Assembly (NCBI GenBank): GCA_026388185.1
Contig: JAPLKG010000005.1
Location: 1 to 64,000 of the forward strand
Origin: Candidatus Eisenbacteria bacterium
Lineage (GTDB): Bacteria; Eisenbacteria; RBG-16-71-46; JAFGJU01
Direction: 5' to 3'
DNA length: 64,000 bases
The stretch's first letter is position 1; every line of letters begins with the position of its first letter. This document shows, piece after piece, positions 1 to 64,000 of this stretch. A program made the position numbers and the translations under genes. The notes under the pieces are model-generated. The model had not been told where the DNA came from. It searched no databases and saw only the letters and a list, made by a program, of their open reading frames with translations.

Positions 1-140
1 GTGTGAGGGAAAACCTCATGCACGGTTTGATGAGGGGAGTCTGGAGACCGGGTATGGTTGTCGGGACTGAGGCCTCGTGCGAAAGTAAACGAGACTAGCC
101 ACCCGAAACCTGTAGCCACGGCGCCAGACTGCTACTCTAC
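1..140 (+). mobile_element. 3' end of a group II intron (domains V and VI)
   Basis: The window opens inside a group II intron domain V. The stem GTG/CAC plus TGAGG/CCTCA, a GAAA-type loop and a 2-nt bulge on the 3' strand can be folded from bases 1-26; the catalytic AGC triad would lie just outside the window. The following GATGAGGGGAGTCTGG pairs through AGTCTGG with CCAGACT near 124-130, forming an enlarged domain VI. The intron would end in CTACTCTAC at 140, matching the usual terminal AY. The reverse transcriptase/maturase part, if present, lies upstream of the window. The exact 3' boundary is inferred. Confidence 0.72.
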
Positions 141-148
141 AGGTTTCG
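104..148. repeat. 12-bp perfect inverted repeat spanning the intron 3' junction
   Basis: CGAAACCTGTAG (104-115) is followed by its exact complement CTACAGGTTTCG (137-148). If the intron ends at 140, one arm lies in domain VI and the other crosses into the 3' exon. This could be a target hairpin, a pairing used at insertion, or a sign that the true boundary is elsewhere. Confidence 0.8.
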
Positions 149-168
149 ACACTTACTTCAAAGAAGCG

Positions 169-1230
169 ATGGGCAAAAAAGCGATCGACGAAGGAAGAGA
201 AGTCTTTCTCGAACTCATTTCTCTGATCACGGAACAGCGCAATCCGTGCACCATGGACATCGACCTGCGCTCCACCGATGAGATTCTCAGGATCATCAAC
301 GATCAGGACAAGACCGTTGCACGCGCCGTGGAGAAGGAGCTCCCCCACGTCGCGGCCGCGGTCGAGCTTGTGGTCGAGGCGTTACGCAAGGGAGGCCGGC
401 TGATCTACGTGGGCGCGGGCACGAGCGGAAGACTCGGGATGTTTGACGCGGCGGAATGTCCGCCGACGTTCGGCACGGACCCGCGAACGGTCCAAGGAGT
501 GATTGCCGGGGGTAAGAGGGCCCTTTTTCGGGCCGTGGAAGGTGCAGAAGACAGAGCGGAAGAGGCAAGGAAACTTATGAGACAGTTGCGCGTGGGCGCA
601 AACGATGTCGTGGTGGGAATCGCTGCGAGTAGGCGCACTCCCTTTGCCAAGGCCGCGATCGACGAGTCGAGAAAGCTGGGCGCGAAAACCGTCTACCTGA
701 CGTGCAATCCCTCTTCGACGATTGACTTTCCAGTCGACGTGGCGATTTGCCCGCAGGTCGGACCCGAAGTCATCATGGGTTCGACACGGATGAAAGCGGG
801 CACTGCGCAGAAGATGGTGCTCAACATGATTTCCACGTGCGCGATGATAAAACTGGGCAAGGTCTTCGAGAACATGATGGTCGATCTAATGGCCACGAGC
901 AAGAAGCTCGTTGAACGCTCAAAGCGGGTCGTCATGATAGTTACCGGAGTCGACTACGATGTCGCAAAGGAATACTTGGAAAAGGCCGGAGGAAGTGTGA
1001 AGACGGCCATCTTGATGATTGAGGCCGGCGTGGGCGCGCGAGCCGCAGAGAAACTGCTCGTCGATTCCTCCGGTTTTGTGCGAAAGGCCCTCGAGCAAGC
1101 TTACGCCTCTTCGCGTCGCGGGAAGAAACCGGCAGGCGGGCCGGAGAAATGCAGAGCCGCGGGGTCGAGGTGTGGCGGTCGCGCGAGCAAGCCGCGGAAG
1201 AAAAACCCTTCGAGATTGAGAAGATCATGA
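169..1230 (+). CDS. murQ: N-acetylmuramic acid 6-phosphate etherase
   Basis: MurQ cleaves the D-lactyl ether of MurNAc-6-phosphate to give GlcNAc-6-phosphate and lactate in the cytoplasm, a late step of peptidoglycan recycling. The protein carries the family signature TEQRNPCTMDID near its start, the sugar-phosphate isomerase (SIS) motif VGAGTSGRLG, the catalytic-Glu segment DAAECPPTFG, the second acid in VEGAED, and GSTRMKAGTAQK. The frame stays open upstream into intron sequence, but ATG 169 is the first start after the intron. This gives 353 aa, longer than the usual 300 or so because of a basic, low-complexity C-terminal tail. The stop overlaps the next start (ATGA), so translation is probably coupled. 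A little N-terminal sequence may have been altered by the intron insertion. Confidence 0.93.
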   Translation: MGKKAIDEGREVFLELISLITEQRNPCTMDIDLRSTDEILRIINDQDKTVARAVEKELPHVAAAVELVVEALRKGGRLIYVGAGTSGRLGMFDAAECPPTFGTDPRTVQGVIAGGKRALFRAVEGAEDRAEEARKLMRQLRVGANDVVVGIAASRRTPFAKAAIDESRKLGAKTVYLTCNPSSTIDFPVDVAICPQVGPEVIMGSTRMKAGTAQKMVLNMISTCAMIKLGKVFENMMVDLMATSKKLVERSKRVVMIVTGVDYDVAKEYLEKAGGSVKTAILMIEAGVGARAAEKLLVDSSGFVRKALEQAYASSRRGKKPAGGPEKCRAAGSRCGGRASKPRKKNPSRLRRS

Positions 1231-2462
1231 ATCTGAGAAGAGTGTTCCTCTTTATTTTCTCCTTCATCTTCTTCGCGTTCGCGCTTTCAGGTTGCGGGAG
1301 AGAAAAGGGCGTTCGTTTGACCTTCTGGCAATTCTGGCCGTCCGACGTCATAGAGCCTATCATCACGGAATTTGAAAGAGCCAATCCTGGTATCAAGGTG
1401 GAGATGCAGCAGCTCACGTGGCAAAACGGATTCGAGAAGATTGTTGCTGCCGTCTCGTCGGGCACACAGCCCGACCTTTGTGAGCTTGGCTCTACCTGGG
1501 TCCCGCGGTTTGCAGCGGACGGGGTTCTGGGCGAGGTGACGAGCGAAGTCGGCGCGCTCAGGGACAGCCTTCTTTTTTGGGAGAGCTGCACGTTGGACGG
1601 AAAGATCTACGGGATTCCGTGGGTAGCCGGTACGCGGGCACTCTTCTACAACAAGGAGCTTTTTCAAGAGGCGGGCCTTGACCCGGACTCTCCACCGAGC
1701 ACGTGGGAGGAATTGATTGAATGCGCTCGGAGGATTCATTCGCCACGCAACGGCGTCTACGGCTACGGAATGAATGCCGGCGAGCGGTACGTGCTTTTCA
1801 AGAAGTTCATGCCCTTCGCCTGGGGGAACGGGGGCAGGATTCTCAACCAGGACCTCCGCCGCTCGGAGTTCGCTTCCGGTGAGAATCTGGACGCACTGCT
1901 CTTCTACTGCTCCCTCAAGAAATACTCTCTCGTGGAAAAACAGGACGTCCTTGACATGACCTTCAAGCAGGGCAAGGTGGGCTTGGAGATATCCGGCGGT
2001 TGGAATCTTAAGACCATTCCCGCAGACGCCCCGGACCTCAAGTTCGGTGTCGCAGTGGTGCCGAAACCGAAGGCGTGTTGCGGAGTTCATGCGTCGTTTG
2101 CGGGGAGCGAAATACTTGTCACCTTTGCCAAGTCAAAGCGGCACAAGGACGCTCTCAAGTTGGCGAGATTCCTGGTCGAGAAGCAGAACATGATCGCCCT
2201 CTGCCGGAGCGCGAAGAGCGTTCAACCTACCTTCAGAGGAGTCGAGAACGATCCATACTACGACTCGAATCCTCTCGAAAGAACGTTCGTCGTCCAGTTG
2301 AGCACAGCGATAGCCCCGCCTCCTCATCCAAGATGGCCGGAGATCGAAGAGGTGATAGAATCGACGGTGGAAGAGGTGGTTTACGGCGTCAAGAAACCGG
2401 AAGAAGCCTTGCTCGAAGCCGACAGGAAGATAAGCTCGATCGTGTCGAACGCAGAGCGCTGA
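1227..2462 (+). CDS. sugar ABC transporter substrate-binding lipoprotein (family 1)
   Basis: This 411-aa extracellular solute-binding protein starts at ATG 1227, overlapping the murQ stop by 4 bp. It has a lipoprotein signal peptide with lipobox LSGC (Cys23). The mature part follows the MalE/UgpB fold pattern: LTFWQFWPSD, FERANPGIKVE, DLCELGSTW, GIPWVAGTRALFYNKELF and the C-terminal lobe with GKVGLEISGGWN. It would capture a sugar in the periplasm and hand it to the two permeases that follow. Being between murQ and anmK suggests MurNAc, anhydro-MurNAc or a related amino sugar as ligand; this is inferred from context, not from binding residues. Confidence 0.9.
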   Translation: MNLRRVFLFIFSFIFFAFALSGCGREKGVRLTFWQFWPSDVIEPIITEFERANPGIKVEMQQLTWQNGFEKIVAAVSSGTQPDLCELGSTWVPRFAADGVLGEVTSEVGALRDSLLFWESCTLDGKIYGIPWVAGTRALFYNKELFQEAGLDPDSPPSTWEELIECARRIHSPRNGVYGYGMNAGERYVLFKKFMPFAWGNGGRILNQDLRRSEFASGENLDALLFYCSLKKYSLVEKQDVLDMTFKQGKVGLEISGGWNLKTIPADAPDLKFGVAVVPKPKACCGVHASFAGSEILVTFAKSKRHKDALKLARFLVEKQNMIALCRSAKSVQPTFRGVENDPYYDSNPLERTFVVQLSTAIAPPPHPRWPEIEEVIESTVEEVVYGVKKPEEALLEADRKISSIVSNAER

Positions 2463-2464
2463 GG

Positions 2465-3334
2465 ATGCATAAGACTCGCTCCACCCTCGTTTTTCTTTCT
2501 CCGTGGCTTGTTTCGTTTGGCATCTTCTGGGTGTTCCCGCTCGTCTTTTCGCTCGTCTTGAGTTTTCTCCGTTTCAATCCCTTGCGGCCCGACACCACAC
2601 AAATTGTGTGGCTTTCGAATTTCGCGACCGCCTTCAAGGACCCGCTCTTCTGGAAATCGCTCACCAACACCCTCGTGTTTGTTCTCGGCACGGTTCCGGT
2701 CACGACTGTCGTGGCCTTCTTTCTTGCAGTGGCGATCAACCAGAGGATTCCCCTTCGCACGCTCTACAGATCCGGTTTCTTCGTCCCATCAATAATTTCC
2801 GTAGTCGTGATTTCGATCATCTTCAAGCAATTCTACTCGCCGCTCGGCCTTGTGAACAAAGTGGTTCAGCTCTTTGGCGGCGAGCCGAAATCGTGGCTCG
2901 GTGAACCACGAACCGCTCTTCTGTGCATAATGGCGATGGACGTGTGGGCGAGCTTCGGCTATTACACGATACTCTTCCTGGCGGGACTGCAAGCCATACC
3001 ATCCGAAACCTACGAGGCGGCCCGAATCGACGGGAGCGGATTCTGGGGCACGCTTCGGTTTGTCACGGTTCCGATGGTGCGGCCGATCACGCTATTCATC
3101 GTGGTCATAAACACAATTCGCTCTTTTCAGATTTTCATCGAGATATTCGTCATGACGAGAGGAGCACCGCTCAACAGTACTCTGACGTCGGTCTTCTATC
3201 TGTACGACAGGGCGTTCTATAGATTCGAGATGGGGTATGCGAGCGCCGTGGCATATCTTCTTTTCATTGTCATCCTGTGTTTCTCGCTGGCGCAGATGAG
3301 ATACCTGAGGATGGGTAGGGCGGCCGGCGAGTGA
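2465..3334 (+). CDS. sugar ABC transporter permease (MalF/UgpA type)
   Basis: This is a 289-aa inner-membrane permease with about six transmembrane segments. It starts at ATG 2465, two bases after the binding-protein stop. The EAA loop that docks the ATPase is clear near residue 180 (YEAARIDGSGFWGTLRF). An N-terminal segment with LVSFGIFWVFPLVFSLVLSF forms TM1. It is expected to pair with the next permease. No ATPase gene is present in this cluster, so a shared MsmX/UgpC-type ATPase encoded elsewhere is probable. Confidence 0.92.
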   Translation: MHKTRSTLVFLSPWLVSFGIFWVFPLVFSLVLSFLRFNPLRPDTTQIVWLSNFATAFKDPLFWKSLTNTLVFVLGTVPVTTVVAFFLAVAINQRIPLRTLYRSGFFVPSIISVVVISIIFKQFYSPLGLVNKVVQLFGGEPKSWLGEPRTALLCIMAMDVWASFGYYTILFLAGLQAIPSETYEAARIDGSGFWGTLRFVTVPMVRPITLFIVVINTIRSFQIFIEIFVMTRGAPLNSTLTSVFYLYDRAFYRFEMGYASAVAYLLFIVILCFSLAQMRYLRMGRAAGE

Positions 3335-3362
3335 ACGGACGGCGAGAGCGGCGACTGACACC

Positions 3363-4229
3363 ATGACGAAAGAGGCCATGAGAACTGCGACGAGAACAAA
3401 CGCCGACGGCAGGCGCAGAATGAGGACCCTGACCCTCTCTGTTTTTCTGCTCTTGCTGCTCGCCTCCACGCTTTTCCCGCTCTATTGGATGGTCGCCACT
3501 TCTCTTCGCGGAGAAGCCTCCGTCCTAAGGTCGGCCACGGACCTGTGGCCCGGAAGGCCGAGCCTGCACAATTACGTCGATGTCTGGCGAAGCGGTCCGT
3601 TCGCTCGGTATTTTCTCAACAGTGTGGTCGTGAGCGCGGTCGTGGTGCTCGGAAATCTTCTCTTTGCGTCAATGGTGGGGTACGCGATAGCGCGGAGACA
3701 ATTCCGCGGCAAGCGGTTCGTAATCGTGGCGATTGTCTCCATGCTGATGGTGCCGCGGCAAATCACTATGATTCCTCTCTATCTTCTCATATCAAAGCTC
3801 CACATGATGAACACGTATTTTGCCCTCACGCTTCCGTTTCTTGTCGACGCCTTCAACGTCTTCCTGATCTCTCAATACGTCATTTCGCTTCCGGTGGAAC
3901 TCGAGGAAGCGGCGCGGGTGGACGGGGCGAGTGACTTGAGTATTTTTTTCAGGATTGTCCTTCCGCTGTCGCGGCCTGCGCTTGCGGTCGTGGCGATAAA
4001 CACGTTTCTGGTGAACTGGAATTCCTTCCTCTATCCCTTGATATTGACAAACACCGAAAGAATGCGTACTCTGCCTGTCGGCCTCGCCTTGTATTCGCAG
4101 GGAGAGCACAGCATGGACTGGGGCCATTTGACCGCGGGGTCGACGCTCTGCGCGATTCCCATCATATTTGTGTTCTTGATGTTTCAGAGGCACATAATAG
4201 AAGGCATCACCGCCGGCGCCGTCAAGTAG
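3363..4229 (+). CDS. sugar ABC transporter permease (MalG/UgpE type)
   Basis: This 288-aa inner-membrane protein is the second half of the permease pair. The EAA motif lies near residue 178 (LEEAARVDGASDLSIFFRI), and the family segment TLFPLYWMVATSLR is at the N-terminus. Roughly six hydrophobic segments are visible. ATG 3363 is used because it leaves a short gap after the previous stop; the Shine-Dalgarno signal is weak, and ATG 3378 is an alternative. It is followed by anmK after about 60 bp in the same direction. Confidence 0.92.
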   Translation: MTKEAMRTATRTNADGRRRMRTLTLSVFLLLLLASTLFPLYWMVATSLRGEASVLRSATDLWPGRPSLHNYVDVWRSGPFARYFLNSVVVSAVVVLGNLLFASMVGYAIARRQFRGKRFVIVAIVSMLMVPRQITMIPLYLLISKLHMMNTYFALTLPFLVDAFNVFLISQYVISLPVELEEAARVDGASDLSIFFRIVLPLSRPALAVVAINTFLVNWNSFLYPLILTNTERMRTLPVGLALYSQGEHSMDWGHLTAGSTLCAIPIIFVFLMFQRHIIEGITAGAVK

Positions 4230-4289
4230 GACCGGGCTCGTGCTCGACTACTTGGAGGGCGTCGGAGACTCAGGTCGGCGACAAGTATC

Positions 4290-5492
4290 GTGAACGAATT
4301 ATTCAAGATTGCGAAGAAAAGAACAAAGCGCGTCGTCGGACTCATGGCCGGCACGTCCCTGGACGGGATCTCGGCTGCGGTCGTTCAAGTCACGGGGTGC
4401 GGAACCGAGACAAAGATCGTTCTGCTCGAACACGCGACCTTTCCCTACGATCCGGAAATCAAGCGCGCCATCCTGAGCGCATCGACTCCGCGGTCGGGCA
4501 CGGTTGATCTCATTAGCGAAATGAATTTTGTGATTGGGGAGCTTCTGGCAGACGCCGCCCGCCGGATAACGGAGCAAGCAGGGCTCAAGATGACCGACGT
4601 CGACCTCATAGGCTCGCACGGGCAGACCGTCTATCACTGCCCCTTCGAGAGCCGGACCGTTTGGAAGACTCCTTCTTCGCTGCAAATAGGCGAACCCTGC
4701 GTAATCGCGGAGAGGACCGGTGTGACCACCGTCGCCGACTTCAGAACGCGAGACCTTGCCGCCGGCGGAGGGGGTGCGCCTCTCGTGCCGTACGTCGATT
4801 TCATTTTCTTGAGATCGCCCGAGAAATCCAAAGTCGTCCTCAACGTCGGGGGAATCGCCAACCTGACCGTCCTCCCGAGAGGTTGCACTGTCGATGACGT
4901 GTTCGCCTTCGACACCGGCCCGGGCAACATGCTCATCGACGCGGTCGTAAAGGAAGTGACACGCGGCGCAGAGGAATTCGATCGAGAGGGCAGGATGGGG
5001 GCCTCAGGCACCGTGGACGCGGAACTCGTGAATGAGTTGTTGACTCACGAGTACTTCCGCACGGAGCCGCCGAAGTCCACGGGACGAGAGCTTTTCGGGA
5101 GCAAGTTCCTGATGCTTTTCCTCGAGCGGGCGGGTTCGCGCGGCCTCTCCGGCAATGACCTGGTTGCCAGCGCCACCGCCTTGACACCCTGTTCCGTTTA
5201 CGATGCGTGTCAGAGATTCGTTTTCCCCAGAGTGGAGGTAGACGAGCTCATCATAAGCGGGGGCGGCAGCAAGAACGAGACGCTCGTGCGTATGATGAGG
5301 GATCGTTTCGCTCCCGTCCCGGTCACGTATTCGGACGACTACGGAATCAGCAGCATGGCAAAGGAAGCGATCGCCTTCGCAGTTCTTGCGAACGAGACGG
5401 TTTGTGGCGGATGCTCGAACATTCCCGGCGCGACTGGAGCGAGGCGACGAGTAATCCTGGGGAAAATAGTCCCGGCCTCCAAACCTGAATAG
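4290..5492 (+). CDS. anmK: anhydro-N-acetylmuramic acid kinase
   Basis: AnmK uses ATP and water to convert 1,6-anhydro-MurNAc to MurNAc-6-phosphate, the substrate of MurQ encoded at the head of the operon. The 400-aa protein shows the ATP-binding start GLMAGTSLDGISAAV (about residues 17-31), IGSHGQTVYH, FRTRDLAAGGGGAPLVPYVD, FDTGPGNMLID and the C-terminal ISGGGSKN segment. The start is GTG 4290. Length and motif order are normal for the family. Its presence with nagZ and murQ gives a complete route from anhydro-muropeptides to GlcNAc-6-phosphate. Confidence 0.96.
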   Translation: MNELFKIAKKRTKRVVGLMAGTSLDGISAAVVQVTGCGTETKIVLLEHATFPYDPEIKRAILSASTPRSGTVDLISEMNFVIGELLADAARRITEQAGLKMTDVDLIGSHGQTVYHCPFESRTVWKTPSSLQIGEPCVIAERTGVTTVADFRTRDLAAGGGGAPLVPYVDFIFLRSPEKSKVVLNVGGIANLTVLPRGCTVDDVFAFDTGPGNMLIDAVVKEVTRGAEEFDREGRMGASGTVDAELVNELLTHEYFRTEPPKSTGRELFGSKFLMLFLERAGSRGLSGNDLVASATALTPCSVYDACQRFVFPRVEVDELIISGGGSKNETLVRMMRDRFAPVPVTYSDDYGISSMAKEAIAFAVLANETVCGGCSNIPGATGARRRVILGKIVPASKPE

Positions 5493-5520
5493 TGTACGCT
5501 GCCCAAAGGAGTACGCCAAA

Positions 5521-6861
5521 ATGAGAGCCTCGTGGCGCCTGCTTTCTCCCTTCCTGCTTGTTCTGATGCTACCCGGATGCGCTGTCGTGAAGCGCCCCGT
5601 TACAATGCCGCACAAAGTCCCCGAAGTAAGAGTCGGCCTCGAGGTCAATGGGAAAGCAGTAACCGTGTCGGGAACGGGCATGTTCCAGATTGGAATAAAG
5701 GACAGTGATCGCAAGCCCAAAGTGTGCGGCCCGGGAGAGAGATGGACTTTCGTCTCTGCCTCAGGCGCCGTGGCGGACGTCACTGGTGGAAGCGAGGGTT
5801 CCGCCGGGGGGGAGACGGAGAGCGCCAGAGAGACAACCAAGGGAATAGAGGTGATAGACCCCGAAGGATTGTCCAGGGGAGCGCTGGACGGCACGTTTGT
5901 GATCAAGCCTCTCGAGTCGGAGAGCTTCCTGGTGGTCGGCAGCAAGACGTACCGTGGGAGTTTCGAGGTATTCCAGAGTCCTTCGAGGCTCCTAACGCTC
6001 GTGAACGTCGTCGACACCGAATCTTACTTGCGTGGCGTTGTCCCGAACGAAATCGGCGGTCTTTCTCCTCAGATTCTCGAGGCCATCAAGGCTCAGGCGG
6101 TTGCCGCACGCACTTATTGTTTCTTCTTTGCAGGCCGCTACGCCAGTGACGGTTTTGATCTTTTGCCGACCGTTCAGGACCAGGTGTACACCGGTGTGGC
6201 TGGAGAGAAACCCGTGAGCGACAAGGCAATTGCGGACACCTACGGCACGATAGCGACGTACGGCGGAAAACCCGTACGGGCCAACTATTTTTCTACGTGC
6301 GGCGGCGCCACTGCGGCGATTGAAGAAGTCTGGTCGAAGGAGCCCGTCCCGTACTTGACGAGCGTCTCAGACAAGGAGCCTTTCCAGAAGGACGCGTATT
6401 GCTCTCAGTCTTCCAGCTACAGGTGGAAGGAAACCTGGACGGCAGAGGAATTCGAGTCCATCTTCAGGAAGAACTTTCGCATTCAGTATCCGCGCGCCAC
6501 TCAGCCCTCGCCGGGAGAGAGGTTGGTCGACGTCAGAGTGGCCGAGAGAAGCAAGTCAGGGCGTGTGAGAATGCTGGAAGTCATCACGTCTGACAACGTT
6601 TTCAAGATCGTCGGCGATTCCATCAGACTCGTCGTCAGGAGACCGGACGGAAAAGATTCCTTCCTTCGGAGCACTCTCTTTGATGTGGACGTCCAAAGGG
6701 AACAGGGTTATGCAAAGACGGTCGTTTTCTACGGCGGAGGAAACGGCCACGGGGTCGGCATGTGCCAGATGGGAGCCATCGGAATGGCAAAGGCCGGCAA
6801 GGACTTCAAGCAGATACTGACCCGATACTACAAAGGCGTGAAGCTCACGCGCGCATACTGA
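5521..6861 (+). CDS. SpoIID/LytB-domain lipoprotein
   Basis: This 446-aa protein has a lipoprotein signal (lipobox LPGC, Cys20) and a SpoIID/LytB domain over roughly residues 150-440. Typical segments are YLRGVVPNEIGG, LEAIKAQAVAARTY, ANYFSTCGGATA and GHGVGMCQMGAIGMA. SpoIID-type proteins are lytic transglycosylases or amidase activators acting on denuded glycan strands; such cleavage yields 1,6-anhydro ends, which fits the adjacent anmK and nagZ. A good ribosome-binding site (AAAGGAG) precedes ATG 5521. Its stop overlaps the nagZ start (TGATG). The organism need not sporulate, since LytB-type members occur in Gram-negatives. Confidence 0.9.
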   Translation: MRASWRLLSPFLLVLMLPGCAVVKRPVTMPHKVPEVRVGLEVNGKAVTVSGTGMFQIGIKDSDRKPKVCGPGERWTFVSASGAVADVTGGSEGSAGGETESARETTKGIEVIDPEGLSRGALDGTFVIKPLESESFLVVGSKTYRGSFEVFQSPSRLLTLVNVVDTESYLRGVVPNEIGGLSPQILEAIKAQAVAARTYCFFFAGRYASDGFDLLPTVQDQVYTGVAGEKPVSDKAIADTYGTIATYGGKPVRANYFSTCGGATAAIEEVWSKEPVPYLTSVSDKEPFQKDAYCSQSSSYRWKETWTAEEFESIFRKNFRIQYPRATQPSPGERLVDVRVAERSKSGRVRMLEVITSDNVFKIVGDSIRLVVRRPDGKDSFLRSTLFDVDVQREQGYAKTVVFYGGGNGHGVGMCQMGAIGMAKAGKDFKQILTRYYKGVKLTRAY

Positions 6862-7904
6862 TGGTGCCGCGCAATACCATGAACAAGATTGACGCACAAA
6901 TCTCTACTCTCAACCTCGAAGAGAAGATCGGCCAGCTTCTTGTAGTCGGATTTACGGGCACCGAAGCGAGCGAAAGCCTCCGCAAGTTCATCTCCGACGG
7001 AGGATTCTCCGGATTCATTCTCTTCAAGAGAAACATCGAAACAGTCGAGGGAGCCAAGAAACTCCTCAAGGGATTGAAGTCTCTCTATCCGAAAGACCGT
7101 CCCCCCATTCTGGCCGTGGATGAGGAAGGTGGAAGAGTTACACAGATAAGTCACCTGGTTTCCGCCGCGCCGGCAGCGGCCACGATCGGGAGAACGCGCA
7201 ACGCGAGGTTCGCCTTCTTCCACGCGAGAGACATCGCCCAAAAACTCAAGTGGCTCGGCTTCAACGTTGTCTTCGCTCCGGTTCTCGACGTCAACGACGA
7301 GCCGACCAACCCGGTCATAGGCGACCGCGCTTATGGTAGCGACGTCGATACGGTGACGTCGTTGGGGATCGCTGCGCTCCGGGGCTTCGGCGACCCGGGG
7401 ATTGTGCCGACCGCGAAACACTTTCCCGGGCACGGCTCATCAAAGATTGACTCGCACGAGAAGCTTCCCGTGATCACACATCCCGCCGAAAGGTGGTACA
7501 CGTTCGAAATGGTTCCTTTCAGATCTGCGATAGAGGCCGGCGTGCGAATCATGATGACGGGTCACATTGCATGTCCCTCTCTCACCGGCAGTGAAGAATT
7601 GCCCGCAACCTTTTCCTCCCAGATCCTCCGGCGCATACTGAGAGAAGAGCTTCGCTACAACGGTGTCGTGATCACAGACGCCATGGAGATGGCGGCGGCA
7701 ACTGATTACATGGCGGCCACCGGGGCGGGTCCCGAAGACGCGATCCTGGCAGGATGTGATCTGCTCCTTTTCGCGCACGGCCGCGAACCGGTGCACAAGG
7801 CACGCAAGGCATTGATGAGAGCCGTCAAGGAGGGAAGACTCTCCGAGGCCAGGGTCGATGAATCCTTGCAGCGAGTTCTCTCACTGCGCGCTAGCCTCAT
7901 CTAG
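6861..7904 (+). CDS. nagZ: beta-N-acetylglucosaminidase, glycoside hydrolase family 3
   Basis: NagZ removes GlcNAc from GlcNAc-anhMurNAc(-peptides). The 347-aa protein has the GH3 core with AVDEEGGRVTQ, the His/Asp general acid-base motif KHFPGHGSSKIDSH near residue 187, and the nucleophile Asp in VVITDAMEM near residue 271. ATG 6861 overlaps the SpoIID-type stop; ATG 6879 is an alternative, and no signal peptide is apparent, consistent with cytoplasmic NagZ. It closes the recycling operon. An extracellular-glucosidase GH3 is less likely because the loop motif is NagZ-type. Confidence 0.94.
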   Translation: MVPRNTMNKIDAQISTLNLEEKIGQLLVVGFTGTEASESLRKFISDGGFSGFILFKRNIETVEGAKKLLKGLKSLYPKDRPPILAVDEEGGRVTQISHLVSAAPAAATIGRTRNARFAFFHARDIAQKLKWLGFNVVFAPVLDVNDEPTNPVIGDRAYGSDVDTVTSLGIAALRGFGDPGIVPTAKHFPGHGSSKIDSHEKLPVITHPAERWYTFEMVPFRSAIEAGVRIMMTGHIACPSLTGSEELPATFSSQILRRILREELRYNGVVITDAMEMAAATDYMAATGAGPEDAILAGCDLLLFAHGREPVHKARKALMRAVKEGRLSEARVDESLQRVLSLRASLI

Positions 7905-8264
7905 GAGATTGTTGCGAATCGCCGTCGCGCAGGCCCGCTCTTGCATTGCCACGTGCGCCTCCACGTTGGGCCGCTTTTCCACTGCTACGCGCCCCTCACT
8001 CTGACGCGCTTCCCAGCGCCGAGCGCTGCCAGCCACATTGCCTCCCCGCACTTGTCCCCCTTGACGCCCGCCTTTTTTGCGGTTAGACTGCCGGATTGTA
8101 CGAACATGGTGCGTTCTGATTGTGTCCAGAATGCCCGGGCCCATCTCTCTCGTCGGGCCTCACGGGCCACTCGCCCGAGCACTTTGGATGCAATCCCGTG
8201 TGTCAATTCTGCAATACCCCCAAGGTTTTCGGTTTCCCTCAATCGAGCGGAAGAGGAGGTTAAG
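7905..8264. other. 360-bp intergenic region, nagZ to livK
   Basis: This GC-rich stretch separates two operons of the same direction. It has several GGGCC/GGCCC runs around 8140-8185 but no clean terminator hairpin with a T-tract and no convincing -35/-10 pair. The livK transcript should start here, but the sequence does not show where. Confidence 0.5.
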
Positions 8265-9491
8265 ATGTTTCTCAAACGTGGGGAGATCATGAAGCGAATT
8301 CTGTTCCCGGTCTGCCTCTTTGTGGCAATCCTAACTATCTGTTCTTTCCTTTCTTGCGCCAAGAAGACCGAAGAAATCCGGATCGGTGAGTTTGGCTCTC
8401 TGACCGGGACCACCGCCACGTTTGGCATTTCGACAAAGAACGGGATTGACCTCGCGGTTGAAGAAATCAATGCGGCCGGCGGTGTCCAGGGTAAGCTACT
8501 GAAGGTGATCGTCGAAGACGATCAGGGAAGACCCGAGGAGGCCGCCACCGCCGTGAGAAAACTCGTTGAGCAAGACAGAGTCATGGCGGTGCTCGGTGAA
8601 GTGGCGAGTTCGAGGAGTCTCGCCGGGGCGCCCATCTGCCAAAACGCCGGCGTTCCGATGATAACGCCTTCTTCGACCAACCCCAAGGTCACTCAGGTGG
8701 GTGATTTCATTTTCAGAGTGTGCTTCATCGACCCATTCCAGGGAATGGTTGCGGCGATCTTTGCCAGTGATTCGCTGGGCGCGAAGAAGGCCGCAATCCT
8801 GCGGGATATCAAGAACGACTATAGTGTGGGCCTTGCGGAGTTCTTCGCCACGACCCTTGTTTCCCGTGGAGGGAAGATCGTAGCGGACGAGTCCTACAGC
8901 GAAGGCGACATCGACTTCAAAGCGCAACTCACGGCGATCAGAGCAAAATCGCCTGACGTCATCTTCGTGCCAGGCTATTACACGGAAGTGGGTCTCATTG
9001 CAAGACAAGCAAGGGAGCTCGGTATCACCGTGCCGCTTCTGGGTGGTGACGGTTGGGTCTCGGACAGACTGATCGAAATCGGAGGTTCGGCTCTCAATGG
9101 CTGTTACTTCACCAACCATTACTGGGACGGGGACCCGGATCCCGCGGTTCAGAGTTTCGTTTCCACTTACAAGAAACGCTTAGGCGGCAATCCCGACGCA
9201 CTGGCTGCGTTGGCGTACGATGCGGCGAAGCTACTGGTCGCAAGCATTGAGAAGCTTGCCTCGGAGGACCCCGGTGCCTTCAAGACCCTCGTGGGAGTTC
9301 CCGATGCGAAAACCGGCAAGCTCCGCAAAGAGGCGCTCGCGAAACTCAGAGACATTCTGGCGGCCACGAGGGATTTCCCGGCGGTTACGGGCAGCATCAA
9401 CATCGACGAGAACAGAAACGCCGTCAAGCCGGCGATCTTTCTCACGATAGAGAACGGAAAGTACAAGTACGTCGGCAAAGTGCTTCCTTGA
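8265..9491 (+). CDS. livK: branched-chain amino-acid ABC transporter substrate-binding lipoprotein
   Basis: This 408-aa type I periplasmic-binding protein (LivK/LIVBP-like) has a signal peptide ending at the lipobox FLSC. It contains IRIGEFGSLTGTTATFG, AVEEINAAGGVQGK, VIVEDDQGRPEEA, a VMAVLGEVASS hinge region and GLIARQARELGI, all typical of the family. GAGGAGGT (8253-8260) supports ATG 8265; ATG 8289 also has a purine-rich site and would give a more standard signal peptide. The ligand could be Leu/Ile/Val, another amino acid, urea or an amide; the family is broad and the sequence does not settle it. Confidence 0.92.
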   Translation: MFLKRGEIMKRILFPVCLFVAILTICSFLSCAKKTEEIRIGEFGSLTGTTATFGISTKNGIDLAVEEINAAGGVQGKLLKVIVEDDQGRPEEAATAVRKLVEQDRVMAVLGEVASSRSLAGAPICQNAGVPMITPSSTNPKVTQVGDFIFRVCFIDPFQGMVAAIFASDSLGAKKAAILRDIKNDYSVGLAEFFATTLVSRGGKIVADESYSEGDIDFKAQLTAIRAKSPDVIFVPGYYTEVGLIARQARELGITVPLLGGDGWVSDRLIEIGGSALNGCYFTNHYWDGDPDPAVQSFVSTYKKRLGGNPDALAALAYDAAKLLVASIEKLASEDPGAFKTLVGVPDAKTGKLRKEALAKLRDILAATRDFPAVTGSINIDENRNAVKPAIFLTIENGKYKYVGKVLP

Positions 9492-9574
9492 TAGCCCCGA
9501 GGGTATGACCCTGCGGGCAGACGGTCGTCCGCGCACAATCGGCGGCCGGTGGAATCGAAGCCCCAGAGGAATTC

Positions 9575-10477
9575 TTGCAGGAGTTTCTTCAGCAGCTTGT
9601 AAACGGAATCACGTGGGGAAGCATCTACGCTCTCATAGCCCTGGGTTACACCATGGTCTATGGGATCTTGAGGCTCATCAACTTCGCCCACGGCGACGTT
9701 TACATGGTCGGAGCCTTCGCGGCATACTTTGCGGCACGGCTCGTCGGCGCTCCTGGGCCCGTGTCGCTGATCGGGGCGGTTCTTGTTCTTTTAATCGCGA
9801 TGGGCTCTTGTGCCTTGCTCGGCGTCGCCATTGAAAGAGGGGCCTACAAACCTCTGAGAAAGTCTCCGCGGCTCACTGCGCTCATCACCGCGATCGGAGT
9901 CTCCTTGCTTCTCGAGAACCTGGGCATCATTGTGTTCGGGCCCGATCCCAAGTTCTTTCCCCAGATTGTGACGTCTCGGCAGATGGAACTTGTCTCCGGC
10001 GTGGTTGTCGGACGCCATCAGATTATTGTTCTCGCCGTCTCGGTTCTTCTGATGCTCTTGCTTCAGTTGATTGTGCTCAAGACAAAAATAGGGAAGGCCA
10101 TGAGGGCCGTATCGTTCAACAAGCAAGCGGCCAGCCTCATGGGCATTTCTACCGACAATGTGATCACCTTTACTTTCGCGATAGGCTCGGCCCTGGCGGC
10201 GGCAGCGGGCGTGCTCGTGGCCTTGAGTAACCCGAAGATCGACCCGTTGATGGGCATCATGCCCGGCATCAAGGCCTTTGTGGCTGCGGTCCTGGGCGGC
10301 ATAGGAAACATCCCGGGGGCCATGCTGGGTGGCCTGATCATGGGGATCGCCGAGGTAATGGTGGTGGGGTACGTCTCGTCGACTTACCGTGACGCCATTG
10401 CGTTTGCTTTACTCATAGTTATTCTTCTGGTCAAGCCCACGGGTCTGTTGGGGACCGGAATGGCGGAGAAAGTGTGA
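9575..10477 (+). CDS. livH: branched-chain amino-acid ABC transporter permease LivH
   Basis: This 300-aa inner-membrane permease starts at TTG 9575 behind AGAGGA. The N-terminal signature YALIALGYTMVYGILRLINFAHGD is characteristic of LivH, and the C-terminal AVLGGIGNIPGAMLGG is also present. About eight hydrophobic segments are seen. It forms the membrane dimer with LivM, whose GTG start overlaps the livH stop (GTGTGA). Confidence 0.95.
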   Translation: MQEFLQQLVNGITWGSIYALIALGYTMVYGILRLINFAHGDVYMVGAFAAYFAARLVGAPGPVSLIGAVLVLLIAMGSCALLGVAIERGAYKPLRKSPRLTALITAIGVSLLLENLGIIVFGPDPKFFPQIVTSRQMELVSGVVVGRHQIIVLAVSVLLMLLLQLIVLKTKIGKAMRAVSFNKQAASLMGISTDNVITFTFAIGSALAAAAGVLVALSNPKIDPLMGIMPGIKAFVAAVLGGIGNIPGAMLGGLIMGIAEVMVVGYVSSTYRDAIAFALLIVILLVKPTGLLGTGMAEKV

Positions 10478-11484
10478 GAGGGTTGCTTCTTGTTCTTGTT
10501 GTCACAATAGTCCTGGTGCTTCTCAATTTTCTTCTTCCCGCTCTGATCAATCCGTACCTTTTCCAGATTCTCATTCTCTGCGGAATAAACGTCATACTCG
10601 CCGTGAGTCTCAATCTGGTCAACGGCTTCACCGGACAGTTCTCGATAGGTCACGCCGGCTTCATGGCAATAGGCGGATATACTTCTGCGGCACTCACGTA
10701 CTACCTTGGACCACACGTCTTGGGCAAGGCCGCGTCAATCGGATTGTCGCCGGCGATCGTGGGAACCTCGTTTTTTGTGCTTTCCGTCGTCGTCGGAGGG
10801 CTCGCGAGTGCGGTGGCGGGATTTTTGGTGGGACTTCCCTCCTTGAGGCTCAGAGGTGACTATCTCGCAATCGTGACGCTGGGCTTCGGCGAAATCATCA
10901 GAGTCATAATCCTCAACGTCAACGCCGTTGGGGGAGCAAGGGGATTCGCCGACATTCCGCGGTACACGAACCTCTTCTGGGTTTCCTTCTTTGCATTCGT
11001 GACGATTCTGGTCGTGAGGAATATCACGACTTCCACCCACGGGCGCGCTTTCATCTCGGTGAGAGAAGACGAAATCGCCGCCGAGGCTCTCGGCATAAAC
11101 ACCACCCACTACAAGGTACTCGCGTTTGCCATAGGAGCGTTCTTTGCCGGTGTGGCGGGCGGACTGTTCGGTCACTACCTCATGTACCTACACACAAACA
11201 GCTTCACTTTTATGAAGTCGTTCGAGGTCGTGATAATGGTGGTCCTTGGCGGTATGGGCAGCATCACGGGCTCGGTAATCGCGGCGGGCTTTCTTACCAT
11301 ATTGCCTGAGGCCCTCCGGCCGGTCAAAGAGTTCAGGATGGTGATATACGCGAGCCTTCTCATTTTTCTCATGATCGCGAGGCCCCAGGGGCTTCTTGGA
11401 ATGAGGGAGCTGAGTCTTCAGACCTTCCGCTCGCTTCCGTTCAGGCCGGGGAAGAAGCGGACGGAAGGAGCGCAGAGTGGATGA
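10474..11484 (+). CDS. livM: branched-chain amino-acid ABC transporter permease LivM
   Basis: This 336-aa permease has the LivM hallmarks: SLNLVNGFTGQFSIGHAGFM near residue 45, LRLRGDYLAIVTLGFGEIIR in the middle and the VLGGMGSITGSV segment near the end. It starts at GTG 10474, sharing 4 bp with livH, so translation is coupled. About 180 bp separate it from the ATPase genes that complete the transporter. Confidence 0.95.
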   Translation: MRGLLLVLVVTIVLVLLNFLLPALINPYLFQILILCGINVILAVSLNLVNGFTGQFSIGHAGFMAIGGYTSAALTYYLGPHVLGKAASIGLSPAIVGTSFFVLSVVVGGLASAVAGFLVGLPSLRLRGDYLAIVTLGFGEIIRVIILNVNAVGGARGFADIPRYTNLFWVSFFAFVTILVVRNITTSTHGRAFISVREDEIAAEALGINTTHYKVLAFAIGAFFAGVAGGLFGHYLMYLHTNSFTFMKSFEVVIMVVLGGMGSITGSVIAAGFLTILPEALRPVKEFRMVIYASLLIFLMIARPQGLLGMRELSLQTFRSLPFRPGKKRTEGAQSG

Positions 11485-11665
11485 TGGCCGGCGGCAGTCG
11501 AAGTAGGGGAGGAGGCGGCGCGGCAGTGGGGAGCGAGTAGGAGACACCGAGCGAATGCCGTTGTAGGCGGGGCCAATAATGCTGGAAGCGAAGAGAAACA
11601 TGGAGGATCGGAGCCCGGCCCGTGGTGAAGATGCGCTGGCGATGAAACGTGGGAAGGAATCTAGC

Positions 11666-12439
11666 GTGAACGAGCTTCTTTCGCTTAGAGACTGCTCCAT
11701 GGATTTCGGTGGACTGAAGGCAGTCTCCAACTTCGATTTTTCGCTGACAGAGGGCGAGCTTGCGGGACTCATCGGCCCAAACGGAGCAGGGAAGACAACG
11801 GTTTTCAATCTAATCACGGGGGTCATTGCTCCCACCTCCGGAGAGATCCGTTTCGACGGCAACAGGATCGACGGTCTCCCGACCTACAGAATCGCCAAAG
11901 TCGGTATTGCTCGCACTTTCCAGGCAACCAGGCTTTTCAAGGACCTGACGGTTCTAGACAACGTGAGAACCGCCTGTCATCTCCATGCGCACTCCACCCT
12001 TTACGGCGCGATTGTCAGGACTCGTGGCTTCTATGAGGACGAGGCCAGAATATTGGCGATAGCCACAAGGCAGCTAGAGACCTTCGGACTTCTCGCTCTC
12101 AAGGACTCCAAGGCAAGCATGCTTCCTTACGGGCTTCAGAGGCGAGTCGAGATCGCACGTGCGCTTGCCAGCGAACCGAAGATTCTTCTTCTGGATGAGC
12201 CCGCTGCCGGAATGAATCCGCAGGAGACCGAGGACCTGATGAGACTAATTCGGTGGGTCAGGGACGATTTCAAGCTCACCATCTTGCTCATCGAACACGA
12301 CATGAGAGTCGTGATGGGAATTTGCGAGAGAATCGCCGTGCTCGACCACGGCGTCAAGATAGCGGAAGGAAAGCCCGATGAAATCAAACGTGACCGCAAG
12401 GTGATCGAGGCCTACTTGGGGGAGGACATCGTTTGCTAA
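11666..12439 (+). CDS. livG: branched-chain amino-acid ABC transporter ATP-binding protein LivG
   Basis: This ABC ATPase has Walker A GPNGAGKT, the Liv-type insertion after GIARTFQATRLF, a signature-motif region at LPYGLQRRVEIARAL and Walker B KILLLDEPAAGMNP with downstream IEHDM. The signature reads PYGLQRR rather than the usual SYGQQRR, a mild variation. GTG 11666 is chosen because AAGGA sits seven bases upstream and the 257-aa product matches normal LivG; the frame is open back to ATG 11579, which would add 29 residues with no homology that I can see. Confidence 0.93.
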   Translation: MNELLSLRDCSMDFGGLKAVSNFDFSLTEGELAGLIGPNGAGKTTVFNLITGVIAPTSGEIRFDGNRIDGLPTYRIAKVGIARTFQATRLFKDLTVLDNVRTACHLHAHSTLYGAIVRTRGFYEDEARILAIATRQLETFGLLALKDSKASMLPYGLQRRVEIARALASEPKILLLDEPAAGMNPQETEDLMRLIRWVRDDFKLTILLIEHDMRVVMGICERIAVLDHGVKIAEGKPDEIKRDRKVIEAYLGEDIVC

Positions 12440-12516
12440 GGCGAGCGTACACTGTGCCGAAGACCGGGTGCCGAAGACTGGCGCGGCGGCGCTGACGGAA
12501 GAGAGGGAGGCCGGAC

Positions 12517-13221
12517 TTGTTAACTCTCACTGAGGTTCACGTTTTCTATGGAGCCGTGCATGCGCTCAAGGGCATCACCGTGAAGGTGGAGCCGAACAAG
12601 ATAGTGGCGCTCATCGGCGCGAACGGAGCAGGGAAAAGCACCATCCTCAGAACCGTCTCAGGGCTGGCCAGACCCAGCAAGGGGAACCTCGTCTTCATGG
12701 GTAGGGAGCTCTCGACGGTTCAACCGCACAACGTAGTAAGGCTGGGCATTTCCCACGTTCCTGAAGGTCGGATCATATTCGCAAATCTCACAGTCATGGA
12801 CAACCTCGAGCTCGGCGCCTACGTCAGGAAGGACACGGCGGAAATCAGGCAGGATTTGGAGAAAGTGTTCAAACTCTTCCCGAGGCTCAAAGACAGAATG
12901 AAACAAAACGCAGGAACCCTGAGCGGCGGCGAGCAGCAGATGCTCGCCATGGGTAGGGGACTGATGTCTCGCCCCAAGCTGCTTCTCTTGGACGAACCCT
13001 CCCTCGGGCTTGCCCCCATCCTGGTGAAAGACATTTTCAAAACCATTTGCGAAATCAGAGATCGCGGTACGACGATCCTCCTGGTCGAGCAGAACGCGCG
13101 GATGGCGCTCTCGATTGCGGACGAGGGCTATGTGCTCGAAACAGGCAAGATCGTGCTGCACGACGCTGCCAAGAGCCTGCTGCACAACGAGCAGGTTCAG
13201 AAGGCATACCTGGGCGGGTGA
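12517..13221 (+). CDS. livF: branched-chain amino-acid ABC transporter ATP-binding protein LivF
   Basis: This 234-aa ATPase pairs with LivG. It has Walker A GANGAGKST, the LivF-type SHVPEGRIIFANLTVMDNL segment, the signature LSGGEQQMLAMGRGL and Walker B KLLLLDEPSLGLAP. It starts at TTG 12517 behind GAGAGGGAGG. It ends the liv operon; no obvious terminator follows before the tRNA promoter. Confidence 0.95.
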   Translation: MLTLTEVHVFYGAVHALKGITVKVEPNKIVALIGANGAGKSTILRTVSGLARPSKGNLVFMGRELSTVQPHNVVRLGISHVPEGRIIFANLTVMDNLELGAYVRKDTAEIRQDLEKVFKLFPRLKDRMKQNAGTLSGGEQQMLAMGRGLMSRPKLLLLDEPSLGLAPILVKDIFKTICEIRDRGTTILLVEQNARMALSIADEGYVLETGKIVLHDAAKSLLHNEQVQKAYLGG

Positions 13222-13312
13222 GTGGGGAAATTGGTGAGGGGGGTGGACTAGGACGACGGGTGACGTCGATGAGTGAGGGAATGTGTGAGGGGGTGGGCGT
13301 GGCCGAAGCAAA

Positions 13313-13341
13313 TTGACAGCGCCGTCGGCCTGTGCTATCTT
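13313..13341 (+). promoter_or_regulatory. sigma-70-type promoter of the tRNA-Asp gene
   Basis: TTGACA (13313-13318), 17-bp spacer, TATCTT (13336-13341), then a GC-rich discriminator (GGGACGGCG) as is usual for stable RNA genes. The start point would be near 13348, about 70 bp before the tRNA. Confidence 0.75.
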
Positions 13342-13416
13342 GGGACGGCGATCGAAAGCTGCTAGGAATACTGCCGATACTGATACTCAGAGATTCCTTT
13401 GCACGCAGACACAAGC

Positions 13417-13490
<74 letters not shown>

Positions 13491-13612
13491 CACCCTCCGT
13501 AATCTGTCGTCCCGCAATGAGTTATGCGATAGGGACTATATTAGTCTCGAACTTCTCATTATTGCCGTTGTAGCAGCATTTGTACAGCCTCTGCTCAAGC
13601 TCACAAAATAGG

Positions 13613-13650
13613 AGAGGTCAGGAAATGTCTGACCTCTTTAGGTTTTTCTT
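13613..13650 (+). terminator. rho-independent terminator after tRNA-Asp
   Basis: A 9-bp perfect stem AGAGGTCAG/CTGACCTCT (13613-13621 / 13629-13637) with a 7-nt loop is followed by TTTAGGTTTTTCTT. It lies between the tRNA transcript and the convergent beta-helix gene. Confidence 0.85.
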
Positions 13651-13697
13651 CGTTTTTGATTCAGCGCGGCTCTTTGTTCCGCTGCGCCTGCACTCCG

Positions 13698-14849
13698 CTA
13701 TCTGAACAGTGCTTTGATTTTCCCCCACGTTGTCTCTTGTATAGAGGTCGGGCCGCACCCAATTCCAAAAGCACCGACGAGCCCGCACCCACCGCTGTTT
13801 GCAGGCGAACACTGGGAGTTGAGGTTAATGTGATAGTCGCGGACCCCTGGATTACAAAAAAGGGGATCCGCAGAGAAATCCCCTGATCCCGGTGTGCAGG
13901 AATAATAGTTGCCCCTACTGTTATTCCAAACGTCGTTGCAACGTAGGATGGGGGATGAGGGGCTAGACATACTGTTGTATATCCCCCATCTGCTGCCAAC
14001 TATAATATTGTTCTCCAAGACTGGGGATGCATAGAAAAACGAGATCCCATCTCTGTTGGCGACAATCGTGTTGTTTCTAATCGTTGGGGAGGAATGATCT
14101 ATGGCGACGGCGATATTTGTTCCGTTCACGATCAAATTCTCGTAAATTGTAGCCTGGGACGAGGCAAAACAGCCGATCCCAATAGAACCATCCCTCATGA
14201 TGTTTCTCCTCACAACCGGAGAGCTGCCTTGACAAAGGACGGCCGCGTTTTCGTTGTGGACAAACTCGTTGTCCTCGATGAGGGCTCGCGAAGTAAAGCA
14301 GTAGACTCCACATCCGAAAATGTCGCCGTACTCAGCCCATTCCCCTGTGTTATAGCTTATCATGTTGCGGGAGACATAGAGAACTGACGCCGCATCGGCA
14401 GCAATGCCGTCCCCATGATTGTTCGTAATTATGTCATCGATAACCTCAACATCCGAGGACTCGCAGAAGATCCCACCGCCGACATTATCGGGCCAGTAGG
14501 GTATGTAGATTTCACCTTCAGTTATGGTAAATCCCCGTATTACTCCTGTGGCAGGAATATTGACGCAGTGAATGACTCTGTGAAGCGGCGTTCCGTGAAT
14601 ATAGGTCGCTGTGGCGCCAAGCTCACCGATGAGAGCGACATTCTTTCCAGAAATGGTTAGCGGTTCATAGTAGTGGCCAGGCCCGACAAGGATACTGTCA
14701 CCGGCACTGGACAAGTCAATGCCCGCTTGAATCGTGGTGCAATCGCCAGTGCCATCCTGCCGAACCAACCAAGTGCGAGCGTCTGACGAAACAGGAAAAA
14801 CTGTCACAGACAGAATCAAAAGAAGGAAGGTAGAAAAGACTCGATTCAC
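13698..14849 (-). CDS. secreted right-handed parallel beta-helix repeat protein
   Basis: This 383-aa protein has an N-terminal signal peptide and then WLVRQDGTGDCTTIQAGID, a start motif common to secreted beta-helix proteins of candidate phyla. Many short beta-helix coils follow (IEDNEFVHNENAA, VVRRNIMRDGSIGIG, TIRNNTIVANRDGIS, VLENNIIVGSRWGIY), as in pectate-lyase/NosD-like folds. GTG 14849 is preferred because GGAGGT lies four bases upstream; the frame stays open to 14876. No catalytic motif is recognised, so it may bind or scaffold surface polysaccharide. It lacks the C-terminal FlgD/T9SS-like module of the GH57 protein at 27-30 kb. Confidence 0.8.
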   Translation of the reverse strand: MNRVFSTFLLLILSVTVFPVSSDARTWLVRQDGTGDCTTIQAGIDLSSAGDSILVGPGHYYEPLTISGKNVALIGELGATATYIHGTPLHRVIHCVNIPATGVIRGFTITEGEIYIPYWPDNVGGGIFCESSDVEVIDDIITNNHGDGIAADAASVLYVSRNMISYNTGEWAEYGDIFGCGVYCFTSRALIEDNEFVHNENAAVLCQGSSPVVRRNIMRDGSIGIGCFASSQATIYENLIVNGTNIAVAIDHSSPTIRNNTIVANRDGISFFYASPVLENNIIVGSRWGIYNSMSSPSSPILRCNDVWNNSRGNYYSCTPGSGDFSADPLFCNPGVRDYHINLNSQCSPANSGGCGLVGAFGIGCGPTSIQETTWGKIKALFR

Positions 14850-14907
14850 GGCGACCTCCGAGACGGAGCCTGTCATTTATCTGTCGCGAGTGTTGTTCTC
14901 TAGATCA

Positions 14908-14913
14908 ATTATA
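14908..14913 (-). promoter_or_regulatory. probable -10 element of the beta-helix gene
   Basis: TATAAT on the minus strand, about 60 bp upstream of the GTG start at 14849. No good -35 hexamer is found at 16-18 bp. Confidence 0.4.
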
Positions 14914-15236
14914 GCACTCGGTGTGGAGCCTAGCCAGTTTTTTAGGAGTGCTAACCTAAGTTGCAACCAAGCGAAAGGAAATGGCCGTAGCGGCGCTATT
15001 AGCCCAAGTTCTAAGATCGTCTCGTAGCCCCCGCACCTGCCTTAACTTGTTGAGCTTGAACGAATTAGTGGACAGACCAACAACAACTTCGAACTCGTGA
15101 TTGGGCTCTTGGCAAAGCTTTGGGCGGGTCTCTTCCATCAGCCCACAATGACAAGAGAGTGGGTAGATCTTCTGACTCCTCTTGTTCTGTTCCGCGTCCG
15201 TGATTCTGTGATCCTGATGCTCACTGGAGGAAAGGA

Positions 15237-15277
15237 CGAAAGCAAGAACCGCCGTGCCAGGCAAACCAGCACGGCGG
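15237..15277 (-). terminator. rho-independent terminator of the small lipoprotein gene
   Basis: The 9-bp arms CCGCCGTGC and GCACGGCGG (15269-15277 and 15249-15257 read on the minus strand) form a perfect hairpin, followed on that strand by TTCTTGCTTTCG. It lies about 40 bp after the stop of the gene at 15320. Confidence 0.75.
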
Positions 15278-15319
15278 TAAACTAAACAGCCTTCGTCTAG
15301 AGGCGTTTCTAGTGCAGCC

Positions 15320-15730
15320 CTACCCCACCGTAAAAAAACCTGTAGTCAGAATCACCTGCTGTCCAGGGGAAGCAGCTGCAGGGTCATCCTCGGCTGTGAC
15401 AAACAGGCGAAACTCCTTCAATTGTGTGACTCCCTTTACTTCACCCTTACGATCACTACCTACCGTTAGCTGGCCCAGGCCCACGATTTGGTTGTCCGGA
15501 GTTTGAAGCCAAAGAATGTATGTAGCCTTTGGCGGAGTGAGGTTCTGCGGTGGAGCCAAATAATTCACCTTGAGGTCTATCTGAGTGTTGCCGTTCTTGT
15601 CGAGGCTGATTTGGGCCTTTGCTTGAGCGGCAGGCACTAGTACAGAGACTGGGAATGTGATCGTCTTTGCACACTGAGTCACTCCCGCCGCACAGCAAGC
15701 CAATACTGCCAACGTGATGAATTTCCTCAT
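15320..15730 (-). CDS. small secreted protein resembling the anti-sigma-K C-terminal domain
   Basis: This 136-aa protein starts at ATG 15730 with AAGGAGGAAAC just upstream. It has a signal peptide, with a possible but imperfect lipobox around VTQC. The C-terminal half (ATYILWLQTPDNQIVGLG, then FRLFVTAEDDPAAASPGQQ) resembles the extracytoplasmic beta-sandwich of RskA/anti-sigma-K proteins, which shows the pattern W...G....LG.L...F...E......P.G. There is no zinc-finger or transmembrane anchor, so it is not a complete anti-sigma factor. Function is unknown. Confidence 0.65.
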   Translation of the reverse strand: MRKFITLAVLACCAAGVTQCAKTITFPVSVLVPAAQAKAQISLDKNGNTQIDLKVNYLAPPQNLTPPKATYILWLQTPDNQIVGLGQLTVGSDRKGEVKGVTQLKEFRLFVTAEDDPAAASPGQQVILTTGFFTVG

Positions 15731-16154
15731 GTTTCCTCCTTCGCGTGGCGATCGACGTAGCGAGCAAATAGGGAATTAGCGCAGGGCGGTGCAATTCGCT
15801 CAGAGTTGTCACACACCCTTGCCACACCCTAGTGCTAGGCGAAGACTATGTCAATGCTAAAGTGAACCGGGACTGGGTAAGCCACACGAAACAGAAGCGA
15901 GTCTTTCCCTGTCTGTTATGGTGCTGCCTACTCAGTGCTGTGCTGCCGTGGAAGCACTTATGGAGGCTCTCGACTCGACGAAGCGGCGCTCTCTCAGAAT
16001 AACGTTCGAATCAATCTTTTTCCGAACTTTTTCTGGGATTCTATGTTTCCTTCCGTAATCGCATAATGTGCTCTGCGTAGAGGGGTCACAAATTGGCTCG
16101 TCTGTGACTTTTCTTCTGGATTTTAGTTTGGTTCTGAGGTAGTTTCGACTTGGT
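15731..16154. other. 424-bp AT-richer stretch upstream of the transposase fragment
   Basis: I see no gene, RNA or clear repeat here. Composition becomes more AT-rich than in flanking genes. The missing 5' part of the transposase should have been in this region but cannot be recognised in any frame. Confidence 0.5.
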
Positions 16155-16493
16155 ATGGCTCGGAGCGATGATGGTGCGGAGTTCGTATCGAGGCGGTTGA
16201 CGCAGTGGCTCCGAGAGAAGTGTGTGGAGCCGGTCTTCATCGAGCCAGGTAGTCCGTGGGAGAACGGTTATCTGGAGAGCTTTCATGTGAAGCTACGTGA
16301 TGAGTGTGGAGACGAAGAGATGTTCTGGAGTAGTGGAGAGGCTCAAGTGCTGATCGATTGGTATCGAGACGTCTACAACAGTGAGCGGCCGCACCACAGC
16401 TCGCCGGGATATCGAACGCCGGCTGAGATGGCCATGGGAATCAACACAAGACGCCCAGGACTGGCTCTGGGACTGGATAGCAAGATGAGGTAA
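16155..16493 (+). pseudogene. IS3-family transposase (OrfB) C-terminal fragment
   Basis: The 112 codons encode the C-terminal part of an rve-type DDE integrase: RSDDGAEF (normally SDNG.EF), EPGSPWENGYLESFHVKLRDE with the conserved Glu, then NSERPHHSSPGYRTPAEM. The N-terminal two thirds, the first catalytic Asp and OrfA are missing, and no terminal inverted repeats are evident. It is a decayed insertion sequence, probably without activity. Confidence 0.85.
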
Positions 16494-16561
16494 GGTCAGT
16501 TTTGGTGAGCTAAATGCATGAGCAAGCAAGAGTAATTGTTCTAGGAAGTTTTTCTAGAATC

Positions 16562-16610
16562 AACCCAAGTGTTTTGTGCCAAGCGCACAAGGCCTTGGGT
16601 TCTTGTTTTT
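16562..16610 (+). terminator. intrinsic terminator directly upstream of the PAS gene
   Basis: Nested stems AACCCAAG/CTTGGGTT (16562-16569 / 1694-type arm at 16594-16601) and TTGTGC/GCACAA (16574-16579 / 16585-16590) are followed by CTTGTTTTT. It ends only 16 bp before ATG 16627, so it could act as an attenuator for the PAS operon or end an upstream transcript. A small inverted repeat TTCTAG/CTAGAA lies just upstream (16539-16559). Confidence 0.75.
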
Positions 16611-16626
16611 AGGGAGGGCCTAGAAA

Positions 16627-17961
16627 ATGAAAGATACAAAGCAGCGGGGCGAAACGGGGATCAAAGCGCACTTGGAATACGCCGATGGCATCATTGCTAC
16701 ATTGAGAGAGTCATTTTTGGTCTTGGACAAGAACTTACGAGTTATTTCTGCCAACCAGGCTTTCTATACCACCTTTAAGGTTGCAGAAAAAGACACCATA
16801 GGCCGGCCGCTTCCTGATTTAGGTAATAGGCAATGGAATATTCCTAAGCTGCTTCAGCTATTGAAAGAAATTGTACCAGAAAAGAAATTTGTGAAAGATT
16901 ACGAGGTCGAGCATAAATTTCAGCAAATTGGACAGCGAGTCATGGTCCTGAATGCCCGTCAGCTGCGCGTTCCTAAGCACGTAGCAGCAATAATAGCGGC
17001 GGGAGCAAGAAGAGAAGAAGAAGACGACGACGACGACGAAGAAGAAGAGTTGATCCTGATAGCTATTGGAGACATCACTGAGCGTAAGCGTCTACAGGAA
17101 GAATTAAAGGAGTCCGAGGAGCGTTATCGCAGAGCCTTTGAAACATCGCGGGATGGATTATTGCTTGTTCATAAAACCAAAGCCGACATTCTTAATTCTA
17201 ACGCATCTGCCCAGGAATTGCTGGGCTATTCCCAAGAGGAGTTTTTGAAAAAGAAACTCTGGGAAATCGGCATGATCAAGAATGATTCGGGCTTTCGAGA
17301 AACGGCGTCAATATTGGAAAGAGATGGTGTAATTCATTACGAAGACACACCGGTAAGAACCAAAGAAGGCCTGAGCATAAATACAGAGGTTTTCCTGGTT
17401 GACAAGGCAAAGGTTATCCAGTGCAACATCCGTAACATCACCGAGCGTAAGGAAACGGAAGAAGCATTGAGGGAATCTGAGATGAGATTCAAGGCCATCT
17501 TCAATGAATCCACGGACGGGATGCTTTTAGCAGAAGCAGGGACCAGGCGGTTCTTCATGTGCAATCCAAGAATTTGTCAGATGTTAGGATATACCGAAGA
17601 AGAATTGATGCGTCTGGGAGTCGACGATATCCATCCTGAGGAGGATGTGCCGTTCATCATAGAACAGTTTGAGCGGCAAGCGAAAGGAGGAATTGGAATT
17701 GCAGCGGGTGTTCCGGTGAAGAGAAAAGACGGCAGTGTTTTCTATGCCGATGTTAATGCGTCACGGATTACCTTGACCGGCAAAAAATATCTCTTGAAAA
17801 GCTTCACGGATATCACCGACAGCAAGAAAACACAAGATGAACTACGAGAGAAAATGCGGGACTTGGAACGGTTCAGCAACTTTGCCGTGGATAGAGAATT
17901 GAAGATGGAAGAGCTTGAGGAGAAGGTAAGAGAGCTTGAGGAAAAGCTGAAAGCAAGATGA
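16627..17961 (+). CDS. triple PAS-domain sensor protein
   Basis: This 444-aa protein contains three PAS/PAC units (about residues 20-160, 165-285 and 290-405), recognised from ESFLVLDKNLRVISANQAF, RYRRAFETSRDGLLLV, RFKAIFNESTDGMLLAEAG and the recurring PAC ending DITERK/DITDSKK. A coiled coil closes the protein (ELKMEELEEKVRELEEKLK). There is no kinase domain; that is supplied by the next gene, whose ATG overlaps this stop (ATGA). Within the first PAS an acidic run EEEDDDDDEEEEE interrupts the fold near residues 130-142. Codon use is more AT-rich than in the neighbours, which suggests transfer. Confidence 0.88.
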   Translation: MKDTKQRGETGIKAHLEYADGIIATLRESFLVLDKNLRVISANQAFYTTFKVAEKDTIGRPLPDLGNRQWNIPKLLQLLKEIVPEKKFVKDYEVEHKFQQIGQRVMVLNARQLRVPKHVAAIIAAGARREEEDDDDDEEEELILIAIGDITERKRLQEELKESEERYRRAFETSRDGLLLVHKTKADILNSNASAQELLGYSQEEFLKKKLWEIGMIKNDSGFRETASILERDGVIHYEDTPVRTKEGLSINTEVFLVDKAKVIQCNIRNITERKETEEALRESEMRFKAIFNESTDGMLLAEAGTRRFFMCNPRICQMLGYTEEELMRLGVDDIHPEEDVPFIIEQFERQAKGGIGIAAGVPVKRKDGSVFYADVNASRITLTGKKYLLKSFTDITDSKKTQDELREKMRDLERFSNFAVDRELKMEELEEKVRELEEKLKAR

Positions 17962-19646
17962 AACTTGAAGGCAGAACCGGAGAAAAGGTTGCCCTTAAGG
18001 AAAGACAAGAGGACATCTCCGCCCAAGAAGTATATTTGGAGAGCGTCATGTCCTCGATGACGGATTCTCTGATTGTGGTTAATCCCGACGCCACGCTGAG
18101 GTCAGTGAATAGAGCTGCCTTGGATTTATTGGGTTATAGGGAAGAGGAGCTCATCGGCCAACCAGTGAAGAACATTTTTCTGCAAGAAGAAGAGAAGGAA
18201 GAGGGAAAAGAAGAAGAAAGCATGCTGCATAGGTACTTCCAAGAAATAATTACTGCAGGCGTGGCGTACAATATCGGCTTAACTTTTCTTACCAAACAAG
18301 ACAAGGCGATCCCGGTGAATTTTAGCGGGGCGGCGATGCAGCAAAACGGCCAGATTATCGGCATTGTGGGCGTAGCCAGAGACATGCGCCAGATCATGGC
18401 AATCATAGGCGATTTGGAGGAGAAGAAGATAGAGCTTGAAGAGCGCAGCAAGAATTTGACCCGGATGCAGAGGGCAATGTTGCATATGATGGGCGATTTG
18501 GATATTGCGAAGAAGGAGGCGGAGAGGGCAGAAAAAGAACTGAAGAAGTTAGACCAGTTGAAGAAAGATTTTATCTCTACCGTTTCCCACGAACTGCGCA
18601 CCCCGCTTGCTATCACTAAAGAGGGGATAAGACTTATTTTGGATGGGATCACGGGCGAGATGAATGACAAGCAGGAAAAGATACTGAGTATCGCAGGAAG
18701 CAATATTGACCGGTTAGCCAGAATTATCGATGGTCTCCTTGATCTATCCAAGATTGAGTCAGGCAAGGTTGAGTTAAAGAGAGGATTAGTGGATATAGCC
18801 GGGATGATAAGACAAGTAGCTTCTTCTTTTGAGTTGAATCTAAAGGGAAAGCCCTTGGAGCTAAGAATCAATGTTCCGAAGAAACAGATAGATGCCTTTG
18901 TGGATCCGGATAAACTAATTCAGGTTTTTACCAACCTGATAGGAAATGCCTTCAAATTCACGGATAGCGGTTACATAGAAGTTTCACTGCAAGAAAGAGA
19001 AAAGGAAATTGAGTGCGTTGTGGTAGATACAGGGTTAGGTATTACTGAGGAAGATATGCCTAAGGTATTTAGTAAGTTCGAACAGTTTGGCCGCTTGCCT
19101 GGCCCGGGTGAAAAGGGCACAGGCTTGGGCCTAGCTATTACAAAAGGAATTATTGAACTGCACGGAGGCAAGATCTGGGTGGAGAGTGAACCTGGCCAAG
19201 GGGCGAAATTCAGTTTTGTTCTGCCCAAATACACTACTGAAGGAATCTTTAAGGAATACCTTAATAATGAGATGAGAGAGGCAATGGGCAAGAAGACCTG
19301 CATGACGTTAGTCGCTATCTCTATTCTTGAGTTTAGTAAATTGAAACAGGAGTTTTCAGATGAGAAGATGGACGCTATTCTGAGAAGCATGGAGGGGGTG
19401 GTAAAGGGTACCGTACGCCGTGAAGGAGAGGTTGCGTTTGGTGATTCTGGCGAGATGATGGTCATTTTGGCTGATTGTGATAAAGAAGGTGCTTTGAGTG
19501 TAGAAAATAGGTTAAGAGAAGCTTTGGATAAGTATTTGACCAACGAGAGACTACCTCACGAGATCAGGTTAAGATTCGGTTCTGCGGTTTATCCGGATGA
19601 AGCCAAAGATGATGAAGAATTAATTAAAGAGGCTAAGGAGGCATAG
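17958..19646 (+). CDS. PAS-domain histidine kinase with degenerate GGDEF-like tail
   Basis: This 562-aa cytoplasmic kinase has no transmembrane segment. It contains a PAS domain (about 25-155), a coiled coil, HisKA with SHELRTPL near residue 211, and HATPase_c with N-box NLIGNAFKF, VVDTGLGI and GTGLGLAI up to about residue 420. The last 140 residues (TCMTLVAISILEFSK... LRFGSAVYPDEAKDDEELI) resemble a diguanylate-cyclase fold without the GGDEF signature, so probably a sensory remnant. It overlaps the PAS gene by 4 bp, and the receiver gene follows after 6 bp; all three should act as one signalling unit. Confidence 0.9.
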   Translation: MKLEGRTGEKVALKERQEDISAQEVYLESVMSSMTDSLIVVNPDATLRSVNRAALDLLGYREEELIGQPVKNIFLQEEEKEEGKEEESMLHRYFQEIITAGVAYNIGLTFLTKQDKAIPVNFSGAAMQQNGQIIGIVGVARDMRQIMAIIGDLEEKKIELEERSKNLTRMQRAMLHMMGDLDIAKKEAERAEKELKKLDQLKKDFISTVSHELRTPLAITKEGIRLILDGITGEMNDKQEKILSIAGSNIDRLARIIDGLLDLSKIESGKVELKRGLVDIAGMIRQVASSFELNLKGKPLELRINVPKKQIDAFVDPDKLIQVFTNLIGNAFKFTDSGYIEVSLQEREKEIECVVVDTGLGITEEDMPKVFSKFEQFGRLPGPGEKGTGLGLAITKGIIELHGGKIWVESEPGQGAKFSFVLPKYTTEGIFKEYLNNEMREAMGKKTCMTLVAISILEFSKLKQEFSDEKMDAILRSMEGVVKGTVRREGEVAFGDSGEMMVILADCDKEGALSVENRLREALDKYLTNERLPHEIRLRFGSAVYPDEAKDDEELIKEAKEA

Positions 19647-19652
19647 AGAATT

Positions 19653-20021
19653 ATGGGAAAGAACATATTGATCGTAGATGACGAGAAGGATTGGATACAG
19701 GTACTGGCCATGAGGTTAGGACACGAAGGCTATAAGACAGAAGCAGCGTTCGATACCATACAAGCTACGACACAGGCAATCCAACTGAAACCAGATCTAA
19801 TACTTTTGGATATCATGATGCCTGCAGGTGGCGGGTTGGAAGCATTGAAGAACTTAAGAGCAAACGTCAAGACATTCTCTATACCCGTAATAGTACTTAC
19901 GGCAAAAGGGGATAAGGAAACAAAAGAAGCTGCAGAAGGGTTGGGTATTTCCGGATATTTTGTCAAGACTGCGAACACGGTCGAACTTCTGGCTAAGATA
20001 AAGAAGGTGCTTGGCGAATAA
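19653..20021 (+). CDS. stand-alone response-regulator receiver
   Basis: This 122-aa protein is a single CheY-like receiver: acidic pair in LIVDDE, phospho-acceptor Asp53 in LLDIMMP, Thr in IVLTAKGD and Lys in GYFVKTAN. There is no output domain, so it must work through protein contacts. It is last in the PAS-kinase-receiver operon. Confidence 0.93.
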   Translation: MGKNILIVDDEKDWIQVLAMRLGHEGYKTEAAFDTIQATTQAIQLKPDLILLDIMMPAGGGLEALKNLRANVKTFSIPVIVLTAKGDKETKEAAEGLGISGYFVKTANTVELLAKIKKVLGE

Positions 20022-20245
20022 CCAACAGGGTCTTTTCGGGCTTTGAGAAGAATAAGAGTTAGTCTGATTGACGCGATTACAGAGGCGGAAAATGAGCAAG
20101 AAAAGACTTGACCCACAAGGTCCCGGCTCTGCCAGCTTTCAAAATCAGCACGCAGACTCTTGTATACCTCTGTGATAACACTGCGACCCGTGCCCTCCAA
20201 TCTCACCAGTTGCACATGGCCCCCTGACCGCCAAGTTCGAAATTC

Positions 20246-20261
20246 GTCTCGTCGGCCCCGC
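20246..20261 (+). repeat. att-like direct repeat, right copy
   Basis: GTCTCGTCGGCCCCGC is identical to the 3' end of tRNA-Asp (13476-13491). Together with AGTTCGA upstream it looks like a tRNA-end remnant 6.8 kb from the intact gene. Confidence 0.6.
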
Positions 20262-20279
20262 GTCCACCTTAACCTTACC

Positions 20280-20308
20280 TTGCTTTACCACGAACCACGC
20301 GTTACAAT
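20280..20308 (+). promoter_or_regulatory. candidate promoter of the Ser/Thr kinase gene
   Basis: TTGCTT (20280-20285), 17-bp spacer, TACAAT (20303-20308). The -35 matches only in TTG. It lies about 75 bp before the start codon. Confidence 0.45.
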
Positions 20309-20383
20309 GCGCGTGACAGTCTAATCCTATTCAAATTCAAGGACCGTGACGCTTCACACTTTGAGACTATGCGTGGCTTTCCC

Positions 20384-22627
20384 ATGGTAGGCAAAACGAT
20401 CTCTCACTACAAAATCCTCGAGAAACTCGGCGAAGGCGGCATGGGTGTCGTCTACAAGGCTGAGGACACCAAGCTTGGCAGACATGCTGCGCTGAAGTTT
20501 TTGTCTCCGGACCTTACGAGAGATCCCGAGGCAAGGAAACGTTTCATCCAAGAGGCGAAGGCGGCTTCTTCTCTCGACCACACCAGCATTTGCACAGTGC
20601 ACGAGATCGGTGAGACGGAGGATGGGCAGATTTTCATCGTCACGGCGTTCTACGAAGGCGAGACACTCAAGACAAAGATTGAGCGTGGGTCTCTCAAGGT
20701 TGAGGAGGCTCTGGATATTGCGATCCATGTTGCGCAGGGGTTGGGGCGAGCGCACGAAGCAGGGATTGTGCATCGTGACATCAAACCCGCAAACATCATG
20801 ATAACGAAGCGTGGCGACGTGAAGATCGTGGATTTCGGTCTGGCGAAGCTGACAGGACAGGCAAAGCTCACAGTGATGGGCTCTACAGTGGGCACGGTAG
20901 CGTATATGTCCCCGGAGCAGGTACAGGGGGAGGATATTGATCACCGAACTGACATCTGGGCGCTGGGAGTCGTGCTGTACGAAATGCTGACGGGACGGTC
21001 ACCGTTCAAGGGTGAGCACGAGGCTGCGCTACTCTATTCCATTGTGCACGAGGAGCCGCAGTCGCTCTCACTAGTGCGGTCGGGTACACCTGCCCCTGTT
21101 TCATCGGTTATTGCCAGAGCGTTACAGAAAGACCGAGCGTTGCGGTACCAGACTGCACAGGAGCTCATCGATGAGTTGAGGAAACTTACGGTTTCGGGCA
21201 GGCCCCCTCGTGTTGAGTTACCACGTCAGGAGAAATCGATTGTAGTTTTGCCCTTTGAGAATTTGAGCCCGGACCCTGACCAGGAGTACTTCAGCGATGG
21301 TCTGACGGAGGAAGTGATCTCTGACCTCTCGAAAGTCCATGCGCTCCGCGTCATATCTCGCAGTTCTGCGATGACGTTTAAGGGGACGAAGAAGACGATA
21401 CCTGAAATTGCCAAACAGCTCGAAGTGCAGTACGTGCTGGAGGGCAGTGTCAGAAAAGCGGGGAATAGTCTACGAATTACGGCACAGTTGATAGACGCAG
21501 CGAGTGATGCTCACATTTGGGCTGAGAAGTATTCGGGTACGCTGGATGATGTGTTCGATGTTCAAGAAAAAGTCTCTCGCGCGATCGTCGATGCTCTGAA
21601 GCTCAAGCTTACACCTGAGGAGAGTCGGAAGATTGCCGAGCGACCCATTGACAATGTCGCGGCCTATCAGTGTTATCTCAAAGCCAACGCTGAGATCTGG
21701 CGGTTCACCGAGAGCTCTCTCGAGATGGCCCGGCTACATCTCCAGAAGGGTCTTGATATCTTGGGCGATAATGCTCTTCTGTACTCGGCCATGGCATTTG
21801 TTTATTGGCAATATGCGAATATAGGCGCCGGGCAAGAGGACTATGTGGCGAAAGCAGAACAATATACGAATAAAGCTCTCGCCCTGGATCCAGATTCTCC
21901 TCAGGCCCATCTTGTTATCGGAATGATCCATGGGGCGTTTTACGGAAATACGCGAGAGGGAGTACGCCAGCTCAGGATGGCGCTGGCTGTGAATCCGAAT
22001 TATGTTGATGCTCTGAAGTTTTTAGCTGGTTTTTGTACAATGTCAGTCGGGAAGCTTGCCGCCGCTATTCCATTAGTGCAGAGAGTCAAGGAAATCGATC
22101 CGCTCGATCCGTGGAATTATTGGCTTCAGGGACGGCTTTTCTTCTATGGTGGTCAGTACAAGCTTGCTCTTGAGCAACTCCGTCAACACTATCAGTCAGA
22201 TCCTGAAAATCCTGTCGCTCAATTCTTCTGTGCCTGGACCCTGACGTATGCAAACGAGATCGACGAAGCCTTTTCCATTATCGACCGCAGTGCGAAGGCG
22301 ACTCCGAATAATGTGTGCACCAAGTTCGGTCTCTTGTTGAAGTACGGACTGCTGAAGGATAGAGAAAGTGCATTCCGGGAAATGACTCCTGATTTCCAGA
22401 AGACCTGCAGAAGGGACCATCAATGGTCATACTTTGTCGCAGTTCCGCTCGCTTTGCTCGATGCCAGAGAGGAATCCATCGATTGGCTGGAGAATGCGGT
22501 CAACGGGGGCTTTATCAATTACCCGGAGCTCGAACGGAACCAAAATCTTGACAACCTCCGCGGCGAGGAGCGGTTCAAAAAGCTGATGGAACGAGTCAAA
22601 TACGAGTGGGAGCATTTCGAGGAGTAA
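20384..22627 (+). CDS. Ser/Thr protein kinase with FlgO/TolB-like and TPR regions
   Basis: This 747-aa protein has an N-terminal Hanks-type kinase (about residues 8-265): LGEGGMGVVYKAED glycine loop, AALKF lysine, IVHRDIKPANIM catalytic loop and KIVDFGLAKL, so it appears active. There follows a FlgO/TolB-like domain (about 285-425; SIVVLPFENLSPDPDQEYFS, LEGSVRKAGNSLRI), then TPR-like helices to the end. No transmembrane segment is seen. ATG 20384 gives the usual start (M-GKTISHYKI); ATG 20369 is possible. Such kinases are common in Acidobacteria and candidate phyla; the substrate is unknown. The ECF sigma operon lies opposite, ending 87 bp away. Confidence 0.9.
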   Translation: MVGKTISHYKILEKLGEGGMGVVYKAEDTKLGRHAALKFLSPDLTRDPEARKRFIQEAKAASSLDHTSICTVHEIGETEDGQIFIVTAFYEGETLKTKIERGSLKVEEALDIAIHVAQGLGRAHEAGIVHRDIKPANIMITKRGDVKIVDFGLAKLTGQAKLTVMGSTVGTVAYMSPEQVQGEDIDHRTDIWALGVVLYEMLTGRSPFKGEHEAALLYSIVHEEPQSLSLVRSGTPAPVSSVIARALQKDRALRYQTAQELIDELRKLTVSGRPPRVELPRQEKSIVVLPFENLSPDPDQEYFSDGLTEEVISDLSKVHALRVISRSSAMTFKGTKKTIPEIAKQLEVQYVLEGSVRKAGNSLRITAQLIDAASDAHIWAEKYSGTLDDVFDVQEKVSRAIVDALKLKLTPEESRKIAERPIDNVAAYQCYLKANAEIWRFTESSLEMARLHLQKGLDILGDNALLYSAMAFVYWQYANIGAGQEDYVAKAEQYTNKALALDPDSPQAHLVIGMIHGAFYGNTREGVRQLRMALAVNPNYVDALKFLAGFCTMSVGKLAAAIPLVQRVKEIDPLDPWNYWLQGRLFFYGGQYKLALEQLRQHYQSDPENPVAQFFCAWTLTYANEIDEAFSIIDRSAKATPNNVCTKFGLLLKYGLLKDRESAFREMTPDFQKTCRRDHQWSYFVAVPLALLDAREESIDWLENAVNGGFINYPELERNQNLDNLRGEERFKKLMERVKYEWEHFEE

Positions 22628-22644
22628 GGATGGCCGGGCGAACA

Positions 22645-22671
22645 GTTTCTCGCACAGGATGTGCGAGAAAC
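22645..22671. terminator. perfect 12-bp hairpin between convergent genes
   Basis: GTTTCTCGCACA (22645-22656), loop GGA, TGTGCGAGAAAC (22660-22671). It sits between the stops of the kinase (+) and anti-sigma (-) genes and is probably a bidirectional terminator, although neither side has a clear T-tract. Confidence 0.6.
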
Positions 22672-22714
22672 CCGATACAGGTGTACTGCAAATCCACGAG
22701 GGAACACGAGAGCC

Positions 22715-23137
22715 TCAATTTTGTTCGAGAAGCTGTTCATAGTAATGGGCGGGAATCTCTGTTGCATCGGAAACGGTGTAAGTCCTGATGGAATCAGTGG
22801 GCGGAGACAGCGTGATATACGAGGACGATAGGAACTCGGGCTCGCGGTGAACCCTCTTCGAGGCTCCGAATCCGACAAGAATCCCCAGAACAATGAGCGC
22901 GGCAGTCCTCAGGATCGAGTATGTGACAGCCTCGCGCGGCCGCGGGCTTGGTATCCGTAGATCTCGCTGGCGTGGTCTGGCACCGCCGATGATCTCGATG
23001 TCCTTCCGAAGCGCCTCCAGTCGCGTACTGCACTCGGAACACACTGCAAGATGCGCCGCAATGCCAGCGCGTTCCTCGTCGCCGGCGATTACTTCCAGGG
23101 CGTATCCAAGAAGCTGGTCTTCACTATTGTGCGTCAT
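22715..23137 (-). CDS. zinc-finger anti-sigma factor (membrane)
   Basis: This 140-aa protein has an N-terminal ZAS/zf-HC2 motif (HLAVCSEC; His29, Cys33, Cys36), one transmembrane helix near residues 75-92 (ILRTAALIVLGILVGFGA) and a short extracytoplasmic C-terminus. Its start overlaps the sigma-factor stop by 4 bp (ATGA). It should hold the ECF sigma factor inactive at the membrane. The periplasmic tail of about 45 residues is too small for a classical ligand-binding domain. Confidence 0.85.
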   Translation of the reverse strand: MTHNSEDQLLGYALEVIAGDEERAGIAAHLAVCSECSTRLEALRKDIEIIGGARPRQRDLRIPSPRPREAVTYSILRTAALIVLGILVGFGASKRVHREPEFLSSSYITLSPPTDSIRTYTVSDATEIPAHYYEQLLEQN

Positions 23138-23682
23138 TCAAGAACTCCTTTCCGTCGCAATGTCTCGCGGCAGGACTTGACGGCGTAGAAAATGCGCGAT
23201 TTCACCGTACCGAGCGAGGTCTGCAAGATGTCGGCGATTTCTTCATAACTGTGACCACCGTAAAATCGCAATACCAGCACGTCGCGATGCTCCGCATTCA
23301 ACGCCCCAATCGTTTCGGCCACAAGACGGTCTAGTTCATCGCTCAAAACGCTCTCCAGCGCATTTCGGTCGCGGTCGAGGAGATCTAGCTTGTCCAGTGC
23401 AACGTTTCGCCGCAATCGGTTGGCCTCCTTCAGGGCCAGGCGATAGGCGATCGTGCTGAGAAGCGCTTGAACTGTGCCCGTCCTGTGTTTGATCTTGGTG
23501 CGGAGCGCCCGCACAAAGGTCTCCTGTACCACGTCATCTGCTGCGGCAACGGAGCCGGTGATGAAGAGCGCAAGCGCCAGAAGGCGCGCCTGGTACCGTC
23601 CTATCAGAACGCGCGAGGCCGTCTCATCTCCCCGCTGCGCTCTGATAAGGCACTCCCACTCTGAGTTCACTGCTTGTTGCAC
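23134..23682 (-). CDS. ECF-type RNA polymerase sigma factor
   Basis: This 182-aa sigma-70 family protein shows region 2 (LIGRYQARLLALALFITGSVAAADDVVQETFVRAL) and region 4 (LNAEHRDVLVLRFYGGHSYEEIADILQTSLGTVKSRIFYA) with the helix-turn-helix. It starts at ATG 23682 inside the 3' end of the upstream gene (16-bp overlap) and overlaps the anti-sigma start. The three genes form one operon. Confidence 0.93.
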   Translation of the reverse strand: MQQAVNSEWECLIRAQRGDETASRVLIGRYQARLLALALFITGSVAAADDVVQETFVRALRTKIKHRTGTVQALLSTIAYRLALKEANRLRRNVALDKLDLLDRDRNALESVLSDELDRLVAETIGALNAEHRDVLVLRFYGGHSYEEIADILQTSLGTVKSRIFYAVKSCRETLRRKGVLE

Positions 23683-24959
23683 TTCAAGCCCTGCTCCTTA
23701 CACCACGAATCGATTTCCTTCAAGTCCGACGCGCAGCAGCACCAAGCCTGGGCGGTCTCATATCGCGAGTGTTCGGGGATGAGTCCATCCACGTGATCGA
23801 CGTACCAGCGGAACAGTCCGGTGCGAAGTTCGGGCGCATTTTCTCTCAGGGATTCCAGATCCGCAGCCACGGCTGCCGCATAGTTGGTAACCAACCACCG
23901 TCCGGCGGCGGCTTGCGGCGCGTTCTGGAGCCTCCAGCTTTCCAGCCCGCCGGTGCGGAAAGTCTCAATCCAAGTGCGATATACTTTCCGAAGCTGCTCG
24001 GCGTAAGGAGTCTGCGAGGGCGTCACGAGCGTGACCAGACCCAAGTTCCTGCCTTTCTCGGTCACATTCTTAAGCTCACCTGTGACATTGACGGTTCTGG
24101 ACAGGTACACGGGCCGTCCAGCGCGTTCGGCCGATTCAATGATCTTGAATATGAGCACATCACCGAACAGCCCCCCGGGAGACGGGCTTGAGTCGCTCTT
24201 CTTAGACTCTCTCAGAATCGAATTCCGCAGATCGTTCAATTCACTCGTACTAATGAAGCGCGGCAGGCCGTGCTCAGTAACGTACATCGGGTACCAATCC
24301 GTGTTGAGCAGGCTGCGGTTGACGATGCTGACATCTGGTCGCACTTTGAGAACGCGCGTCAGGATCCAGCCGGGATAAGTGTCGTTGTCGCCATTCGTGA
24401 CCAGGATCGCATCCTTTTGCAGACTGGCCAGCATGTTGTAGTTGTAGTCCATTACCTCGTCGGCGATAATTCCGCTCTCAAGCAGTCGCCGCAATGCGAC
24501 GTCAAGCCGTTCCTGATCGCCCAAATCCATGTAGCGTACGACCAACGCAAACCACGCATCAACGTAGTTCGGATCCACGGCAATTACTCGCTCCAAGTAC
24601 TTTCGGCCTTCAACGTCGTTGTGGACTCCTTGATGCTCGAGCGATTTCAGATACATTAGAGTGGGATTGGCTGGGTATTTTTTCAAGCCCTTTGCAAGTA
24701 GCTCCCAGTACTTCTTGTCTCCTGCGTAGCGTGCGGCATACATCCAGTTGGCGTAGGCGTACTCTGAAGGATATTCATTGGAGTACTCCTTCCACAGTCC
24801 GGCGAGCTTCGCGTAGGTTTCCTCACTGTAGACTACCTGCCGCATGCTCCTGATTTCCTCCGGTCGCACTATCTCTTTGGCGGCGGAGCCGTTCGGTACG
24901 AACATTGCGACCAGCACAATCAAGGTTCCGATAGACAGCCAGATGAGTTTTCGGTTCAT
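23667..24959 (-). CDS. secreted TPR-like protein related to the soluble part of DUF2723 proteins
   Basis: This 430-aa protein starts at ATG 24959 (AGGAGGAACG upstream) with a cleavable signal peptide or anchor (WLSIGTLIVLVAMFVPNGSAA). Helical TPR-like repeats occupy about residues 45-170 (NPTLMYLKSLEHQG, DPNYVDAWFALVVRYMD). It then has LVTNGDNDTYPGWILTRV and VRPDVSIVNRSLLNTDWYP, a segment known from the C-terminal domain of multi-TM DUF2723/PMT-like proteins, here without their membrane part. A Cys-rich end (AWCCCASD ... CKEQGLKC) is unusual. Being first in an operon with a sigma/anti-sigma pair suggests it senses or responds to envelope state. Confidence 0.7.
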   Translation of the reverse strand: MNRKLIWLSIGTLIVLVAMFVPNGSAAKEIVRPEEIRSMRQVVYSEETYAKLAGLWKEYSNEYPSEYAYANWMYAARYAGDKKYWELLAKGLKKYPANPTLMYLKSLEHQGVHNDVEGRKYLERVIAVDPNYVDAWFALVVRYMDLGDQERLDVALRRLLESGIIADEVMDYNYNMLASLQKDAILVTNGDNDTYPGWILTRVLKVRPDVSIVNRSLLNTDWYPMYVTEHGLPRFISTSELNDLRNSILRESKKSDSSPSPGGLFGDVLIFKIIESAERAGRPVYLSRTVNVTGELKNVTEKGRNLGLVTLVTPSQTPYAEQLRKVYRTWIETFRTGGLESWRLQNAPQAAAGRWLVTNYAAAVAADLESLRENAPELRTGLFRWYVDHVDGLIPEHSRYETAQAWCCCASDLKEIDSWCKEQGLKCNKQ

Positions 24960-25109
24960 CGGACGTTCCTCCTTTCTGACTATATAATCCCCAATCTTGT
25001 CAGAAGTTCATGGAATTTTGATCAATATTGGAAGAACCCGACTGCATGTGCTAATCTTATCAGATGAAACAATTCGTCGCCTAGTCCGGTATCTAATGGT
25101 GATTTGCCG

Positions 25110-25180
25110 CGCGCACGCGTCACCATCGGCGGCGTAGGGCCATTTTGCCCGCGCCCGCGCACGCGTCACCACCGGCGGCG
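25110..25180. repeat. 25-bp direct repeat pair upstream of the peptidase
   Basis: CGCGCACGCGTCACCAYCGGCGGCG occurs at 25110-25134 and 25156-25180 with one mismatch, 46 bp apart. It lies between two divergent genes, 70-140 bp upstream of the peptidase start, so it may be an operator or a recent duplication. Confidence 0.7.
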
Positions 25181-25249
25181 CATGCTGTGTTTACCTGCAA
25201 CAGCAGAAGTGCCTTTGGGTTGCCCTCTGCCTCGAAGGAGGTTTCGACA

Positions 25250-27427
25250 ATGTACTCTCACGTCAGACACGATTTCAACGGAAATGGTCGTAACAAGAGA
25301 GGCTCGCACGAGAAGTCCCTCTGGATCTTCGGAAAATCCTCGTTCGTCGTGCTCTCGATTGCCCTTCTGTCGTGCCTTGTGTGGGCCCTTGCTCTGGCGC
25401 AGGGAGAGGCATACAGAAAACCGCCGGACACCCGGCAGATCGAAGTCAGAGACGTCCTGCACGGTAAAGAGATCGTGGATCCTTACCGGTGGCTGGAGGA
25501 CCAGGAGAGTCCGGAAACGAGAGCGTGGATCGACGCACAGAACGCGTATTCCCATTCGTTGATCGATTCCCTGAAGGTGAGGGAAAAGATCAGGCAGCGA
25601 CTGACCGAGTTGATGAAGATCGAGCGCATCACCATGCCGTCCGAGCACGGCGGTCGCTACTTCTTTTACAAGCGGTCGCCCGACCAGGATCAGTACGTTC
25701 TCTACATGCGTCGGGGACCTGAAGGTGAGGACGAGGTCTTGATCGATCCGAACACTATGAGCGCGGACAAGACAAAGAGCGTGGAGCTTCAAGACGTGTC
25801 CAAGGACGGCACCATATTGGCGTACGGAATCCGGGACGGAGGCCAGGACGAGGTCGCCGTCAGGCTCTTCAACGTAGACACAAAATGCGACCTGCCTGAC
25901 ACGCTTACCAGGGGACTCTACTTCAGCTTGTCGATCCCGCCGGACAAGAGCGGCTTTTACTATTCTCGCCACGGCGAAGAGGGTTCGCGGGTCTATTATC
26001 ACAAAATGGGATCAAATCCGAGTGACGATGTTAAGATATTCGGCGACGGCTACGGTCCGGACAAGGGGATCGGTGCCGTCGTCTCTGAGGACGGGCGTTA
26101 CTTGGTCATCGACGTGGCGTACGGTTCGGCCGGGCAGAAAACCGACATTTTCTACCAGGACTTGACCGAGAAGGGCCCGATACGAACATTCGTTGACGAC
26201 GTTGAAGCAAGATTTGAACCCCATCTGGCCGGCGACAAGGTCTTTATACTGACTGACTGGAATGCGCCCAAAGGTCGCGTTCTGGTCGCGGACGTGAAGA
26301 ACCCCAGGCGCGAGAACTGGAAGGAAATAATCCCGGAGGGAAGTGCGGTCATCGAGGGCATGTCGCTTGCGGGCGGAAGGCTGTTCATCAACTACCTGGA
26401 CAACGTGGTCTCGAAAATCAAGGTCTTCGATCCGGACGGCAAGTTTCTGCGCGAGATTTCGTTACCGGCGCTCGGTAGCGTGAGTGGTGTGGCGGGTTGG
26501 TGGGAGAGCAACGAAGCTTTCTTTTCGTTCACGTCGTTCCACGTGCCGCCGACCATTTACCGTTACGACGTCGGCAAGGGAACACAAACGGTGTGGGCGC
26601 AGCTTAAGGTTCCGGTGAAGACCGACATGTTCGAGGTCAAACAGGTGTGGTACGCCTCGAAGGACAGCACAAAGATCCCGATGTTTCTGGTGTACAAGAA
26701 GGGCATGAGGCTCGACGGGCAGAATCCGACGTTCCTCACCGGCTACGGTGGTTTCGATGTCAGCATGACTCCGTACTATTCGTCGGTTGGGGTGCTCTGG
26801 ATCGAAAATGGCGGTGTATATGCCGTGCCCAACCTGCGAGGCGGAGCGGAATTCGGCGAAGAATGGCACCGCGCCGGAATGTTTGACAAGAAGCAAAACG
26901 TGTTTGACGATTTCATCGCCGCCGCCGAATGGCTCACGGCGAACAAATATACGAACCCATCCAAACTTGCGATATCGGGAGGAAGTAACGGCGGGCTTCT
27001 GGTGGGCGCCGCCGAAGTGCAACGACCCGACCTCTTCCGGGCCGTCGTCTGTACGTATCCGTTGCTTGACATGCTGCGCTATGATCAGTTCCTGCTCGGC
27101 AAGTTCTGGGTTTCCGAGTACGGCTCCGCAAGCGATCCGGAGCAATTCAAATACATTTATGCGTATTCTCCGTACCAGAACGTGAAGAAAGGCGTCGAGT
27201 ATCCGGCCACGTTGTTCATTACCGGAGATTCCGACACGCGAGTTGCGCCTCTTCACGCTCGCAAGATGACGGCCATGGTTCAGTCGGCTACCGGGTCCGA
27301 TAAGCCCGTGTTGCTTCTCTACGACACAAAACTGGGTCACTCGGGGGGGCAACCGTTGAACAAGCAAATTGATGATCTGACGGACGAGATGGGTTTCCTC
27401 TTCTGGCAGCTCGGTATGGGGAACTAG
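25250..27427 (+). CDS. secreted prolyl oligopeptidase (S9A)
   Basis: This 725-aa peptidase cleaves short proline-containing peptides. The start ATG 25250 has AAGGAGGT eight bases upstream, and a hydrophobic segment near residues 30-48 acts as a signal peptide. The N-terminal part (DPYRWLEDQESPETRAWIDAQN) and the beta-propeller are followed by the alpha/beta-hydrolase domain with nucleophile motif GGSNGGLL, Asp in TGDSDTRVAP and His in KLGHSGG. The triad is complete. The next gene starts at the last base of its stop codon (TAGTG), so the two are co-translated. Confidence 0.95.
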   Translation: MYSHVRHDFNGNGRNKRGSHEKSLWIFGKSSFVVLSIALLSCLVWALALAQGEAYRKPPDTRQIEVRDVLHGKEIVDPYRWLEDQESPETRAWIDAQNAYSHSLIDSLKVREKIRQRLTELMKIERITMPSEHGGRYFFYKRSPDQDQYVLYMRRGPEGEDEVLIDPNTMSADKTKSVELQDVSKDGTILAYGIRDGGQDEVAVRLFNVDTKCDLPDTLTRGLYFSLSIPPDKSGFYYSRHGEEGSRVYYHKMGSNPSDDVKIFGDGYGPDKGIGAVVSEDGRYLVIDVAYGSAGQKTDIFYQDLTEKGPIRTFVDDVEARFEPHLAGDKVFILTDWNAPKGRVLVADVKNPRRENWKEIIPEGSAVIEGMSLAGGRLFINYLDNVVSKIKVFDPDGKFLREISLPALGSVSGVAGWWESNEAFFSFTSFHVPPTIYRYDVGKGTQTVWAQLKVPVKTDMFEVKQVWYASKDSTKIPMFLVYKKGMRLDGQNPTFLTGYGGFDVSMTPYYSSVGVLWIENGGVYAVPNLRGGAEFGEEWHRAGMFDKKQNVFDDFIAAAEWLTANKYTNPSKLAISGGSNGGLLVGAAEVQRPDLFRAVVCTYPLLDMLRYDQFLLGKFWVSEYGSASDPEQFKYIYAYSPYQNVKKGVEYPATLFITGDSDTRVAPLHARKMTAMVQSATGSDKPVLLLYDTKLGHSGGQPLNKQIDDLTDEMGFLFWQLGMGN

Positions 27428-30357
27428 TGGAGCGGCTCGTCGTGAAACGACCAAAGACTCATTTGCACCCAGGGGTTGCTCGACTTTTCTGCGTCTTGGC
27501 CTCCGGTCCCGCCCGTGCCTTGACTCTTACCGCAATCTGCATCTTGTTGTCCGGCCTGGTTCTTGCTCCGGCCACTGTCCTCGCCGCTCCCATCCACACC
27601 ACTTACCTGTGGCACATGCATCAGCCGATATACTGGCCTGACAGGAGCACATGGTATCCCTCACGGTATGAAACGGCCTACGAAACCATAACGCTCGGCC
27701 ATTCGCAGAGCGACGTGTACGAGATTTTCAACAAGGACGACCGCGTCCACGACTATCAGAATTATCCCAAGGACGCCGTTGCTTCCGTTCTCGACCTCCC
27801 CGACGCCGGCGCGCAGATGAGCTTCGCGGCGGCTTTGATCGAAAACATTAAGAGCCTCGCCGACGCAGGCTGGAACGGCGGGCGATACGCGGGAACCTGG
27901 TACGCCGACTACCGAACCGGCCGTTCGTGGACGACTTCCGGCGGTCGTTCGAGGCTGTCGCAGCTCTTGGTTGCCGCACATCACCCGATCGCTCCGCTCA
28001 TGGACCAGAACGCGTTGCGGAAGGAAATCCAGGTCCAAAAGATAGCCTACAAGGCAGCTTGGGGAGACACGAACTACTCGAAGGGCTATTTCCCGGCCGA
28101 GATTTGCTTCTCGGAACGCATGATTCCGATTCTGGTGCAACAGGGAATGGAGTGGGTGATTGTTCCCGACGTCCACGTATCCCGCGCGTGCCAGGATTAT
28201 CCGTACGTGGCCAGCGAAGACAATTGTGACCCACCCAATCCGGCCGATCAGTTGAACCCGGCGCAGGGCTACTACGACAACATACGAATCAGCAGAGGCG
28301 TGAACGTGAAGACGCCGGTGCCGTTCGGTTTCAGACCGCACTACGCCCGCTACGTCGATCCAAGCACGGGCCAGGCGTATTCCATCAAGGTGATTCCATC
28401 GGCAGACGCAATGAGCTGGAACGAAGGTTACGGCATGTACGGGACGGGCGAGATCGATGCAATAGCAAGCCGTAACGATCCCGCGAAGCCGATGCTGATC
28501 CTGTTCGCGCACGACGGCGACAACAGTTGGTCGGGAGGCTATTCCTATTACAATGAAAACGTGACCAACTTCTGTCACCAGGCGGCGACGAAGGGCTACG
28601 AACCCTCGACCGTTGACGAGTACCTGGCAGACCATCCGGTCGATCCCGGCGACGTTGTTCACGTCGAGGACGGCGGATGGGTGAACGCCGACGGCGATTT
28701 TGGATCGCCTCAGTTCATAAACTGGAACTGGCCTCTCGTGGACGCGAGTGGCCAGTTTGACATACCGGACGGCTGGGCCGAGGACGAGCGCAATTGGGCC
28801 GTGCTCACGGCGGCGCAGAACCGAGTCGAGACTGCCGAGGCGATTTTTGGGACGGAACCGAGCCCCGCCAAGATCTACGATCCGACAACCGGCGCGAACA
28901 GTGTCGAGAAGGCGTGGCATCACTTGCTCTCAGGTTACGAGAGCGGCTACATGTACTACGGAACTTCGCTCGACATGGAAGTCAAGGCCACCCTCGCCGC
29001 AAACGCCGCGGTTCTGTATGCGGACCCGGTGATCACCGGCGGTGGCGGCGCGGATGCGGTTGCGCCCACGATTTGGCTGCCTCAGCGGCTTCCCTGGAAT
29101 CCCGGTGGGAGGGGAGGAGGTTCTCTCTGGGGCTATCCGAGTGGTGAGGGCACTCAGATGGCGAGTGATTTCTGGATTTGGACGTTCGTCTACGACGCTT
29201 CCGGCGTGAAACGGGTTCAACTCAAGTACCGGCTGGATGCCGATGGCACAAATCCGATGACGAGCGATCAAAACGAAACCTACGCCGGCGGTGCGGAAGT
29301 GGGGTCGTGGCAGACGCTGGCGATGGCGTGGCGAGACTTCCCGAAGGGCAACTATCTCAACGACCCCAGCATCAATTTCTCCGTGCTTCCAGACTACATT
29401 GCCGACGAATACTATGTCCACGTCACTGAATTGTCCGAGGTATTGATAGACTACTACGTCGAGGCCGAGGACTCGCTGGGAAACGTCAAGCGTAGCCCGA
29501 TCCAGCACGTGTGGATCGGTGAGACCTCGGGAAGCCCGTCGCACGTCATCGACGGAAGTCTCGACACAACTTCAACGCTGGTGGCCTCGAACGGCAGCCT
29601 GCACCTCTACGCCGACTGGGACGGGCAGTATCTCTACGTGGCGACGGAAGGTGTGGGGAGCACGGCCGGTTGGGATCACTTCGTGATTCTCGGCGTGGAT
29701 CTCTCGACTCCGGTAGCTGCGCCGTGGGCCAAGGCAGGAACTGTAGCCGACCGCACGCTCTACCTGGGCAACGAGGATTCCAACAACTGGTGCGGTTGGT
29801 TTGATGAGAACGAGAACGTCCTTTCGAGCGGAATCGAAAAGGCCTCGGGGAGTTACCTGGAGGGGCTGGTGGCGCTCGAGACTTATCTCGGCACGCCGCT
29901 TCCCGGCGGTGTCTATCTTGCGATGGCGGCGTACCAATCCGCTGACGGAGGAGTCCTCGCGGCACAGGTGCCTGCTGGAAACGGGAATGGGAACGTCGAG
30001 GCGGCCGAATACGTTTACTTCCCGCTTGCCGTCACTGGTGTAGAGCCGGACCAAGGCAGCGGTGGTTCTGCATCGCCCCAAGCGGCGGTGTCCTTGTCGG
30101 TGAGACCCAACCCTTCCAGCTCCGGCGCTCAGTTCGAACTCTTCTTGCAGCGTCCTCAGAAGTTACTGTTCGACATCTATGACATCCACGGCCACAAGGT
30201 GAGGACTCTGGATGGTGGACTCGTGAGCGCGGGACGCCAGTCACTCGCGTGGGATGGCCGCGACGCAAGAGGGCAGGAGGTCTCGCCCGGCGTCTACATC
30301 ATTCGTATTGACGCCGCGGGGCAGGCACTGAGTAAGAAGATAGTGGTTTTGAGATGA
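27427..30357 (+). CDS. secreted GH57-like glycoside hydrolase with CBM9/DOMON-like and FlgD-type domains
   Basis: This 976-aa secreted protein opens with a signal peptide (cleavage near VLAAPIHT) and a GH57 catalytic domain: TTYLWHMHQPIYWPD at about residues 58-72 and the nucleophile-type segment GYFPAEICFSERMIPIL near 220. GH57 enzymes act on alpha-glucans or galactosides with retention. Near residue 710-860 a CBM9/DOMON-like sandwich follows (VIDGSLDTTSTL, LYADWDGQYLYVATEG). The C-terminus (FDIYDIHGHKVRTLDGG ... SPGVYIIRIDA) is a FlgD-Ig/T9SS-type module used for secretion or anchoring in FCB-group bacteria. GTG 27427 overlaps the peptidase stop; GTG 27442 is possible. Confidence 0.8.
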   Translation: MERLVVKRPKTHLHPGVARLFCVLASGPARALTLTAICILLSGLVLAPATVLAAPIHTTYLWHMHQPIYWPDRSTWYPSRYETAYETITLGHSQSDVYEIFNKDDRVHDYQNYPKDAVASVLDLPDAGAQMSFAAALIENIKSLADAGWNGGRYAGTWYADYRTGRSWTTSGGRSRLSQLLVAAHHPIAPLMDQNALRKEIQVQKIAYKAAWGDTNYSKGYFPAEICFSERMIPILVQQGMEWVIVPDVHVSRACQDYPYVASEDNCDPPNPADQLNPAQGYYDNIRISRGVNVKTPVPFGFRPHYARYVDPSTGQAYSIKVIPSADAMSWNEGYGMYGTGEIDAIASRNDPAKPMLILFAHDGDNSWSGGYSYYNENVTNFCHQAATKGYEPSTVDEYLADHPVDPGDVVHVEDGGWVNADGDFGSPQFINWNWPLVDASGQFDIPDGWAEDERNWAVLTAAQNRVETAEAIFGTEPSPAKIYDPTTGANSVEKAWHHLLSGYESGYMYYGTSLDMEVKATLAANAAVLYADPVITGGGGADAVAPTIWLPQRLPWNPGGRGGGSLWGYPSGEGTQMASDFWIWTFVYDASGVKRVQLKYRLDADGTNPMTSDQNETYAGGAEVGSWQTLAMAWRDFPKGNYLNDPSINFSVLPDYIADEYYVHVTELSEVLIDYYVEAEDSLGNVKRSPIQHVWIGETSGSPSHVIDGSLDTTSTLVASNGSLHLYADWDGQYLYVATEGVGSTAGWDHFVILGVDLSTPVAAPWAKAGTVADRTLYLGNEDSNNWCGWFDENENVLSSGIEKASGSYLEGLVALETYLGTPLPGGVYLAMAAYQSADGGVLAAQVPAGNGNGNVEAAEYVYFPLAVTGVEPDQGSGGSASPQAAVSLSVRPNPSSSGAQFELFLQRPQKLLFDIYDIHGHKVRTLDGGLVSAGRQSLAWDGRDARGQEVSPGVYIIRIDAAGQALSKKIVVLR

Positions 30358-30456
30358 GTGCCCAGTAAAGGGCGCGCTGTTTCTGCCGCCTCAAGCAAGC
30401 CCGATGATAGTGTTTCTGCTGTAGGGATTGTGCTGTATGGGCGTGGCTAGAGGGAC

Positions 30457-30498
30457 GCCGCTGTGGGAGCGCCTCCGTGGGGGCGCTGCTATAGCGGC
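30457..30498. repeat. nested hairpin in the 300-bp gap between convergent genes
   Basis: GCCGCT/AGCGGC (30457-30462 / 30493-30498) encloses AGCGCC/GGCGCT (30468-30473 / 30482-30487). The surrounding 30358-30659 gap is G-rich with further GTGCT/AGCAC pairings and contains a 15-bp tRNA T-arm-like string (30586-30600). It may terminate the GH57 transcript although no T-tract follows; nothing else is recognised in the gap. Confidence 0.5.
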
Positions 30499-30659
30499 GC
30501 TTCGCAGGAGTGCTGCTGCAAGGGGTGCTTCCAGCACGCCACCCACAATCGTGCCGTCCTATCCAGGTCAGTCCCACCAGTCGATTCGCGAGTTCGAGTC
30601 CGGTCTGGGGAGCCACTCCGGCCAGTCTTGTATTACGCGGATGCTGCCTGCGTCACAGA

Positions 30660-31919
30660 CTAAAAAGCAAAATCCACAACCAAGGCGTAAATATTTTCCT
30701 TGAGAGGATCTGTCTCTCCGGTTTCCCTGTGTGTGTATTCGGCGTGCAAGGCCACATTGACCGCCGTCCAGTCGCCGAAGTAGTACCTAAGAACCCCGGA
30801 ATAGGCTTTCACCTCCCTGTCACGGTCATACGATGGCGTGCAAATCCAGTTGTAGAGTGCCGAAGCGATCAGCCTGTTGTTCATTAGGCCCGCGTAATCC
30901 AGCTCCGCCAGGCCACCATCGAACTCGTAGTCTTCTGTCGGAGCAAGAACATTCAGAGAGTTGTCATCCACACCCTTCACGTACGACCCTTGAAGATTGA
31001 GCGTTTTCCAATTCAGACTGGCATGCCCACCGAATCTGTAGAACGGCTCGTTAGGGCCGCCGTCGGCTTCACCGGTAGGGGAGAGTGTAGCGCCCGAGAT
31101 CGAGAGCGGCTGCCAGCCGTAGTAGACGAACGCACCTATTCGTTGTCCCGCACTCTGTCCGTCCCCCGCGCCCATGGTTTGCGAAACGTTCAGGTAGACG
31201 TCTTTGTATCTGTTGTTGTCCGGGCTTGCTCCGGTGCCATTAACGACACCCAACCCATACTTGAATCCGCATCTCCACTGGCCGGTCGCTTCAACGCCAA
31301 TCTGATTGTCGTCGAAAACGAAATTGTTTTCCGGTGTTGAGAACGAATAGATCTCGTAGGGCTCCGTCAAATAGAACGAGCGTTTCGAGCTGATTGCGTG
31401 ATACGCCGGTTCGAATCTGCCGACCCTGACGTTCAACGCATCCTGTATGACGTTGCTGAACACGACGTTTCCCGACTCTAAGGCTCCCAATTGCGATGGG
31501 TTCGTGCCGCCTTGAGAACCGGTGTAGTCCGCTGAAGGCTCGTCCATCCTCGGCGTATAGATGAAAAGAAACGATATGTTCTTGTGCATAACTCCAGCCG
31601 CAAGCAAGTCCAGCCCCAGCATGTCAAACCCGGAAGTTGTAACATTCTTAGTGTTGTATCCCGAGAGCCCGGTAGATGTTCTTACGGCAATCGGGGGAGG
31701 AGTGTCAAACACGCTCTTCTCTCTTCCTTCCTGGCCGGGAATCTGGTAGCCGTTGTCCCTGAACCGCTGTCCGAAATCATTGAGTTTGGGGTAAGCAGTA
31801 TGGCACATGTTACAGTTGAAGCCGTGCTTCCTGGCGAACGCCGGAATCGCGTGACCGCCGGTAGGCATCGTGAGCTGTAACACGAAGAGAACGAGCAAAA
31901 GAAGACATGACTTTTTCAT
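30660..31919 (-). CDS. outer-membrane beta-barrel protein with an N-terminal c-type haem site
   Basis: This 419-aa protein has a signal peptide (cleaved after GGHA), then a single haem-binding motif CNMCH at residues 36-40, then a beta-rich region with alternating aromatic strands ending in phenylalanine (LVVDFAF), as expected for an outer-membrane barrel. The barrel is phosphate-porin-like (FSNVIQDALNVRVGRFEPAYH). Covalent haem on a porin points to electron transfer across the outer membrane, as in porin-cytochrome systems. It lies 14 bp downstream of a di-haem peroxidase gene in the same direction. No multihaem partner is visible here. Confidence 0.75.
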   Translation of the reverse strand: MKKSCLLLLVLFVLQLTMPTGGHAIPAFARKHGFNCNMCHTAYPKLNDFGQRFRDNGYQIPGQEGREKSVFDTPPPIAVRTSTGLSGYNTKNVTTSGFDMLGLDLLAAGVMHKNISFLFIYTPRMDEPSADYTGSQGGTNPSQLGALESGNVVFSNVIQDALNVRVGRFEPAYHAISSKRSFYLTEPYEIYSFSTPENNFVFDDNQIGVEATGQWRCGFKYGLGVVNGTGASPDNNRYKDVYLNVSQTMGAGDGQSAGQRIGAFVYYGWQPLSISGATLSPTGEADGGPNEPFYRFGGHASLNWKTLNLQGSYVKGVDDNSLNVLAPTEDYEFDGGLAELDYAGLMNNRLIASALYNWICTPSYDRDREVKAYSGVLRYYFGDWTAVNVALHAEYTHRETGETDPLKENIYALVVDFAF

Positions 31920-31933
31920 TCTCCTCTCCTCCT

Positions 31934-33004
31934 CTACTTTGGCAGTACTGAGGCCGGGATGGGCGTCACGGCTGCAACTTCAGGATTGAGGCTCGTCATG
32001 GCACGCGTCATGAACGCAACCAGTGCACTCACCTCCTGGTCAGTGAGTCCAAGGGGTACCATTATGCGATCGAGGTATGCGTCACGTGTGCCCCCGCCCT
32101 TATTGTAGAAATTGACCACGTCTGTCAGAGTCTTCTCCCCGCCCGTATGCATGTATGGCGGTCGTAGTGCAGCGTCTCTAACTGTCGGCGTTTTGAAGGC
32201 GCGCGTATCCTTGGGGTTTTTTGTGATTTCCGATCTACCATCGTCTACTTTGAGCGGACCACTCTGCGTGACACCTAGATTGTGGAATCTTCCATCCGTG
32301 AAATGACCGCCCCAGTGACATGCCGTGCAATGTGCCTTTCCGTTGAATATCTCTAACCCTTGCTTCTCGAGCGGCGTCAGGGCGGTATCGTCGCCTTTGA
32401 CAAGCCTGTCAAAAGGCGAATCCGTCGTGATGACGGTGCGCTCGAACGCAGCTATGGCCTGCGCCACCTGGTCGATCGTTACGGGCGTCGTTCCGAACAC
32501 ATTCTTGAACTCTTCCACATAACCTGGAATATCACCTACTGTTCTCAGCATTTGCTCATGAGTATTGCCCATCTCGACTGGATTCTGGATCGGCCCCTTG
32601 GCTTGTTCCTCGAGACTCGGGGCTCTTCCGTCCCAGAATTGCAGGGGTAGGTAGGCTGCGTTGGAGACTGGCGGAGCTCTGCGGCCGCCGCGCTGCGAAC
32701 CTATTCCCTCGCTCGTCGGACCCTTGTCAGCCCAGCCCGCGAGAGGGTCGTGGCATGTGGCGCAGCTAATGGTGTTGTCCTTTGAAAGACGGGTGTCAAA
32801 ATAGAGCTGTTTGCCCAGCATGATTTTCATGCCGGTCTGGGGATTATCGGCCGGGACAGACACTTGAGGCAGGTTGCCGAGTTTCTGCGGTCCCAGCGAA
32901 TGTACCTCCACCCCGGTGAGGGGTTGGGGCGAGTTGTCGGCAGCCAGAACCAGAAGCGGGACAAACAGGATTACAACAGCGAGAAATACGTGAATTCTCT
33001 TCAT
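31934..33004 (-). CDS. di-haem cytochrome c peroxidase / MauG family
   Basis: This 356-aa periplasmic protein has a signal peptide (LAVVILFVPLLVLAA) and two haem motifs, CATCH at 81-85 and CTACH near 226. Family segments LGKQLYFDTRLSKDNTISCA, QFWDGRAPSLEEQAKGP and FKTPTVRDAALRPPYMHTG match bacterial peroxidases that reduce H2O2 with cytochrome c electrons. ATG 33004 follows AGGGGGG; the frame is open to 33034 without a better site. It forms an operon with the haem-barrel protein, suggesting that electrons leave or enter through that barrel. Confidence 0.92.
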   Translation of the reverse strand: MKRIHVFLAVVILFVPLLVLAADNSPQPLTGVEVHSLGPQKLGNLPQVSVPADNPQTGMKIMLGKQLYFDTRLSKDNTISCATCHDPLAGWADKGPTSEGIGSQRGGRRAPPVSNAAYLPLQFWDGRAPSLEEQAKGPIQNPVEMGNTHEQMLRTVGDIPGYVEEFKNVFGTTPVTIDQVAQAIAAFERTVITTDSPFDRLVKGDDTALTPLEKQGLEIFNGKAHCTACHWGGHFTDGRFHNLGVTQSGPLKVDDGRSEITKNPKDTRAFKTPTVRDAALRPPYMHTGGEKTLTDVVNFYNKGGGTRDAYLDRIMVPLGLTDQEVSALVAFMTRAMTSLNPEVAAVTPIPASVLPK

Positions 33005-33162
33005 GTTGCCCCCCTTGTTCGAGTGAACGGACACAGAACCAACAATGTAACTGAATGCCAGGTGATCAATATGAACAGTTGCTCTCGCCGCGTTGGCCCG
33101 AACAGTCTATCAAAACGGCAAGGGGAATTGCAAGAGTTCTGACCTGCCCCCGTTAACGGAGT

Positions 33163-33192
33163 TTGACAAACCTGGGAACGGCGTGCTATAGA
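33163..33192 (+). promoter_or_regulatory. sigma-70-type promoter of the riboswitch transcript
   Basis: TTGACA (33163-33168), 18-bp spacer, TATAGA (33187-33192). A start point near 33199 would coincide with the first base of the riboswitch P1 stem. Confidence 0.75.
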
Positions 33193-33198
33193 TGAGAA

Positions 33199-33296
33199 AG
33201 TGCTTGGGGGAGCAGAAACGGCTGAGAGGGCTCCGCGAAAAACCTGGAGTCGACCCCCTGAACCTGTTAGGGCAATGCCTGCGGAGGGAAAGCACT
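33199..33296 (+). promoter_or_regulatory. TPP riboswitch (THI element)
   Basis: The arms AGTGCTT (33199-33205) and AAGCACT (33290-33296) form P1. The pyrimidine-sensing element CTGAGA is at 33222-33227, and the second half has the conserved CTGAACCTG-TTAGGGCAATGCC-GCGGAGGGA pattern (33259-33289). These are the hallmark bases of the thiamine pyrophosphate aptamer. Downstream, GCCTC (33304-33308) can pair with GAGGC in the ribosome-binding site (33351-33355), so control of translation is likely; no terminator hairpin is seen. Confidence 0.93.
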
Positions 33297-33357
33297 ATTC
33301 GTCGCCTCTTCTGCGGTGACGCACTGTTCCCTGCCGCCGGCATGCTTGGAGGAGGCA

Positions 33358-34443
33358 ATGAAACCGAAAGCAGCGCAGACAGGGAACGACCTGCCCGAAA
33401 TCGGAAAAATCTCCCCGGAAATATTCGACGAAGTCATCTTTCCCATGCTTGGTCGTAAGGACAGCAGCGTTCTGGTACCCCCTCAGCACGGTGTGGACGT
33501 CGGCGTCATCGACATCGGTGGGGGTTTTGTGATGGCCATCACCTGTGATCCGGTGTTCGTGGTGCCTCAGTACGGCTGGGAGCGCTCGGCGTGGTTCGCC
33601 ATCCACATTCTCGCCTCGGACGCCGCGACTTCCGGCTTGCGCCCCCGATACCTCGCTATCGACCTCAACCTTCCGATGAGCATCACAAAACATGACCTAG
33701 TGACTCTCTGGAAGACGATGCACAAGGAATGCGACAAGCTGGGCATCGCCATTGTCGCCGGCCACACTGCCCGATACGAGGGAACGGATTATCCCATGAT
33801 CGGCGGGGCGACGATGATGTCCGTCGGCCCCAAGACAGACTACATTACCCCGGCCATGGCGTCGCCGGACGAAGACATCGTGATCACGAAGGGACCCGCG
33901 ATCGAAGCATCGGCGCTCTTCGCAGTGGCCTTGCCGCGCCGTGTTGAGGAGGCCTACGGCCTGGTGTTCGCGGGACGTGCCGAGGCCCTCTTCTGGCAGA
34001 CTAGCGTTGTTGAGGATGCCCTCACCGCGGTCTCAGTCGGAGTGCGCGAGAATGGCGTCACAGCAATGCACGACGCCACCGAATGCGGCCTCTGGGGAGG
34101 GCTCTACGAGGTGGCTCGCGCTTCCCGCGTGGGGATGCGAATCGAAAAGGGAAAGATTCCGATTCCGGACGAGGTAGAGAAAATCTGCCGTCTCTTTGAG
34201 ATCGATCCCTTCTCTTCGATCAGCGAGGGCACTCTGATTATTACGTGCAAGAAAGCGAAGACAACGAAGCTTCTCTCGTGCTTGGAAGGGAAGGGGATTC
34301 TGGCGGCAAAAATAGGGGAGACCTGTCCGGAAGAACATGGAATAACTTTGCTCGAGAGAGATCACGAGATACCTCTCGAACACCCGAGGGTCGATCCTTT
34401 CTGGAAGGCGTTCGGGCAAGCCCTCGCGGCCGAGAGCAAGTAG
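33358..34443 (+). CDS. AIR-synthase/ThiL/HypE-superfamily enzyme under TPP control
   Basis: This 361-aa protein starts at ATG 33358 (GGAGGAGGC upstream). It has the two-domain PurM-like layout: an N-terminal half with GVDVGVIDIGGGFVMAITCDP, LASDAATSGLRPRYLAIDLNLP and AGHTARYEGTDYPMIGGA, and a C-terminal half with AMHDATECGLWGGLYEVARAS, the equivalent of the MxDxTxGG segment. Superfamily members bind ATP and phosphorylate or cyclise small substrates. It lacks the usual ThiL opening and reads closer to HypE-like AIR-synthase-related proteins, yet it follows a TPP riboswitch. A thiamine-phosphate kinase or a salvage/precursor step is inferred. Its stop is 6 bp from that of the convergent cstA. 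Confidence 0.8.
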   Translation: MKPKAAQTGNDLPEIGKISPEIFDEVIFPMLGRKDSSVLVPPQHGVDVGVIDIGGGFVMAITCDPVFVVPQYGWERSAWFAIHILASDAATSGLRPRYLAIDLNLPMSITKHDLVTLWKTMHKECDKLGIAIVAGHTARYEGTDYPMIGGATMMSVGPKTDYITPAMASPDEDIVITKGPAIEASALFAVALPRRVEEAYGLVFAGRAEALFWQTSVVEDALTAVSVGVRENGVTAMHDATECGLWGGLYEVARASRVGMRIEKGKIPIPDEVEKICRLFEIDPFSSISEGTLIITCKKAKTTKLLSCLEGKGILAAKIGETCPEEHGITLLERDHEIPLEHPRVDPFWKAFGQALAAESK

Positions 34444-34449
34444 GCCAAA

Positions 34450-36303
34450 TCACGCCTCGCCGAATTTGTGTTGCTGGAATTGTGATTCTGAACCGAGTGC
34501 GGTCTTTCCGGCTCGCACGTGCTTGCCTTGGGTCAAAACGCGGTAAGAGCGGCGGAATGATTCAATCAGGACGACCACGGCGCAGAACATGATCAGGCCG
34601 GAGAGAGTGACGTTCACGTATCCCAGTCCCACCTTCCCCGGAGTAGTCGTCAGCGGCATGAAATTGTCGAAGATGTTCCGCCAGCCGGCGTAGAGCGTCG
34701 TGACGGTCACGAAGGACATCGGTACCAAAGTCACCCACAGATAGCGGACCTTGCCTGCGTTGATAAGCGCGGTCGTAGCCACGGCCAGCGCCACTCCCGC
34801 CAGCAGTTGATTGGCGGTGCCGAACATCGGCCAGATCGTGCTGATGTTGCCGGTCCATATGAAATATCCCCAGCAGAAAACCACGAGGCCCGTCGAGATG
34901 AGTGTTCCGGGAATCCAGCCGGTCCTCTCCATCGGCTTGTAGAACCGACCGCCGAACTCCTGAAAAAGGAACCGCGCGACGCGCGTCCCGGTGTCGATCG
35001 TAGTTAGAATGAAAAGGGCCTCGAACATGATGGCGAAATGATACCAGTAGGACATGAGGCCCCTCATGCCCGGCAGGCCGGAGAATATCTGAGCGAACCC
35101 GACGGCCAGCGATACCGCGCCTCCGGGCCTGCCCGCCACGTTCTCTCCGACCTGTGCGGAAAGGTCGGCAAGATTCACCGGAGTCATTCCCATGCCGGCA
35201 AACTTGGCCGGCGCCACGTTGATGGCAAAATAGTCGGCCGGCACCAGCGAACAAGCGGCGATCAAGGCGACAACGCTCACGATGCCTTCCACGAGCATGG
35301 CCCCGTAGCCGATCAGGATGGCGTCCGATTCCTTCGATATCATCTTGGGCGTGGTACCGGAGGCCACCAACGAGTGAAAGCCCGATATGGCTCCGCAAGC
35401 GATAGTGATGAAGAGAAACGGAAAGAGCTTTCCGGGAATGATCGGTCCGCCGCCATGCACGTAAGAAGTGACGGCGGGCATTTTGAGGTAAGGGTGAACC
35501 ACCAGGACGCCGATCACGAGCGCCACGATCGTCCCGATCTTCAAGTAGGAGCTGAGGTAGTCGCGGGGGCAGAGCAAGAGCCAAACGGGCAGTACGGACG
35601 CGATGAAGCCGTAGGCTGCGATGGCGACGATAATCCCATTCTGTGAGAGCGTGAACCAGGGGCCCAGGAACGAGTGAGGCACGCGCCCGCCAAGAATCAC
35701 GGCGGCAAACACGCCAATCACTCCGATCGCGCTGGCCTCGACAATGTGACCAGGCCGAATCCGGTACATCCACAGGCCGACGAACAGCGCCACTGGAATT
35801 GTCGCGGCGATCGTGAACGTACCCCAAGAGCTTTCTTTCAGAGCGTTGACCACTGCCAGCCCCAACCCTGCCAACGCCACGATGATGATTATTAGAATGG
35901 CCAAAGAGGCGATCGTTCCGGCAACGGGACTCACCTCGTGGCGAGCGATCTCAGCCAGTGATTTTCCCTGGCGCCGTATGGACGCCACGAGGATCAAAAA
36001 GTCATGCACGCCCCCAGCCAGCACTGCCCCCAACAGCATCCAGAGCAACCCGGGGGCGTACCCGAACTGGGCCGCAAGGACAGGGCCGATCAGCGGTCCC
36101 GCCCCGGAGATGGCGGCGAAGTGGTGTCCGAACAGAACCCACTTGTTAGTCGGGTGATAGTTGTGGCCGTCGTTGAGGCTGTGAGCGGGCGTCGGCCGGC
36201 TGTCGTCGATAGCGGCGATCCTGGCCGCGAGGAAGGCGCTGTAGTAGCGGTATGCCAGGGCCATCACAAGAATGGCACCCAGCACAATCGGCACAGCGTT
36301 CAT
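34450..36303 (-). CDS. cstA: carbon-starvation protein CstA family transporter
   Basis: This 617-aa integral membrane protein with about 16 hydrophobic segments belongs to the CstA/BtsT family (pyruvate or peptide uptake). Signatures are [37 protein letters not shown] near residue 45, [45 protein letters not shown] and [15 protein letters not shown]. It starts at ATG 36303, 13 bp after the APC permease stop, so the two form an operon. It is somewhat shorter than E. coli CstA. Confidence 0.94.
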
Positions 36304-36316
36304 AGACGCTCCCTAG

Positions 36317-38299
36317 CTATATCCTGACCCTGATCGGCAAGATCACGCTGGTAATCCCACGCCATTGGAGACGCCGCTGAACCGCGAATGCGGTCTCGTT
36401 GTGGAATATTCTGTCGTAGAACTTTGGAAGGCGGAAGGTAACCTGACCGGTGAACACAACGGATTTTGGGAATTCCTTGACGATACCCTCACATAGGTGC
36501 ATTGCTCCGTCGACCACGTCGGTGGCCACGATCATCCTGTAGTCCGCAGCAAAGCCGAGCTTTCTGGTCAAGTCAACACATTTCTCGAGGTCACGATTGA
36601 CAGACTGTTCCAGGGCGTCGATTCCTTCCGCCCCCTTGAACGCTCCGGAATCGACCACGGCCACAGACCCAAAGATGATGTTCTTGTAGGTCCCGGGGAA
36701 ATTTTTGATGATCGAGAGCAGCGTATGGACGGCGGGGCCGTTGTAGCCCGAAACGAGTTGAATTGCGGTCCACTCGTTGGGGTCAAGAGGACTGGTGTTG
36801 ATCGGACCGTACGTCGGAAAATCGAGAAGGATTTCGTCGAGTTTTGCGATTCCTCTCTGCACTTTCGCGTAGTGACGGTGCACAAGATAGCAGCCCGCGA
36901 CCACGAGAGCCGTGATGAGGAACGTCAACCAGCCTCCGGCGGTGAACTTTTCGATTGTCGTAATTATGAGAATGGTCGCGCAAAGGACGAGGCCGACGAG
37001 ATGAACGCTCAAGTGTCTCTTCCATTTCGGGTCTTCCTTCCGACGGCGGACATAGAAGCGGCTCATTCCGAGCTGAGACAACGAGAATGTCACAAAAACG
37101 TTGATCGAATACATGACCACCAACGCGGCCACCGACCCGCGCGTGTAGATCATGAGAGCGATGGATGCGAGACCTATGATTAAGACGCCGTTCTGCATGC
37201 TCAGCCTTTCGGAAAGGTTGGCGAAACGACGAGGAAACCAGGAGTCCATGGCCATGTTGGACATGACTCGCGGACCATCGACAAAGCCGGTCTGTGCTCC
37301 CACGAGAAGCAGGGCGCCTTCCGCGAGAATAGTGACAAAGGCGATCCAGCCTCCGACCGGCCAACCGGCGAAGAGCCTGTCGGCAAGAGCGGCGTTGAGC
37401 GTCTTTCCTACCACCGGTTTTATGTCTACGAGGCCGTAGCAGAGAAACAGGACTCCCGCGGTGAACGCCAGCGAGACGGCCATGTAGAGCATGGTCTTCT
37501 TTCCCGTCTGCACCTTCGGCTCACGCATGATCTGGAGGCCGTTCGACACGGCCTCGATTCCAGTGTACGTGCCTCCTCCCAATGAATACGCGCGGAAAAA
37601 CAGCGCCAGCAAACCCCAGATTCCGATGGTAGAAAGGTCTCGTGCGACGCCTGAGTTGAATTCGTTGGCGAGCGGGACAAAGCGATCCGTGTGCGTGAGA
37701 ACCCCGTCGAGCAGCATGAGGACGTGGGTGACGACAAAAACAATGAAGATGGGCGCGAGGACCGATATCGATTCCTTCACCCCTCTTATGTTGAGTACGA
37801 TGAGAATCACGCAAAGGAAGCACGCAATCGGAACCTTGTAGGAATGGAATTCCATCGGGAGAAAACTGAAGATCGCATCGACGCAGGCCACGATGGACAC
37901 GGTGGCGGTCAGTATGTAATCGACCAACAAGGCACTTCCGGATACGACTCCCGCGTTCTTTCCAAGCATGTGAGTGGCCACGACGTATCCGCCTCCGCCG
38001 TGGGGGAAGTGCTCTATGATGCGGGAATAGGCGTAGGAAATGATAAAGACCGTTAGGGCCGTGGCCAGCCCGAGCAGGACGGCAAGATAAGTATGGCTCC
38101 CCAGCGCCCGGAACGCCGCCTCGGGGCCGTAAGACGAAGACGATAGTCCGTCCGCACCGAGGCCTATCCACGCCAGCAGTGGAATCAAGGACATCTTATG
38201 AACGACCTTCGGGTCCTTGAGCTGTCTGGGCGCCCCGGCTATCGCGCGCCAGGTTCGAGCAAGCCCGCTGACTTGCGATTCACTACCGTCGGAACTCAC
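36317..38299 (-). CDS. APC-superfamily amino acid permease
   Basis: This 660-aa protein has about 12 transmembrane segments and a cytoplasmic C-terminal domain of about 160 residues. The segment LKDPKVVHKMSLIPLLAWIGLGADGLSSSSYGPE is typical of a group of long APC permeases. The C-terminal part (IIKNFPGTYKNIIFGSVAVVDSGAFKG, VDLTRKLGFAADYRM) looks like a USP/regulatory domain. GTG 38299 is preferred, with GGGGG upstream; a longer frame to 38395 has no homology. The substrate is unknown. It heads an operon with cstA. Confidence 0.85.
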   Translation of the reverse strand: MSSDGSESQVSGLARTWRAIAGAPRQLKDPKVVHKMSLIPLLAWIGLGADGLSSSSYGPEAAFRALGSHTYLAVLLGLATALTVFIISYAYSRIIEHFPHGGGGYVVATHMLGKNAGVVSGSALLVDYILTATVSIVACVDAIFSFLPMEFHSYKVPIACFLCVILIVLNIRGVKESISVLAPIFIVFVVTHVLMLLDGVLTHTDRFVPLANEFNSGVARDLSTIGIWGLLALFFRAYSLGGGTYTGIEAVSNGLQIMREPKVQTGKKTMLYMAVSLAFTAGVLFLCYGLVDIKPVVGKTLNAALADRLFAGWPVGGWIAFVTILAEGALLLVGAQTGFVDGPRVMSNMAMDSWFPRRFANLSERLSMQNGVLIIGLASIALMIYTRGSVAALVVMYSINVFVTFSLSQLGMSRFYVRRRKEDPKWKRHLSVHLVGLVLCATILIITTIEKFTAGGWLTFLITALVVAGCYLVHRHYAKVQRGIAKLDEILLDFPTYGPINTSPLDPNEWTAIQLVSGYNGPAVHTLLSIIKNFPGTYKNIIFGSVAVVDSGAFKGAEGIDALEQSVNRDLEKCVDLTRKLGFAADYRMIVATDVVDGAMHLCEGIVKEFPKSVVFTGQVTFRLPKFYDRIFHNETAFAVQRRLQWRGITSVILPIRVRI

Positions 38300-38308
38300 G
38301 ATTCCCCC

Positions 38309-38314
38309 ATTATA
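38309..38314 (-). promoter_or_regulatory. extended -10 element immediately before the permease start
   Basis: TGGTATAAT on the minus strand is a perfect extended -10 promoter. Initiation 6-7 bases downstream would leave only 3-4 bases before GTG 38299, so the mRNA could be leaderless. No good -35 is present. Confidence 0.4.
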
Positions 38315-38512
38315 CCACACGCCGGCTTTTCCACAGTTCGAAGCACTCTCTCCAAGATAACACAGAATACACCCCAAAAGCCGGAAGCACATCATACATG
38401 GTTATTGAATGGTTGCATCATTTAAAAATATGGGTAGAATCTGAGATATCGCGTTCGTTGGAATATCGAGTTCTTCGGAGGCGTCGAACTGGCAAGAGGA
38501 GGGTGCCGTACG

Positions 38513-39361
38513 TTGAGCAGGACACGGAGCGTTGTACGTCGATCTACACGCCGTGACAGGACACAGGATCGCAAGGCGATCGGTCGCGAACAGATTCTCT
38601 CTGCACTCGTGAGTGCATTGGAGCCTCTCGATTACGTGTACGCGATGTGGGAGGGAGGGGCCATCGGCCACGGTCGTCTCGACGAGTGGTCGGACATTGA
38701 TCTGTACGTAGACGCTCGGGATGAGCGGGTAGGAGAGGTATTCCCAGTCGCGGAACGAGCGCTGGAATCGGTTTCGCCGATTGAGCTCAAGTACGAAGTC
38801 CCGACCGTCCCGGCTCAGGGCTACGCGCAGGCGTTCTATAGGCTCGATGGCACGAGCAAGTTCCTACTGATTGACCTGGCCGTCTTCAAGCATGGTTGCC
38901 AGGACAAGTTTCTCGAATCTGAAATCCACGGTGGAGTGTGCTTCTGCTTCAACAAAAACGAGGCAATCAGACGTGCTCCACTGGACAGGGAGAAGCTTCT
39001 CAATACTCTGAGATCTAGGGCCGAGAGGATTCGGAAGCGTTACGACACGTTCGGATGTTTCATCCGCAAAGAGATAAGCAGAGAGAATTGGATCGAGGCT
39101 CTGGAACTGTATCGTGGATTGACGCTAGACTTGCTGGTCGAATTGCTGCGGATCAAACATAAGCCCGTGCGTTACCAGTTCAAGACGCGATATGTTCATT
39201 ATGACCTGCCAGCGGATGTCGTGAAGAGGCTGAAGAAACTCTATTTTGTGAGGGACGAGGAGGATCTGGAACGCAAGTACCGTGCCGCAGAGAAATGGTT
39301 CTACGAAGCGCTCGAGGACATCGATTTCGAGGAAATCGAACGACGTTTGGGGAATGCTTGA
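38513..39361 (+). CDS. nucleotidyltransferase-domain protein
   Basis: This 282-aa protein starts at TTG 38513, nine bases after AAGAGGAGGG. It has the Pol-beta-type motif GG-(x)8-WSDIDLYV near residues 48-63, with the DxD pair that binds metal, and a third acidic residue in FLLIDLAVF. The C-terminal half is helical, as in aminoglycoside or minimal nucleotidyltransferases and their HEPN partners. The first 20 residues are Arg-rich. A resistance or tRNA/protein-modifying role cannot be told from sequence. It is upstream of the S46 peptidase, whose start follows after 44 bp. Confidence 0.75.
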   Translation: MSRTRSVVRRSTRRDRTQDRKAIGREQILSALVSALEPLDYVYAMWEGGAIGHGRLDEWSDIDLYVDARDERVGEVFPVAERALESVSPIELKYEVPTVPAQGYAQAFYRLDGTSKFLLIDLAVFKHGCQDKFLESEIHGGVCFCFNKNEAIRRAPLDREKLLNTLRSRAERIRKRYDTFGCFIRKEISRENWIEALELYRGLTLDLLVELLRIKHKPVRYQFKTRYVHYDLPADVVKRLKKLYFVRDEEDLERKYRAAEKWFYEALEDIDFEEIERRLGNA

Positions 39362-39405
39362 TGGGAGTCGGTGTGACGAGGAAACCCTTTTCGGAGGAGA
39401 CGCGT

Positions 39406-41652
39406 ATGAGGAAGATCTTCTTGGCGAACAACAAACCACGGTGCCGGCTGATTGTCGGAGTGAGCTTCGTCGTCATTGCTGCGGCGCTAGCCTGTCTGTT
39501 TCCCGCGTACTGCGGGGAAGGCATGTGGCTTCCGCAAGAGCTATCCGACGAAGTCATGCGGGACATGCGCCTCAACGGGTGCGAACTCAGTAAGGATGAA
39601 ATTTACAACGGTCTGGGGACGGGTGTGGCAAACGCCGTGGTGAGGGTCGGTGCGACAGGTTCTTTTGTGTCGCCGGAGGGATTGATCCTCACAAATCACC
39701 ACGTTGCGTTTGGCGCCGTGCAGCGAATGAGTACCCTCGAACACAACTACATCAGGGAGGGATTTCTCGCCAGGTCGAGGGAAGAGGAGGTGCCGGCCGT
39801 CGGTTACACGATTTACGTCGGTCAGTCCGTGAACGACGTGACGCGAGAGGTGCTCTCGGCAGTGAAACCTTCGATGTCGCCTCTTCAGCGTTACAAGGCG
39901 ATTGAGAGAAGAACGAGAGAAATTGTGAAGAAGGCGGAGAAGGGAAGGGACGTTTATTGCGAGGTCAGAGGCTTTTTCGGCGAGTCAAGATACCTGCTCT
40001 ACACGTCTATCAAGATCAAGGACGTCCGCGTTGTGTATGTTCCGGCCCGCTCCATCGGCGAGTACGGCGGTGAAGTGGACAATTGGATGTGGCCTCGCCA
40101 CACGTGTGACTTCTCCTTTCTTAGAGCGTACGTAGCGGCGGACGGGAAGACGGCCGAGTACTCGAAGGGCAACGTTCCGTACAGACCGAAAACCTACCTC
40201 AAGATTGCGGCGGCCGGACTTCGCGAAGGAGACTTCGCCTTTATCATCGGCTTTCCTGCTTGGACTGACCGGTATCTGAGTTCGTACGCCCTGAGCGATC
40301 TCGAGAGCTTTGAGTTTCCGCAGCAGATAAGACTGCAGGGCCAGATGGTGAGGATTCTCGAGGAACAGTCGGGCGCCGACCCGGTTGCCGCCGTCAGGGT
40401 CGCGGGCCAGATGAAAGGTATCTACAATTACCTCAAGAAGGACCGAGGAATACTGGAGGGATTCAAGAGATTCCGTCTCGTCGAGCAGCAGAAAGAAATG
40501 GAAGGGAAGCTCCTCGCTGACTCTCAGGCCGACATGGTGATCCACGAGAAGTACAACAGGCTTCTCGGCCGACTCGAGTCTTTGTACGAAGAGAATTCCA
40601 AATGTGAGATGAAGGATCTTCTTCTGGAATACCTGGTTGGACAGAGATCACTACTCGGCGAGGCGATGCTGCTTTACAAGTGGAGCGTTGAGAAGACCAA
40701 GAAGGATCTGGATCGTGATTCCGGATTTGCAGATCGCGACATTCCCGACATGAAGAGGGACCTCAAGATCTTCAACACGGGATTTCACCCCGGAAGCGAT
40801 CGGGGACTCTTGGAGATGTTCCTGCGCGAGATCGCCGGTCTTCCAGAAGGGCAGCGAGTGGCCGTCGTGGATGAAATGCTGGGGCTGAGAAATGAGGCGG
40901 AACGCGAAAGGGCGATTGCCGGCGAGGCGTCGGCAGAGTTGCAAACGGCGATAGGGGCGCTTTTGGACGGACTGTACAGCGATACGAGACTTGATAAAGC
41001 TGAGGAGCGCCTCAGAATGTTCGACATGTCGCGCAGTGAGCTTCTGAAGGAGGGGGATCCTTTCATCGCCCTTGCCGCCAAGCTCTACGAAGAAAATGAG
41101 AAGAGAATTGAAAGAAGGAAGAGCTTCGCCGGTGCTCTTGACATGTTGATTCCTCAGTGGATTGAGATGCTCACCGGAGGATTGAAGGCCGGTCTTTATG
41201 CCGACGGGAACGGTACGATGCGCCTCAGCTACGGGTGTGTGGAAGGCTACGCTCCGCGCGACGCGGTCCTCTATCGCCCGTTCACGACACTCAAGGGAGT
41301 CGTGGAGAAACACACGGGTGCGGACCCCTTCGATTGCCCCGAGAGGATCCTGGAACTGGCTGCCAGCAGGACCTACGGTCCCTATGCTTCCTCGGACTTT
41401 GACGACGTGGTCGCCAACGTGCTCACGTCCAACGATTCCACGAACGGCAACTCGGGAAGCCCCTTGCTCAACTCGAAGGGGGAGCTCGTCGGGTGCCTGT
41501 TCGACGGAAACTACGAGGCTCTGAGTAGCGACTTTCAATTCGAGGACGACTTGACCCGTTCCATCAGTGTGGACATCCGGTACATACTGTTCGTGACTGA
41601 TTTCGTGGACAACGCCCAGAATGTGCTTCAGGAACTGGGATTGAAGCAGTGA
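39406..41652 (+). CDS. dipeptidyl-peptidase, S46 family (DPP7/DPP11 type)
   Basis: This 748-aa exopeptidase releases dipeptides from the N-terminus of peptides in the periplasm. The chymotrypsin-fold triad is visible: His in ILTNHHVAFG (about 98), Asp in DNWMWPRHTCDF and Ser683 in GNSGSPLLN. GEGMWLPQEL after the signal peptide is the family start. ATG 39406 has GGAGGAGA five bases upstream; ATG 39361 overlaps the previous stop (TGATG) and would lengthen the signal peptide. S46 peptidases are most common in Bacteroidetes and Xanthomonads, consistent with an FCB-like host. Confidence 0.95.
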   Translation: MRKIFLANNKPRCRLIVGVSFVVIAAALACLFPAYCGEGMWLPQELSDEVMRDMRLNGCELSKDEIYNGLGTGVANAVVRVGATGSFVSPEGLILTNHHVAFGAVQRMSTLEHNYIREGFLARSREEEVPAVGYTIYVGQSVNDVTREVLSAVKPSMSPLQRYKAIERRTREIVKKAEKGRDVYCEVRGFFGESRYLLYTSIKIKDVRVVYVPARSIGEYGGEVDNWMWPRHTCDFSFLRAYVAADGKTAEYSKGNVPYRPKTYLKIAAAGLREGDFAFIIGFPAWTDRYLSSYALSDLESFEFPQQIRLQGQMVRILEEQSGADPVAAVRVAGQMKGIYNYLKKDRGILEGFKRFRLVEQQKEMEGKLLADSQADMVIHEKYNRLLGRLESLYEENSKCEMKDLLLEYLVGQRSLLGEAMLLYKWSVEKTKKDLDRDSGFADRDIPDMKRDLKIFNTGFHPGSDRGLLEMFLREIAGLPEGQRVAVVDEMLGLRNEAERERAIAGEASAELQTAIGALLDGLYSDTRLDKAEERLRMFDMSRSELLKEGDPFIALAAKLYEENEKRIERRKSFAGALDMLIPQWIEMLTGGLKAGLYADGNGTMRLSYGCVEGYAPRDAVLYRPFTTLKGVVEKHTGADPFDCPERILELAASRTYGPYASSDFDDVVANVLTSNDSTNGNSGSPLLNSKGELVGCLFDGNYEALSSDFQFEDDLTRSISVDIRYILFVTDFVDNAQNVLQELGLKQ

Positions 41653-41742
41653 ACGGTTGTTGCCAGGCTCGTTTGCCCGTAGCGCGCCAAGACTATTATT
41701 CTGTGACGTAGCATTGCGCCGGCTGGCAACGCATCGCTGCGT

Positions 41743-42633
41743 TCACTCCATGACGAGCATTGTCTTGGCCAGAGCGCCGTGCATCTTCCCCACGGACTTT
41801 ACCAGATGCATGGTGACTACGAGCAACAGAATCCCTCCCAGTACGACCAGAGGGAGAAGGGCGCCTGGCACGTAGTAATGAGCGTCATCTATCTGCGCGA
41901 CCGGAAAATGGAAAACGAGTTGCATAACCGGTTGTGCCATCAAGCCCACTGAAAGGGCAAGCAGGGTCGTGGCTACCGTAAAATAGATGATGCCTATCGG
42001 TAGCTGTAGCACCATGTAGGCAAGCGTCATCCATGTGCGCTTTTCTGAGACCAGACTCTTGAAGTGTCCCCACCATCCGAGGTTCTGCTCCGAGAAAAGG
42101 GATCTTCGAGGCATCCTCACTCCCAATAGCGCCTCGACGACTCGGCCCTCCACAAAGGCGATTCCTCTCACGGACAGCAAGAACAGCCCCACAAAGGGCA
42201 GACCGATGACAAGCACGAGAAGACTCGCGGAGAGCGAGATTCCAGTGACTGCCCACGTGAAGTAGATGATACCAGTGGCGAGAGAGAAGAGCATATAGAG
42301 GAATGCTCCCCAGGCCCTGGGGTCCGCAATTACACCGAAGAAGCGTGACATGGATGACCTCCTTTGTTGTAGTGCGGGGCGCGCAAGTCCGGTCGGAGTC
42401 CGGGCCTCGATTTCCATGAAAGCGGCCGCCACCTCGGCCGGCAACCCATACTTCTCGACGATCGGCTGAAGAGCCTCGGTCTCCGAGGCTCGAGGGCTGG
42501 CCGCAATTGCGTTACCAAGCGCGATTCTCAAATGCTCCTCGCTGTCCGAGAGAGCGTCTTGGATCGTGGCGGGATCGGCTCCCGCGAGCTCCTTCTTCAG
42601 TAGGGCGAGGTATTCATCAATGCTCTTTATCAT
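41743..42633 (-). CDS. HAAS/DUF1700 and putative sensor-domain membrane protein
   Basis: This 296-aa protein begins at ATG 42633 (AAGGAG upstream). The first 90 residues form a helical HAAS/DUF1700-like domain (IDEYLALLKKELAG, LSDSEEHLRIALGNAI). A four-TM 'putative sensor' domain follows: two repeats of a hydrophobic pair (LFSLATGIIYFTWAVTG and MVLQLPIGIIYFTVATT). Its start lies within the 3' end of the PadR gene (17-bp overlap), a pairing commonly seen where PadR represses the membrane partner. Ligand unknown. Confidence 0.82.
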   Translation of the reverse strand: MIKSIDEYLALLKKELAGADPATIQDALSDSEEHLRIALGNAIAASPRASETEALQPIVEKYGLPAEVAAAFMEIEARTPTGLARPALQQRRSSMSRFFGVIADPRAWGAFLYMLFSLATGIIYFTWAVTGISLSASLLVLVIGLPFVGLFLLSVRGIAFVEGRVVEALLGVRMPRRSLFSEQNLGWWGHFKSLVSEKRTWMTLAYMVLQLPIGIIYFTVATTLLALSVGLMAQPVMQLVFHFPVAQIDDAHYYVPGALLPLVVLGGILLLVVTMHLVKSVGKMHGALAKTMLVME

Positions 42634-42994
42634 CCGGTACTCCTTGCAACATTGTGTCCACGAAACCCTTTGTTTGATCCCATATCTCTCTCCACCGCGC
42701 GAGCGTCTGTCGACCGGCGTAGGTGATTCCGTAGTAGCGCCTGGGTGGTCCCGAAACGGACGGCTCGACACGACTGTCCAACAGGCCGCTGTCTTCCAGA
42801 GATCTCAACACGGGATAGAATGCTCCTTGCTTCATCATGGGGACTTGCTTGCGGTCTGACTCGATGTGCTTGGCGATCTGGTAGCCGTACATGGGTTCGG
42901 TCGCGTTGTCCAAGACACTCAGGAGGACCAAGGCAGCGGTCCCGGAATTCAGCTCCTTCTGGAATTTTTTGTCTGCAGTGCTCATCTCATTCAC
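42617..42994 (-). CDS. PadR-family transcriptional regulator
   Basis: This 125-aa winged-helix protein shows LLSVLDNATEPMYGYQIAKHI, GAFYPVLRSLEDSGLL and GPPRRYYGITYAGRQTL, all standard PadR features, with a short C-terminal helix for dimerisation. GTG 42994 (AGGAAGG upstream) or ATG 42985 are plausible; longer starts lack a ribosome-binding site. It precedes and overlaps the sensor-domain gene. The promoter at 43139-43167 has overlapping repeats fit for autoregulation. Confidence 0.92.
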   Translation of the reverse strand: MNEMSTADKKFQKELNSGTAALVLLSVLDNATEPMYGYQIAKHIESDRKQVPMMKQGAFYPVLRSLEDSGLLDSRVEPSVSGPPRRYYGITYAGRQTLARWREIWDQTKGFVDTMLQGVPDDKEH

Positions 42995-43138
42995 GGTGCC
43001 TTCCTCTCCCTCCGTCGGTACGTACCCCGTTCGCCCGGCTGCTTCGTCGTTCGCTCGGCCATTTTTCAAGTCCTACGTGCTTGGCTCTCTGTATTGCGAA
43101 ATGTCGAATATTGTTGAATAGCTACTAATGCTAGATGA

Positions 43139-43167
43139 ATAGTAGTATCAAGCTAATAGTATGTCAA
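43139..43167 (-). promoter_or_regulatory. promoter and likely PadR operator
   Basis: On the minus strand TTGACA (43167-43162), 17-bp spacer, TACTAT (43144-43139). TACTATTA inside the spacer repeats as TACTATTC at the -10, and CTACTA/TAGTAG form an inverted repeat at about 43122-43145, so a dimeric repressor could cover the promoter. Confidence 0.7.
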
Positions 43168-43264
43168 GGGTTTTTTTGAGTCCAGACAATTTCGACTGTC
43201 GCCCGAGGCCGTTCTAGTTTGACCGGGAAGACCCCGGTTGCGACCCCCTCGGCTGCGAAACTCG

Positions 43265-43293
43265 TTGACTCTCATCGGCTATCGTCATAGATT
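43265..43293 (+). promoter_or_regulatory. promoter of the isochorismatase-like gene
   Basis: TTGACT (43265-43270), 17-bp spacer, TAGATT (43288-43293). It is divergent from the padR promoter and leaves a leader of about 135 bases. Confidence 0.6.
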
Positions 43294-43436
43294 CATTGTA
43301 GTAAGGCCGTAGGCGAAAAGCTGAAGCCGATCAAAATGTGGGAAAAATGGAGGGACCTACCCGGAGCTCTTCGCACCTTCCCGGAGCTTTCCAGCTTCGG
43401 CCGGTGCTTCGCAAGCGGGGTCCGGCGGACGATAAC

Positions 43437-43976
43437 ATGCTGAAGACCGAGACGACGGTTCTGGTGATCATCGACGTGCAGGGAAAGCTTGCGCATCTAA
43501 TGCACAGGAAGGAGGAACTCTTTGAGAACCTCCAAAAGATCATCAAGGGTGCGCGGATTCTTGGAATACCTATTCTCTGGCTCGAGCAGAATCCAGAAGG
43601 CCTGGGTCCCACAATTCCAGAACTGGCGGCCCTTCTGGACGACGTCGGCCCCATCAGTAAGTTCAGTTTCAGCTGTTGCGGAGACGACCGCTTCGTAACT
43701 GCACTGAATTCACTGAATCGGAAGCAGGTCTTGCTCGCGGGGATTGAGACGCACATCTGCGTATATCAAACAGCGACAGATCTGGTGGCTTCAGGATACG
43801 AGGTACAGATCGTCTCCGACGCCGTCTCTTCGAGGACAAAAGAGAACAGAAAGATCGGCTTGGAGAGGATAAAGGAAATTGGTGCCGGCTTGACGGGCAC
43901 TGAGACCGCTTTGTTCGAGTTGCTCAGAACCGCGAAGGCGGAGAAGTTCAAAGAGATTGCCAAAATTGTGAAGTGA
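43437..43976 (+). CDS. isochorismatase-like cysteine hydrolase (YcaC-related)
   Basis: This 179-aa protein has the family triad: Asp in [11 protein letters not shown], Lys in the central FSFSCCGDD region is not obvious, and Cys in [13 protein letters not shown]. Members hydrolyse amides or ethers of small molecules. ATG 43437 is the first start consistent with the family length; a longer frame from 43338 has no homology. A gene for glutaminyl-tRNA synthetase follows immediately, overlapping in promoter-proximal sequence. Substrate unknown. Confidence 0.85.
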
Positions 43977-43987
43977 GGATCCCGTGT

Positions 43988-45694
43988 ATGGCCGGTAGTG
44001 AGCCCCTTGCTCCCTCCAATTTCATCAAAGACATTGTTACCGCGGACCTGAAAGCGGGCAAGAACCAGGGTCGAGTTCATACAAGATTTCCGCCCGAACC
44101 GAACGGCTATCTACACATCGGACACGCGAAGTCCATTTGCCTCAACTTTGGTGTGGCCGCCGAATTCGGAGGACTCTGCAACCTTCGCTTTGATGACACC
44201 AATCCCTCCAAAGAAGAAGTTGAGTACGTGGAGGGGATGAAGGAGGACATCAAGTGGCTGGGGTTCGACTGGGGCGACAGGCTCTACCACGCTTCCGACT
44301 ACTTTGAGAAGCTGTACGAATTCGCCGTGCAGCTCGTCAAGAAGGGCAAAGCCTACGTTTGTGACTTGAGCGCGGATGAGATCAGAGAGACCAGAGGCAC
44401 TCTCACGGAGCCCGGCACGAACAGTCCGCATCGAGGCCGCAACGTCGAGGAGAATCTGGACTTGTTCCAGCGCATGCGCGCAGGAGAATTTCCGGACGGC
44501 TCTCGCGTTCTCCGCGCGAAGATCGACATGGCCTCCGGCAATCTCAACATGCGCGACCCCGTCATGTATCGAATCCTGAGGGCCGCACACCACAGGACGG
44601 GGGATAGATGGTGCATCTATCCGACGTACGATTTTGCACACGGTCAGTCGGATTCGATCGAAGGCATCACGCACTCTCTCTGTAGCCTGGAGTTTGAAGA
44701 CCATCGGCCGCTCTACGACTGGTATCTGGATCAGCTGGGCGTACACCACCCGCAGCAGATCGAGTTTGCTCGCCTCAAGTTGACTCGCACCATGATGAGC
44801 AAGCGACGGCTTCTACAGATGGTCAAAGATGGCGTCGTGAAGGCGTGGGACGACCCACGTATGCCGACGATAGCGGCCCTCCGCAGGCGTGGCTACACGC
44901 CGGAGTCGATCAGGACCTTCTGTGAGCGCATCGGAGTGGCCAAGAGAGACAGCGTCGTGGATGTCGCGTTTCTCGAGCACTGTCTGCGAGAGGACCTCAA
45001 CAGGCGAGCGCCTCGTGTGATGGCGGTGCTGCGCCCGCTACGTCTTGTGATCGACAATTATCCGGAAGGCCAGGTCGAAGAGCTGGAGGCGATCAACAAT
45101 CCTGAGGATCCGACGATGGGGATACGAAAGGTCCCGTTCACGCGGGTTCTCTACATCGAGCAAGACGATTTTCGTGAGGACCCGCCGCCGAAGTTCTACC
45201 GGCTGGCTCCGGGTCGCGAGGTACGCCTCAGGTATGCGTACTACGTGACGTGTGTGAAAGTGGTCAAGGATGAAGAAACCGGTGAGGTGGTGGAGCTTCG
45301 TTGCACGTACGATCCGGCGACGCGCGGAGGCGGATCTCCCGATGGGCGGGCGGTGAAGGCCACACTCCACTGGGTGTCCGCGGCGCACGCCGTCAACGCG
45401 GAAGTCAGACTGTACGATCACCTCTTTACGAAAGAGGATCCGGACGACGTGGAAGAAGGCGCAGATTGGAAATCCAACTTGAATCCCAAGTCCCAGGAGA
45501 TCTTGACCTCGTGTAAGCTGGAGCCGGGCCTGGCCGGCGTGAACCCCGGTTATCGGTGTCAGTTCGAGAGACTGGGCTACTTTTGCGCGGATCCGGATTC
45601 TCTGAAAGACAAACTTGTGTTTAATCGGACTGTGACATTGCGCGATGCTTGGGCGAAGATCGAGAAGGCGCAACGTGGAGCGAAGGCAAGTTAG
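43988..45694 (+). CDS. glnS: glutaminyl-tRNA synthetase
   Basis: GlnRS charges tRNA-Gln directly. The 568-aa protein has the GlnRS-specific [17 protein letters not shown] (HIGH at 43-46), LRFDDTNP, the KMSKS-like [10 protein letters not shown], and the C-terminal anticodon-binding barrel ([18 protein letters not shown] ... GYFCADPDS). ATG 43988 lies nine bases after GAGG within the stop of the previous gene; GTG 43973 is less likely. A dedicated GlnRS in bacteria is thought to have come from eukaryotes and is restricted to certain phyla. Confidence 0.97.
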
Positions 45695-45738
45695 AAGCAG
45701 AAGGGGCGCTCGTTCGACCCCGAGAGTGCAGGGTGCGA

Positions 45739-46533
45739 ATGGATATCTTCGAGGAAGCGGCTGAGAAGCGCGGGGAAGGCCACACGTTTGTTCTGGCCAC
45801 GATGGTGAGAGGGGAGGGATCGTCTCCGAGGGACGTCGGCGCAAAAATGTTGGTTTTTCCCGACGGCTCGATTTCCGGAACCATAGGCGGCGGCAATTTC
45901 GAAAAGATGGTAGTTGATGACTGCCTCAGCCTGTTCGGGGGCAGTGTTTCTCCGACGGGCCCGCGCACGCTTCTCAAGACGTACAGATTCTCACGAAGCG
46001 GCCCCGATGCGACGGGGATGTGTTGCGGTGGAGAGGCGGATGTTTTCATGGAACTTCTGGCGCCACCCGAACGACTGCTCATCTTCGGCGGGGGACACAT
46101 CGCCAGAGCTCTGGTCGGAATCGCGGCCTCCCTGGATTTCAGAATCACAATAGTCGATGACAGACCCGAGATTCTCGACCAGTATCGGAAACCGGTCGAG
46201 ACCATTCTGACCGACCCGGAATATGAAGAGAGCTTCCCACGGCTTGATGAGAACTGTTTTGTGGTCATAGTGACGCGCAGTCACGTGGTGGACAGAAGAG
46301 TTCTCGCAAAGGTGATTCGGGAGAATGTTGCATATCTGGGAATGATAGGCTCGAAGACCAAAATCGCGGAGACCGTAGCGTTCCTCAAGGCATACGGCAT
46401 CGAGGAATCGTTTTCGGGCAAAGTGCACACCCCCATCGGCCTCGATATCGGAGCAGAAGGTCCCCACGAAATCGCCGTGTCAATAGCTGCGGAATTGATT
46501 GCCGTGCGGAGGAAGGGCGCAGGGAGCTGCTGA
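45739..46533 (+). CDS. xdhC: XdhC/CoxI-family molybdenum-hydroxylase maturation factor
   Basis: This 264-aa protein contains the XdhC/CoxI segment GSSPRDVGAKMLVFPDGSISGTIGGGNFE (about residues 27-55), CCGGEADVFMELL with the paired cysteines that bind molybdenum cofactor, then a Rossmann domain (LLIFGGGHIARAL, ITIVDDRPEIL). XdhC proteins sulfurate and insert Moco into xanthine-dehydrogenase-type enzymes. No hydroxylase subunit is in the window, although SsnA- and PreT/PreA-like genes at 60-64 kb are often found with purine hydroxylases. ATG 45739 is the first start matching family length. Confidence 0.9.
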   Translation: MDIFEEAAEKRGEGHTFVLATMVRGEGSSPRDVGAKMLVFPDGSISGTIGGGNFEKMVVDDCLSLFGGSVSPTGPRTLLKTYRFSRSGPDATGMCCGGEADVFMELLAPPERLLIFGGGHIARALVGIAASLDFRITIVDDRPEILDQYRKPVETILTDPEYEESFPRLDENCFVVIVTRSHVVDRRVLAKVIRENVAYLGMIGSKTKIAETVAFLKAYGIEESFSGKVHTPIGLDIGAEGPHEIAVSIAAELIAVRRKGAGSC

Positions 46534-46601
46534 GCAGATGACTCGAAGAAGAGACACACAAAGGGACAGGCGGCTGAGTGACCGCCCGCGGCAGATGTCA
46601 A

Positions 46602-48008
46602 TTACGTGATTCGGAGCGACGAGGTAGGCGTCCGGCCCGGAAATCCATACGCGGTACGGATCAGCGTCAATCGATTGACAAGATGGTGGAACACTCGCCT
46701 GTCAAAGAAGGAAGAGACCTGTGCTTCCTCCATCGCTCGCCAGAGCCCACGGGCGTACCGGGTTCCGAACTCATGCTGCATCCTGGAATGTGCTTTCCTC
46801 AGCCACTCTTCCGTGTCTTTCACTTGCCATAGTAGTCTCGCAGAAACAACGAGATGAGACTTGACGGCTTCGGTCATGGCCGGCTCGCTTCTTGTCTGCC
46901 AGGCTATGTCCGCCATTGACTCAATTCGGTTCAGAGTCTCGACAGTCAGGTCCTCTAGCCCCTGATCGGCGCCCATCAGCCCGATCTCCCTGATCCGAGC
47001 GATGACGTCCAAGTCCGGCTTGTACCGGAGTCGCTGCTCCGCTCCCACTGTTAAAGAATGCTCGCCGATTCTGCCCAGACAATCAACGACCTCGATTGAT
47101 GCCGCAGGCCATCCCCACTTTATGCCCACAGCGCCCGTCTTCCGGAGCTCATCAAGCGCCGTGGCATAGTTAATTTCTCCGCCCTTGCCCGTCATACTAC
47201 CCTCGCCCATTGCGTACCTGATCAAATTCCCCATTGATTTCACCACTTCCCGCAGATTTTCCTCTCCACCGGTCGCCCCGCACTCTGTCCCGACATGACG
47301 TAAACTCCTCACTACCTCGCGGAACAGGTCGTTGACGGCGCTTGCGTTTGTACCGTTAGAACCCGCTATCAGTTTACCTAGCCTGCAAATTCTGTCGAGA
47401 CCCTGCTTGAAGGTGTCGAAATCGCATGCCTTTGCCGCCAATATGCTCAATTGCCTAAGCGCATTGATGCTGGCTGACAATTCGGTACTGTTTCGACCGT
47501 CTATTCCCGCACGTCGGATTACTACGAGTTGTGCGCTCCTCGCGAAAATCCGTTCCAGCTCCTGGACGATGCTAGAGCGAACGAATCTGACAAGATAAAG
47601 CGGCAAGATACCAAGAGACCACACAGAGGCGAGCAAAGCAATCTTGAACGTAATCGGAGTCATCCGAATGACATCAGCCTTGAGCAGGATGAAGAATGTT
47701 AAGCTCAGAAGCAGCCACACCAAGTACAGCAGTATCGGACGTCTTCTGTTGGACGAGTAGGTCTCAATGCCTGTCAGTAACGGAATGGCGAATACGAATG
47801 CTGTGATCCCGGTCAGCATAAGTGCTACAAGATTAAGGAAATCAGATTCTTGGCCCTTGAGTGGACGTTCAAACCTCCACAGAAAGCCAGCAGACACGAT
47901 CATGAGGACCGTTGCCAGTATTGCGTAGAAGGCGACGCCTCGTAGCCAACGAATCCTGACCTGACGTCGCTCTCTTATCACAAAGTATTCAGCCTGCCGC
48001 CTATTCAC
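46602..48008 (-). CDS. four-TM protein with helical cytoplasmic region, function unknown
   Basis: This 468-aa protein is preferred from GTG 48008, where GGAGG lies six bases upstream inside the end of the receiver gene (8-bp overlap). Four hydrophobic helices occupy about residues 25-155 (FYAILATVLMIVSAGFLW, LVALMLTGITAFVFAIPLL, LLYLVWLLLSLTFFILL, IALLASVWSLGILPLYLV). The remaining 300 residues look alpha-helical with no recognised motif. Its coupling to a kinase and receiver suggests it is an output or second input of that pathway. I do not recognise the family. Confidence 0.65.
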   Translation of the reverse strand: MNRRQAEYFVIRERRQVRIRWLRGVAFYAILATVLMIVSAGFLWRFERPLKGQESDFLNLVALMLTGITAFVFAIPLLTGIETYSSNRRRPILLYLVWLLLSLTFFILLKADVIRMTPITFKIALLASVWSLGILPLYLVRFVRSSIVQELERIFARSAQLVVIRRAGIDGRNSTELSASINALRQLSILAAKACDFDTFKQGLDRICRLGKLIAGSNGTNASAVNDLFREVVRSLRHVGTECGATGGEENLREVVKSMGNLIRYAMGEGSMTGKGGEINYATALDELRKTGAVGIKWGWPAASIEVVDCLGRIGEHSLTVGAEQRLRYKPDLDVIARIREIGLMGADQGLEDLTVETLNRIESMADIAWQTRSEPAMTEAVKSHLVVSARLLWQVKDTEEWLRKAHSRMQHEFGTRYARGLWRAMEEAQVSSFFDRRVFHHLVNRLTLIRTAYGFPGRTPTSSLRIT

Positions 48009-48438
48009 CCACATCCTCCGACGCGATGCCCAGGATGTCATCCACCGCGGACTTGAGCACGCTGCTGCCGCTCAGGCTCTTCACGAAGAGCCTGTTCACG
48101 CCGAGTTCGGATATTCTGCTGTGGAGTTCTGGGTCATTAACGACGGTGAAGACAATGACCGTGTTAGGATCTATTCGCCGCACCCCCTCAATCTGACCCT
48201 TGACTAGAGCCTCCAATAGGTCAAAGCCCACGAAATTCTTGTCCGAAGCTCCAAAACGCGGTCCAGCTGGGATGATGATGTCGAACACAAACACGTCATA
48301 CTGCTTCTCTCTGAGCAGTTCTATGGCCTCGCTTGCGTCGCCCGCTATGTCTACCGTATACCCGGCACGCACCAACGGGATCTTGTAGCTTGCCAACGCA
48401 GTATCTGCCTCGTCCTCAATCCATAGGATTCTCTTCAC
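48001..48438 (-). CDS. stand-alone receiver-domain response regulator
   Basis: This 145-aa protein is a CheY-like receiver: WIEDEAD acidic cluster, phospho-acceptor Asp53 in FVFDIIIP, Thr in VIVFTVVND and Lys in LFVKSL. After beta-3 there is an insertion (AGPRFGASDKNFVGFDLLEAL) longer than in CheY. It begins inside the kinase gene (4-bp overlap ATGA) and ends inside the membrane-protein gene. Confidence 0.88.
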   Translation of the reverse strand: MKRILWIEDEADTALASYKIPLVRAGYTVDIAGDASEAIELLREKQYDVFVFDIIIPAGPRFGASDKNFVGFDLLEALVKGQIEGVRRIDPNTVIVFTVVNDPELHSRISELGVNRLFVKSLSGSSVLKSAVDDILGIASEDVGE

Positions 48439-50639
48439 TCTTCACCTCCGCTCTGCTGTGTTTTCCGGTGTGCTAGGGGAAGCCAAACCTTCACCTTCGT
48501 GATAAACGGAGTGTCCTTGTTTATCTCACCTTGATATCCCGGAATAGGATGACTTGAAACCTCGATGCGGCCACCGTGTCCTAGTGCTATTCTGAGAGCC
48601 TCAGAAAGTCCGATGCCCGAGCCGACCCGGTTCCAGTCCCCGGAGAACTTGCCACGATAGCCGTGCTCGAAGATCATGCCCTCTTCGATTTCCTCTGGCA
48701 GGATGCCGACGCCGTAGTTCTCGATCTCGATTGTGACGTCATTCCCCAGTGTCCCGATTTCCACCTTGACAAAACCTTCCCTGCGGAAAGAGTACTTGAC
48801 GGCGTTTTGCACCAGATAGTGAAGCATCCACTTGATATCCCGCACAGACATTTCAACGGGTGGAACATACCCCTTCTTGTTTACCACAATCTCCAGCCCT
48901 TTCTTCATCGCATAGAGTTGGTAGATGTTTGCCACTTCCAGGATGCAGTTGTACAGGTTCCCCGCCTTGAACTCATAGGCCGTCTCCGGTTTCCCGTGTC
49001 CCCACTGCAACATGTACGCACGCAGGCTCTCCACTTCCAGATACGCGATCTCAGACGTATTGGTCGTCAGCTGTGCAACGAAGAGAATGTAGAACTTGTC
49101 CAGGTCCCTAAGTCGAGTGAGTATCTTGTTTGAGACCCTTCTAAGGTCAGGTTTCTGCTCGACCGCCTTCCTCAAGGAGAGAAGGCTGTCGGCCAAGTTG
49201 CGCTGTTCCTGGCGAAGCTCTACCATATTCTCAACCCGGCGGTCACCCTTCAGAGCTCTGAGTCTTGCGGCGTGCTCGTCCAGCTGCTTCCTGTGGGCGG
49301 CCAGACTGTCTTCTCGCTCAAGGAGGTCGGCAAGCTGCTTTAGGTCGTCGAGCAGACCTTGCGTGGCTTCCCTGATTGCTCTCGCAATTGCAACGCCGTC
49401 CGTCGACAGTCCCCCAAACTCCTTCCGTCTGTTCTCGGGGATCTCTATGTTTATGACTCTCTCCATTTCCTCCAGCACCACCCCCGTGTTCGCGTAAATG
49501 CTCATCATTGGAGCCATGAATCGGTGAGCAAAACGTTGCACATCCTCTGTGCCGCGGAGTACAGCTTCCAGCTTGCGTTTGATGGTGATGTCCCTGATCG
49601 TACCCTGTCGTCCGGTGATGTTTCCCCTGTGGTCAGAGTTCGGAAAGCAGTCGATTGCTATCCAGAACTTATTCCCCTCACGGTCCTTGACAAGTAGCTC
49701 ATGGGCACACAGAGGTTGTCCCTTGGAATAGGCATCTTGTGTGGCGAGTTCGAACTTGTCTACGTCGGTACGGTTCGCGTAGAGCGAGCGGATGTCCATT
49801 CCGCACATCTCCTGCGTTGAGTAACCGAACATGCGTGCAAACGCTGCGTTACAATAACGTATGCGGGGCGTGTCGGTGTAGTCATTTTCCACTTGGTACG
49901 CACCAGTTGGCATGTTCTCCAGTATGTTTCGAATCCTCTCCGTGTTCGTTATATCGGTGAAGATCCCTTCTCTGCCAATCACTCGACCATCTCTATCTCT
50001 CATCACAGAAGTCGTAACAGAAATGATTATCTCCTCCCCGTCCTTCTTTTTCATCGCTATGGGGTAGTTCTCCACAACGCCGTCTTTCTCCAGCCGGGCC
50101 TTTAGCTCCGCTAAGTCGGCCTTGTTCTTGTATAGGTCCCCGATGCTCATGCCTTCCAACTGACGTGGATGCTCAAATCCGAACATTCTGGCCACGGCGC
50201 GGTTGACCTTCACAATTCTATCTTCTGCGTCGATCGTGTAGATGCCTGCGTTGAAACTGTCGATTAGCTTCCTGTATCCTACGTCGATCATGACGCCCCT
50301 GATGCCGACAACCTTGGTGCGATCCTCCGGGTCGTATAGAAGTTGTGATGAGTCGCTTACTACGACAGGCTTCTCGTGCTTGTTCTTCAAGTAAATGGTC
50401 TCGTTGACCAAGACGCCGCTCTTGCTCCGCATCCAACTGATGAGTCTTTCCCTTTCTTGCGGGTCAGGGTAGAAGTCAACGATATTTCCTGGGATCAGAT
50501 CGGTGGCCGTGTCATAACCGAAGATTCGTGCAAAGGCATCATTGCAGTACACAAATCTCCCTTCCGCGTCGACCTGATAGGCACCTATGGGTAGAGTCTG
50601 AACGAAACTAACGTAATCCACTTCCACTTGAAGGGCCAT
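48435..50639 (-). CDS. PAS-domain sensor histidine kinase
   Basis: This 734-aa protein starts at ATG 50639 behind GGAGGT. Three or four PAS/PAC units cover about residues 5-370 (IGAYQVDAEGRFVYCNDAF, AGIYTIDAEDRIVKVNRAV, TGAYQVENDY... CNAAFARMFGY). FAHRFMAPM near residue 385 fits the H-x4-P pattern of a HisKA phospho-acceptor though it differs from HELRTP. A long coiled coil precedes HATPase_c (N-box LVQNAVKYS, IEIENYGVGI, GSGIGLSEALRI). No TM helix is present, so the input is cytoplasmic. It is the first gene of a three-gene signalling operon. Confidence 0.88.
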   Translation of the reverse strand: MALQVEVDYVSFVQTLPIGAYQVDAEGRFVYCNDAFARIFGYDTATDLIPGNIVDFYPDPQERERLISWMRSKSGVLVNETIYLKNKHEKPVVVSDSSQLLYDPEDRTKVVGIRGVMIDVGYRKLIDSFNAGIYTIDAEDRIVKVNRAVARMFGFEHPRQLEGMSIGDLYKNKADLAELKARLEKDGVVENYPIAMKKKDGEEIIISVTTSVMRDRDGRVIGREGIFTDITNTERIRNILENMPTGAYQVENDYTDTPRIRYCNAAFARMFGYSTQEMCGMDIRSLYANRTDVDKFELATQDAYSKGQPLCAHELLVKDREGNKFWIAIDCFPNSDHRGNITGRQGTIRDITIKRKLEAVLRGTEDVQRFAHRFMAPMMSIYANTGVVLEEMERVINIEIPENRRKEFGGLSTDGVAIARAIREATQGLLDDLKQLADLLEREDSLAAHRKQLDEHAARLRALKGDRRVENMVELRQEQRNLADSLLSLRKAVEQKPDLRRVSNKILTRLRDLDKFYILFVAQLTTNTSEIAYLEVESLRAYMLQWGHGKPETAYEFKAGNLYNCILEVANIYQLYAMKKGLEIVVNKKGYVPPVEMSVRDIKWMLHYLVQNAVKYSFRREGFVKVEIGTLGNDVTIEIENYGVGILPEEIEEGMIFEHGYRGKFSGDWNRVGSGIGLSEALRIALGHGGRIEVSSHPIPGYQGEINKDTPFITKVKVWLPLAHRKTQQSGGEE

Positions 50640-51059
50640 TGGCCACCTCCATCGTAAGACCACGTAACACGATTCACGTGCCTGGCCAGCTAAGAAATCC
50701 AAGCGTCGCGCAATCGTCCCCATCGCCTCAGTGGCTAGGGGCTGTGACCGGCGCGCGTGAGATCCCGATCGACGTCATTGTCCGGCGTCATGATGCTCAC
50801 CTGCGCGGTGAACAGCGCCCGAGAGGCTGCGCGAGCTTCATACTTATTGTTTTCGAATACTATTCGTATGTGGATGCTGCGTCACGACCGGATCTGCTTC
50901 AACCCAACGGGAATACAGTCACGCCAGCCTCTACGCCTGAAATCTCGCGGAGTATATCACATAACTGACGAAGGTTCAAGCCTAAACTGTTTGCGGAAGG
51001 GAGGGTGCACAAGACAATGTGCGTGGAGAGCCGTAGCAAGCGGGATCGTCTACGCAGGG
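50640..51059. other. 420-bp region upstream of the PAS kinase
   Basis: It must hold the kinase-operon promoter, but no strong -35/-10 pair is seen. A perfect 13-bp palindrome CGAATACTATTCG (50854-50866) is a possible regulator site. No gene is evident. Confidence 0.5.
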
Positions 51060-51155
51060 CTAGAACCTGACGAAGTGACCCATCCAGAAAAGCAGTGTAA
51101 TGGCAGCCAGGTGAAGGATCAACCAGCCGGGGCGTCCCCGGACGAAATTTCTCAC
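51060..51155 (-). CDS. 31-residue single-TM small protein
   Basis: GTG 51155 has a strong ribosome-binding site (GGAGGTG, five bases upstream) overlapping the stop region of the 161-aa gene before it. The 31-aa product has a basic N-terminus (VRNFVRGRPGW) and one hydrophobic helix (LILHLAAITLLFWMGHF). The C-terminal GHFVRF echoes GHFIWR at the end of its neighbour. It is probably a small subunit or regulator of that protein; function unknown. Confidence 0.6.
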   Translation of the reverse strand: MRNFVRGRPGWLILHLAAITLLFWMGHFVRF

Positions 51156-51159
51156 AGAA

Positions 51160-51645
51160 TCACCTCCAAATGAAATGCCCGATCGTGAAGAGAGTGGTGA
51201 GATAGACGAAGTGCCGCGTCCACCATCCAACCGTGAACATCCTGCCCATTCCCTTCGGATGATGGTGCAGGAATATCTGGTGTCCCACGAAGAGCTTTCC
51301 GAAAAGAAGCGTCGCGTCTGGGAAGGTCGTATTGAGCGCCAAACCTGCAAATGTCAGAGGGTTTGGCAAATGTGACAGGCTGATACTCAGCATGAGAATG
51401 ATCCCGACAATCACTGACATTCCATTTATGAGATAACCTACGAGGAGCGTCCTCCTGAAACTCAGCAGAATCGGCGAGGCCAGAACGCTGACGAGGCCGA
51501 AGACGAAGGGAATCCAGTTGGCGGGGTTCGACGCAACGTCTGGGTTTAGAGGCAGGGGATGGATTCTCAGATGCAGAAGCCATCCGCCGAACGACAGAAA
51601 CACCAGCGCCAGCGCGAGCGATCTAGTTTCTTTGACAAACTTCAC
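51160..51645 (-). CDS. 161-aa integral membrane protein with a histidine cluster
   Basis: Four to five hydrophobic helices are visible (ALALVFLSFGGWLLHL, WIPFVFGLVSVLASPILL, GYLINGMSVIVGIILML, FVYLTTLFTIGHF). A loop carries HQIFLHHHPKGMGR, which could bind metal or haem. It lies 62 bp after the glutamate-synthase operon and 4 bp before the 31-residue gene in the same direction. No family is recognised. Confidence 0.7.
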   Translation of the reverse strand: MKFVKETRSLALALVFLSFGGWLLHLRIHPLPLNPDVASNPANWIPFVFGLVSVLASPILLSFRRTLLVGYLINGMSVIVGIILMLSISLSHLPNPLTFAGLALNTTFPDATLLFGKLFVGHQIFLHHHPKGMGRMFTVGWWTRHFVYLTTLFTIGHFIWR

Positions 51646-51707
51646 TGGTCATCACCTCGATCAATGGCATTCCGAGACGGACTTCCTTCTCGAGTCCATT
51701 TCTCCGC

Positions 51708-54590
51708 CTAGTAATGCAGAACGTTCACGGACGCGACGCCTACCTTGCGATAAACCTTGTTCGGAGGCCACACCTCGCCATCTACGCGCAGGAGATCATC
51801 TACCTTAATGCCGAACAGTGACTCGTTTTGGCGCAGGTAAGGGTCGATGAGGCGCCAGTCCGGATCGGAAAGAGGCGCGAATTGCCCCCCATTGAGCTGA
51901 TCATCTTCAACCTTGCCGTGCGGGTCACGCAAGTAGATGGCTCCGCCTGAGGCCAGTGAGAACAGGTTACCACCCGGGTATGGAGTGTCAAGCTCTATCA
52001 ACCCGCCGGTCTCGTCGAAAGTCACTCCATTAACGATCACAAATCCTCCGCCGTCCATCGGATCGCCGGCCATGAAGGATTCGGCCAGATAGTCCAAGCA
52101 GGTGCCGTTGATCACGGTCCGCGGACGCCCCACGGCGTTGATGAGCGGTCGCCCGGCCGCCGACCCCAGGACGAAGATGTCGCCGCCCTTCGCTCCGTAA
52201 AGGAAAGTCTGTCCCACGTCGCCGTGTATCACCAGCCGGCCACGCTTGAGTATCTGTCCCACTTGATCTTGCGCGGCTCCGTGCACGAAGACGCTTGCTC
52301 CATCCAACCCGGAGCCCAGGTAGTCGCCGTTGTCGCCGAAGACGTCCAGTCGCACGTCATCAGTGTTTGATCCGAGGCCACAGCCGGCAAATCGTCCGCC
52401 GCGCCAATCGAGCGTGATGAAGCGACGCCAGCCGAGTGAATGGGCTCGGCAGAGCAGCCGTGCCGCGGACTCCTCACCCTCCGCGGGAAAGTCGCACGCG
52501 TCAACCACGAGAGCCAGTTCACCGAGCCCGGGGCTGCGCAGAGTCTGTCGCGTGCGCCAGTCGACCAGTCGGTGCGTACTCTCGGAACAGGAATCCAGTC
52601 CTGGCACGTTGCGCAGGACATGGTACAGGGATCTGTCCACCGTCGCGAGGAGCGCGGAGCGCCTCTTGATGCCGGTGTCATAATGCCTGTCGCGGAGTAA
52701 CGTGAGGACATCAATGGCGCAAGCGCGCGTCGTGTCGTCTTCGCGTGCGAATTCGGCGAGCCAATCCGTCCACGCGGCCACTTGAGACAGGTCGGCGGCG
52801 GCCAGCGATTCTCTCGCCTCGGCAAACCACTTGCCTGCACCGCTCGCCAAAGGACTCGCGCCGCTCGGCAGAGAATCCGCATCGTGCGTGAGAGAATCCG
52901 TGTCGCCTGCGCGAGAACCCCTGTAGTGCGTGAGAGCACCGGTCACAGAGTCACGGAGAACAGACATCCAGTCCGCGCCGCTACGTGTTCTTGTGCTCGC
53001 GCCAGGGGCCGGTGTCGCAACAAGCTTGCCGAACTTGTCTCGGCAGGTAAGACTGTAACCTTCGTCACTTTTTGAGACAGTGAGAACAAAGGCGCCTCCG
53101 TCCGTGTAACTGCCGCCGCGTGCCACCCAGTACTTGTCGGCCTCGGGCTGGAAGCGGGCGTCTTCCACTGCGAGGCTACGCAGGCAGGCGTTTATGGCCT
53201 GTCGCTCGGAGGCGATCAGCCCGATTTGAACGTTCTCGGTCTTCGCTTGCAAAGGCTCGCTCGCCCCGGACCGACCGCCGCTGCTTTCATCCCTATTGTT
53301 TTGTGAGGTTGGAGGTGGGGGAGAGCTTTCGTACAACGCAAAGACCTGCGGACGCAGCATGGAGGTATCCGTGACCCCCAAGAGTTCCCACGTTTGAGTG
53401 TCCGGCTTGCTCCGGGCAATGATGAAGAACCAAGGTCCGTCCGGGCTTCCGTGAAGGTGTGTCTGCTGGATGGCTCGATAGAGCGTCTGCTTCTCGGGAG
53501 GCAGCATGTCGAAGTCGCGCTCGGTGGTCGGAGCCAACGCTTCAAGTAGTACCTCCAGCGGGTAAGCGTAGACCCGATCCCACAGGTCGAACAGCAGCAC
53601 GCTGACTTCGGTATCGGTGAGGAAGAGCGGCACGATGTTGCGCAGGCGCAGGTATTCCGTGACCCGGTGGTAGTTCGCAAAGTCACCGTTGTGTACCAAC
53701 GCCTCGTTCATGCCGATGAATGGGTGAGCGCCGCCTGGGTGCCAGATGCGCCCCTTGGTAGGATACCGTTGATGCGAAATCCAAACGTGAGCCGTCAAAT
53801 TCTCCAAGCGATAGTAGACTGCGGCCTGCTCGGCGTAGCCCACGATCTTGAACACCAGGAGGTCGCGCCCGTGACACAACACGAAGGCCCGCTTGTCGTC
53901 CAAGCCGGCGTAGTAACGCTGGTTCAAGCGGAAGGTATTCTGATAAACATATTCGTCTTCCACCTGCCGTGCCGGCAGATGACGCAAGGCATTCTCTTCG
54001 GCGAAATGTGCGAGGGCCTCAGGTTTGACGCGGCAAAAGTAGCGCACCACGTCCGGCGGGCGCACTTCGAGACCCGGCACGGCCCGATGGTCGTCCAGAG
54101 TCTCGACTCGGTATGATTCCGTGATGTCGAAGCGACCCGTCAAGCATTCGCGTTCCACTTCCGCTCGCGCGCCCCGGTCAAGGTAGGCCACCTGGATCAG
54201 GTAATGCGTGCGCAAGACGTCGGGCGAGACCCGCATCTGGGCAGGGTCAAGGCCCGCCGCGGCAATGCCGCCGCCTTTGCCGTTCCCTCGGTTATGCATT
54301 TGCTGGCTGGCCGTGACGATGTGCCGGCCGGCGATAGGCACATTCGCGGCGAATCCCAGCACTCCGCAGCCGCCCTCGGCCGCTTCTCTAGCGCGCAACT
54401 CATCGGGCTGGGGGCTCACACCGGCAATCAATTTTGCTCGGGAGTCGAGCAATGCGCCGGCCTGTTCTTGTCGGGTGTTCATGAGGGAACTCGTTTCTTC
54501 CTGTCGGGAGCCGAGCAGCGCGCCGGCTTCCTCTCGGAGGTTCTCCATCGGCGAACTCGCTTTTTCTCGTCGAGAATCTTCAAGAGACAC
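51708..54590 (-). CDS. glutamate synthase GATase-GXGXG fusion subunit
   Basis: This 960-aa protein joins two glutamate-synthase parts: a class II glutamine amidotransferase (CGVLGFAANVP with Cys75 as nucleophile, HQRYPTKGRIWHPGGAHPF, EALVHNGDFANY) and a C-terminal GXGXG beta-helix domain (VFVHGAAQDQVG, LVIHGDVGQTFLYGAKGGD). The FMN domain is in the adjacent gene, so glutamine hydrolysis and scaffold are in one chain and synthesis in the other. GTG 54590 is chosen with GGAG overlapping the upstream stop; ATG 54548 is possible. The catalytic Cys usually follows a short propeptide, but here 60-74 residues precede it, largely a repeat. The 380-470 region is variable and low-complexity. Confidence 0.85.
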   Translation of the reverse strand: MSLEDSRREKASSPMENLREEAGALLGSRQEETSSLMNTRQEQAGALLDSRAKLIAGVSPQPDELRAREAAEGGCGVLGFAANVPIAGRHIVTASQQMHNRGNGKGGGIAAAGLDPAQMRVSPDVLRTHYLIQVAYLDRGARAEVERECLTGRFDITESYRVETLDDHRAVPGLEVRPPDVVRYFCRVKPEALAHFAEENALRHLPARQVEDEYVYQNTFRLNQRYYAGLDDKRAFVLCHGRDLLVFKIVGYAEQAAVYYRLENLTAHVWISHQRYPTKGRIWHPGGAHPFIGMNEALVHNGDFANYHRVTEYLRLRNIVPLFLTDTEVSVLLFDLWDRVYAYPLEVLLEALAPTTERDFDMLPPEKQTLYRAIQQTHLHGSPDGPWFFIIARSKPDTQTWELLGVTDTSMLRPQVFALYESSPPPPTSQNNRDESSGGRSGASEPLQAKTENVQIGLIASERQAINACLRSLAVEDARFQPEADKYWVARGGSYTDGGAFVLTVSKSDEGYSLTCRDKFGKLVATPAPGASTRTRSGADWMSVLRDSVTGALTHYRGSRAGDTDSLTHDADSLPSGASPLASGAGKWFAEARESLAAADLSQVAAWTDWLAEFAREDDTTRACAIDVLTLLRDRHYDTGIKRRSALLATVDRSLYHVLRNVPGLDSCSESTHRLVDWRTRQTLRSPGLGELALVVDACDFPAEGEESAARLLCRAHSLGWRRFITLDWRGGRFAGCGLGSNTDDVRLDVFGDNGDYLGSGLDGASVFVHGAAQDQVGQILKRGRLVIHGDVGQTFLYGAKGGDIFVLGSAAGRPLINAVGRPRTVINGTCLDYLAESFMAGDPMDGGGFVIVNGVTFDETGGLIELDTPYPGGNLFSLASGGAIYLRDPHGKVEDDQLNGGQFAPLSDPDWRLIDPYLRQNESLFGIKVDDLLRVDGEVWPPNKVYRKVGVASVNVLHY
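54447..54578 (-). repeat. 66-bp tandem repeat coding for a 22-residue unit
   Basis: Two consecutive units (54578-54513 and 54512-54447) encode the pattern SR-E--SS-M---R-E-AGALL, and a third begins (DSRAKL). They form a charged helical N-terminal extension before the glutaminase Cys. Confidence 0.8.
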
Positions 54591-54595
54591 GAAGA

Positions 54596-57064
54596 TCACT
54601 CCAGATACACCAGGACGTCTGTCCGTCCCCGCAGTTCGTGGATGCCTTTCATTCCGAGCTCGCGCAGGATACCTGCCAATTGCCAAAGCCAGCTCGTGTA
54701 AAGATTCACGATGAGCCGCCAGGCGTTCTCGACGTCCACTAGTTTGCTGCGCTCCGGGTCCGTTGTCGTGATGCCGAAGGGACAGCCGAACCCTTGTTCG
54801 CAACTGCCCAGTCGTGTGCAGCCCATCGCGACCAACTCGGCTGTGCCGATAACGCATCCGTCGGCACCGAGTGCAATTGCTTTTGCCACGTCGTATGCGG
54901 TGCGAATGCCGCCCGACGCCATTATCGTGAGCTCGTCGCGGATGCCCTCGCTTTCCAAGAAACAATGCACCTTGGGGACGGCGTACTCAATCGGCATTGC
55001 GATGTTCTTTTTGGCTATTTCCGGCGCGGCGCCCGTGCCGCCGTAAGCGCCGTCCAGGTGGACGATGTGCGCGCCCGCGAAATATGAGCCGACAGCGACC
55101 ATGTCCACGTCCGTTGGTGTGCTGACCTTCACGCTGATCAGTGCACGCGGGTTAATTTGTTTGAGCCAGTCCACGTGCTTCTTGTGGTCCTCCACCGAGT
55201 ACACGCTGTGGAAAGGAAAGGGGCTGAAGAGTGATGTGCCACAAACGGCCTCGCGCTCTTGCGCCACGCACTCGGTGTTCTTGTTGCCGAGCAAGTGTCC
55301 CCCCAAGCCAGGCTTGGCTCCCTGGGCATACTTGATTTCCACCAGCCGTGCGCGTTGGATGGTCTCCTCGCGCACTCCGAAAAGCCCCGTTGCGATCTGG
55401 GTAATGACAAAATCGGCGTACGGGATGAGAGCATCGGGGTAGCCGCCTTCGCCGGTCGACGTAAACGTGCCCAGAGATTGAGCCGCGCGGGCCCTGCTGA
55501 GCATCACCGGCAGACCCACACTTCCGAAAGACATCCCCGCGCCGTACCATGGAAGTGGAATGTGAAGCTCGGGGCGGCCGTCGCGGCGCCCGTTGAGAGG
55601 TAAACTCATATCGAAGCCGGCTGGGTCGGCGAGCCAGTCGTCTCTGCGTGACCGTTGCCACTTGTCCGTCAGTTCAAAGGCAAAGGTGAGTCGGTCGAAC
55701 CCGCCACCCGAACCACCGACGCGGAACTCCTGCTTGCCGTCGGGCGAGCCGTCCCGTGCCTGTTGGTGGGTGGAGGCGAGCAGAGCGTGTGTCCAGCGCA
55801 TGTCACCCTCGCCACTCTCTTCCTCCGGCAAACGCCGACTGGACTGGAAAGGTGCGGTAGTGGGGAATAGGCGGCGAAAGGCCTTCGCCTCAATTTCCTC
55901 GAATATCACCCGACCGACCTCGCCGCGCAGTCGCCGCACTTCGCGCATTCCCATCGCACCCAGCGCTTCAAGCAGTTGGTCGCGCCAGGCGGCCATCAAG
56001 TTGATCAAACGCTGTGCGCCCCACTCGGCGTCAGTCTCGCGTTTCTCCACCGGGCAGGTCTGTTTGTCGGCCCACAGGCCGCACCCCCACGCCACGATGG
56101 GTATCCAATCAAGTACGACGGCGTCCGCGCCGCATGCGATGACCTTGGGCACGTGCTCTGCGGCAGCGATGCCGCCGCTGACCAAGAACGATAGGCTATC
56201 GCGCCAGCGTCGCTGCACAAGGTGAGAATGAACCGCGCGCAATGAATCGGGAAGGGGACGTCCCGCAAGATCGCGGCCTTCGTCGTCGGCATAGAGGTGA
56301 AAGAGACGCACTCCCCTGCGCACCAGCCGCTCGATTTCCGCCGGGCTATCCGGCCCCAGGGCGTGGCGTAGTCCGATCATCGCGCCTCTCCATCGTTCAC
56401 AGGCTACCCGCCAGCGTTCGAATGCCCACGGCTCATCTTCGAACTCCACGTAAACCGGTTCCCGGGGCAAGGTCGGGAGCGAATCAAAATCGGCCGCCGA
56501 GAGACGCAGTGCCAAATTGTGATTGGAGGCGACGTCGAGTGTGTCGGGGGTCAGGATACATAAAGTGCCAAGACGTTCGGCGGCGAGAGACAGGGCTCGC
56601 AATGCGCCCCGACCTGGTAGTGGTATGGGCAAAGGTCCGAAAACCACGGGCAGCGGTAGGCTCATGGTCCTGGGTAGGGGAGTGAGTAAACGATTCGAGT
56701 CGTCGAACTCCAGCATCTCCGGTGCGCCCCCAAGACTCACGGCGGTCGAGATGTATTCCCGACCGTGGATACCGTCGCGCGTAGGACGCACGATCTCGGA
56801 CATGTCCAGCCACATTCCTTCAAAGCCTTCCCCACTGAACGGCCCACCGTATCCCGCGCCGCTGATGGGAACGCGTCCGGTCTCGGCCTCGTACCAGGTC
56901 TGCGAAAGAATCTCGGCAGTCCAATAGCGGTCGCCGCGTTGTGACGTGCCCTGGAAGACACGATGACCGTATTTCACGTAGGCGTCGGTCTCGTCCATTT
57001 GGAACTTGGCCGGATACTGGAAGGGGGCCGGCGCCGGCTGTGTGCGTATGTGATATCGTGACAT
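54596..57064 (-). CDS. gltB: glutamate synthase FMN/Fe-S (central and synthase) subunit
   Basis: This 822-aa protein carries the FMN-binding TIM-barrel that reduces 2-iminoglutarate. Clear segments are PLPWYGAGMSFGSVGLPVML, STGEGGYPDALIPYAD, KYAQGAKPGLGGHLLG, ISVKVSTPTDVDMVAVGSYFAGA, LDGAYGGTGAAPEIAKKN and ASGGIRTAYDVAKAIALGAD. Cysteines in CTRLGSCEQGFGCPFG supply the [3Fe-4S] cluster. An N-terminal 430-residue region resembles the GltB central domain, with SGGIAAAEHVPKVIACGAD hinting at a second barrel. No GltD (NADPH) subunit is nearby. It leads directly into the GATase-GXGXG gene. Confidence 0.88.
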   Translation of the reverse strand: MSRYHIRTQPAPAPFQYPAKFQMDETDAYVKYGHRVFQGTSQRGDRYWTAEILSQTWYEAETGRVPISGAGYGGPFSGEGFEGMWLDMSEIVRPTRDGIHGREYISTAVSLGGAPEMLEFDDSNRLLTPLPRTMSLPLPVVFGPLPIPLPGRGALRALSLAAERLGTLCILTPDTLDVASNHNLALRLSAADFDSLPTLPREPVYVEFEDEPWAFERWRVACERWRGAMIGLRHALGPDSPAEIERLVRRGVRLFHLYADDEGRDLAGRPLPDSLRAVHSHLVQRRWRDSLSFLVSGGIAAAEHVPKVIACGADAVVLDWIPIVAWGCGLWADKQTCPVEKRETDAEWGAQRLINLMAAWRDQLLEALGAMGMREVRRLRGEVGRVIFEEIEAKAFRRLFPTTAPFQSSRRLPEEESGEGDMRWTHALLASTHQQARDGSPDGKQEFRVGGSGGGFDRLTFAFELTDKWQRSRRDDWLADPAGFDMSLPLNGRRDGRPELHIPLPWYGAGMSFGSVGLPVMLSRARAAQSLGTFTSTGEGGYPDALIPYADFVITQIATGLFGVREETIQRARLVEIKYAQGAKPGLGGHLLGNKNTECVAQEREAVCGTSLFSPFPFHSVYSVEDHKKHVDWLKQINPRALISVKVSTPTDVDMVAVGSYFAGAHIVHLDGAYGGTGAAPEIAKKNIAMPIEYAVPKVHCFLESEGIRDELTIMASGGIRTAYDVAKAIALGADGCVIGTAELVAMGCTRLGSCEQGFGCPFGITTTDPERSKLVDVENAWRLIVNLYTSWLWQLAGILRELGMKGIHELRGRTDVLVYLE

Positions 57065-57095
57065 ACCCGATCTCTTTGCCCTACGTTCTGGGTTT

Positions 57096-57677
57096 CTAAG
57101 TCTCGCGCTCTCCGGCTTCGCGGACTGTTTCTTCCGCGGCTTCCAGCAACGTCCGCCGTTCGGCGCGGGCGCGCTGTTGCAGACGATTGTAAGCCTCGAA
57201 TTCGCTGATGCCTTCGCGCTGCATCAGCAATCCCTTGGCGCGATCGATCGTGCGGCGCGAGGCCAGCTCGTTTTTCATTTCGGAGGCGGCTTGCGCCGTG
57301 CGGGCATGCTCCTCGAAACGTTGAGCCACCACTTCAATCATGGCCAAGAGTTCCGCCTCCTTGATCGGCTTGACCAGGTAGCCCATGACGGGCAACCGTG
57401 CCGCGCGTTCGATCAGTTCTCGTTCGCCAAAGGCAGTCAGAAAGATGATCGGTACCTGCGCCAGGTCGAGGAGTGCGCGCGCCGCTTCGAGTCCGTCCAT
57501 CTCCGGCATCTTTATGTCCAGGATCGCCAGATCGGGTGTGCACCCTGCGGCGAGCCTCACGGCGACGCGTCCGTCCTCTGCGGCGTAAACGGTGTGTCCC
57601 GCCTCTTCCAAGATCCGTTTGAGTCCAAGTCTGATGATGGACTCGTCGTCGGCGATCAAGATGTTCAGTTTCTTCAA
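57096..57677 (-). CDS. ANTAR-domain response regulator (AmiR/NasT family)
   Basis: This 193-aa protein has a receiver (Asp54 in AILDIKMPEMDG, Lys in GYLVKPI) followed by an ANTAR domain near residues 133-188 (SRRTIDRAKGLLMQREGIS, AYNRLQQRARAERRTLLEAAE). ANTAR binds two-hairpin leader RNAs and prevents termination, often in nitrogen metabolism. It sits 31 bp upstream of gltB and overlaps the kinase gene (ATGA), so control of glutamate synthesis is inferred. I see no dual-hairpin target in the short 57065-57095 gap. Confidence 0.92.
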   Translation of the reverse strand: MKKLNILIADDESIIRLGLKRILEEAGHTVYAAEDGRVAVRLAAGCTPDLAILDIKMPEMDGLEAARALLDLAQVPIIFLTAFGERELIERAARLPVMGYLVKPIKEAELLAMIEVVAQRFEEHARTAQAASEMKNELASRRTIDRAKGLLMQREGISEFEAYNRLQQRARAERRTLLEAAEETVREAGERET

Positions 57678-59317
57678 GGCTTCGCTCCCGTCCCGGCAGG
57701 GTTCGGAAACCGGATGACGGCACGCGTACCCGCCGGTGAAGCGATCGACTCGAAATGCCCTCTCAAGTCATCGCTCACCAGCGTTTCCACAATTTGTAAC
57801 CCGAGGCCCTTGATCGGAGCTTCCGTCAGCGCGTTGCCGACGCCGTCGTCTTCGACGACGACCGCGCTTTCGCCCGGTTCGACCTTCAGTTGGACAAGAA
57901 TCCGGCCTTTATCGCGCCCGGCGAACGCGTGCTCCACCGCGTTCTGGACGAGCTCGCTGGTTGCAAGAGACAGTGACGTGGCTTCTCGCGACGCAAGCAC
58001 GAGCCGATCACCGGTGACAGATATAGTAATGGCTCGTCCCGACGTGAACATCGTCTCTCCGATGGAGAGAGTCACGCGCTCAAGAACGTTTTTCACGTCG
58101 ACCAGACGCAGACCCTGCTCGCTCAAAACCTCGTGGATCGCCGCAATGCTCATGATGCGATTGATCGTCTCGGCGAGTACGTCTTCGGCGCTCAGGTTCG
58201 CCGCCGCACTCTTTTGCAGGCGGAGCAGCATGGCGATCGTTTGCAAGTTGTTCTTCACGCGATGGTGCATCTCGCGAACCACGGCTGCATTTATGACGAG
58301 GCGCGCGTTCTCAATGGCGAGAGCAGTCTGGTCGGCCAGAGTCCGAAAGAGTTCCATCTCCTTTGGAGTGAATTCGTGATGCGCGTCCATGTAGCAAGAG
58401 AAAACGCCCACGATTCGATCTCTCACAATGAGCGGGACGCTCAACATCGAAATCCATCCTTCATGCTCCGCGAGAGCGTGATTCAAGTGGCGCTTGTCTG
58501 TCTGTACGTTGGGAATAAAGATCGGCTGCCCGGTTGCCGCCACCTGCCCGGCGATGCCCTGTCCGACCGCGATCGAAGCGAATTGCTGTTCCTTGGCGAT
58601 GACGTCGTGCGTCGAGCGCAGCACCAGTTGGCCGCTGGCGTCGTCCAGCAGATGGAGCACGGTGGCTTTCGCACCCATCACGCGGGCCGCCATCTCCATC
58701 ACAATTCCAAGCATTTCGTCGAGGTAGAGCGGCGAAGTCACCGTGCGGCTCACCTCCGCGAGGGCGGAGAGTTCCTGTATCTGCTGCCGCTGGCGATCGT
58801 AGAGCGCTGCCTTCTCTATCGCACCGGCGGCCAAGTTGGCGATGAGCGACAAAAGCTCTACTTCGTCGTTGGTATAATCGTGTGTTTCCGCCGTCTGCAC
58901 GTTCATGGCGCCGATGACGCGTCCCTGCACACTGAGCGGGACGGCCATGAGCGACCTCAACGCCTCTTCGTGCGTTTCGGGCAGGAGCTTGAAGCGTGGA
59001 TCCTTGAGCGCATCGCGGACCGCCACGGACTGACCGTGCGTGATGACCCAGCCGGTCAAACCCTCGCCGATGCCCAAAGAAGCTTGACCGATGGCGTCTG
59101 GCGCGAGCCCGGTAGTCGCCTTGAGAACCAGCCGGCCGCCTGCCTCTTCCTGGAGGTAAATGGAACACGAGTCCACACCCAAAACCTGGGACGTGATTCG
59201 TGTGATCGCGTCCAGTGTGTCCTCGAGTTTCCACGCGGCCGCAAGGGCTGCACTGATTTGACCCACTGCGCGCAGTTGTGCAGTTTTTTGTTCTAAGTTG
59301 TGCAATGTCTCGCCCAT
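57674..59317 (-). CDS. double-GAF sensor histidine kinase (HisKA_2/HWE type)
   Basis: This 547-aa cytoplasmic kinase has two GAF domains (about residues 30-170 and 200-345; GIGEGLTGWVITHG, SIAVGQGIAGQVAATGQPIFI) and a HisKA_2 phospho-acceptor (MHHRVKNNLQTIAMLLRLQ) near residue 354. HATPase_c follows (TSELVQNAVEHAF, VVEDDGVG, GLGLQIVETLV). There is no TM helix, so it senses a soluble signal. It partners the ANTAR regulator that follows. Three 10-bp repeats lie just upstream. Confidence 0.93.
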   Translation of the reverse strand: MGETLHNLEQKTAQLRAVGQISAALAAAWKLEDTLDAITRITSQVLGVDSCSIYLQEEAGGRLVLKATTGLAPDAIGQASLGIGEGLTGWVITHGQSVAVRDALKDPRFKLLPETHEEALRSLMAVPLSVQGRVIGAMNVQTAETHDYTNDEVELLSLIANLAAGAIEKAALYDRQRQQIQELSALAEVSRTVTSPLYLDEMLGIVMEMAARVMGAKATVLHLLDDASGQLVLRSTHDVIAKEQQFASIAVGQGIAGQVAATGQPIFIPNVQTDKRHLNHALAEHEGWISMLSVPLIVRDRIVGVFSCYMDAHHEFTPKEMELFRTLADQTALAIENARLVINAAVVREMHHRVKNNLQTIAMLLRLQKSAAANLSAEDVLAETINRIMSIAAIHEVLSEQGLRLVDVKNVLERVTLSIGETMFTSGRAITISVTGDRLVLASREATSLSLATSELVQNAVEHAFAGRDKGRILVQLKVEPGESAVVVEDDGVGNALTEAPIKGLGLQIVETLVSDDLRGHFESIASPAGTRAVIRFPNPAGTGAKP

Positions 59318-59324
59318 AGGTGAC

Positions 59325-59354
59325 CTGTATGTGTCCGTATATGTCTGTATATAC
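59325..59354. repeat. three 10-bp near-tandem repeats upstream of the GAF kinase
   Basis: CTGTATGTGT, CCGTATATGT and CTGTATATAC follow each other at 59325-59354, eight bases before the kinase start codon. The one-turn spacing would place repeats on one DNA face, as for a regulator, though chance AT-rich repetition is possible. Confidence 0.55.
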
Positions 59355-59464
59355 TATACTTTCGGCGCCTTGGGCAAGCGCCTTTACCCTGTCAGCAAGT
59401 TATACCATATGGTGTCACGCTCAGGTCAGACAATTCTATTGCATACCGCGCCTGCAACTTAATC

Positions 59465-60283
59465 TTACAAGGCCTTTTGCGCCCTAAAGGTTATGCTCAG
59501 TATTGATTCGGCTGTGTCCTTTGCTTTATCTGGATTTTCCTTAGCCCATTTCTCAACGGATGAGCCTTTCAGATCGTTTGCCATTAGGTCAAAAGGAAAG
59601 CTTCTTTCAGTCAGGATTTCAATTTTTTGAAATCCGGCCGTTTCCAGGGCAGAAATATAATCATCCTTCAGCATGGCTCCGGATACGCATGAAGAGTAGA
59701 CGTCGGGATTTTCCAGAAGTATCTTGGGAAGAGGTTTTTTCAGAACAATGTCGGATGCAACGATTCTTCCTCTACTTCTCAGGATTCTGAATGTTTCCCT
59801 AAAGACCTTTTCCTTTTCCGGGCTCAGATTGATCACACAGTTTGATATGACGAGGTCAACGCTTTCATTTTCAAGAGGAATGTCTTCAATGAAGCCCTTG
59901 ATGAATTTTACGTTTCCGAAACCGCCTTTTCTTGCATTTTCTGTCGCTTTCCCTATCATTTCCTCCGTCATATCGAGCCCGTAGACAAGTCCGTTAGGGC
60001 CGACCTTCTTGGCGGCAAGAAACACATCAAACCCTGCCCCCGAGCCAAGGTCAAGCACTGTTTCTCCTTCATTGATGTCGGCAAAGGCAACAGGAGCCCC
60101 GCAGCCGAGTCCGAGATCCGCGCCGGCCGGTACCTGCTCCATTTCCCTCTTGCTGTAGCCCACGATTTCCGACAGATTGGGCTGCGCCGATGAACAGCAC
60201 GATGACGAGCAGCAGGACTTACTGTGGACGGCAATCTTGGCATATCTTCTTCTAACTTCTTCTCTTTCGTCAAACGTATTCAT
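59465..60283 (-). CDS. arsM: arsenite S-adenosylmethionine methyltransferase
   Basis: ArsM transfers methyl groups from SAM to As(III). The 272-aa protein has VLDLGSGAGFD (SAM motif I), ADLGLGCGAPVAFA, and the two conserved As-binding cysteines in SNCVINLSPEKEKVF and SSCVSGAM. An N-terminal Cys cluster (SCCSSSCCSSAQ) supplies further thiol ligands. ATG 60283 has GGGAG six bases upstream. It overlaps no gene but starts 2 bp after the HgcC-like stop. Codon use is more AT-rich than in flanking genes, so it is probably acquired. Confidence 0.95.
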   Translation of the reverse strand: MNTFDEREEVRRRYAKIAVHSKSCCSSSCCSSAQPNLSEIVGYSKREMEQVPAGADLGLGCGAPVAFADINEGETVLDLGSGAGFDVFLAAKKVGPNGLVYGLDMTEEMIGKATENARKGGFGNVKFIKGFIEDIPLENESVDLVISNCVINLSPEKEKVFRETFRILRSRGRIVASDIVLKKPLPKILLENPDVYSSCVSGAMLKDDYISALETAGFQKIEILTERSFPFDLMANDLKGSSVEKWAKENPDKAKDTAESILSITFRAQKAL

Positions 60284-60285
60284 TC

Positions 60286-60525
60286 TCAACTCCCTTTCTT
60301 GATCACCAAGAGGCTCTTTATCGGTGCGTTAAGAAACTCGAGTTTTGTTAGTACAATACAGCATACTTCTTCCTCCTTTGTAATGAGGGCCAATGCGAAC
60401 TTGTCTCCCGATTTCAATCGGGCCTTTTGTCTGGTTTCCTTCGGGATCACGATCTGGCCCCTCTCGTCGACGGTAACAACCGCCTCTACTTCGCAGCAAT
60501 TAGAACCGCATTTCTTTCTTTTCAT
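60286..60525 (-). CDS. AbrB/SpoVT-type protein resembling HgcAB-associated HgcC
   Basis: This 79-aa protein starts at ATG 60525 (GGGAGA upstream). It has an N-terminal Cys motif (CGSNCCEVEAVVTVDERGQIVIPKE contains it), the AbrB DNA-binding swap fold, and EEEVCCIVL. The combination of Cys-rich start and AbrB fold is annotated as HgcC next to hgcAB or arsM genes. It may sense As or Hg thiols and control the arsM transcript. No hgcA or hgcB lies in the window. Confidence 0.75.
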   Translation of the reverse strand: MKRKKCGSNCCEVEAVVTVDERGQIVIPKETRQKARLKSGDKFALALITKEEEVCCIVLTKLEFLNAPIKSLLVIKKGS

Positions 60526-60551
60526 GGCAAAGTCTCCCTTCATCAGTGTAA

Positions 60552-60605
60552 TCAGCGCTTACTGATAACGCTGAATATTCTAATCCACCTGAAACGATTT
60601 GTCAA
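60552..60605 (-). promoter_or_regulatory. promoter and candidate operator of the hgcC-like/arsM operon
   Basis: On the minus strand TTGACA (60605-60600), 17-bp spacer, TAGAAT (60582-60577). Immediately downstream, TCAGCG/CGCTGA (60552-60557 / 60569-60574) form an inverted repeat over the start region, fit for a thiol-sensing repressor. Confidence 0.75.
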
Positions 60606-60708
60606 GTCAATTCGGAAATTGCTCTGTTTGTCAATTGTTTCACACGACCGGAGGCATCAATTGAGTCCGACGCGCCGGTGTCCTCTCGTGGCGGTCTCAG
60701 AAGCGGCA

Positions 60709-62037
60709 CTATTGAATTCGAGACCAAACCTTGGCGGCCAGCTTCCGTGATCTCGCGGCGATCTCCTCCTCGTCCAGGGAGAGAATCTGTTTGTTCTGCA
60801 TGAGGATCTTTCCGGCGACGATGGTGGTATCCACGACGGCATCAACCATGCCGAAGATGAAATGCCCCAGGAAATTGCCCGCCTCCAGCGTGGTGGGCGG
60901 GATGTAGTCGAGGATCGCGAAGTCCGCAGCAGCTCCTCTTTCGATGACGCCGAGCCGCGCGGGGAACAACTTGGCGGCTATCGCGGCATTGTTCCAGAGC
61001 AGGAGCTGGGGTGCTTCGCAGAAGGCGACACGTGGATCACGATTGTCGAGCCGGTGCAGCAGGTAGGCGCATCGCATTTGAGCCGGCATATCGGACGCCA
61101 TGCCGTCGGTGCCCAAACCGACCAGAATTCCCTTGGCCATCATCGCGAGCACCTTGGCTACTCCCACCGCGTTGTTCATGTTTGATTCCGGATTGTGTAC
61201 CACCATCGTCCCGGTATCTTTGACAAGATCCATCTCCCGCTCGTCGATGTTGACGCAGTGAATGTAGAGCGAGTTCTTCCCGCAGATGCCGCGAGTTACC
61301 AGGCGCTCGACGGTGCGAATCCCGTATTTCGTCAAGGAATCCGTATGGTCTTCGAGGCCTTCAGCCACATGAATATGGTAACCGACGCCGTAGCGTTCAG
61401 CCACGGCGCGACACCCGGCGAGCGTATCGTCCGATACGGTCATGGAGGCATGGAGGCCCATCATGCCGGTAAGGAATGGCGATTTTTCGGCAGCCATCCG
61501 CTTGAGAAACCGTTCGTTTTCCGCCAGGCCACCGGCCGGTACGTTGCGATCCGACACTTCATAGCAGAGGGAGGCGCGAATGCCGCTCTCCAGGACAGCT
61601 TTTGCGATCAAGTCGAGGCTGCCGTCACGGCATGAGGGGCTGGCATGGTGATCGATGATGGCGGTGGTGCCGTTGCGGATGCATTCGATGAGTGGAATGA
61701 GTGCGCTCAGATATACGTCATCTTCGAGGAGTGCCCTGTCCAGCTTCCACCAGAGGCGCTCCAAGATCTCGCCGAAGCAGCGCGCGGGCTCACCAGGCGG
61801 CGCAAATCCCCGCGCCATGGTGCTGTAAAGATGGTGGTGAGCGCAGATGAAGCCGGGCAGGACCACCTTGTTACGAGCATCTACCTTGACTTCGCAGGCA
61901 TAGCGTTCTCTGAGATCTTTCGCCTGCCCTACATCCGCAATCAAACCATCCTTGACATATACTGCACCATCGTTGATGACTTGGTTGTTCCGCCCCAGAG
62001 TTATAACGATTCCTCCAGCAATCAAGTAGTCGCTCAT
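60709..62037 (-). CDS. ssnA: SsnA-family amidohydrolase
   Basis: This 442-aa metal-dependent hydrolase starts at ATG 62037 (GAGGAGGA upstream). The amidohydrolase motifs are PGFICAHHHLYSTMARG (first metal ligands), GLHASMTVSD, HIHVAEG and LGTDGMASDM with the metal-binding Asp. It is closest to SsnA/AtzB-type aminohydrolases, often linked to purine hydroxylase clusters. The upstream flavoprotein on the same strand ends 160 bp away. Substrate is inferred only (a purine or pyrimidine derivative). Confidence 0.85.
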   Translation of the reverse strand: MSDYLIAGGIVITLGRNNQVINDGAVYVKDGLIADVGQAKDLRERYACEVKVDARNKVVLPGFICAHHHLYSTMARGFAPPGEPARCFGEILERLWWKLDRALLEDDVYLSALIPLIECIRNGTTAIIDHHASPSCRDGSLDLIAKAVLESGIRASLCYEVSDRNVPAGGLAENERFLKRMAAEKSPFLTGMMGLHASMTVSDDTLAGCRAVAERYGVGYHIHVAEGLEDHTDSLTKYGIRTVERLVTRGICGKNSLYIHCVNIDEREMDLVKDTGTMVVHNPESNMNNAVGVAKVLAMMAKGILVGLGTDGMASDMPAQMRCAYLLHRLDNRDPRVAFCEAPQLLLWNNAAIAAKLFPARLGVIERGAAADFAILDYIPPTTLEAGNFLGHFIFGMVDAVVDTTIVAGKILMQNKQILSLDEEEIAARSRKLAAKVWSRIQ

Positions 62038-62199
62038 GCGTGTCCTCCTCATCACGATATTACCGCTTCGCCAACATGCCACGACGACAGATTCCGGCAT
62101 CCCGGTCTTAAGATCATGGCGATCAAATCAAGTATGAGAACCTTCGAGTCTCGACCTGCCCGGCGCCGGGAACGATCGAAACGCCCCTATTCAGCGGAA

Positions 62200-64000
62200 T
62201 CAAGCTTCGCGAAGCGCCTGCGTCTCTTCCGGAGTTCGATCCCGCATGCTCAATGCCAGTGCGAAGCAGAGGAAATTGCACATACTACAGCCGATGCATC
62301 TTTCCGGATCGGTCACGGGATAGCCGTCATCGCCGTAGCTGATCGCCAAATAGGGACAGTGCTTACAATTGCCGCATTGCAGGCACACCTCGCGATCCAC
62401 CTGGGAAATCCGTTTCACCGAGGAAAGCGCCATGAAGTCCGTGACGGGTTCCGGCAAGGCGATGCCGATGAGTTGCCGCACGGAACGCAGGCCGCGTTCG
62501 AACATGAGATGGCTGAGTCCCGAATTCAACTCATCGATGATGCGGTAGCCGCTCTTGGTTACCAGCGAGCAGAATTGGACGGTCTTGCAGCCAAGTGCGA
62601 GGAAATCGGCAGCGTGTTTGTAGTTGACCGGCCCACCGTTGCCTGAGATCTCAACGCCCAGCGGCGCTGCTTTTGCCAGCGAGAGGTAGCTGATATTCAA
62701 GACGCCTTCTCCCCCCATGCCCACGATCACGCCTTCTTCCCATTCTTTCTTTTTTCCGGGCCGGAACACCAGGGTCGGAAATGTATTGGCCAGGGTAATT
62801 CCTGCTTTCTTGCCGTGGTGGCGGTCGAAAACCTGCTTGATGGCGGAAACGATGGGGGCGATGGAGGTGACTGCACCGGTCAGTTTGAAGAGCTTGGGGA
62901 TCGAACCGTCACCGGCCGCCAGCACCCAATCGATGATTTTGGCAGACAGCTCGGCGTTCTGAGACACAATATCTCCCTGGGTGCCGTCGCCGCCTTGCGG
63001 GCAGGAGAGGCTGTACTCGATGGCCATCGCACCTGCATTCTCCAGCTTCCGAGTATTGCTCTGCCAACCGCGCTTGTCGCTCTCATCGTTGCCGGTCACG
63101 GGACCGCCGGTCGATGCCGCGGTTAGGCGGTCGGGATATAGTTTGATCAGCTGGTCGATCTCGCGGCTCACTCGATCCAGTGGATGACCGGAGACATTAT
63201 CGCAATTGGCGAAGGTTGCATCGCCGAAAGCAAACATGTATTCCGCCGGAATATGGATGGGCACGTTGTCGAAGGAGGTCTTCATGATGCCGCCGGGCCA
63301 TCCTGCTTCGTATGCTTTCTTCATCTGATCGAATCCGTCGGTCGTCGGTGCTGCCGAGAGCAAGAAGGGTGAAGCGATCGTTCGCCCGAAGAAGTCGGTC
63401 TCGAGCGGCACCGGCCTGAAGTTGTAGCCAGGGATCTGGATGTAGCTCTTGACGAATCCGTTAGTATTTCGCTCGAAATGAGGAATCGGCGTTCTCCGGA
63501 CGTAAGCATCCACTTGTTCAGCGACGTTCTTGCCGGCAGCCGAAGCTTCCACCACCGTGGTCGGGCCTTCCACGCAATCACCTGCATAAAATACCGCCGG
63601 ATGCTGCACCCGAGGCATCGCACAGCGCGCCCCGATGGCAATGATAACCTTTTGGATATCACGCCGGATCGCTTCGCTGCCAGGAATCGGCGTCACTGCA
63701 CCGGGCCGGAATTTCACGCCCGCTTGCAGCTTTACCTTCACCGTCGAGATACCGCTGACAGTGCCATGTTCAGAGAGGATCTCGCTTACCCGAATCCTGC
63801 CGTTCACATCGATCCCGCTCTTGGTCAGCTCGCCCATCTCTCGGCTGGTGAGCGGCATTTCACTGAGGTTCTCAAGCGCGAACAGCTCGACCCTGCCGGC
63901 ACCCAGCGTCAATGCGGTCATCGCACAGTCGAAGGCCGTGGCGCCGCCGCCGATCACCGCCACGTTGCCACTCACTTCATATATTTCGGGCCTCTTGAGA
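62200..64000 (-). CDS. PreT-PreA-like dihydropyrimidine-dehydrogenase-type flavoprotein, 5' end beyond the window
   Basis: At least 600 residues are present; the frame stays open past base 64000, so the N-terminus is missing and GTG 63975 is not the true start. From N to C: an FAD/NAD(P) Rossmann module (GNVAVIGGGATAFDCA, VIIAIGAR, FYAGDCVEGPTTVVEASAAG), an FMN-binding DHOD/PreA barrel (PFLLSAAPTTDGFDQMKKAY, YSLSCPQGGDG, VEISGNGGPVNYKHAADFLALGC) and two [4Fe-4S] sites (CLQCGNCKHCP, CIGCSMCNFLC). It thus joins PreT- and PreA-like parts in one chain. With ssnA next and xdhC at 45 kb, a purine/pyrimidine catabolic role is inferred. Confidence 0.82.
   Translation of the reverse strand, partial: LKRPEIYEVSGNVAVIGGGATAFDCAMTALTLGAGRVELFALENLSEMPLTSREMGELTKSGIDVNGRIRVSEILSEHGTVSGISTVKVKLQAGVKFRPGAVTPIPGSEAIRRDIQKVIIAIGARCAMPRVQHPAVFYAGDCVEGPTTVVEASAAGKNVAEQVDAYVRRTPIPHFERNTNGFVKSYIQIPGYNFRPVPLETDFFGRTIASPFLLSAAPTTDGFDQMKKAYEAGWPGGIMKTSFDNVPIHIPAEYMFAFGDATFANCDNVSGHPLDRVSREIDQLIKLYPDRLTAASTGGPVTGNDESDKRGWQSNTRKLENAGAMAIEYSLSCPQGGDGTQGDIVSQNAELSAKIIDWVLAAGDGSIPKLFKLTGAVTSIAPIVSAIKQVFDRHHGKKAGITLANTFPTLVFRPGKKKEWEEGVIVGMGGEGVLNISYLSLAKAAPLGVEISGNGGPVNYKHAADFLALGCKTVQFCSLVTKSGYRIIDELNSGLSHLMFERGLRSVRQLIGIALPEPVTDFMALSSVKRISQVDREVCLQCGNCKHCPYLAISYGDDGYPVTDPERCIGCSMCNFLCFALALSMRDRTPEETQALREA

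Follow-up and report, generated by a model that had tools for sequence, protein, structure and literature searches.

A TPP riboswitch-linked gene of the PurM superfamily in Candidatus Eisenbacteria and other bacteria: a candidate thiazole-alcohol kinase

In the genome of a Candidatus Eisenbacteria bacterium, a TPP riboswitch precedes a gene of the PurM/HypE/ThiL superfamily, here called X, which raises the question of what step in thiamine metabolism its product might serve. The locus was analyzed within a stretch of 64,000 nt (contig JAPLKG010000005.1, positions 1 to 64,000; hereafter the window). A preliminary description, based on the letters of the DNA alone, had proposed that X encodes either a non-orthologous thiamine-phosphate kinase or a salvage enzyme. 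It had also remarked that no other thiamine gene is adjacent, which holds for the window; the neighbours of X there are unrelated to thiamine. Two genes recognized by eye, both on the minus strand and transcribed away from X, code for a di-heme cytochrome-c-peroxidase-like protein (31934-33034) and for a secreted protein of 419 aa that contains a CNMCH motif of the haem-binding type (30660-31919). The features of the X locus are collected in Table 1.

Table 1. Features of the X locus (positions in the window)
Feature	Position	Strand	Basis
Sigma-70-type promoter TTGACA-18-TATAGA (-35 TTGACA, 33163-33168; spacer, 18 nt; -10 TATAGA, 33187-33192)	33163-33192	+	Read directly in the sequence
TPP riboswitch aptamer (RF00059)	33196-33306	+	54.9 bits; gathering score, 54.3
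Possible anti-Shine-Dalgarno GCCTC	33304-33308	+	Complementary letters only
Shine-Dalgarno region GGAGGAGGC, just upstream of X	33348-33356	+	Read directly
Gene X (P0001), PurM/HypE/ThiL-superfamily enzyme, 361 aa, ATG start	33358-34443	+	Pfam AIRS and AIRS_C

The promoter is present as first described. An automated promoter scan did not pick it up, since the scan demands a T at the sixth position of the -10 element. A comparable arrangement, TTGAC(A/G)-18-TATA(G/T)A, precedes the aptamer in locus L003 and in genome G002. The aptamer itself proved to be complete, as had been claimed: the RF00059 match covered the full model (positions 1-105; E 5e-8 over the window) with a score just above the threshold, helices P1 to P5 form, and 24 of the 27 aligned pairs are standard. 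Model R1, built in this analysis from sequences that included the window copy, also detected it (E 1e-9). Judged by its sequence, the leader is an ordinary member of the RF00059 class, for which TPP binding and repression are predicted. A genome-wide search identified it as the only TPP riboswitch in this 2.62-Mb, 98%-complete genome, and X is the sole gene predicted to be under TPP control. Since no terminator was found between the aptamer and X, the switch likely acts at translation. The anti-Shine-Dalgarno element suggested earlier stands as far as the letters go, GCCUC (33304-33308) being complementary to GAGGC (33352-33356), but constrained folding showed no switch: imposing the aptamer left the accessibility of the Shine-Dalgarno region unchanged, most of its positions being about 80% or more unpaired.

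Although the window aptamer scores only just over the threshold, its link to X is not due to chance, since a TPP model gave 17 matches in 69 homologous X loci (920 kb), every one of them immediately before X. This model was built in the present analysis; the matches include six of its own source loci, five of which had first been found independently with the Rfam model. The linkage spans Eiseniibacteriota, Zixibacteria, Calditrichota, Chloroflexota and Bacillota, and two further cases were seen in relatives (G004 and G018). In G002, the sequence downstream of a TPP riboswitch (L121:5680-5921) gives way within ~60 nt to roughly 100 N, beyond which lies the end of an unrelated gene. X was not found in this genome, perhaps owing to an assembly gap after the riboswitch.

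At several of these loci, the riboswitch and X head an operon of thiamine genes. The gene orders found were TPP-X-TenA-ThiE-ThiL-ThiD (L008), TPP-X-ThiE-ThiL (L011), TPP-X-ThiD-ThiE-TenA (L045), TPP-X-ThiD-ThiE (L056), TPP-X-ThiD (L050 and L059) and TPP-X-TenA (G018). The TPP-controlled operon of S. aureus, tenA-thiD-thiM-thiE (PMC2766623), has the same gene set with thiM in the place of X, and a relative that does carry thiM (G049) has the order TPP-thiM-thiE. In the X-bearing genomes of L045, L050, L051 and L059, which have ThiG, this gene lies in a separate, TPP-controlled de novo operon, as would be expected if X serves salvage; in Bacillota with ThiG, the thiC-thiS-thiG operon has a TPP riboswitch of its own.

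Membership of X in the PurM/AIRS superfamily, with the two-domain fold recognized at the outset, was borne out by Pfam matches above cut-off to AIRS (residues 47-151; 46.6 bits) and AIRS_C (residues 215-328; 67 bits) and by fold matches in the PDB. No other Pfam domain was matched, PF02110 (the ThiM domain) included. An AlphaFold2 model (pLDDT 93.8; two rows from plasmid records were left out of its input) had HypE as its nearest fold (TM 0.76/0.81), then SelD and ThiL, and the segment AMHDATECGLWGG, pointed out earlier as HypE-like, is indeed present. X fell below the cut-off for every NCBIfam equivalog, among them HypE (TIGR02124; 71.3 bits, the best score, against 251.6), ThiL (TIGR01379; 66.2 bits against 184.15) and SelD (TIGR00476; 44.3 bits against 125). 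In the trees, X and its homologs formed one clade separate from ThiL, HypE, SelD and PurM. The phylogenetic comparison advised in the preliminary description thus set X apart from ThiL, a single X and ThiL clade being marginally rejected (AU p 0.046), and gave it a clade of its own rather than a place inside HypE; a sister relationship to HypE was not rejected (p 0.32, tree topology test). In databases the family is only AIR-synthase-like ('AIR synthase family protein') or HypE-like. No paper tying AIR synthase or COG0309 to thiamine was found in the open-access collection searched; an earlier description in subscription journals is possible.

The idea that X replaces ThiL as a non-orthologous thiamine-phosphate kinase draws on the common superfamily and the TPP riboswitch; ThiL resembles X in its PurM-type fold, its conserved acidic residues and its pathway. 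Such a replacement is now extremely improbable. A canonical thiL, whose absence from the genome had been proposed as a check, was found elsewhere in it (TIGR01379, 283.9 bits against a cut-off of 184), thiL is even part of the X operon in L008 and L011, and X, apart from falling into a separate clade, has GHT for the GGDT of ThiL and HDATE for its IDISD. Replacement of ThiL by X is thus largely refuted. Besides X and ThiL, the genome encodes PurM, PurL, SelD and HypE (next to HypD), so that true counterparts coexist with X also for the other two families to which it might be assigned. That X is a HypE- or SelD-type protein of hydrogenase or selenium maturation, with TPP control by chance, would agree with its best NCBIfam score (HypE, 71 bits), its nearest fold and the topology test, but is very improbable: TPP control and thi operons recur across several phyla, and X ends ...FWKAFGQALAAESK, without the C-terminal PRIC cysteine with which HypE of the same genome and of E. 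coli ends. X is like SelD (selenide, water dikinase) in a GGH(S/T)-like motif (GHT), an N-terminal K-I-S-P stretch and the SelD Lys, but lacks the catalytic Cys/Sec. True membership in either family was rejected on the sub-cut-off scores and the missing cysteine or Sec. Of the findings that the preliminary description had set against its own proposal, the canonical thiL is therefore present, but X is not a true HypE (carbamoyl dehydratase) and its aptamer is real. Its broader view of X as a PurM-superfamily enzyme distinct from ordinary ThiL, with TPP control predicted from the aptamer, was upheld by the sub-cut-off score and the separate clade.

The thiamine gene inventory points to a different step. 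The genome of the window encodes ThiC, ThiD2 (directly before ThiE), ThiE and ThiL, while genome searches found no ThiG, Thi4 or ThiM; ThiE is therefore left without a known source of thiazole phosphate. Weak Thi4 Pfam matches in this genome were short N-terminal pieces and are read as FAD-binding motifs of other proteins. ThiG, Thi4 and ThiM are also all absent from the genomes of L008 and L056, where ThiE is next to X. None of the 51 X-bearing genomes tested contained ThiM, but this absence is only suggestive and exclusivity is unproven, since few genomes of these phyla have ThiM in any case (3 of 37 relatives lacking X, the local baseline, and 0 of 22 that carry X; Fisher p 0.29). ThiG was present in 5 of 50 X-bearing genomes (L012, L045, L050, L051 and L059) and Thi4 in 20 of 51 (among them L005, L006, L007 and L017). 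About half of the X-bearing genomes, many of which are metagenome bins that may be incomplete, thus have one or the other, and about half, including that of the window, have neither. Such coexistence is easier to reconcile with a salvage enzyme than with a replacement thiazole synthase.

The invariant residues D64, D88, D239 and E242 of X align with acidic positions of ThiL that we take to be metal/ATP ligands; at the position of E242, HypE, SelD and PurM have R or G. Among the direct observations (aptamer, gene, conserved linkage, gene inventory and operon partners), the inventory gap and the operon partners, together with these ThiL-aligned residues, favour a thiazole-alcohol kinase. We therefore give about an even chance to X being a PurM/HypE/ThiL-superfamily kinase of hydroxyethylthiazole (or carboxy-hydroxyethylthiazole), non-orthologous to ThiM, that supplies ThiE with thiazole phosphate. 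The salvage enzyme named as the second option in the preliminary description is in this form the best current reading, given the TenA/ThiD/ThiE operons and the lack of ThiG, Thi4 and ThiM in the genome. The host would make the pyrimidine half itself (ThiC, ThiD2) and take up the thiazole from outside; X would convert the thiazole alcohol and ATP into thiazole phosphate and ADP, which is the job of ThiM; ThiE would join the two halves and ThiL would finish the synthesis. When plentiful, TPP would bind the leader aptamer and shut X down, probably at translation. ThiM (hydroxyethylthiazole kinase; PF02110, ribokinase fold) holds the same position as X in TPP salvage operons with TenA, ThiD and ThiE, but is unrelated to X in sequence and fold; the two would also have the reaction in common. 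Several points weaken the assignment of X as a thiazole kinase: its fold is nearer to HypE than to ThiL, no thiazole transporter was identified, haloarchaeal homologs adjoin thiamine-transport genes, and such a kinase does not explain the sulfur-gene neighbours of X in a subclade of Dehalococcoidia, WOR-3 and others. The last is the strongest objection, and suggests a connection with sulfur.

The haloarchaeal homologs bring in the possibility that X is a thiamine kinase, which would turn thiamine and ATP into thiamine phosphate and so feed imported thiamine to ThiL. These proteins, also annotated 'AIR synthase family protein' (Haloarcula and Halobacterium plasmids), are 38% identical to X and basal to its clade; no TPP riboswitch was found in the loci searched. 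In Haloarcula they lie beside genes for the binding protein of a thiamine ABC transporter and for a thiamine-binding protein of the MTH1187 type; in Haloarcula sp. GH36 (L137:3487-6008), and also in L146 and L147, the X-like gene is divergent from these two genes, on plasmids. An MTH1187-like gene, recognized by eye, is divergent from X in L004, and ThiL, which would take up the product, is encoded in the genome of the window and adjoins X in L008 and L011. A thiamine kinase would, however, leave ThiC, ThiD2 and ThiE of the window's genome, and ThiE in L008 and L056, without thiazole phosphate, and the partners of X (TenA, ThiD and ThiE) are a precursor-salvage set; we regard this function as unlikely. 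A more distant AIR synthase family protein of Haloferax alexandrinus (L139:5001-6011; 28% identity) adjoins cobyrinic acid a,c-diamide synthase and cobalamin adenosyltransferase, and possibly represents a cobalamin-linked sister family.

The sulfur genes point in another direction. The X genes of one subclade (Dehalococcoidia, WOR-3 and others) lie beside cysteine desulfurase, NifU, Rrf2, CysK, HcyBio, MnmA and NadA. Such sulfur-transfer clusters, which NadA adjoins, were found in L017, L024, L030, L031, L037, L046 and other loci, and the TPP riboswitch is retained on some of their X genes (L017 and L024). Thi4 can have the same surroundings: in G072, the genome of L017, it lies beside MnmA, FdhD and NadA (L156:3546-7498), as X does elsewhere, and in G074 and G108 (loci L157 and L158) it adjoins HcyBio. 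Since Thi4 has these neighbours in three genomes, the sulfur-gene neighbourhood may be a thiazole neighbourhood, and we keep in consideration that X acts in a third de novo thiazole route in place of ThiG and Thi4, as a PurM-like enzyme that uses ATP to close the ring or to activate sulfur. ATP-driven closure of an azole ring is the reaction of PurM itself. The desulfurase, NifU, CysK, HcyBio and MnmA genes that flank X, and the lack of both ThiG and Thi4 in about half of the X-bearing genomes, the window's included, are consistent with such a role, as is a Thi4 C-terminal fragment directly after X in L016 (11148-11522; about 125 aa, 66% identity), apparently a truncated gene. Against this, X would be redundant in the five genomes with ThiG and the four with Thi4 named above, yet is kept and TPP-controlled there, and in Bacillota it lies in a salvage operon, apart from that of thiG. 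With the counts found for the two enzymes, straight replacement of ThiG or Thi4 is unsupported as a rule. We consider participation of X in a de novo route unlikely, and slightly less likely still the wider proposal that a third thiamine-thiazole route with X at its core replaces ThiG/Thi4 in many anaerobic lineages.

If X is a thiazole-alcohol kinase, it would be a new, non-orthologous enzyme for an already known step, the ThiM reaction, and a function could be given to a widespread family whose members are so far called no more than 'AIR synthase family protein' or HypE-like. The PurM superfamily would acquire, in the pathway that already includes ThiL, a kinase activity new to it. For little-studied anaerobes, among them Eiseniibacteriota and Dehalococcoidia, the apparent gap that the lack of any known thiazole enzyme leaves in vitamin B1 metabolism would be closed, and this would alter predictions of which organisms in sediments and groundwater need vitamin B1 or its precursors.
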